Virus record (IMG/VR): IMGVR_UViG_3300014050_000128
Location: 1-24,815 of that record
Source: a virus
Length of the DNA stretch: 24,815 bases
Direction: 5' to 3' (one strand)
The stretch's first letter is position 1. Each line of letters opens with the position of its first letter. This document shows, piece after piece, positions 1 through 24,815 of this stretch. The notes under the pieces are model-generated. The model was not told where the DNA came from. It did not search any database and saw only the letters and a list, made by a program, of their open reading frames with translations. Made by a program: the position numbers and the translations under genes.

Positions 1-1
1 G

Positions 2-72
2 CAGGCGCTGGACACGCTGAACCGCCGTTACGGGCGCGGGACCGTGGCGCTGGCCAGCAGCGGGGTGGGCAG
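2..72 (+). other. Fragment of a bacterial umuC gene at a chimeric join
   Basis: The first ~70 bases are strongly GC-rich, while the rest of the window is AT-rich. Read on the plus strand from base 2 they encode QALDTLNRRYGRGTVALASS. I recognise this as the (N/R)RYGRGTV-LAS block near the C-terminus of UmuC/DNA polymerase V proteins with a DUF4113 tail, as found in high-GC Proteobacteria. After about base 72 the UmuC-like reading stops making sense and the phage tape-measure reading begins on the other strand. I infer an assembly chimera at the contig end. A true recombination junction is possible but less likely, because the fragment is tiny and has no gene context. The exact junction, between about 65 and 85, cannot be fixed by eye. 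Confidence 0.7.
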
Positions 73-1041
73 CCCTGCCCCCGCCTTCAATGCTGCTCCT
101 GCAACTCTAGACTCTACTCCAGTAGCACCCTTTCCCGTTAGTTTTGCAATCTCTTCAGCAGTTCCAGCGCCCATTGTGACTGTAGCAGCACCACCAAGGG
201 CTGCTTTTTCACCAAATCCTAATGCTTGTTTTGTTATGTCAAATATTCCTTTAAAAAGTCTACCAATCGTATTATCGAATATAAATTTATTAATTCTCCA
301 AGAAAGATTAGCAATCGAACTGATGACTCCAAATATTCCAATATTTAATACACCTAATATACCACCAACAACAGTAAGACCTTTAATAACATTATTTTTA
401 ATATCTTCTAACTTCTTTTTATCATCTCTTGCATATGCTTGAAGAACATTTAATCCTTGAATGGTCAACCAACCACCAAGTAGTTGCCACATTAAATTTA
501 ATAAATTATCAAAACTAGATTGAACTTTATTACCAATTTGTTTCACTGGTTCCACTAATGCAGATTGAATCTTTCTTTCTAATAAAGATTCCTTTCCTCT
601 TCTTAGTCCAGTTTCTGCAGCATTTTTTTCTTGCTGCTGTGAGAGTCTCTCTTTTTGCTGCTCTAATGCACTATTTTCAGCGATTAAATTTGAAATTTGT
701 TGTAAACTATTACTTAAATCTGAAATAGATGATTGAATGGTATTAATTTGATTTTGTAATGCAGTAATTTGACTAACCGCTACAAGAATCTGAGTATCTT
801 TTGCTGCTAAATCATTAACCTGTTTTTGAAGAGATGCGATTGCACTCGTATTTGTATTAACAATTGACAGTGTTTCTGGATCTGGCCCTCTGCTTACAGG
901 AACTAATGCTCCCCCACCGCCAAAAATACCTGAGGATGATATTTGCGATCTTCTAAAAAGTGCCTTTCTTCTTTCCGCAGAAAGTGGTGATCCTGTAACA
1001 GGATCTATACCACTTTGAGCAATTTCTGCGAGATCGGCCAT
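28..1041 (-). CDS. Tape-measure / gp29-like baseplate hub protein, 5' part, truncated by the chimeric join
   Basis: This is the N-terminal ~320 residues of a long tail protein, probably the tail-length-determining (tape-measure, T4 gp29 position) protein. Seen in the sequence: a polar N-terminus with a Gly-rich stretch (about 37-47), a long Gln/Ser/Asn-rich coiled coil (about 58-150), then two hydrophobic segments (about 183-204 and 218-248), a layout common in tape-measure proteins. The stop at base 28 and the last ~15 residues lie in foreign GC-rich DNA, so the real C-terminus is missing. The start ATG overlaps the stop of a duplicated copy of the upstream gene's 3' end (TAATG), which suggests it was once translationally coupled to the 57-aa gene now 766 bp upstream. 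A late promoter (CATAAATA, 1082-1089) now lies 40 nt before the ATG. The gp29 assignment rests on gene order (gp26, gp51-like, this gene) and architecture, not on a recognised motif. Confidence 0.6.
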   Translation of the reverse strand: MADLAEIAQSGIDPVTGSPLSAERRKALFRRSQISSSGIFGGGGALVPVSRGPDPETLSIVNTNTSAIASLQKQVNDLAAKDTQILVAVSQITALQNQINTIQSSISDLSNSLQQISNLIAENSALEQQKERLSQQQEKNAAETGLRRGKESLLERKIQSALVEPVKQIGNKVQSSFDNLLNLMWQLLGGWLTIQGLNVLQAYARDDKKKLEDIKNNVIKGLTVVGGILGVLNIGIFGVISSIANLSWRINKFIFDNTIGRLFKGIFDITKQALGFGEKAALGGAATVTMGAGTAEEIAKLTGKGATGVESRVAGAALKAGAGLPTPLLASATVPRP

Positions 1042-1047
1042 TAGGAT

Positions 1048-1073
1048 TGTTGATTTTTAAGATTTTCTTCTTC
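1048..1073. repeat. Left copy of 26-bp direct repeat flanking the GIY-YIG element
   Basis: These 26 bases, starting TGTTGATTTTTAAG, recur without mismatch at 1814-1839. Read on the minus strand both copies encode the end of the 57-aa gene (EEENLKNQQ). This copy sits directly upstream of the tape-measure ATG and is not part of an intact gene, so it is the extra copy. Confidence 0.9.
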
Positions 1074-1081
1074 ATAGAATA

Positions 1082-1089
1082 TATTTATG
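1082..1089 (-). promoter_or_regulatory. T4-type late promoter reading into the tape-measure gene
   Basis: The minus strand reads CATAAATA, one base from the T4 late consensus TATAAATA, 40 nt before the tape-measure ATG at 1041. It lies inside the inserted element and points outward. It forms a 7-bp inverted repeat with the divergent TATAAATA at 1092-1099. Confidence 0.6.
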
Positions 1090-1091
1090 TC

Positions 1092-1099
1092 TATAAATA
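1092..1099 (+). promoter_or_regulatory. T4-type late promoter, distal, for GIY-YIG gene 1
   Basis: An exact TATAAATA reading toward the endonuclease gene. A transcript starting a dozen bases downstream would carry the whole inverted repeat 1110-1175. Confidence 0.55.
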
Positions 1100-1109
1100 G
1101 AAATACCTG

Positions 1110-1175
1110 TTGAACCGCAACTCCAGGAGGAGGGTGAAAGTCCCTCTTTTTACTATAAATAATAGTGCGGTTCAA
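1110..1175 (+). promoter_or_regulatory. Inverted-repeat leader structure upstream of GIY-YIG gene 1
   Basis: TTGAACCGCA (1110-1119) and TGCGGTTCAA (1166-1175) form a perfect 10-bp stem. Nested inside are GAGGG (1130-1134) and CCCTC (1142-1146) around a 7-nt loop. The structure encloses the proximal late promoter 1154-1161, and its right arm ends 10 nt before the ATG. Only transcripts begun upstream can form it. I infer a role in limiting translation from read-through RNA, as is known for I-TevI of phage T4. A 16-codon GTG reading frame (1134-1184) runs through it after an AGGAGG, but the spacing is too short to trust. Confidence 0.55.
1154..1161 (+). promoter_or_regulatory. T4-type late promoter, proximal, for GIY-YIG gene 1
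   Basis: An exact TATAAATA ending 24 nt before the ATG at 1186. The second GIY-YIG gene in this window has its late box at exactly the same 24-nt distance, which makes chance unlikely. Confidence 0.7.
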
Positions 1176-1185
1176 TTAGAGTAAA

Positions 1186-1800
1186 ATGTATTACACTTAT
1201 GCATTCTTGCGGGAAGATAAAACACCTTATTATATTGGTAAAGGTAAAGGCAATAGGGCGCATAGAAAAAGATATAAAGGAATAAAACCTCCAAAAGATA
1301 AATCAAGAATAATCTTTCTCAAACAAAATTTAACTGAAGAAGAAGCATTTAAGCACGAAATCTATATGATTGCTGTCTTTGGTAGAAAAGATTTAGGAAC
1401 TGGTATTCTTCATAATAGAACTAATGGTGGAGATGGATGCACTGGTGCTATTCGCTCATTAGAATTCAAAGAAAATTTGAGAATTTTAAATAAAAATAAA
1501 ATTCTTTCAGAAGAACATAAAAGAAAAATAGGTGATGCCCAGAAAGGAACCAAAAATCATAATTATGGAAAATCTGCCTCATTAGAGACTAAAGAAAAAA
1601 TGAGCAGATCAAGGAGAGGAGAAAAACATCATTCATCTAAATGGTGGAAACTTACTTATACAACTGGAAATATAATTACGATATGTGGATTATCTATTTG
1701 GGCAAAAGAAAATGGTTACAATGTTGGTAATATTTACAGTATTTACACAGGAACTAGAAAAAAGCATAAAGATATTATAAAAGTTGAAAAACTAAAATAA
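1186..1800 (+). CDS. GIY-YIG homing endonuclease (copy 1) with NUMOD3 repeats
   Basis: A site-specific DNA endonuclease that cuts alleles lacking the element and so promotes its own copying. The 204-aa product has a GIY-YIG nuclease domain (about 1-90): YYTY at 2-5, YIG at 16-18, the conserved Arg24, catalytic Glu58 in KHEIYM, and Asn80 in TNGGDG. Two NUMOD3-type DNA-binding repeats follow (about 108-129 and 132-149; SEEHKRKIG and GEKHH blocks), then a C-terminal region resembling the helix-turn-helix repeats of intron-encoded nucleases (about 153-200). It lies opposite to the surrounding tail genes and ends 3 bp from the stop of the convergent 57-aa gene. Its nuclease domain is very close to that of the gene at 10055-10606, while the C-termini differ. 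Two late boxes precede it. The Shine-Dalgarno sequence is weak (AGAG). Confidence 0.92.
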   Translation: MYYTYAFLREDKTPYYIGKGKGNRAHRKRYKGIKPPKDKSRIIFLKQNLTEEEAFKHEIYMIAVFGRKDLGTGILHNRTNGGDGCTGAIRSLEFKENLRILNKNKILSEEHKRKIGDAQKGTKNHNYGKSASLETKEKMSRSRRGEKHHSSKWWKLTYTTGNIITICGLSIWAKENGYNVGNIYSIYTGTRKKHKDIIKVEKLK

Positions 1801-1803
1801 TAT

Positions 1804-1977
1804 TTAACTTGACTGTTGATTTTTAAGATTTTCTTCTTCTATGTACTGCTGAAGCAATGAGATATAAACTTCCTTTTCCCACGGAATCATATCATTAATT
1901 TCAGTCAATGACCATTTATGATGCTGCATCAAGGCAAAATTTGTTTTAAAGTATGACACAAGATCAGTATGTGCCAT
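1804..1977 (-). CDS. 57-aa gp51-position baseplate hub chaperone-like protein
   Basis: A small gene starting ATG at 1977, three bases beyond the gp26 stop, and ending TAA at 1804. The product begins MAHTDLVSYFKTNFALMQHH, continues with WSLTEINDMIPWEKEVYISLL, and ends in EEENLKNQQSS. The pattern 'W/F-SLTxIxxMIPWExxxYxxLL' is familiar from short tail-assembly chaperone-like proteins that follow the gp26-type protein in myoviruses; in T4 gene 51 holds this position, although T4 gp51 is longer. Its last codons overlap the right copy of the 26-bp repeat. The uninterrupted gene probably ended ...NQQS-TAATG, overlapping the tape-measure start, so the final Ser and stop may now come from the inserted element. 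I am confident that it is coding; the function is inferred from position and motif. Confidence 0.7.
   Translation of the reverse strand: MAHTDLVSYFKTNFALMQHHKWSLTEINDMIPWEKEVYISLLQQYIEEENLKNQQSS
1814..1839. repeat. Right copy of 26-bp direct repeat flanking the GIY-YIG element
   Basis: Identical to 1048-1073. This copy is in its original place, as the 3' end of the 57-aa gene. Confidence 0.9.
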
Positions 1978-1979
1978 AC

Positions 1980-2699
1980 TTACCCGAAAAAAGCCGCTAA
2001 TCCTTCCAATGTAACTTCACCCTCCTCTCCGGTATTTGGATTCTTTACCGTAATAATATGAGAAAGTTTGGGCATAGTCTCAAAAAACTTTTCAATTTCC
2101 TTGAATTGTTTAGAACTTAATTGCTCCAAAAATTCGCTCAATTCTTTTTTAGTACAATCTTTTGCAGACCAAGATTCTTCTTCAGAATAAACTTGTTCGA
2201 TACAAGAGGTAATTAAATCAAAAGAATCATCTACACTTACACCAGTATCAGAATTAAAATTATTCTTAATAAATTCATTCATTGATGGATACTTCATTCT
2301 CATTGTCAAATTATCATCCAACTTAATATCTCTTGAATGATCTTCACTTACTTGGATTTTAATTTCATCCAAAACAATACTAACTGGAACTTGTGTAATA
2401 CCATCATCGGGGCAAGTTACAAGAACATCCACAGATTCTCCAACAGATTTTCCACGAATATTCAAAAACAAATATTCAATATCAAATGTTGAGAGATCAT
2501 CAATCTTGATTCCCCTACTTAAGATACAATTTGAAATAACTGTTTTTACAGCATTTCCAATTTGCTTTGGATCTTCACTCTCCATCGCAATGATTAGAAT
2601 TTTTTCTTCTTTTACTAAAAAGGGTCTATATCTGATATTCTTTTTTAATGATGGTATTTCCAACTCATAAATTGGAGTCGCAATCTTTGGTAAAGGCAT
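1980..2699 (-). CDS. gp26: Baseplate hub subunit gp26
   Basis: The 239-aa product resembles the T4 gp26 baseplate protein family (Pfam T4_baseplate). It has the characteristic N-terminal MPLPKI-P-YEL-IPS (1-17) followed by YRPFLVKEEKILIIA (about 24-38), in which the protein is described as fitting into the central baseplate hub. A middle beta-rich part contains VTCP (about 89-92), and the C-terminal half is helical and acidic, ending LEGLAAFFG. The length is close to T4 gp26 (about 208 aa) and normal for exo-T-even phages. A late box (CATAAATA, 2726-2733) lies 26 nt before the ATG. The next gene downstream is the small gp51-position gene, as in T4 (26, 51, 27, 28, 29). I see no Zn site, signal peptide or membrane segment. 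Confidence 0.82.
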   Translation of the reverse strand: MPLPKIATPIYELEIPSLKKNIRYRPFLVKEEKILIIAMESEDPKQIGNAVKTVISNCILSRGIKIDDLSTFDIEYLFLNIRGKSVGESVDVLVTCPDDGITQVPVSIVLDEIKIQVSEDHSRDIKLDDNLTMRMKYPSMNEFIKNNFNSDTGVSVDDSFDLITSCIEQVYSEEESWSAKDCTKKELSEFLEQLSSKQFKEIEKFFETMPKLSHIITVKNPNTGEEGEVTLEGLAAFFG

Positions 2700-2725
2700 A
2701 ATAACCCATAAAATTCAGTTATTTT

Positions 2726-2733
2726 TATTTATG
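2726..2733 (-). promoter_or_regulatory. T4-type late promoter for gp26
   Basis: The minus strand reads CATAAATA, 26 nt before the gp26 ATG at 2699 and just downstream of the stop of the preceding gene (2738). Spacing is as for the other late boxes in the window. Confidence 0.6.
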
Positions 2734-2737
2734 AACT

Positions 2738-3484
2738 TTATTGTAATGGAGTTCCTGAAGTGTTTGTTGGTGATAGATTTAGATTAGTGCGATATGGAAG
2801 TAATGGATCCCTTTGGAGTTGTTTTAATAAATCATCGGGTTGGGAAATATTTTTGTTGTTATTCGATCCCAACTTCAAATCCAAACTATTTACTGTTCCA
2901 GAAACATATCTTTCATAACTAAATGATGCACTGGCAGTCAATACTTGAGATTCATCGTATGATACTGTGGGAGAAGAAAGACTAATTGGAAACATTCCAA
3001 AAAAATTATATTCAACTTCTTCTTTGTAATCTCTATTAAATTTAAGAATTTTTGTTGAATTACACTTATATAAGGTTGGATATTTCATTCTATAAAAATA
3101 ACCAGGACTTGAATTGTTTTGTCCTGATCCATTCGCAATAAACTCAATCCAATGTTCTAAAAATTTCAATACCTTATATTCTTTATCTACAAGAAAAGTT
3201 AAATCAATTTGAGTAAAAATTCTACTATGTGCAAATTTTTCAGTTACCCCAGTATAATTGCCAGAAATATCTGCAGTTGCCAAAGAACTTCCAGGTAATG
3301 AAGCAGAAGAGCATAATAATCCTGCACTTTCACCAATAAAACTAGCATCTACTCCCCTAATTGCCAAATGACTCAGCAAAGGAAGAGATAATCCACCAAA
3401 AATAACTTGATATTGACTAGTTTGTGCTAAGTTACCAAAAAGTGATCTAATTTCGGATACTTTGCGTGGGCGGGCTATGGACAC
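2738..3484 (-). CDS. Tail-tube-like baseplate protein (gp54-like candidate)
   Basis: A structural protein of 248 aa, not recognised with certainty. It begins MSIARPRKVSEIRSLFGNLA, then YQVIFGGLS (about 24-32), and is rich in beta-strand patterns with Ser/Gly loops (SASLPGSSLATADISGNYTG, about 60-79). It has the IDLTFLVD-EY-VLKFLEHWI segment (about 93-114) typical of tail-tube-fold proteins (gp19/gp54 type), and a late strand block SASFSYERY. Adjacent genes are baseplate hub and tube-cap genes, so a tail tube initiator (T4 gp54) is the best guess; a second tail-tube paralogue is the alternative. The start is a GTG (3484-3482), because no in-frame ATG occurs near. Only 35 bp separate it from the divergent gp4 gene, and the minus strand holds a TATAAAAG there (3493-3500), rather close to the start. 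Confidence 0.6.
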   Translation of the reverse strand: MSIARPRKVSEIRSLFGNLAQTSQYQVIFGGLSLPLLSHLAIRGVDASFIGESAGLLCSSASLPGSSLATADISGNYTGVTEKFAHSRIFTQIDLTFLVDKEYKVLKFLEHWIEFIANGSGQNNSSPGYFYRMKYPTLYKCNSTKILKFNRDYKEEVEYNFFGMFPISLSSPTVSYDESQVLTASASFSYERYVSGTVNSLDLKLGSNNNKNISQPDDLLKQLQRDPLLPYRTNLNLSPTNTSGTPLQ

Positions 3485-3492
3485 TCTAAATA
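3485..3492 (+). promoter_or_regulatory. Possible late promoter for the gp4-gp53 operon
   Basis: TCTAAATA differs from the T4 late box by one base and lies 27 nt before the gp4 ATG, a distance like that of the better boxes in this window. Only 35 bp separate the divergent genes, so a promoter must be here or within the neighbouring gene. Confidence 0.4.
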
Positions 3493-3519
3493 CTTTTATA
3501 GATCTATACTATATGTATA

Positions 3520-3954
3520 ATGTCTTATAAAGGAAAATATCAACCTACTTATCCACAGAAATATAAAGGAAACCCCACAAATATAATTTATAGGTCTTTG
3601 TGGGAGCGCAAATTCATGAAATATTGTGATTTGAATGAAAATATTCTAGAATGGGGATCAGAAGAAATTGCCCTTCCTTATCGATCACCATTGGACGGGC
3701 GTATTCATAAGTATTTTCCAGATTTTTATATTAAAGTTAAAGAAAGTAATGGGCAGACTAAAAAATATATTATAGAAATCAAACCTAAAAAACAAACAAT
3801 AGAACCAATAGTACAAAAAAGAAAAACTAAAGGATATATTTTTGAAGTAGTTGAGTATGCTAAGAATCAAGCAAAATGGAAAGCGGCAAAAAGTTTTTGT
3901 GAAGATCGTGGTTATGAGTTTAAAGTTCTTACCGAAGATGATTTAGGAGTCTAA
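3520..3954 (+). CDS. gp4: Head completion protein gp4 (gp50), PD-(D/E)XK nuclease fold
   Basis: The 144-aa product closely matches the T4 gp4/gp50 head-completion family, which acts after DNA packaging and before the tail joins. The N-terminus MSYKGKYQP-YP-KYKG and SLWERKFMKYCD (about 26-37) are family hallmarks. It carries a complete PD-(D/E)XK nuclease signature: Glu29 in WERK, Pro67-Asp68 in YFPDFYI, and Glu86-Ile-Lys88 in IIEIKPKKQ. I infer an active nuclease, perhaps trimming DNA at the portal, as has been suggested for this family. It is the first gene of a plus-strand operon; its stop overlaps the next start (TAATG at 3952-3956). Confidence 0.88.
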   Translation: MSYKGKYQPTYPQKYKGNPTNIIYRSLWERKFMKYCDLNENILEWGSEEIALPYRSPLDGRIHKYFPDFYIKVKESNGQTKKYIIEIKPKKQTIEPIVQKRKTKGYIFEVVEYAKNQAKWKAAKSFCEDRGYEFKVLTEDDLGV

Positions 3955-4547
3955 TGGCACAAACTCTCACTGGATACGAAAAACCATTAATAAACTATAC
4001 TCAAAGAGAATTAGTACAAATTGCCGAAAAGTATAAAATTTATTATACAACTCCTGGTGGAGAAGGAAGAATTAGTGGATATAATCGATTAACAAAAGGA
4101 AAGTTAATTGAAATCATATCTAATGATAGTGATTATCAAGATTCAAATCCAAAAAACCCAAGAAGAGGGCCAAATGGAAAACTTATAAATCGAATTCAAC
4201 CAATTAAAGACAATTTAATTGGTACTGAGAAACCCGAATATTTGATGAATGAAATCTTAAACGCAATCAAAAACAGTAATCGAGGATCACAACCAACACC
4301 AGGAAAGTATTATACATATATCTACTATGCAAAAACTCCTAGAATTCTTTATGATCGCCATCCACTCATTCAAGCACTGGAACTAACACAATATGGTTTT
4401 AGAGGATTTAATTATCATCTGGGAGAAGTAAGACAATATAATAATGTAAGTGGAAATAGATTAATAAGTGGACTATATGAAATTAGTGTTGCTGAATTTA
4501 ATTTATTAGTTGATGTACCTTATCAAAAAATCGTTCTAAATAGTTAA
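3954..4547 (+). CDS. Unknown protein in the tail/head-completion operon
   Basis: 197 aa; I recognise no named family. Residues about 16-27 (YTQRELVQIAEKY) and 47-57 (LTKGKLIEIIS) look like two short helices of a SAP/Rho-N-like DNA-binding element, separated by a Gly-rich loop. After a basic, Pro/Asn-rich linker the C-terminal ~80 residues (from about 118) have a conserved-looking block with YYTYIYYAKTPRILYDRHPLI, then YGFRGFNYHL and LISGLYEIS. The pattern 'YDR-PLI...GF-G-N-H' recurs in uncharacterised proteins of T4-like phages. It overlaps gp4 by 4 bp at the start and lies 11 bp before gp48, so it is surely co-expressed with head- and tail-completion genes. A role in tail or neck assembly is inferred from position only. 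Confidence 0.75.
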   Translation: MAQTLTGYEKPLINYTQRELVQIAEKYKIYYTTPGGEGRISGYNRLTKGKLIEIISNDSDYQDSNPKNPRRGPNGKLINRIQPIKDNLIGTEKPEYLMNEILNAIKNSNRGSQPTPGKYYTYIYYAKTPRILYDRHPLIQALELTQYGFRGFNYHLGEVRQYNNVSGNRLISGLYEISVAEFNLLVDVPYQKIVLNS

Positions 4548-4558
4548 AAAAATAATAA

Positions 4559-5470
4559 ATGGCGTCATCTTCACCACCTGTTAGTTTAAGATATCCATTA
4601 AGAAAGATAGATTCTGCTGACGACTATCTGGAGATTCGTGTCGTCAAATATGAACCACCAGATTTTAGTAAAAATTTTAGTGATAGTAATTTATATGTAG
4701 CATCATCCTCAGATACTTTAAAAAACAATATTGAAACACCTGTGGCGTATATCTATTTACCAATGCCTCAAGGTATTTCTGATACTAGCAGTGTTGGATG
4801 GGGAGAAGATAGTTTAGATACTGCATCAGCATTTGGTGCAAGACAAATTGTTGGAGTATTAAAAAATGAAAATCTTATAAATGCGACAATATCGGCAGGA
4901 GGAAATTTATGGGATGCATTGAATGAAGCAGCTAGTACTGGTGCAATTCAAACAAAATTAACATCGAATATTGCATCTTCGTTGGTAAATTCATTGGGTG
5001 GAAATACCACTCCTGAAGGATTACTTTCAAGAGCAACTGGAAAGGTATTGAATCCACATATGGAACTGCTGTTTAAAAGTGTGACTTTGAGATCTTTTCC
5101 ATTTTCATTTGATTTTGCTCCAAGAGATGATAAAGAAGCATATCAGATCAAACAAATCATAAGAACTTTTAAAAGGTCAATGGCACCAAAATCAACTGGT
5201 GGTGGAGGTACTGCTAATATTTTTATTAGTACTCCAGATGTTTTTCAATTGACATTTAAAACTGGAAAAAATGATCATCCATTTTTAAATAAATTTAAAC
5301 CAATGGCATTAATTAATATGTCAGTTAATTATGCAGCTTCTGGCCCATATGCAACTTATGATGATGCAACACCAGTTCATATGCAAATGACTTTACAATT
5401 CCAGGAACTGAATCCAATTTATGCTGAAGATTATAATAATCTCACAGATAACGATGGAGTAGGATACTAA
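4559..5470 (+). CDS. gp48: Baseplate tail tube cap gp48
   Basis: 303 aa, matching the T4 gp48 family (Pfam T4_tail_cap), which sits on the baseplate hub and starts tail tube polymerisation together with gp54. Recognisable parts are the N-terminal RYPLRKID-ADDYL (about 11-24), the YIYLPMPQGISDTSSVGWGEDSL stretch (about 64-86), and the tail-tube-like second half with HMELLFKSVTLRSFPFSFDFAPRD (about 167-190), IIRTFKRSMAP and a final MTLQFQEL-PIY block. A Gly-rich linker (about 213-219) divides it. Start ATG at 4559 follows an A-rich leader with no clear Shine-Dalgarno sequence. The stop overlaps the gp53 start (TAATG), so the two baseplate proteins are probably translationally coupled. Confidence 0.88.
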   Translation: MASSSPPVSLRYPLRKIDSADDYLEIRVVKYEPPDFSKNFSDSNLYVASSSDTLKNNIETPVAYIYLPMPQGISDTSSVGWGEDSLDTASAFGARQIVGVLKNENLINATISAGGNLWDALNEAASTGAIQTKLTSNIASSLVNSLGGNTTPEGLLSRATGKVLNPHMELLFKSVTLRSFPFSFDFAPRDDKEAYQIKQIIRTFKRSMAPKSTGGGGTANIFISTPDVFQLTFKTGKNDHPFLNKFKPMALINMSVNYAASGPYATYDDATPVHMQMTLQFQELNPIYAEDYNNLTDNDGVGY

Positions 5471-6126
5471 TGGGATATTTCAGAGAACTACCAGATTTAG
5501 AGTATCAATCACCATTATCTGATAGAAAGTCTTCAGATACTTATGTTCGTGCAAAAAATCTATTTCGTCGTGTCAAACTTCGTGATGATTTACAAAATGT
5601 TTTTACAGTATTCAATAAGTATGAAATTCCCGATGGTTCAAGACCCGAATTAGTTGCAGATGAACTTTACGGAAAAGCAGATCTTGATTGGGTTGTTCTT
5701 TTATCTGCAGGAATTACAAATGTAAGAGATCAATGGCCATTATCAGATAAAGACATTTATAATTTCGCAGAAGAAAAATATGGTGAAAAATTAACTGATA
5801 TACATCATTATGAAACTTTAGAAGTTTTAGATTCTCAAGGAAGATTAATTCTTCCCGCAGGTAAAATTGTTGATAGTACATTTACAATTCCAGATCCAAA
5901 TACACCAATACTTAATTTACCACAAAGCAAAGTTGTAGTTGGAATTAATAATTATGAATATGAAGTAAAAGAAAATAATAAAAAAAGATCAATTTATATA
6001 CTCAGAAAAGAATATTTACAACAATTCTTAAATGATATGAGAAATATTATGTATTACAGTAAATCTTCTCAATATGTTGATAAGACTTTAATTCGCACTG
6101 AGAATACTAGAATCACTATGCCATAA
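5470..6126 (+). CDS. gp53: Baseplate wedge protein gp53
   Basis: 218 aa, matching the T4 gp53 wedge family, which joins neighbouring wedges around the hub. The N-terminus MGYFRELPDLEYQSPLSDR and the following RAKNLFRRVKLRDDL (about 27-43) are typical, as is the block YEIPDGSRPELVADELYG-ADLDWVVLL (about 51-78), which has LysM-like character in the family. A charged, Asn/Lys-rich C-terminal part ends with RTENTRITMP. The gene overlaps gp48 by one base and ends 31 bp before the convergent gp32 stop. The hairpin in the gap terminates gp32 rather than this gene, because the run of T lies on the other strand. Confidence 0.88.
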   Translation: MGYFRELPDLEYQSPLSDRKSSDTYVRAKNLFRRVKLRDDLQNVFTVFNKYEIPDGSRPELVADELYGKADLDWVVLLSAGITNVRDQWPLSDKDIYNFAEEKYGEKLTDIHHYETLEVLDSQGRLILPAGKIVDSTFTIPDPNTPILNLPQSKVVVGINNYEYEVKENNKKRSIYILRKEYLQQFLNDMRNIMYYSKSSQYVDKTLIRTENTRITMP

Positions 6127-6146
6127 AAAAGAGGGAGGTTTCCCTC
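6125..6146 (-). terminator. Rho-independent terminator after gp32
   Basis: GAGGGA (6131-6136), a GGTT loop and TCCCTC (6141-6146) make a stem that on the minus strand is followed by six T (6130-6125). It lies 10 bp after the gp32 stop. On the plus strand no T run follows, so it should work mainly against minus-strand transcripts. Confidence 0.75.
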
Positions 6147-6156
6147 CCCGTTCTTA

Positions 6157-7071
6157 TCACTCAGCAAGTTTTGCGAAGTAGGACAGAGCATCGTCATCAT
6201 CTTCATCATAAGAAGAAGACTTAGAAGAACTCAGATTACTAAGTTCAGTACGAAGATCTTCATCAAGGTCACGAACAGAACCACGAGAAGTCTCTTCCTC
6301 ATCAGCAACTTCAGGGTCTTGACGACGAGAAGTCTTATTACCAAGAACATAATCAAGACGCTTCTTCAGTTCATCATAAGACTTGAACTGATCAGGAGCA
6401 ACGAGTTCGGCAAGAGAATACTGCTTCTTCCACACTGCTTCCATAGCATCATCATCATCCAGAAGAGCACCTTGTGCGGCAAACTCACTGGAATCATAGT
6501 TACGATAACCAGCAACATTCTTTGCCTTCAGTTTGAAGTTGGCACCCTGCCAGAAGTCAAACGGATCGATGGGAGTTTCATCCTCAAACTCAGGTTGCAT
6601 GGCAGCAGTAATCTTATCAAAGATTTTCTTGCCAAACTTATAGAGGAAGACTTTACCTTCGTTGGAAGGATTTGCAGGATCTTTGACAACATAGATGTTG
6701 GCAACATAAGTCAGTTTGCGTTTCTGCTTACGTGCGATCTCTTTACCAGCATCAGTACCATTATTCCACAGTTCGGAGTTCAGTTCTGAAACGGGATCTT
6801 TCTGATTCAGAGTAGTCAGAGAGTTCTCAATATACCAACCGCCAGAACCTTGAAAGGCATGAGAGTACAGTTTCACAAACGGCAGATCCTCACCGTCAGG
6901 AGCAGGAAGAAAACGAATGACGGCATAACCATTGCCACTTTTATCACATTCGAGTTTCCATACACGATCATCACCAGATGATGTGCTATTATTCATTTTT
7001 TCAACTTCCTTGACCAGTTTGGCAGTCAGGGAACCAAGTTTGGATTGTTTTTTAAGATCGGAAAAAGACAT
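6157..7071 (-). CDS. gp32: Single-stranded DNA-binding protein gp32
   Basis: 304 aa; the T4 gp32 homologue, which coats ssDNA during replication and recombination and recruits gp59. An N-terminal basic cooperativity arm ([10 protein letters not shown], 6-15) is followed by the OB-fold core: [19 protein letters not shown] (about 38-56), [10 protein letters not shown] (64-73), GGWYIEN (77-83) and [28 protein letters not shown] (about 122-150). The C-terminal tail is acidic and Ser-rich, ending [16 protein letters not shown], as needed for partner contacts. Of the four T4 Zn ligands only the His remains (His71); the Cys positions are Ser84 and Ser95 and the third has no Cys, so the Zn site is lost. 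It is last in the operon, but has its own perfect sigma70 promoter and a G-free leader. Confidence 0.95.
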   Translation of the reverse strand: [304 protein letters not shown]

Positions 7072-7108
7072 TTGGATTAGTTGGGTAAATTTGGATTTGT
7101 TGGATTTA
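7072..7108 (-). promoter_or_regulatory. G-free gp32 mRNA leader, probable autogenous operator
   Basis: On the mRNA strand these 37 nt contain no G, hence almost no possible structure and no Shine-Dalgarno sequence. ATCCAA occurs three times, the last just before the ATG. T4 gp32 represses its own translation by binding cooperatively to an unstructured leader; this leader has the expected character, although its sequence is unlike T4's. Confidence 0.55.
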
Positions 7109-7115
7109 CTTGAAT

Positions 7116-7144
7116 ATTATAACAAAAATGATCTCACTTGTCAA
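7116..7144 (-). promoter_or_regulatory. Consensus sigma70 promoter for gp32
   Basis: TTGACA (7144-7139), a 17-bp spacer and TATAAT (7121-7116), with TG one base before the -10 box. All twelve hexamer bases match the bacterial consensus. It overlaps the end of the upstream gene, whose last codons are Ile-Asp-Lys-stop. The -10 box lies 45 bp before the gp32 ATG. Confidence 0.88.
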
Positions 7145-7466
7145 TGAATTGTTTGAGGGACTCGATGGTTTTATTCATACTATTGAATAAAAGATTCATA
7201 TCTGTATCAGGTGGAAATCCCATCAGAGCAACTGATTTGCGAAGATTCTCTTTCATCTCAACCGCTTGTGGGTCATCAGAAAGAGAAAGTCTTGTGTACA
7301 TAATCTGTTGTTTTTCAAGTAACAAAGTCATTTTTTCAATGTGTTCTAGTTTATCTTCACGAGTCATCGAACCAAAAGTCAGAATACTTCCATAAATGAA
7401 CCTTTGAAGTTCATTAATTTCTTCTAATTCCTCCTGAATCAATTCGGAGTCAAAAAATTTACTCAT
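7134..7466 (-). CDS. DUF1825-like small helical protein
   Basis: 110 aa. It begins MSKFFDSELIQEELEEINELQ, followed by SILTFGSMTREDKLEHIEKMTLLLEKQQIMYTRLSLSDDPQAVEMKENL and ending in an amphipathic helix. The FFDSE-x-Q-E start and the K/L-rich helices ending in '(M/L)YxRLxLSDDP' fit the DUF1825 family, known to me from cyanobacteria and their myoviruses. Function unknown. No membrane segment or metal site is visible; it is entirely helical by pattern. The start overlaps the gp59 stop by 8 bp, and its last codons contain the gp32 -35 box. The family's distribution is one of the stronger hints of a cyanobacterial host. Confidence 0.72.
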   Translation of the reverse strand: MSKFFDSELIQEELEEINELQRFIYGSILTFGSMTREDKLEHIEKMTLLLEKQQIMYTRLSLSDDPQAVEMKENLRKSVALMGFPPDTDMNLLFNSMNKTIESLKQFIDK

Positions 7467-8049
7467 TTACAATTTCCCGTAAAAGTTTTTTATAATTAAA
7501 CACATCGATATTTAGAAAAGGTTTATACTTTTTAATTTTTAAACTTACGGTTTCCCAGACTGGATCCATAAGTTTCTTATCAAAAACATTCCCGAACTGG
7601 AAGATTATATCGTAAATTACCAAAACTTCAGGGGAAATGTTCCCACCCAGGAATTTTTTTAGAACTGGTGGATGACCTTTCAAACAATTGAAGGCATCTT
7701 CTAATTTTGTTTCCGAGAGTAATGCTTCTGATTGTTCTTTGAACAAGTAGGTCAAACTCTGCTGTCGTTTCATCCACTCTGTGTATGTTCTTTCTCCAGA
7801 ATTTATAATTTCGCCAATCCATATGTTCTGTGGGTTATCTGCGGCAACAAAATTTGATACAAGAAAATCTACAATTTCCTTATCAGAATATTTCCTTGAA
7901 GATTTTTCAAAAAAATACTTGTCTTTTCGTTTATTAAAGGAAGTTAGAGTTGCTCTAGACTTCCCACCATATTTAAAGAAATCATACTTTGGATTTGTAA
8001 AATGACTTTTGAGAGAAAGATAATGTTGATATGTCTCAAAAGGACTCAT
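7459..8049 (-). CDS. gp59: Helicase loader gp59
   Basis: 196 aa; homologue of T4 gp59, which binds fork DNA and gp32 and loads the gp41 helicase. The N-terminus MSPFETYQHYLSLKSHF--PKYDFFKYGGK (1-30) is diagnostic, followed by KDKYFFEK-SRKYSDKEIVDFLVSNFVA (about 42-69) and IWIGEI. The second, helical half includes KGHPPVLKKFLGGNISPEVLVIYD (about 123-146) and PVWETVSLKIKKYKPFL. The length is slightly under T4's 217 aa. It overlaps gp33 upstream by 4 bp (ATGA), and gp32 is two genes downstream, the T4 order 33-59-32 with one gene inserted. Confidence 0.9.
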   Translation of the reverse strand: MSPFETYQHYLSLKSHFTNPKYDFFKYGGKSRATLTSFNKRKDKYFFEKSSRKYSDKEIVDFLVSNFVAADNPQNIWIGEIINSGERTYTEWMKRQQSLTYLFKEQSEALLSETKLEDAFNCLKGHPPVLKKFLGGNISPEVLVIYDIIFQFGNVFDKKLMDPVWETVSLKIKKYKPFLNIDVFNYKKLLREIVNE

Positions 8050-8378
8050 AGTGGCAATTTTGCTTTCGAAGTTTTTTTCATAAAATTAAGATTGATTGCA
8101 TCATACTTCAATCGTTCTTTAAGTGGTTTCGATATTAGTTTTGTAATTGAATCCACTTCAATATTATTCACTTCACAATAGTGAACAATTGCATCAATAT
8201 AATTGCACTTTTCTTCTGCAACAATCTTCTCTACTTCCAGTGCAAACTTGGAAGGAGTTAAAAATTTGTCCTCTATTGCTTGTTCTAAAGTTTCTTCATA
8301 TCGAGGAGAGTATTCATAAAAAGAATCATTTCTTACATTGGACTTTCCATCTTTTCTTATTGCTTTATTTGGTTCCAT
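8046..8378 (-). CDS. gp33: Late-transcription coactivator gp33
   Basis: Homologue of T4 gp33, which links host RNA polymerase to the gp45 sliding clamp for late transcription. I choose the ATG at 8378 (110 aa, MEPNKAIRKDGK). The longer 145-aa frame would run 105 bases further into the upstream nuclease gene, whereas the chosen ATG overlaps that gene's stop (ATGGAACCAAATAA), the usual coupling in this operon. A helical middle (YEETLEQAIEDKFLTPSKFALEVEKIV, about 25-51) and NYIDAIVHYCEVNNIEVDSI (about 57-77) fit the family, as does the C-terminus LNFMKKTSKAKLPL. The assignment leans on position next to gp59 as well as on sequence. Its presence agrees with the many TATAAATA-like boxes in the window. 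Confidence 0.75.
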   Translation of the reverse strand: MEPNKAIRKDGKSNVRNDSFYEYSPRYEETLEQAIEDKFLTPSKFALEVEKIVAEEKCNYIDAIVHYCEVNNIEVDSITKLISKPLKERLKYDAINLNFMKKTSKAKLPL

Positions 8379-9045
8379 AGAGTTCCAATTTATCCCCAAC
8401 AAACTTTCTAATATATTGGACGAGCAATTTAAGGTACTTTGCTTTGTCGTATTCTTCATAAACAACACATTCTCCATTTTCACAAGCCATAATAATGACT
8501 AATTTCTTTACCATTATACCAGTAATTTCGTATAACATGCAAGCATATGCCATACATTGAACAAAATAATGTTCAATCCACTCGCGTGGTTTTGGTTTCT
8601 TCGAAGTCTTAAAGTCGATAATTGCCAATTCGCCGTTGTATTCTGCAATACAATCAACAGTTCCCGCAATACCTAATTGCTTACTATATAGGGAACCTTC
8701 AAGAGCATGAATATTATTTATGCGATTAAGTTCCGCTTTAGCAATCTTAAAAAGAAAATCCGCCAGCGGCGCAACTGACGGCAGATCTTGATTTTTAAGA
8801 TAGTTCTCTGTAAGAGAATGCATATCCGTGCCGCGAGAAGTAGCTGCCTTAGTAATCTTATTTGCTTCCTCTTCACCAATTTTTTTGCGCCATTTGACAA
8901 AAATTTCACGATTAAAATGACTTGTAACAGAAGTAATTGAAACTAATTTAAGAAGTACTTCATCATCAGGAACTTTATAATAACGAATACCATCTATAGT
9001 CTCCCGTTCAAGTTTCGGGAGAATCAAATCAACATGATTGAACAT
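8365..9045 (-). CDS. RecB-like PD-(D/E)XK exonuclease
   Basis: 226 aa. A Cas4/RecB-type nuclease domain with its motifs in order: His76 (RGTDMHSLTE), Glu116 region (HALEGSLYS), GTVD with Asp131, DFK with Asp144 and Lys146 in IIDFKTSKKP, and the QxxxY motif at about 163-167 (VQCMAY). This architecture matches the phage and mitochondrial (MGME1-like) single-strand exonucleases often found beside phoH and gp33/gp59 genes in T4-like cyanophages. No Fe-S cysteines typical of Cas4 are present. The start shares TAATG with the phoH stop, and the stop overlaps the gp33 start. A role in recombination or host DNA degradation is inferred. Confidence 0.82.
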   Translation of the reverse strand: MFNHVDLILPKLERETIDGIRYYKVPDDEVLLKLVSITSVTSHFNREIFVKWRKKIGEEEANKITKAATSRGTDMHSLTENYLKNQDLPSVAPLADFLFKIAKAELNRINNIHALEGSLYSKQLGIAGTVDCIAEYNGELAIIDFKTSKKPKPREWIEHYFVQCMAYACMLYEITGIMVKKLVIIMACENGECVVYEEYDKAKYLKLLVQYIRKFVGDKLELYGTK

Positions 9046-9803
9046 TAAAAACCTGCTTCTAATTTTGCAATAATATATTCTTTGACAAGTCCAGAACGAA
9101 CAATATCATCGACACCAAACTCTATTATATCAATAGATGGCATTTTACGCAAGATGCTCATAAAATCAACAATTCCATTACGCTCATTAGTCTTTTGCAA
9201 ATCGGACTGAGTAGCATCTCCACAAAACATAATCTTAGAGTTTTCACCAATACGAGTAATGATTGAATCCAGTTCATGTGCCGTACAGTTTTGGAATTCA
9301 TCTACAATGACGATAGAATTATCAAGTGTGGTTCCTCTTAAAAATGAGGTGCTCCAGAACTTAATTGTCTCCTGAGACTTAAGATTGCCATAAAGCATCT
9401 CAAACTCAACATCAGAAGGCATCTGGAACATATACTTCACCATATTCTTATAAGGAATTTGGTAAATATCCGATTTATCCTCATAAGAACCGGGAAGGAA
9501 ACCAATTTCTCTGGTAGCAACTAAAGAACGAACCAGATAGATTTTCTCATAAGGAGTTCTTTCATCAAGAACCTCACGAAGAGCATTATAAAGAGTGATG
9601 AAAGTCTTACCCGTTCCTGCACATCCATAGGCGACAAGATGCTTACCTTTAGCATATGCATCAAAAAGTTTTCTTTGATTATCTGTAAGTGGGTCAATAT
9701 CTAATAGATATTCACTTCCTAGTGCCTTCTTTCTTTTCATTTGACGGGTTGTAAGACCAACACCGATTGGTTGATCATTCGTCGTTCTTTTTCTTCTTGC
9801 CAT
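9045..9803 (-). CDS. phoH: PhoH-like ATPase
   Basis: 252 aa, a PhoH-family P-loop NTPase. Walker A is GCAGTGKT (60-67), Walker B is IVIVDEFQN (about 164-172), and the family signature EIGFLPG (99-105) and GD-TQSDL (about 195-202) are intact. The basic N-terminus (MARRKRTTND) precedes a QMKRKKALG stretch, and the domain starts at LTDNQRKLFDAYAKGKH. PhoH is widespread in marine phages; its function there is unsettled (RNA helicase or nuclease-related roles are proposed), and the phosphate-stress link is known only from E. coli. It follows the 85-aa reading frame by 9 bp and overlaps the exonuclease start. Confidence 0.93.
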   Translation of the reverse strand: MARRKRTTNDQPIGVGLTTRQMKRKKALGSEYLLDIDPLTDNQRKLFDAYAKGKHLVAYGCAGTGKTFITLYNALREVLDERTPYEKIYLVRSLVATREIGFLPGSYEDKSDIYQIPYKNMVKYMFQMPSDVEFEMLYGNLKSQETIKFWSTSFLRGTTLDNSIVIVDEFQNCTAHELDSIITRIGENSKIMFCGDATQSDLQKTNERNGIVDFMSILRKMPSIDIIEFGVDDIVRSGLVKEYIIAKLEAGF

Positions 9804-9812
9804 ATTAGTAGT

Positions 9813-10055
9813 TTAGATTTTTTTTACTCTTGACCCAGGAGCCTTGCTTGCTTTAGAAAGGACATCGTTCCATCCAGGATTACGACTGATGAGTTTATCT
9901 TTCCACTCACCAACCTCTCCTGGTGTAGCACATCCTTGTGACCAATCACGGGACCAAGGTTTATTATTTTCATACCAATCCATAATATCATGGACACTCA
10001 TTTCAATAACTTTTTTTTCACCCGTTTCCGGATTATAAACTGGATATATTGCCAT
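9813..10055 (-). CDS. Small conserved phage protein, unknown
   Basis: An 80-aa product starting MAIYPVYNPETGEKK at 10055, where ATG overlaps the stop of the upstream endonuclease gene (TAATG). A frame five codons longer (from 10070) is possible but less likely. The protein is soluble, with a short beta start, a Trp-rich centre (IMDWYENNKPWSRDWSQGCATPGEVGEWKDKLI) and a basic tail (KAPGSRVKKI). I have no named family; similar small genes sit beside phoH in T4-like cyanophages. The coupling to an endonuclease stop suggests that the endonuclease gene inserted exactly upstream and kept a stop-start overlap. Confidence 0.7.
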   Translation of the reverse strand: MAIYPVYNPETGEKKVIEMSVHDIMDWYENNKPWSRDWSQGCATPGEVGEWKDKLISRNPGWNDVLSKASKAPGSRVKKI

Positions 10056-10606
10056 TAAACCAATCTCCATCCTTTATGTTGTTGCTGTCTTCCTCTACGC
10101 AAATCATATATGCAAGAGGGTTTTAAATTGTGTAGTTCACAAAATTCATTAATATTGTCACCATTATATATTTCCCCCTTTGGAGACATCAATTTAAACG
10201 ATTTAACATGTAAGGGAGGTTTTATTCCCATATCTTTATTTCGTTTAGAAAGACGATTTTTCGCATCTTCACTCATACCTGGACCCAATACTCTACCCTT
10301 GCAGGAATTTCGTATCTTTTCTTTACTTTTTTCAGTATGTCCAGTAAAGATAGGAGGAGCATCTCCACCATTTGATTTATTGCGAAGAATTCCAGTTCCC
10401 AAATCTTTTCTACCAAAAACATTAATCATATAAATTTCATGTTTATATGCAGCATCTTCTGTAAGATTATTTTTAAGAATGAGTATTCTGTCTTTTGGTG
10501 GAGGAGAAAAGAAATCATGTTTTTGATATGCTCTTCTACCTTTACCTTTACCAATATACCATGGAGTTTTATCTTCTCGTAAATAAGCGTAAGTATAATA
10601 CTCCAT
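10055..10606 (-). CDS. GIY-YIG homing endonuclease (copy 2)
   Basis: 183 aa. The GIY-YIG domain spans about 1-88, with YYTY (3-6), YIG (17-19), Arg24, catalytic Glu57 (KHEIYM) and Asn79 (SNGGDA). The region TGHTEKSKEKIRNSCKGRV...MSEDAKNRLSKRNK (about 88-123) looks like diverged NUMOD3 repeats, and the C-terminus (FKLMSPKGEIYNGDNINEF...HKGWRLV) resembles the DNA-binding repeats of intron-encoded nucleases. It shares most residues of the first ~85 with the gene at 1186-1800, but the C-terminal half is different, so the two likely recognise different sites. It lies in the same direction as the operon, between thyX and the 80-aa gene, with its own late box 24 nt before the ATG. Confidence 0.92.
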   Translation of the reverse strand: MEYYTYAYLREDKTPWYIGKGKGRRAYQKHDFFSPPPKDRILILKNNLTEDAAYKHEIYMINVFGRKDLGTGILRNKSNGGDAPPIFTGHTEKSKEKIRNSCKGRVLGPGMSEDAKNRLSKRNKDMGIKPPLHVKSFKLMSPKGEIYNGDNINEFCELHNLKPSCIYDLRRGRQQQHKGWRLV

Positions 10607-10630
10607 AAAATTACAAAATCAACACAAAAA

Positions 10631-10638
10631 TATTTATG
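10631..10638 (-). promoter_or_regulatory. T4-type late promoter for GIY-YIG gene 2
   Basis: The minus strand reads CATAAATA, overlapping the thyX stop codon (10636-10634) and ending 24 nt before the endonuclease ATG, exactly as for copy 1. Confidence 0.7.
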
Positions 10639-11386
10639 GACTCAACCGTGCTCTATGAAGTCTCTTTTCCTCATAATATGCCCAGACATTAGGTGCCCAT
10701 TTCTGAAGTTCTGGTGCAAAAGAATCACATAATGCTTGAATCTCAAGTTGAGCATCAAGTTTAGAACGAAGATCCATAAAGTGAAGAACAGAACGAAGAT
10801 TAAAGGATACTACAAAGTTCTGGCGAATTGCTTGAGGAAGGTAATCTCGGATGTGCTCTTCACACATACCTTGCCCATAGTATTCAGCATACTCTTCACA
10901 CTCACTCAGAATCCTCCCTAACTTGCGTTGACGATGTTCGGTAGTCCACTCATACTTCTTACCTTTACGGTTGGTGTAGAACCCCACAGGGCGCACATAG
11001 AAGACATCTTCAACATCCAGTTCCCCTTTGGCAACTTTAACTACACGCTTACCAGTATATCTTTGAGATTGAACATCCCAAGAAGTTCCAATACGATGAG
11101 TTCGTGCCTGAACAATTACATTATGAACAAATCCAGCACAAGAAAAAGTAATACCAGGATGCTCGATTGGGCCCCAATGCCCTCTTTCATTAGGGAGCAA
11201 TTGTTCAACAATCCACTGCCCACATTCGTGATGGTTGGGAACTTCCACTTGATGAATAGGAACTTCCGAATAATCACCCTTACCTGCTTGCCAAATGACT
11301 TGCTCTGGAATCGGATAACCCTGAAGTTTCACCACTTCAAGATTCTTATCAAGTTCAAGTAGATCTTTTGATTTAATAGGTTTCAT
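10634..11386 (-). CDS. thyX: Flavin-dependent thymidylate synthase ThyX
   Basis: 250 aa; converts dUMP to dTMP with FAD and methylene-tetrahydrofolate, supplying thymidine for AT-rich phage DNA. The ThyX signature appears as RTHRIGTSWDVQSQRYTG (95-112), the variant form of RHRxxSxxxxSxR used by many marine phages. Upstream are the FAD-contact block ERGHWGPIEHPGITFSCAG (about 67-85), and downstream the NLRSVLHFMDLRSKLDAQLEIQAL stretch (about 196-219), which contains the substrate and flavin residues. The length is normal. The start ATG overlaps the stop of the 55-aa gene (11383-11386). The second homing endonuclease gene lies directly downstream. Confidence 0.95.
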   Translation of the reverse strand: MKPIKSKDLLELDKNLEVVKLQGYPIPEQVIWQAGKGDYSEVPIHQVEVPNHHECGQWIVEQLLPNERGHWGPIEHPGITFSCAGFVHNVIVQARTHRIGTSWDVQSQRYTGKRVVKVAKGELDVEDVFYVRPVGFYTNRKGKKYEWTTEHRQRKLGRILSECEEYAEYYGQGMCEEHIRDYLPQAIRQNFVVSFNLRSVLHFMDLRSKLDAQLEIQALCDSFAPELQKWAPNVWAYYEEKRLHRARLSP

Positions 11387-11550
11387 TTTTTTCCAAATCC
11401 TTTCGATGTTTTTGCCTCAATTTCTGCGAGTTCTTCTTTAACGACTCGCAATTGTTTTTTCATCTCTATCAATTTTTCTGAAGAATATAAATGTTCTTGT
11501 TTTGTCATTCGTTCGAGTAACTTTACTAACTCTTTTGCTCTTTTAGTCAT
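11383..11550 (-). CDS. Small basic coiled-coil protein upstream of thyX
   Basis: A 55-aa product starting MTKRAKELVKLLERMTKQ. I choose ATG 11550 because it overlaps the stop of the 52-aa gene (ATGACTAA); an eight-codon longer start at 11574 would overlap that gene by 32 bases. The protein is a charged helix with heptad-like leucines (LVKLLERM, MKKQLRVVKEELAEIEAK) ending KGFGKK. Its 3' end overlaps the thyX start by 4 bp. Function unknown; it may only be a coupled small protein of the nucleotide-metabolism operon. Confidence 0.6.
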   Translation of the reverse strand: MTKRAKELVKLLERMTKQEHLYSSEKLIEMKKQLRVVKEELAEIEAKTSKGFGKK

Positions 11551-11701
11551 CGTCGTCCTCAAAGATTTCGTCATAATCTACTTCTCTTGGTTTAATATCA
11601 TCAAATCGATATGATGATACATCAGAATAAATTTCAGTTTTTAAAGAATCAATCAACAATTCCAGATTACGAATAATAAGTTTTACTTTTTGTTTGTCCA
11701 T
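11543..11701 (-). CDS. Small acidic-tailed protein, first gene of the thyX operon
   Basis: A 52-aa frame that starts ATG at 11701 and ends TAA at 11543. The product begins MDKQKVKLIIRNLELLIDSL, continues SYRFDDIKPREVDYDEIFE and ends in five acidic residues. It overlaps the next gene by 8 bases and lies 30 bp after a terminator, so it should be the first gene of the thyX-gp32 run. I do not recognise a family; similar short proteins with a helical start and acidic end are common beside thyX in T4-like cyanophages. I see no convincing promoter in the 30-bp gap. Confidence 0.6.
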   Translation of the reverse strand: MDKQKVKLIIRNLELLIDSLKTEIYSDVSSYRFDDIKPREVDYDEIFEDDDD

Positions 11702-11730
11702 AGATTAAATTGTTTCAAATCATTCTACAT

Positions 11731-11760
11731 AAAAAAGAGTCACTCGTCAAGAGCGACCCT
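11731..11760 (-). terminator. Rho-independent terminator after the 122-aa gene
   Basis: On the minus strand AGGGTCGCTC, loop TTGAC and GAGTGACTCT form a 10-bp stem with two G-T pairs, followed by five T (11735-11731). It lies 45 bp after the stop of the 122-aa gene and separates that group from the thyX operon. Confidence 0.82.
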
Positions 11761-11805
11761 ACGAATCAAAAAATTACTGGAAAATTTTTTGAGCATTTTG
11801 GGAAA

Positions 11806-12174
11806 TCACTTTCGCTTTTTGTTTTTGGGTGCTTCATATCCCCAAACTTTAGGACTGATTTTACCATAACCCCATTCAATACTTTGAATGACATTACCCA
11901 TGGCGTCGTAGTACATATCAAAAATATTAACTTTTTTACCAGATCTGGTGAGGTCATAACAAACCTTACCATTCATCAAATAAGTTACAATATAAGCATC
12001 ATTGGGAACATCTGTAACCTTTGCCTCATTTAAAGTACAATTGTGTTTTAATATTTCACATCCGTAACGAGACTTTAATGATTCTCTTTCTTGAACTGTC
12101 CAAGTCTCATGATCTTTTTCGGATGTCCTAGTCTTTTCTGTAGACATCTTTCTTTCTTTTGTATTTTTTTCCAT
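11806..12174 (-). CDS. Conserved phage protein, unknown
   Basis: Up to 122 aa, with a basic/acidic low-complexity N-terminus (1-35), then YGCEILKHNCTLNEAKVTDVPNDAYIVTYLMNGKVCYDLTRSG (about 37-79), and a Trp-containing end (SIEWGYGKISPKVWGYEAPKNKKRK). A second ATG at 12147, preceded by AAAGAAAG, may be the true start (113 aa). The NDAYIVTYLMNGKVCYDLTR-GKKV pattern suggests a small beta domain. I do not recognise it. It is the last of three minus-strand genes between the late box at 13259 and the terminator at 11731. Confidence 0.65.
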   Translation of the reverse strand: MEKNTKERKMSTEKTRTSEKDHETWTVQERESLKSRYGCEILKHNCTLNEAKVTDVPNDAYIVTYLMNGKVCYDLTRSGKKVNIFDMYYDAMGNVIQSIEWGYGKISPKVWGYEAPKNKKRK

Positions 12175-12201
12175 ATCAATAAATCCAATTGTTACTTTAT
12201 T

Positions 12202-12807
12202 TCAACTTCTATTTCCCCATTGAATGTCGGGGTATGCTTCTGAAACAATTTCCTTAGTAATTTTATACTTAGTTTGTAACTTTTTATCCTTCACAAGACA
12301 AAGAATTTCTGCTTCGAGTGGGTGAAGACCTTCGAGAACATTAATAAACATAGTTTCTCTACGAAGAGAACTAAGGGAATCATTTCCACCTTTAATAAAA
12401 TTATAAAATCTTTTGAATTCTTTACGAATTGATGATCTTCCTTGATCCTGTGATCCTAGTGAGTTAGATCCAATTTCTCCCATTTTAGAAACAGCATCTC
12501 CAATTTTTTCAGATAGTGTTCCGCTAAAAGAATTTTGTTCACTTGTACTGGAATAAGGTACATCCCCCGGTGGAAGTAAACTAATTACAGATTCGTCAAA
12601 ATTCCAAATAAACAATGCCTTCAAAGATGCGTGCTCATATTTTTTGAGAATTTCAACCTTTTTAGCATTAGTTCTTTGTTTTGATGCGAGATTCAAAACT
12701 TCAAAAGCAAATGGATTTGCTGGTAAATTTTCATTAACTACTTCAGCAGTTTTTGCTCTAGGAGTTTTAACAATCTTAGTAGTCGATTTTTTTGTAGTTG
12801 TAGTCAT
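12202..12807 (-). CDS. Conserved T4-like cyanophage protein, unknown
   Basis: 201 aa. After a Lys/Thr-rich, disordered N-terminus (1-28) comes the block NPFAFEVLNLASKQRTNAKKVEILKKYEH (about 31-59) and SLKALFIWNFDESVISLLPPGDVPY (about 61-85). A Ser/Gly-rich linker follows, then FKRFYNFIKGGNDSL-SLRRETMFINVLEGLHPLEAEILCLVKDKKL (about 132-177), ending EAYPDIQWGNRS. The sequence is clearly under selection (few low-complexity stretches in the core) and resembles proteins I know from cyanophage genomes without function. There is no enzymatic motif; the RRETMFI-LLEGLHP-EAE pattern suggests a helical, protein-binding role. It is 27 bp from both neighbours. Confidence 0.72.
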   Translation of the reverse strand: MTTTTKKSTTKIVKTPRAKTAEVVNENLPANPFAFEVLNLASKQRTNAKKVEILKKYEHASLKALFIWNFDESVISLLPPGDVPYSSTSEQNSFSGTLSEKIGDAVSKMGEIGSNSLGSQDQGRSSIRKEFKRFYNFIKGGNDSLSSLRRETMFINVLEGLHPLEAEILCLVKDKKLQTKYKITKEIVSEAYPDIQWGNRS

Positions 12808-12834
12808 ATTTTATATGCAAAATACTATTTAAAA

Positions 12835-13074
12835 TTAATCATCTTCAATTTCTTCATCATCATAATCTTCTAAACCATTTTCGAAGCGTACAGAAACAAT
12901 ATCCTGGTCTATGAAATTCCCATCTGTATCAAAAAATTCTGGGTGATATTGATGAGACTGTGCAATTTCTTTATAGTTCATCATGTATTCCCTTGCTATC
13001 CACCCAATCATTAGCCCAACAATAAAAAACAAAACGGTCATCAATGAACCGAAAACTAAACTTGTTGCTAACAT
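12835..13074 (-). CDS. Small membrane-anchored protein with acidic tail
   Basis: 79 aa. One hydrophobic segment at about 5-27 (VFGSLMTVLFFIVGLMIGWIA) serves as an N-terminal membrane anchor, followed by a short REYMMNYKEIA helix and an acidic C-terminus (LEDYDDEEIEDD). The ATG at 13074 has a good Shine-Dalgarno sequence (GGAG, ~9 nt upstream on the mRNA), which is rare in this window. A possible sigma70 promoter (TTTACT, 16 bp, TATAAA) lies in the leader as well as a late box at 13259. It could be a host-takeover or lysis-related membrane protein, but nothing specific is visible. Confidence 0.68.
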   Translation of the reverse strand: MLATSLVFGSLMTVLFFIVGLMIGWIAREYMMNYKEIAQSHQYHPEFFDTDGNFIDQDIVSVRFENGLEDYDDEEIEDD

Positions 13075-13100
13075 CTTTTTTCTCCGGGAAACTATTTGGA

Positions 13101-13120
13101 TTTCTTTATATCTAAAGAAA
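13101..13120. repeat. 8-bp inverted repeat in the 13075-13272 intergenic gap
   Basis: TTTCTTTA (13101-13108) and TAAAGAAA (13113-13120) around TATC. No T run follows, so it is not a terminator. It overlaps a possible -10 box of the membrane-protein gene. The gap also holds an AT-rich stretch with a weak AAACCAA/TTGGTTT pairing before a T run on the minus strand (about 13149-13187), a doubtful terminator for glutaredoxin. Confidence 0.35.
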
Positions 13121-13258
13121 ATTCAAAGTAAATGGTTATTTCTCGCTTAAAAAAACAAACCAATTTTTCAAAAATAATATGATAGGTTTTTGGTTTTTTT
13201 TGTTTACCTCCCGATAAAATCAGATCTAGACCACGATTCATATGCTAATATACAATGT

Positions 13259-13266
13259 TATTTATG
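13259..13266 (-). promoter_or_regulatory. T4-type late promoter for the 13074-11806 group
   Basis: The minus strand reads CATAAATA just past the glutaredoxin stop (13273). It is 184 nt before the membrane-protein ATG, farther than other late boxes in the window, so the leader would be long. Confidence 0.45.
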
Positions 13267-13272
13267 TTTACA

Positions 13273-13509
13273 TCAAACAATATTTTGTTCTTTAAGATAT
13301 TTGATTGTGTCAACACATCCTCCTAATCTCTTATTATCACAAATAACCTGAGGAAAGGTAGATCCATCACCAAATTCCGAATAAAATTCTTCTTTAGTAA
13401 AATCCTCATTAAGAGTATACACCACAAACTTGTTTCCTGTCAACTCAAGAACTTGTTTGACTTTGTAGCAATATGGGCAATCCTCTTTTGAATAAACTGT
13501 AAAATTCAT
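13273..13509 (-). CDS. Glutaredoxin
   Basis: 78 aa; a compact glutaredoxin/thioredoxin-fold disulfide reductase. The active site is CPYC (12-15) in YSKEDCPYCYKVKQVLE; the TFPQVICDNKRLGG block (about 51-64) supplies the cis-Pro (Pro53) and the GG turn that binds glutathione. T4-likes use such proteins (NrdC role) as electron donors to ribonucleotide reductase; no nrd gene lies in this window. It follows the methyltransferase-glycosyltransferase gene by five bases, so it is probably read as the last gene of the glycan cassette. An AGGA lies 9 nt before the ATG. Confidence 0.92.
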   Translation of the reverse strand: MNFTVYSKEDCPYCYKVKQVLELTGNKFVVYTLNEDFTKEEFYSEFGDGSTFPQVICDNKRLGGCVDTIKYLKEQNIV

Positions 13510-13514
13510 GTTAA

Positions 13515-14846
13515 TTAAAATCCTAAATGTTTTTTTCTTACAAAATCTAAATTATATGTTGTATAACCTAATGGAAATGATTCGTTATTAAATGGATATT
13601 TATATGGATTTGTTTTAGTCCAATCATACCCCGGATCTATCCATTCTGGGCCCCATTTATAGTAAATGTACCAGTTTTCATTAAGAATACGACTATGTGC
13701 TAACTTTCCTTGTAATGATGGATCGACTCTCCAAGTTTGAGATCCTGTAGTAGCATAATCCTTTTCTCCATGAAGATAAGGAATATTAGAATGATTTGTT
13801 TTGATATTTGACAATATCAATCTGATATAGTAATCCACATCTTCTACATATGCAGGATAAAGATTTTCATCAAATAAACCACATTCTTGAACTACCCAGT
13901 CATTAATTAAAAATAAATCCCATTGTGCCTGTTCATTACCATAAACCATTCCAATATCAAGATCTTCATTTTTTTGAATAATATCTTTTAAAAGACCTGG
14001 AGAAAACTCAATATCATGATTTGAAATAATCCAATAAGGAGCATTCATATAACATTTAATAATCATGTTCCAAGCACCACTACAACCAATGTTCGCAGGA
14101 AGATGACATACTGTTATTTTCTTGATGTATTCATGCTTAATTTTTGCAAGATTATCAAGTTGTTCGGTTAGTTCTCCCCTACCATTATTATCCAAAATAA
14201 CCAATTCATTCACTGGATAATCCACACTATTAACTAGTCTCTCCATCCAATGAAATCCATTTACAATCGGAACTCCAATTACAGGAATTGGAGCATCCAC
14301 AGTAATTTCAGATTTTTTTATTCCCCAAAAATACAAATCTTTCGATTCATCATTAACCTCAAATTTATAATATTTAAATTGGTTATCAAAATTAATAAAC
14401 TGTCTGAAATCCCTTTCACTCAAATTACGATAGTATTCCCATCCCAAATTTACAGTTAATGGAGAATCTAATGGAGTAGATCTACTTGTACCGTGCTCAA
14501 GTCTTCCTTCGGTAGCACATGTGAAAAATACAAATCCACCTGGTTTACATAGGCGAATCATATTTTCAAATGTTTCTAACCAATATGGATTATGTTCAAA
14601 GCATTCGGCAGAACAAACTACATCATAAGAGTTGTCTGGAGCATCATACTTTTGACCTTCACATACAATATCAACACCATCACCTTCGGCAACATCTAAA
14701 CCAACATATTCGCAATTTTCAAAAAAATCACGAACAGTTCCATTAATGTTTAAACTACCAACTTCAAGAACAGTTTGATTTGAAAAATATTTTGGAGATC
14801 TTCTTTTTATTTTGTCAATAAAATCTCTTTGTTGATTATGTGCCAT
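13515..14846 (-). CDS. Methyltransferase-glycosyltransferase (GT2) fusion
   Basis: 443 aa from ATG 14846; a TTG start at 14858 would add four residues but overlaps the upstream gene. Domain 1 (about 1-180) is a class I SAM methyltransferase: motif I VLEVGSLNINGTVRDFF (about 26-42), acidic VGLDVAEGDGVDIV (about 48-61), and YDVVCSAECFEHNPYWLETFENMIRLCKPGGFVFFT (about 74-109) are intact. Domain 2 (about 186-400) is a GT2-type glycosyltransferase: PVIGVPIVNG, ELVILDNNG, PANIGCSGAWNMII and WIISNHDIEFSPG (DxD equivalent), then GLFDENLYPAYVEDVDYYIRL. One chain thus could add and methylate a sugar. The product joins the surface-glycan cassette and no membrane segment is seen. The sugar specificity cannot be read. 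Confidence 0.87.
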   Translation of the reverse strand: MAHNQQRDFIDKIKRRSPKYFSNQTVLEVGSLNINGTVRDFFENCEYVGLDVAEGDGVDIVCEGQKYDAPDNSYDVVCSAECFEHNPYWLETFENMIRLCKPGGFVFFTCATEGRLEHGTSRSTPLDSPLTVNLGWEYYRNLSERDFRQFINFDNQFKYYKFEVNDESKDLYFWGIKKSEITVDAPIPVIGVPIVNGFHWMERLVNSVDYPVNELVILDNNGRGELTEQLDNLAKIKHEYIKKITVCHLPANIGCSGAWNMIIKCYMNAPYWIISNHDIEFSPGLLKDIIQKNEDLDIGMVYGNEQAQWDLFLINDWVVQECGLFDENLYPAYVEDVDYYIRLILSNIKTNHSNIPYLHGEKDYATTGSQTWRVDPSLQGKLAHSRILNENWYIYYKWGPEWIDPGYDWTKTNPYKYPFNNESFPLGYTTYNLDFVRKKHLGF

Positions 14847-14854
14847 TAGTATTC

Positions 14855-17800
14855 TCAAAATTTTGTTAGATTTTCTTCTACCAATCTTGCATAGTCTGGA
14901 CTCAAATTGTAATTATGTTTGAGATCCAGAAATATAGATTTAGATTCACTATGTTTTCCCCACCAATATCCAGCAACCGATTTAGCAAATAAAAGACCAT
15001 ATTTTCCAGGATATTCAACATCGGTTTTAAGTGGTTCGAGATCAAAATTACATGTTCTCAAACCAGTATCGGCATAGATATAGCAATCTTGCCACCATTG
15101 TCTTTTATCTGAAAAACGACTTAACAAGAAATATGCTTCTGGTCTTTCTGGAAAAAGACACAATGCCTGTTGAAGAATACCTTTTGCAGTACCATCTCGT
15201 GTACCCTCTCTATCATAAGAATTGGAAGCATGTATTAATGCCTCATAAGAAAGAGTGATATCATCCGATCTCTCTGCACATCTCAGAAAATAAGAAAGAG
15301 CTGCAGAATTATGTCCTTGTTTTTCATATTCTAATGCAAGATTAAAATTTAATTGTGCATTTTCAGTATCCAAAGAATATTCATATAGTAAATTCTGCAG
15401 ACTAATTTCTTTAGAATTCATTTCGGGTAAAAGATAATCTTTAACATTTTGAAGTTTAAAGATAATACTTGGAAGATCCTTAATTGAATAAGATTTTAAA
15501 ATTAAATTTGCGTTTCCAGATGGGGAAATTTTTCCTTCACCCGGAATATAGTTTTCCATATAACTATACAATTCATTATAAGAATTAAAATCATTATTCA
15601 AAAAACTCTTCAAATCAGCATTCCAATGGCAGAAAGATTTGAATTTTTCAATATAATTTTGAGAAGTTCCCATCCAACTAAAATGCCATCCCAAATCTTG
15701 TAGAACTTGATCTCCTTGACAAGAATATGCTATTGGATATGAAAGTTGATATTCTGCTCGTATTTTTGTGGCACTAGATGATTCTAAATGCCTTTTCAAA
15801 CACATAAACATGGATTTATTCCATTCATGAATAGTTCCATCTAAATTATATGCCCTCAAATCCGCTCTTGCTTCAAGATGTACCAAAGGAATCTTAAGAA
15901 TACTTTGGGGATTATCTCTTTGAATATTTGAAAGAAATTCTACATTATTTGGATTAATTATTTCATCACAATCACTAATAATAAAAACATCATCGTCATT
16001 AAATTCATCTAAGATATTACCAATAGCATCTCTTTGAATTCTTTCTCTACTTGCAATTTTTAGATTTGGTTCATAAAATAAATCATAATGACTTGGATCT
16101 CCAATACTTTCATCAGACAAATCAAGTTCAATAACTTTAATCTTATTTTCTGGCAATTTAAGATCTTTAATTGTTTTTTTACAAGTAAATTCCTTTGGAA
16201 TACCACTGTGAGTATAATTGGCATCAATGATTACAAAAGTATCTACATAATCCTTTAATAAATTAATTCGAAATTCTAAGAGTTCCTTTTCATTAAAATA
16301 TGGAAAGCAATCTACTACTTTACGTTTTTTTATAAATGGATTCTTTGCCTTTACGATAAATGATTCTGGCATGGTTATTTTTTCACAATTTTTCCACCAA
16401 TTTAAAACTGATTGATGTGCTTTATAATGGTTATTTTTCTGACCATCATTAACATCATCGTCATTTCCAACGAATGTTGATTCAAAATTAATATCTTCTA
16501 CAAAGATAGGATAAGTATAAGTTTTACCTATTGAAGTAAATAAAATATTTTCTATCAAAGGCATTATTTCTTGATTAGGTATTTCTAAATGAAATGAATC
16601 TTGCTGACAATAGGTATCTATGAGTTTTTTAGCATACTCTCTTTTTATAATATATGCAGTTGCAGACCAATCATCCCAGTAACGATCCCTAAGTTTAATT
16701 TCACCAAAGTCACTACGAATAGAAAGCAATTGAACAGATTCCCAATCCTCTGGAAGATTTTGAATCATTTCTTCCCAAGTAAAATTCCAATATTCGACTG
16801 TCTCCAAACTTAAATCATCTTCACAGAAAAATCCATAAGGTTCATCAGTATTATTATACCATGTTTTAATTGCTTTTAGATGAGATACGCAACATCCTTT
16901 TGTGCCATCGTTTAAAGTATGGGCATATTTTCCAGTTATAATATCATCAGATTCTGCAAATTTTTTAGAAAGAAAAGGATTTGGTTTAATACCATATTGT
17001 TCAAATTGTTTTTCTAAATTTTTTTGCCTATCAGTACATTCTTCCAAACTCATATAATAAACTGTAGGAAATCCCTTTAATTTAGAATTGCCAATATCAG
17101 TGGCAAAATAATTTTGCTCATCCATTGGAATTATATTCCAAGAACTTTTTGATTCTACATAATATTCAGTAATTTCACCAATCCATTCCTTATTCTGATT
17201 TATATGTTTTTGTGAAATGGCATATTCTACTTGCCATTCTAGTTCTTGTCCGCTATAGAATTGTGATAAATTATCATTGACCATTTGACGATAAGTCTCA
17301 TCCGATCCAAATCCTTCAAAGTTTTCAGTTCTTTTATTATCTGGATGAGGTAAATGAGTTAAAAGATAATCAAAATCAATTTTTATTTCAGTTAGTCCAA
17401 GTAGATTTAAACGCTGAAATAATTCATCATCTTCATATGCATAACATTTACCCAATATTTCATTATATCCACCAACCTTTAGGAAATTTTCTTTTTTAAT
17501 TAATAAAAATCCTGTCAAATATTTAAAGTATGGACTATATGAATTATAATAAGTATACAATTCTTGATCAGTCAATGTATTTTTATCGACCATAGAAAGT
17601 CCTGTCTCTGGATGAATAAACTCAGGACTTTTATAATTATGACGCCCAGATACAAAAGAGTTGTCGTCAATTTTATACTTATCGAAAAAATTATAATAAG
17701 GATTAAGAATATAATCAGTATCAACTTTTAATAGATATTCATTTTTAGCAATACTTGCGGCTAAATTTAATGGTTGTGGTTGATTAAAATATTTCTTATC

Positions 17801-17977
17801 ATTTACACGAATGACTTTAATTCTTGAATCTAATTTTGTAAGATGATTAATTGGTTCATCCGAGCACCAATCAACAATAATGATTTCATCAATTTCATCA
17901 AATGCCAACCAAGAATTCAATGAAATTCTAAGGGCATTATATCTATTTTTACATGCACAAATTAACGAAATTTTCAT
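14855..17977 (-). CDS. Triple glycosyltransferase (GT2 + GT25 + GT17) with C-terminal TPRs
   Basis: 1040 aa from ATG 17977 (MKISLICACKNRY). The open frame continues 40 codons further up, but this would overlap the fucosyltransferase gene. Domain 1 (about 1-240) is GT2-like: DTD at 86-88, and GGYNE...CYAYEDDELFQRL (about 169-190). Domain 2 (about 304-530) is GT25-like (LPS glycosyltransferase or collagen galactosyltransferase family): VYYMSLEE-TDRQ, GCCVSHLKAIKTW, FFCEDDLS (EDD 386-388) and DDWSATAYIIKREYAKKLI. Domain 3 (about 553-790) resembles GT17 (beta-1,4-N-acetylglucosaminyltransferase): VVDCFPYFNEKELLEFRI, FVIIDANYTHSG, RERIQRDAI, DDVFIISDCDEI, and GWHFSWMG. The C-terminus (about 870-1040) has TPR-like repeats (NFNLALEYEKQGHNSAALSYFLRCAE). 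The three catalytic domains on one chain suggest stepwise assembly of a short glycan. Confidence 0.85.
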   Translation of the reverse strand: MKISLICACKNRYNALRISLNSWLAFDEIDEIIIVDWCSDEPINHLTKLDSRIKVIRVNDKKYFNQPQPLNLAASIAKNEYLLKVDTDYILNPYYNFFDKYKIDDNSFVSGRHNYKSPEFIHPETGLSMVDKNTLTDQELYTYYNSYSPYFKYLTGFLLIKKENFLKVGGYNEILGKCYAYEDDELFQRLNLLGLTEIKIDFDYLLTHLPHPDNKRTENFEGFGSDETYRQMVNDNLSQFYSGQELEWQVEYAISQKHINQNKEWIGEITEYYVESKSSWNIIPMDEQNYFATDIGNSKLKGFPTVYYMSLEECTDRQKNLEKQFEQYGIKPNPFLSKKFAESDDIITGKYAHTLNDGTKGCCVSHLKAIKTWYNNTDEPYGFFCEDDLSLETVEYWNFTWEEMIQNLPEDWESVQLLSIRSDFGEIKLRDRYWDDWSATAYIIKREYAKKLIDTYCQQDSFHLEIPNQEIMPLIENILFTSIGKTYTYPIFVEDINFESTFVGNDDDVNDGQKNNHYKAHQSVLNWWKNCEKITMPESFIVKAKNPFIKKRKVVDCFPYFNEKELLEFRINLLKDYVDTFVIIDANYTHSGIPKEFTCKKTIKDLKLPENKIKVIELDLSDESIGDPSHYDLFYEPNLKIASRERIQRDAIGNILDEFNDDDVFIISDCDEIINPNNVEFLSNIQRDNPQSILKIPLVHLEARADLRAYNLDGTIHEWNKSMFMCLKRHLESSSATKIRAEYQLSYPIAYSCQGDQVLQDLGWHFSWMGTSQNYIEKFKSFCHWNADLKSFLNNDFNSYNELYSYMENYIPGEGKISPSGNANLILKSYSIKDLPSIIFKLQNVKDYLLPEMNSKEISLQNLLYEYSLDTENAQLNFNLALEYEKQGHNSAALSYFLRCAERSDDITLSYEALIHASNSYDREGTRDGTAKGILQQALCLFPERPEAYFLLSRFSDKRQWWQDCYIYADTGLRTCNFDLEPLKTDVEYPGKYGLLFAKSVAGYWWGKHSESKSIFLDLKHNYNLSPDYARLVEENLTKF

Positions 17978-18014
17978 AAGAATTAATAAAGAGCAAAAAT
18001 AATTAAATTTTTTA

Positions 18015-18758
18015 TTATATAGTGATCCAATCTGGAAGGTATAAATCTTGAGTATTCCAATGAGAAAATTCACCACAAAACCATTTTCTGGGAGCAAAGG
18101 TTTTTTGACTTTTTGCTAACCAAGATCCCCACCAACTAAAAGATGAGTTAGCAATAATATGATAATTGCAATGACTCATCAAACACAAATCAATGTAAGA
18201 ATTGTTTGACATTGAAATGGTAAATTTTTTATCAGTAAAATAGTTTTTACACCATTGAATATCATCACTGAATATTATGACAGGTACATCAGGCAATTGT
18301 TGTAATGCATTCTCATAATAATCCATTCCCAATACTACAAAATTACTATTCGTCAAATAATCCGATCTTCTGATATGAAGAGAAATAATTTCATCAGAAT
18401 AAATTTGATCAATATAAATTTTGCAAATATTAGATACTCTATCATGAAAAGTAAAATCTTGCCTAATTTCATTTTCAATATGTTTGAAATATTTTTCAGT
18501 CTGAAAGTATCCAAAAATATCAATATTGTCTGGACAGGTATTAAAAAAATTTTCATCAAATTCAAATTTTTCTGTTGAAAATATTTCACTATTTTTATTT
18601 TGTTTTGTTCTTGGCAATTTGAAGCAATCATATAATGGATTATCTCTTGAGACAGAGTATGAATAATTTTTATGAGATGCTATTCCTCTGAGAGCAGAAT
18701 ATTGGAACATCTGATTTCCCAATCTTCCAAGGTATCCGATATTATTAAAAGAAATCAT
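18015..18758 (-). CDS. Alpha-1,2-fucosyltransferase (GT11)
   Basis: 247 aa. It has the GT11 hallmarks: N-terminal GYLGRLGNQMFQYSALRGIA (8-27), HIRRSDY at 128-134 (the HxRRxD GDP-fucose motif), a middle IIFSDDIQWC block, and NSSFSWWGSWLA (about 203-214). It transfers fucose from GDP-fucose to a galactose-type acceptor. It is cytoplasmic by pattern (no signal or membrane segment) and slightly shorter than bacterial homologues (about 280-300 aa). No Shine-Dalgarno sequence is visible before ATG 18758, and the gap to the upstream methyltransferase gene is 28 bp. Fucose-containing surface glycans are common receptors, so phage-made fucosylation could mask host receptors or decorate the fibre. Confidence 0.92.
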   Translation of the reverse strand: MISFNNIGYLGRLGNQMFQYSALRGIASHKNYSYSVSRDNPLYDCFKLPRTKQNKNSEIFSTEKFEFDENFFNTCPDNIDIFGYFQTEKYFKHIENEIRQDFTFHDRVSNICKIYIDQIYSDEIISLHIRRSDYLTNSNFVVLGMDYYENALQQLPDVPVIIFSDDIQWCKNYFTDKKFTISMSNNSYIDLCLMSHCNYHIIANSSFSWWGSWLAKSQKTFAPRKWFCGEFSHWNTQDLYLPDWITI

Positions 18759-18786
18759 GTTTATAATTCAATTTCAAATCAACCAA

Positions 18787-19467
18787 TTATTTTCTTTTAA
18801 CAAAAATAAAATCTGTTCCAAAATGTGCTTTAGTATTTCCCCAAACTAAATCAAATCCCCTTTCTTGAAGAAATGTATTAACATCCTTAAAAAGACATTG
18901 ACCCTCATACATTGGATTAACTTCCAATTCAGTGTGAATAACTTTTACACTATCAAGTAAATTACCCATACTCTTCAGTGCTTTTAACTCTGCTCCCTGA
19001 AGATCCATCCAAATAGCATCTATGTGATCTATATTATTATTCCTACAATAAGTATCTATTCTAGTGCAAGGTACTTCTATTTCATACTGAACATATTTTT
19101 CTATATTATCATACGCCCCATTCGCCAAATATAAACTTGATGCACCTTGATTTCCATCTTCCCAAGTTGTAATTGTTTTTTCTTTATCCATTGGATAAAA
19201 CTTACAAGATCCATCAAACTCATTAATTGCTTGATTAACAACTGTGATTGATGAAATATTTTTAGTATTGTTTAAACAGACTTGGTAAGAAACTGGATTT
19301 GGTTCAAATGCAACTATTCGTGCTGCCGTATATAATTTGGAAAATTCTACGGATTCCAAACAGTGGCAAGAACCAATATCAAAAATAACCTTTACATCTG
19401 GAATTAATTTAAAATTTTCACCAATAAATCTATTAAAAATACTTATATCTGATGCATGATATTGCAT
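18787..19467 (-). CDS. FkbM-family methyltransferase
   Basis: 226 aa; the FkbM family of SAM-dependent O-methyltransferases, usually acting on sugars. SAM motif I VIFDIGSCHCLESVEF (28-43) and acidic AFEPNP (53-58) are followed by INEFDGSCKFYPMD, the family GASSLY block (about 87-92), and the diagnostic IDAIWMDLQGAELKALKSM (about 148-166), ending in a conserved FD-VWGN----TDFIFVK. It probably methylates the growing glycan. An extended -10 box (TGTTATAAT, 19496-19488) precedes ATG 19467 and may give it a second promoter. Both neighbours are on the same strand and close. Confidence 0.9.
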   Translation of the reverse strand: MQYHASDISIFNRFIGENFKLIPDVKVIFDIGSCHCLESVEFSKLYTAARIVAFEPNPVSYQVCLNNTKNISSITVVNQAINEFDGSCKFYPMDKEKTITTWEDGNQGASSLYLANGAYDNIEKYVQYEIEVPCTRIDTYCRNNNIDHIDAIWMDLQGAELKALKSMGNLLDSVKVIHTELEVNPMYEGQCLFKDVNTFLQERGFDLVWGNTKAHFGTDFIFVKRK

Positions 19468-19487
19468 ATTATTCTCTTAATTTATCA

Positions 19488-19517
19488 ATTATAACATATT
19501 TAACTAAATTTTCACAA
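19488..19517 (-). promoter_or_regulatory. Possible extended -10 promoter before the FkbM gene
   Basis: TGTTATAAT (19496-19488) with a weak -35 TTGTGA (19517-19512), spacer 18. The -10 box is shared with the gp32 and propeller-gene promoters, apart from one base in the latter. It overlaps the 3' end of the upstream gene. Confidence 0.5.
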
Positions 19518-20333
19518 TAAATTTTTTGTATTTTTAGAGTGTATATGTAAATTTACTATTGGATATTCTTTACCTTCAAACAAAACATAGGGTTTTTTAT
19601 CTTTCATGATTGGAATTATTTTCTCACTTTGAATTTCTCTACCGATAATATGAGTATGGTGTGCAAATCCTGGGGGATGACCTTGATGAGTTCCTCCAAA
19701 ATATTGCCCATAGGAAGAAGGATCAAATATAATTCCAGTTTCATTTGGTAAAATATTTAATAAGTTAATTAAATCTGGTCTTCTTACCATTATACTATAC
19801 AAAAGCCTCATCTCATTAGGCATATCTGATCCATATTCATATTGCTTTTGCTTATCAAAAACAATCTCATGTAATATCTCACAAATCTCATCTATTTTTT
19901 CAATTGAAGAAAATCTAGAAAAACCAAAAACAACTTCAGTTTCATTATGATATGTAATTGATAATCCCTCAGGGTTATCAATTAGATTCGAAAATAGTTT
20001 CGATGATTGAAACATCAAAACATCTGAATCAAAATGATAGCAACTTTCTAATCCAAGATGCCTAATTGCATCTCTAACAAGAAATACTCTAAAAATTGAT
20101 GTTCGCCAAAGAGGATTTGGATCATCAGAAAATAAATCCATGTTAAGAACTCTTTTTGTTTGATCAGATGAAATATCACTAACCTGCAATATTTCAATTC
20201 CATTCATTTCAAATTTTTGATCTGTTATTAAAATAATTCTGGAATCTGGATCTACATTATTAATTGATTCTATAGAATCTAAAAGATGTGAAGGTGGCAT
20301 TTCACCTATATGACAATGAACATAAGTAATCAT
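19512..20333 (-). CDS. GT-A type glycosyltransferase (DxD protein)
   Basis: 273 aa, a GT-A-like glycosyltransferase of unassigned family. The nucleotide-sugar fold is suggested by MITYVHCHIGEMPPSHLLDSI (1-21) and IILITDQKFE (about 33-42), a WRTSIFRVFLVRDAI segment (about 76-90), and the metal-binding DSD at 102-104 (HFDSDVLMF). Downstream it has IIFDPSSYGQYFGGTHQGHPPGFAHHTHIIG (about 200-230), rich in His and Gly, which recurs in phage and bacterial transferases of this kind. The start overlaps the stop of the gene upstream by 4 bp (ATGA). Probable sugar transfer to the cassette's product; donor and acceptor unknown. Confidence 0.72.
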   Translation of the reverse strand: MITYVHCHIGEMPPSHLLDSIESINNVDPDSRIILITDQKFEMNGIEILQVSDISSDQTKRVLNMDLFSDDPNPLWRTSIFRVFLVRDAIRHLGLESCYHFDSDVLMFQSSKLFSNLIDNPEGLSITYHNETEVVFGFSRFSSIEKIDEICEILHEIVFDKQKQYEYGSDMPNEMRLLYSIMVRRPDLINLLNILPNETGIIFDPSSYGQYFGGTHQGHPPGFAHHTHIIGREIQSEKIIPIMKDKKPYVLFEGKEYPIVNLHIHSKNTKNLL

Positions 20334-21085
20334 TTTATATTTCTCCTATAAGCATGGCAGGACACAAAATCATAATCAATTTTAAAATTATCTAGATCAA
20401 AATTAGATGGAATAAAATCTATATCTTTCCAAATTAGTTGTCTTTGATTACACATCTCTGGATATTTTATTAACATATAGTTAGCATACAAATCCCATTC
20501 ACTGAAGCAAGATGCTTCATTGTAATCAACTATATCTAAAATACAATCTGCGAATGATTTACCGTCAAATCTATTCTCAATATATTCAAGTAATTGATTT
20601 ATTTTTTTCTTATTAAAAATCATATGATGAGAAATGCAAGAAAATCCAATAGTATCTTCAACATCCAACAATAATTTAGTTGGTGGTAGATATGGAGTAT
20701 GATATTCTTCTGCTATACAATAATAAAATTTTTTTTCATCAAAAGAAATGTCCTTAAGAAATATAGTATCAGAATCCACAAGAACAAAAGATTCTGATAG
20801 ATTATGAATTACTTTTACAGAAAATAATTTAAGAAATTGTTGATACAACCAGTTTGATCTATAAGAAAGGTTTGGATTTTTATTTTCCCATATTGTGTGA
20901 ATCTTTTCTTTAGTTATGTATTTGGAATAATTTTCTTCAGGAATATGAGTAGTACCAAATATTTTTGGATCTTTTTCAGAAATAACAAATATTTTATCAC
21001 ATACTGCAATATTATTTCTTATTCCATCAACAGATAATTGAAGAGAACAAAAATCTTTTGGATGGCAGGGAATAACAAAATCCAT
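20330..21085 (-). CDS. DUF6492-like glycosyltransferase
   Basis: 251 aa from ATG 21085, MDFVIPCHPKD. An in-frame GTG at 21103 overlaps the upstream stop and would add six residues, so the start is not certain. The 'DFVIP-HPKD' opening, the FVLVDSDTIFLK metal motif (DSD at about 104-106), the SNWLYQQFLKL helix and the H-M-F-K pattern (CISHHMIFNK) fit the DUF6492 group of putative glycosyltransferases seen in phages and in bacterial surface-glycan clusters. A C-terminal HAYRRNIK tail is short. The stop overlaps the next gene by 4 bp, so it is part of the same transcript. Sugar unknown. Confidence 0.68.
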   Translation of the reverse strand: MDFVIPCHPKDFCSLQLSVDGIRNNIAVCDKIFVISEKDPKIFGTTHIPEENYSKYITKEKIHTIWENKNPNLSYRSNWLYQQFLKLFSVKVIHNLSESFVLVDSDTIFLKDISFDEKKFYYCIAEEYHTPYLPPTKLLLDVEDTIGFSCISHHMIFNKKKINQLLEYIENRFDGKSFADCILDIVDYNEASCFSEWDLYANYMLIKYPEMCNQRQLIWKDIDFIPSNFDLDNFKIDYDFVSCHAYRRNIK

Positions 21086-21099
21086 ATTTTTAAATATAA

Positions 21100-22080
21100 T
21101 CACAATTCAATAAATTGTTTGACAAAATCTTTAGAAGCACGAAGTAAGTATGCAGCATTATCTTGAAATCCAAAAGTGATCAAATAATCATTTTTGGATT
21201 CGGTCATACCAACAGCAAACTCAATTTCGGCATTTAAGAATGAAAACTGTTTTGATACTTTTACAATATTCCAATCTTCATCCCAAACAATAAATCGATG
21301 TTTATAAGTTCCATCCTTTCTTCCTGCTGGACTCTTAAATAAAAAGGTTTCATGATTCAAACAAAACCTTTGTTTATTTTCAAAAGGAATGACTTGAGAT
21401 CCTCCACGCAAATCAATACATCCAATATCTTTCCAATTGGTAAGTACAACCTGTTCAGTAGTTCCAGTTTTAATATCATATTTCACAACTTCAGTACCAT
21501 TAGTCCACTTCACAAAATGATATGGCATATCAACGATTGGCATCCAATTCTTTTCACAATAAGAATCATTTGCTCCTGGAGTTGGAATACGATATTGATT
21601 AATTTCTTTTACTGAATTTTCCGAAATTTCTAGTTCGGAAAGTTCCATTCTCCCAGTTCCAATTGAATCTAAATCTCTTCGCACACCAGTAACATAAAGT
21701 TTTCCTTCCCAACGAACAATACGGCAGTCTTCCAATCCAACAAATTCCCAAAGTTCCTTATCAGGAAATTTAGAAGTGTCAATACGGTGATATGATTTCA
21801 TTTGCATATTTTCATCCAATTCGCACATAATATTATTTGTGCGAAGATGCATATCATTTTCTGGATGAATATAAACTAAAGGTCCCCAAGGATGCTCAAA
21901 TTTTTTCTTCTCTGAATGATATAATGTGTAATTAATATTCCTAAGGTTAACTAAAATCTTACCATTATCATTATAAACAGAAGGATTGGTAAGAGAAGGT
22001 CCTTTTAAGTCTGATGATGGAATAAGAAGTGGATGAATACTTCCACCATTTTCAAGAGCAAGTTTAACAAAATTACTCAT
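21100..22080 (-). CDS. Five-bladed propeller protein, GH43/GH130-like
   Basis: 326 aa. The repeated beta pattern and the motifs LTNPSVYNDNGKILVNLRNINYTLYH (about 30-55), FVGLEDCRIVRWEGKLYVTGV (about 113-133) and CEKNWMPIVDMP (about 174-185) are like the GxEDPR and NW-P sites of five-bladed beta-propeller glycosidases and phosphorylases (GH43/GH130 type). In phage glycan cassettes such proteins are usually annotated as predicted glycosylases. Whether it cleaves, phosphorolyses or only binds sugars is not shown; the usual 'EDP' reads EDC here. It is the first gene of the glycan cassette, directly after a strong sigma70 promoter, and its stop overlaps the GTG alternative start of the next gene. 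Confidence 0.7.
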   Translation of the reverse strand: MSNFVKLALENGGSIHPLLIPSSDLKGPSLTNPSVYNDNGKILVNLRNINYTLYHSEKKKFEHPWGPLVYIHPENDMHLRTNNIMCELDENMQMKSYHRIDTSKFPDKELWEFVGLEDCRIVRWEGKLYVTGVRRDLDSIGTGRMELSELEISENSVKEINQYRIPTPGANDSYCEKNWMPIVDMPYHFVKWTNGTEVVKYDIKTGTTEQVVLTNWKDIGCIDLRGGSQVIPFENKQRFCLNHETFLFKSPAGRKDGTYKHRFIVWDEDWNIVKVSKQFSFLNAEIEFAVGMTESKNDYLITFGFQDNAAYLLRASKDFVKQFIEL

Positions 22081-22103
22081 AAATCCAGTATAGTTTATTC
22101 AAA

Positions 22104-22132
22104 AGTATAACATATTTTAGAAGTAAAGTCAA
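22104..22132 (-). promoter_or_regulatory. Sigma70 promoter of the glycan cassette
   Basis: TTGACT (22132-22127), 17-bp spacer, TATACT (22109-22104), with TG one base before the -10 box. Ten of twelve hexamer bases match consensus. It lies 23 bp before ATG 22080 and after the fibre stop, so the cassette need not depend on fibre transcription. No clear terminator separates them; only a short CTAAAA/TTTTAG palindrome (22137-22149) is visible. Confidence 0.78.
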
Positions 22133-22166
22133 TATACTAAAAATTTTAGCATTCGATGTGATATAT

Positions 22167-24815
22167 TTAATTAATTTTGAATATCTCCATCTTCGTCCAA
22201 GCCCCATCAGCAGTTCCAGTAACTGTTTGTCCTCCTGGATTTCCAGTATAAACAGTAAAATCAATATAATCTGTTGTTCCATTCATAGTTACAATACCAC
22301 AGGCATTCATTGTGTATTGGAATGTTTGTATGCCAACTTGAGATATTGCAAAAGTACTGCCATTTTTTCTTAACTGAATATTTGTTTGGTTATTTGTAAC
22401 CGAACCCGCAGAAATGTTCATCATTGCGTCAACATGATAAGTTCCTGCAACAGTTGGAGTTGTGCGAGTTGTAATACCACTATACCAACCATTAGTATCA
22501 CTTGTTGCAGTAAAACCAATTAAAGTATCAGTATTAATAGGTATAGTTTGGTTTGTAAGTCTTGCAAGTTTTACATAATAATTTCCAGCAGCATTTAGGT
22601 TTCCAGTAATGGTTGTAACACCACTAATTCTTACATTACCAACAATATCCAATTTTGATATTGGATTTGTGGTTCCAATACCTAGATTACCAGAAACATA
22701 AGCACCACCAGTAACCTGAAGAAGTTGTGATGCAGTTCCTGTTGAAGTTGCGGATCCTACAAGAAGATTACCGGAACTTGTAATTCTCAATAATTCTGTT
22801 CCGTTTGATGCTGCAAGAAATGGAATTGCTTTCTGCCCTGCACCAGGACTTGATAATAAGTATGCATCTGCATAAACACCAATACATTGTGCCTTTCCAT
22901 AAGCAACAAACTTACCTCCAATTGCACCTTCCAATAGTGCCCCATTATTAACATTATAAGTAGTGGTAGCAACATTTGCAGTTCCCTCTACACCAATATT
23001 AAGAGTTCCATAATTATTAGCAGTATTACTCGATAAACCTACAATAGATGATGCGGTTTGATATGCTTGGGTTGTTGTGTAAGTATACGCTTCAATTCCA
23101 TAATAAGGACCACCATATAATCCAGCAGTTCCAGGAATATCAATTCTAATTCCAGTTTGTGGCGCATATCTCCCACCAAGTTGATTAACTTTTATTCCAT
23201 ATTGTCTTGTGGTAGTTATGGGTAAATAATAACCCATTCCAACTTGAAGTGCTGTTGTGGCATTTGCAGGATCTCCAGAAGAATAATAAATTTCAGCATA
23301 TGCACTAGAAATACCTGCAGGATCTGCTCTTCCAACTCCAAGATTACCAGAAACATAAGCACCACCAGTAACCTGAAGTAGTTGTGATGCGGTTCCTGTT
23401 ATTGCTGTGGATCCTAATACAAGTTCTCCAGTCCCAAAAAGAGTTGCAATAGTTGTAATTCCCGCATACCATTTAAAGTTTCTGGAGATATTTGGAATAG
23501 AATTCCATAAAGTATCTGTGTCATAACCAATAGCATAATCTACCGCAACGGAATTTATGTTTGGATATAACGTAATTTTAGTTCCAGGACTTCTTGTTGA
23601 GAATGTGGGGGCACCAATACCATTTTGGTTAAAGTCAATTCTATTTCCATTTGAACCATTCAGGTAAAATTGTCCACCACCATCTGCGGCAGAGTTTGCT
23701 TGTGTAGATTGAAATTGATTTGAAATTACAATACTTCCTGCTGTTGTGTTATCAGTAACACCAACACCTATTCCACCACTAATGTAAGCATTGCCAGTGA
23801 CCTGAAGTCTTTGTGATGCAGTTCCTGTTGAGGTTGCAGATCCTACAAGAATATTACCTGCGTGATACATCGGTGAAGATGTATCAGAACTATAAATGGA
23901 ATAACGATTGGTTAAAGTTCCACTAACAATTGGAGTTGCTAAATATAAACCATAATAATTTGTAAGTTGTCCCGTAAGTGCTACTGTTGGTGCTACATAA
24001 TATCCATAATAATTAGTGATAGTTCCAATACCAGTTCCTGATGCAGCACCGACTTGCATAATGTTATAGGAACCATAAGCATTGGTTGATGATGCAGAAC
24101 GGTTTGCTGGTGTGCCGACTGCTGTTGAATTATATGTGGTATAAATGTTAGTTGCAGTTGCTTTGGTAATACTAACTGTATTTTCACTTCCGTATGCAAA
24201 TCCTGTTACAACAGATTGATCTATATTAGTTAGATGAGATACGAAATTGACACTCCCAGTAAGAACATTAGATGCATAAGAAGAAACATCAGTTGTACTG
24301 TTTCTATATACACCATTATAAAATCCACATCCACCAATTCTTGCGGTAGATGCAGTTCCCGCAACATTAGTATAATTTTGCAATCCATAAAGAGTTGCAG
24401 AATAACTTCCGTTTGCAGAAGTCAATGCGTGACTGAATATTGATGGTTCGTAATATTTAATGGCAGTCTGAGAAGCATCAAAACTATATGCGGTTTCTGG
24501 TTGAACCAATAGATCAACTGATGATGCATTATAATTCTTACTATCTAATGTAGTATACCAAATAGACTGAGTGCTTCCTATTGAAGTTTCTACTTTTGTG
24601 GTTCCATTAACTTGGAGAGTTGTTGTTGGATTTGTGGTTCCAATACCTACATTCTGACTTGAAGCAATATAAACAAAATTAGTAGCACCAGCAGATACAT
24701 TATTGTTATTGAAGATAACTTGAGTATTAGATCCAGAAATAGGCCCAGTTAAACCTTGAACACCTTGTGTTCCTTGAGTACCCTGAAGTCCTTGAACACC
24801 TTGTGTTCCTTGAGT
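22167..24815 (-). CDS. Collagen-like tail fibre or whisker protein, 3' part
   Basis: The frame is open from the right window edge to TAA at 22167 (882 aa, 5' end missing). An apparent start at 24509 is only an internal TTG codon. Seen in order: seven Gly-X-Y triplets (TQGTQGVQGLQGTQGTQGVQ, then GLTGP) at residues 1-25; a VGIGTTNPTTTLQVNG module; a Tyr/Ser/Thr-rich beta region (to about 300); then three more 'LQVTG(G/N)AY(V/I)SG-(L/I)G(V/I)G' modules near 315, 460 and 680; and a C-terminal ~115-aa head (YYVKLARLTNQTIPINTDTLIGF...TKMEIFKIN) that resembles a C1q/TNF-like trimer. Such modular fibres are host-recognition structures. The Ala/Ser/Thr/Gly-rich composition and periodic SAT-STGTASQLLQVTG blocks show repeated module duplication. 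Confidence 0.85.
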   Translation of the reverse strand, partial: TQGTQGVQGLQGTQGTQGVQGLTGPISGSNTQVIFNNNNVSAGATNFVYIASSQNVGIGTTNPTTTLQVNGTTKVETSIGSTQSIWYTTLDSKNYNASSVDLLVQPETAYSFDASQTAIKYYEPSIFSHALTSANGSYSATLYGLQNYTNVAGTASTARIGGCGFYNGVYRNSTTDVSSYASNVLTGSVNFVSHLTNIDQSVVTGFAYGSENTVSITKATATNIYTTYNSTAVGTPANRSASSTNAYGSYNIMQVGAASGTGIGTITNYYGYYVAPTVALTGQLTNYYGLYLATPIVSGTLTNRYSIYSSDTSSPMYHAGNILVGSATSTGTASQRLQVTGNAYISGGIGVGVTDNTTAGSIVISNQFQSTQANSAADGGGQFYLNGSNGNRIDFNQNGIGAPTFSTRSPGTKITLYPNINSVAVDYAIGYDTDTLWNSIPNISRNFKWYAGITTIATLFGTGELVLGSTAITGTASQLLQVTGGAYVSGNLGVGRADPAGISSAYAEIYYSSGDPANATTALQVGMGYYLPITTTRQYGIKVNQLGGRYAPQTGIRIDIPGTAGLYGGPYYGIEAYTYTTTQAYQTASSIVGLSSNTANNYGTLNIGVEGTANVATTTYNVNNGALLEGAIGGKFVAYGKAQCIGVYADAYLLSSPGAGQKAIPFLAASNGTELLRITSSGNLLVGSATSTGTASQLLQVTGGAYVSGNLGIGTTNPISKLDIVGNVRISGVTTITGNLNAAGNYYVKLARLTNQTIPINTDTLIGFTATSDTNGWYSGITTRTTPTVAGTYHVDAMMNISAGSVTNNQTNIQLRKNGSTFAISQVGIQTFQYTMNACGIVTMNGTTDYIDFTVYTGNPGGQTVTGTADGAWTKMEIFKIN
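22674..22773. repeat. Fibre module repeat, copy A
   Basis: DNA for GSATSTGTASQLLQVTGGAY-SGNLGIG. A 38-bp run (22684-22721) is identical to copy B at 23341-23378. Boundaries are approximate. Confidence 0.75.
23331..23422. repeat. Fibre module repeat, copy B
   Basis: Same module as copy A, 657 bp away, with 38 identical bases and a diverged edge (AITGTASQLLQ). Boundaries are approximate. Confidence 0.75.
23762..23858. repeat. Fibre module repeat, copy C
   Basis: A more diverged copy (SATSTGTASQRLQVTGNAYISGGIGVG); the part for GSATSTGTASQ is almost identical in DNA to copy A. Boundaries are approximate. Confidence 0.65.
24754..24815. repeat. Tandem repeat coding for collagen-like Gly-X-Y
   Basis: A 26-base stretch (24754-24779) recurs exactly at 24790-24815, period 36 bp, i.e. 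four Gly-X-Y triplets. The repeat continues past the window edge, so its copy number is unknown. Confidence 0.85.

Follow-up and report, generated by a model that had tools for sequence, protein, structure and literature searches.

In the glycosylation of BclA in Bacillus, the sugar enzymes are encoded near the collagen-like fibre. FlmG of Caulobacter, a TPR-plus-glycosyltransferase protein, O-glycosylates flagellins, and its TPR region is both required and sufficient for flagellin binding (PMC7591256). Phage glycosyltransferases that modify virion proteins are described for the mycobacteriophages Che8, Corndog and Myrna in passages of two articles that cite the original work (PMC12619734, PMC12363180). 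In the T4-like pelagimyophages and cyanomyophages, several glycosyltransferase genes are located beside the tail fibres in the host recognition cluster, according to a survey (PMC7029224). Furthermore, the GH130 beta-mannoside phosphorylases and the GT108 GDP-Man-dependent mannosyltransferases, such as the Leishmania MPTs, possess a five-bladed propeller.

The window, that is, the whole 24.8-kb virus record analysed here, carries a cassette of seven sugar genes (A to G) adjoining a fibre gene. Gene A is predicted to adopt the same five-bladed propeller at about 10–15% identity to GH130/GT108, a likeness of predicted fold only, and it represents a separate phage family that is always paired with a TPR protein among the matches listed. 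FlmG and the cassette are alike in placing a TPR domain in a soluble glyco-enzyme, the solubility of the cassette enzymes being predicted, and the cytoplasmic modification of a filament protein carried out by FlmG is proposed for the cassette as well. However, FlmG utilizes a single GT-B domain, whereas the TPR domain here occurs with GT2/GT25/GT17, methyltransferase, radical SAM or DUF6445 domains, and its binding of an acceptor is suggested by analogy. The host recognition cluster is the same kind of genome region, also with several glycosyltransferase genes, but the excerpted sections of the survey present a GT8-rich content with LPS-type genes and do not describe the A–TPR pair or its promoter. 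In the mycobacteriophages, which are not T4-like, the glycosylation described in the citing passages is found on the capsid and the tail tube and is not fibre-linked. Compared with BclA, the link to collagen is not general here, and the triplet Thr is not conserved.

Layout and enzymes of the cassette

The window is a fragment of a T4-like cyanomyovirus, a virus of cyanobacteria. Among annotated genomes, it is closest to two T4-like cyanomyoviruses, Synechococcus phage S-SRM01 (78% DNA identity over 17%) and S-SKS1, and the core genes gp53, gp54, gp32, gp59, gp33, phoH, thyX and nrdC stand in the same order as in S-SRM01. Seven co-directional sugar ORFs (13515–22080, minus strand, 8.6 kb) are situated between a partial tail-fibre-type gene (22167–24815, minus strand) and a glutaredoxin gene; in S-SRM01, no sugar genes exist between the fibre genes and nrdC, and the fibre genes reach nrdC directly. 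From A to G, the intergenic distances are −4, −4, 44, 28, 37 and −4 nt, so that the ORFs overlap or are closely spaced; all reading frames are intact, and the seven ORFs probably form one operon. A seven-gene glycan cassette beside a fibre had been proposed in a sequence-only reading of this DNA, and its extent holds except at the right border, where 13273–13509 (minus strand), included in the stretch of that reading, is not a sugar gene but encodes the NrdC glutaredoxin by Pfam/PHROG and lies outside the cassette. The partial fibre gene (882 aa, open at the window edge, with its 5' part beyond the window) has no Pfam/PHROG match. The description of this fibre as collagen-like applies to the eight Gly-X-Y triplets within the window, at about 24738–24815, and not to the other ~850 aa.

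Gene A (326 aa; 21100–22080, minus strand) and gene C (273 aa; 19512–20333, minus strand) have no Pfam/PHROG match, and searches of both sequences against solved structures returned nothing useful, including no PDB match for A; fold comparison placed both. The AlphaFold model of A, generated with 44 aligned sequences (pLDDT 85), is a five-bladed propeller over its full length, with Z of 20–24 to GH130 (best Z 23.6, rmsd 3.0 over 266 residues, 9fj8_B) and 18.4 to GT108 (6q4z_A). The best Foldseek matches are likewise GH130/GT108. Weak matches to Pfam GH130 (PF04041) occur in 14 of the 44 relatives of A (best E 9.3e-5) and are absent from the A of the window itself, and the motifs GLED-x-R, RRD and KNWMP, as well as residue D118, are invariant. 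By the fold criterion, A is therefore predicted to be a GH130/GT108 mannoside-propeller, presumably a beta-mannosyl transferase or phosphorylase. In the case of C, the model (pLDDT 89.5) gives Z of 15–16 to LARGE1, a GT8 protein and GlyE; it is a predicted GT8-like glycosyltransferase with a GT-A fold, and its D-x-D (102–104) is invariant among relatives.

The other enzymes were assigned by domain matches. Gene B (257 aa; 20330–21103, minus strand) belongs to DUF6492 by Pfam, is glycosyltransferase-like and contains a DSD motif. Gene D (226 aa; 18787–19467, minus strand) is an FkbM-family methyltransferase, above the cut-off for both PF05050 (8.3e-23) and TIGR01444. Gene E (247 aa; 18015–18758, minus strand) is a GT11 of the alpha-1,2-fucosyltransferase type (PF01531, 6.7e-27, 94.9 bits against a cut-off of 23.9; PHROG 2644), with relatives in 102 phage records. 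Gene F (1040 aa; 14855–17977, minus strand) contains, by Pfam/PHROG, an N-terminal GT2 domain, GT25 and GT17 domains and a C-terminal TPR domain (residues ~860–1040; 14855–15400, minus strand) identified by TPR Pfam matches. Gene G (447 aa; 13515–14858, minus strand) combines a methyltransferase with GT2 by Pfam/PHROG. The GT2, GT25, GT17 and GT11 domains and both methyltransferases of the sequence-only reading are thereby confirmed, while the propeller fold of A, the GT-A fold of C and the TPR domain of F go beyond it.

That reading linked the GT25 domain to the family of the collagen galactosyltransferases. The domain (PF01755, 26.1 bits against a cut-off of 24; PHROG 2835, 5.9e-52) matched bacterial GT25 structures (8xlz as the nearest, and 8xc8) and mimivirus R655 in a profile search of solved structures, and COLGALT was not among the matches listed from that one file. 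Taken singly, the cassette enzymes add new members to known families. In addition, none of the seven proteins contains a long hydrophobic segment, which makes it probable that the enzymes are soluble and work in the cytoplasm, and no flippase, polymerase, Gtr-like or membrane protein was found in the operon by Pfam/PHROG and hydrophobicity.

The A–TPR pair and its distribution

Relatives were gathered with F (68 viral loci), with A (best 80) and with a divergent A profile in viral contigs (best 80); further relatives came from C, B and the A profile in genomes (5 loci). The retrieval of the best 80 skews the sample to close relatives, most of them metagenomic fragments. The A loci were dereplicated only at 90–95% identity of gene A and are phylogenetically non-independent, and the p-values given below are thus indicative.

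Among the matches listed, a TPR partner accompanies 107/107 distinct A genes for which 3 kb or more of downstream sequence is available, and the A–TPR pairs all share a strand (122/122), with 83 being immediate neighbours. Each of nine large records, including two complete cultured phages, contains exactly one A and one TPR-type gene, together. The domains joined to the TPR vary: an FkbM-like methyltransferase in most partners among the matches listed, GT2/GT25/GT17 in the kin of the window, and radical SAM/SPASM or DUF6445 in cultured phages, while GT25 is missing from many of the listed partners. A and its TPR partner form an obligate pair, and the attached catalytic domains are exchangeable. 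In a second T4-like phage group (38 distinct loci among the matches listed), downstream of the pair stands a fusion of a nucleotidyltransferase with a cupin of the mannose-6-phosphate isomerase type, which fits mannose chemistry. The pair of this group sits inside the structural gene array, ahead of gp14, and a gp14-like gene was found in 24 of the 38 listed loci.

Relatives of gene A are encoded by at least 580 viral-contig stretches (more than 580 among the matches listed). Meanwhile, a scan of 84,980 prokaryote genomes (species), which relied on two short motifs that distant relatives would escape, yielded 5 matches, at least two of them adjoining phage structural or fibre genes. The cultured phages with the pair are Synechococcus phage S-SCSM2R, for which WH7803 serves as laboratory host, and DSL-LC02. 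Actinomycetia phage DSL-LC01 encodes a distant propeller (23.8% identity) that was excluded from the A family, no fibre or TPR neighbour being annotated. No published description of the pair was found in the open-access literature, and, as far as our searches show, an A–TPR pair with exchangeable domains and its own promoter in fibre regions is undescribed there.

Fibre linkage and the promoter before A

Genes were counted as fibre-like on the basis of their Gly/Ser/Thr/Asn content, of collagen triplets and of S74-like ends, a heuristic that misses some fibres. By these criteria, and among the matches listed, a fibre-like gene lies at most 3 kb upstream of A in 74 of 106 distinct loci, and the other 32 have none within 3 kb. 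Across the nine large records, most other genes lie farther from a fibre-like gene than A does (Fisher p about 1e-3), and the solitary GT25 and GT11 genes of these records are mostly not close to fibres. The sequence-only reading had named cassettes far from collagen-like fibres as evidence against itself. Such cassettes are partly what was found, with a collagen-like gene at most 3 kb upstream in only 23 of the 106 listed loci, and the closeness to fibres in general survives. In the second group, a collagen-like gene is present in 0/31 loci at most 3 kb upstream and in 0/17 within 5 kb, again among the matches listed. The fibre of this group usually has a Peptidase_S74 chaperone end in place of the collagen-like tract: the S74 domain is found in 8/9 upstream genes tested, and the ninth contains YadA head repeats. 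One collagen-like fibre of the first group combines collagen domains with S74 domains.

Collagen-like tracts occur in 22 of the 25 records searched and are therefore a background property, whose mere presence is uninformative. The share of Thr at the X positions of the triplets ranges from 63% to 1% among the cassette phages, and the value of 1% belongs to a fibre directly beside A (record G014). With few collagen-like genes upstream and such variable triplet Thr, the cassette is coupled to fibres and not to collagen triplets, and collagen-specific coupling was rejected as a general rule. Of the earlier idea that the cassette glycosylates the neighbouring fibre, the linkage between a glycan cassette and a fibre gene stands, and the tie to the collagen-like triplets falls.

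Within the 86-nt gap between the fibre and the cassette, a sigma70-like promoter with an extended −10 (TTGACT-N17-TATACT; 22132–22104, minus strand) precedes A, as the sequence-only reading had noticed, and relatives now support its position. Counted over the region, sigma70-like matches are not above chance (67 versus 74 in shuffles), and hence only a position-specific comparison with relatives is informative. TATAAT together with a −35 matching in at least 4/6 positions was found before A in 21/85 first-group and 16/37 second-group loci among the matches listed, compared with 29/531 control ORFs of comparable gap size (p 2e-7 for the first group and 6e-10 for the second), and several loci carry a perfect TTGACA-17-TATAAT (12/12 consensus). 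Such conservation of position indicates that a separate transcription unit often begins with the pair, though it lies among structural genes. The best explanation is a host-sigma70-type, early-type promoter separate from the surrounding late fibre genes, from which, by analogy with T4-like phages in general, the A–TPR operon would be transcribed early in the infected cell. The late motif NATAAATA before A is enriched versus all ORFs but not versus ORFs with a similar upstream gap, and a late promoter is thus not claimed.

Candidate acceptors of the glycan

The cassette is best explained as an early-made, TPR-guided, fucosylating and methylating cytoplasmic glycan operon that would most likely modify the fibre or other virion proteins of the phage itself, a reading to which we assign a probability of roughly 0.45. 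Its fixed core would consist of A, as a beta-mannosyl-type propeller, and of a TPR domain bearing varied glycan- or protein-modifying domains, the functions of both being suggested by fold and analogy. Soluble cytoplasmic enzymes would build a short glycan containing mannose, hexose and fucose directly on protein, and O-methylation by the FkbM enzyme would cap it. The TPR domain may hold the acceptor, as in FlmG, and the likeliest acceptor would be the tail fibre or a different virion protein whose gene lies alongside. The gene content, the folds predicted for A and C, the pair, the fibre linkage and the conserved promoter-like site are computed results, and we infer the sugars, the order of their addition, the docking of the acceptor on the TPR domain, the timing and the virion target. 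Since the TPR of FlmG binds its flagellin acceptors, the obligate TPR gives the strongest hint at the acceptor of the cassette; together with the near-absence of A from prokaryote genomes and the tie to fibres, it points to the phage's own proteins, and the mycobacteriophage enzymes provide a precedent.

The main rival is the modification of the host surface, in which early enzymes alter the LPS/O-chain or another envelope glycan and mask the receptor recognised by the adjoining fibre, which would shut out other phages or keep progeny from being lost on debris; we regard this as a serious candidate, if a tentative one. The early-type promoter, in some loci a perfect consensus, suits host takeover no less than virion glycosylation. 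The variable enzyme content agrees with remodelling, and receptor specificity would account for the fibre linkage, which enzymes altering the receptor of the fibre would also yield. The authors of the pelagimyophage survey prefer this explanation for the glycosyltransferases of the host recognition cluster; they also present the fibre region as a general hypervariable site, which counts against the virion reading (PMC7029224). The 32 listed loci with no fibre-like gene within 3 kb count against it too. On the other hand, an obligate TPR partner suggests a protein as acceptor or scaffold and not a lipid-linked one, genes for a membrane protein, flippase, polymerase or Gtr-like protein are missing from the operon, prokaryote genomes contain hardly any relative of A, and the second-group pair is embedded in the structural gene array. 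The hypervariability of the region, and the lack of the cassette at the same site in S-SRM01, would also suit host-derived sugar genes that accumulate there as unselected passengers, but this is improbable given the invariant pairing and order of A and TPR over two phage groups (among the matches listed), the conserved promoter and the intact reading frames.

A BclA-like glycosylation of Thr in the Gly-Thr-Gln triplets of collagen-like fibres is very unlikely. It is favoured by the GT25 domain, by the adjacency in the window and in several relatives (a collagen-like gene immediately upstream in 12 of 68, among the matches listed) and by an A-to-collagen-like-gene distance shorter than that of other genes in the nine records (Fisher p about 1e-4). 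Yet the second group has no collagen-like gene upstream, the adjacent fibre of G014 has almost no Thr at X, many listed partners have no GT25, and the GT25 domain of F resembles bacterial GT25. Decoration of modified bases of the phage genome, as in T4 and some metagenomic phages, seems the least probable of all. An early-type promoter would suit it, and virus glycosyltransferases that add diverse glycans to DNA exist (Pyle et al. 2024, as cited in a passage of PMC12619734). Nevertheless, a gene of the thymidylate synthase/dCMP hydroxymethylase family (PF00303) had no match in eight large pair-bearing records (two complete genomes and six possible fragments), which makes DNA glycosylation of the T4 type unlikely.

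More broadly, the preferred reading of virion-protein glycosylation may extend, as a possibility we hold tentatively, to a widespread phage-specific protein glycosylation in T4-like phages, in which a propeller and TPR core with tethered, exchangeable domains would take the neighbouring fibres as acceptor and furnish the receptor-binding proteins with a quickly changeable glycan coat. The A–TPR pair is a precise and countable marker, relatives of A being encoded in the viral-contig stretches counted above, and with the pair-bearing cultured phages S-SCSM2R and DSL-LC02, the target of the glycosyltransferases of T4-like aquatic phages becomes testable. If the fibres are glycosylated, host range and adsorption in abundant aquatic phages would hinge on sugars invisible in the fibre sequence, which many host predictions made from fibres would overlook.

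Gene A and the genes around the A-TPR pair

An extra domain is fused to gene A, the predicted GH130/GT108-fold propeller gene of the cassette, at the relatives' loci L078, L084, L094, L112, L065, L126 and L127, where the fused forms are 539–798 aa long. Where A is not immediately preceded by a fibre, its place is often taken by a small conserved protein (~118–122 aa; L098, L113, L118, L144, L076, L081, L083 and L007) whose sequence ends in ...ARSVYITNDKRAEIKKRINE...YREVKIY.

Sugar genes outside the pair

In the cyanophages, GT25 and GT11 genes standing alone are common. S-SRM01, a close relative of the window, carries, within 197431–210234 (L326), a separate GT11/GT25/FkbM/GT2 cluster without the A-TPR pair (gene A and its TPR-domain partner), adjoining hli, ferredoxin and psbA genes.

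Other features of the window

The ORFs at 1186–1800 (+) and 10055–10606 (-) look like GIY-YIG homing endonucleases and resemble each other, sharing the start YYTYA(F/Y)LREDKTPxYIGKGKG; an ORF of equal length to the latter (552 nt) lies at the equivalent position adjoining thyX in S-SRM01. Inside nrdC, the glutaredoxin gene bordering the cassette, a sigma70-like promoter match (TTGACA-18-TATACT, 11/12; 13414–13443, -) is directed toward the genes downstream of the cassette.

Modification-type genes

Immediately ahead of the A-TPR pair, radical-SAM-like genes and a 2OG-oxygenase-like gene were recognized by eye in L241 (29–2977 and 3461–4057) and L303 (1345–4333 and 6542–7108). In the cultured phages S-SCSM2R and DSL-LC02, the TPR itself is joined to DUF6445 or radical SAM/SPASM. 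It is conceivable that protein hydroxylation or another modification precedes glycosylation.
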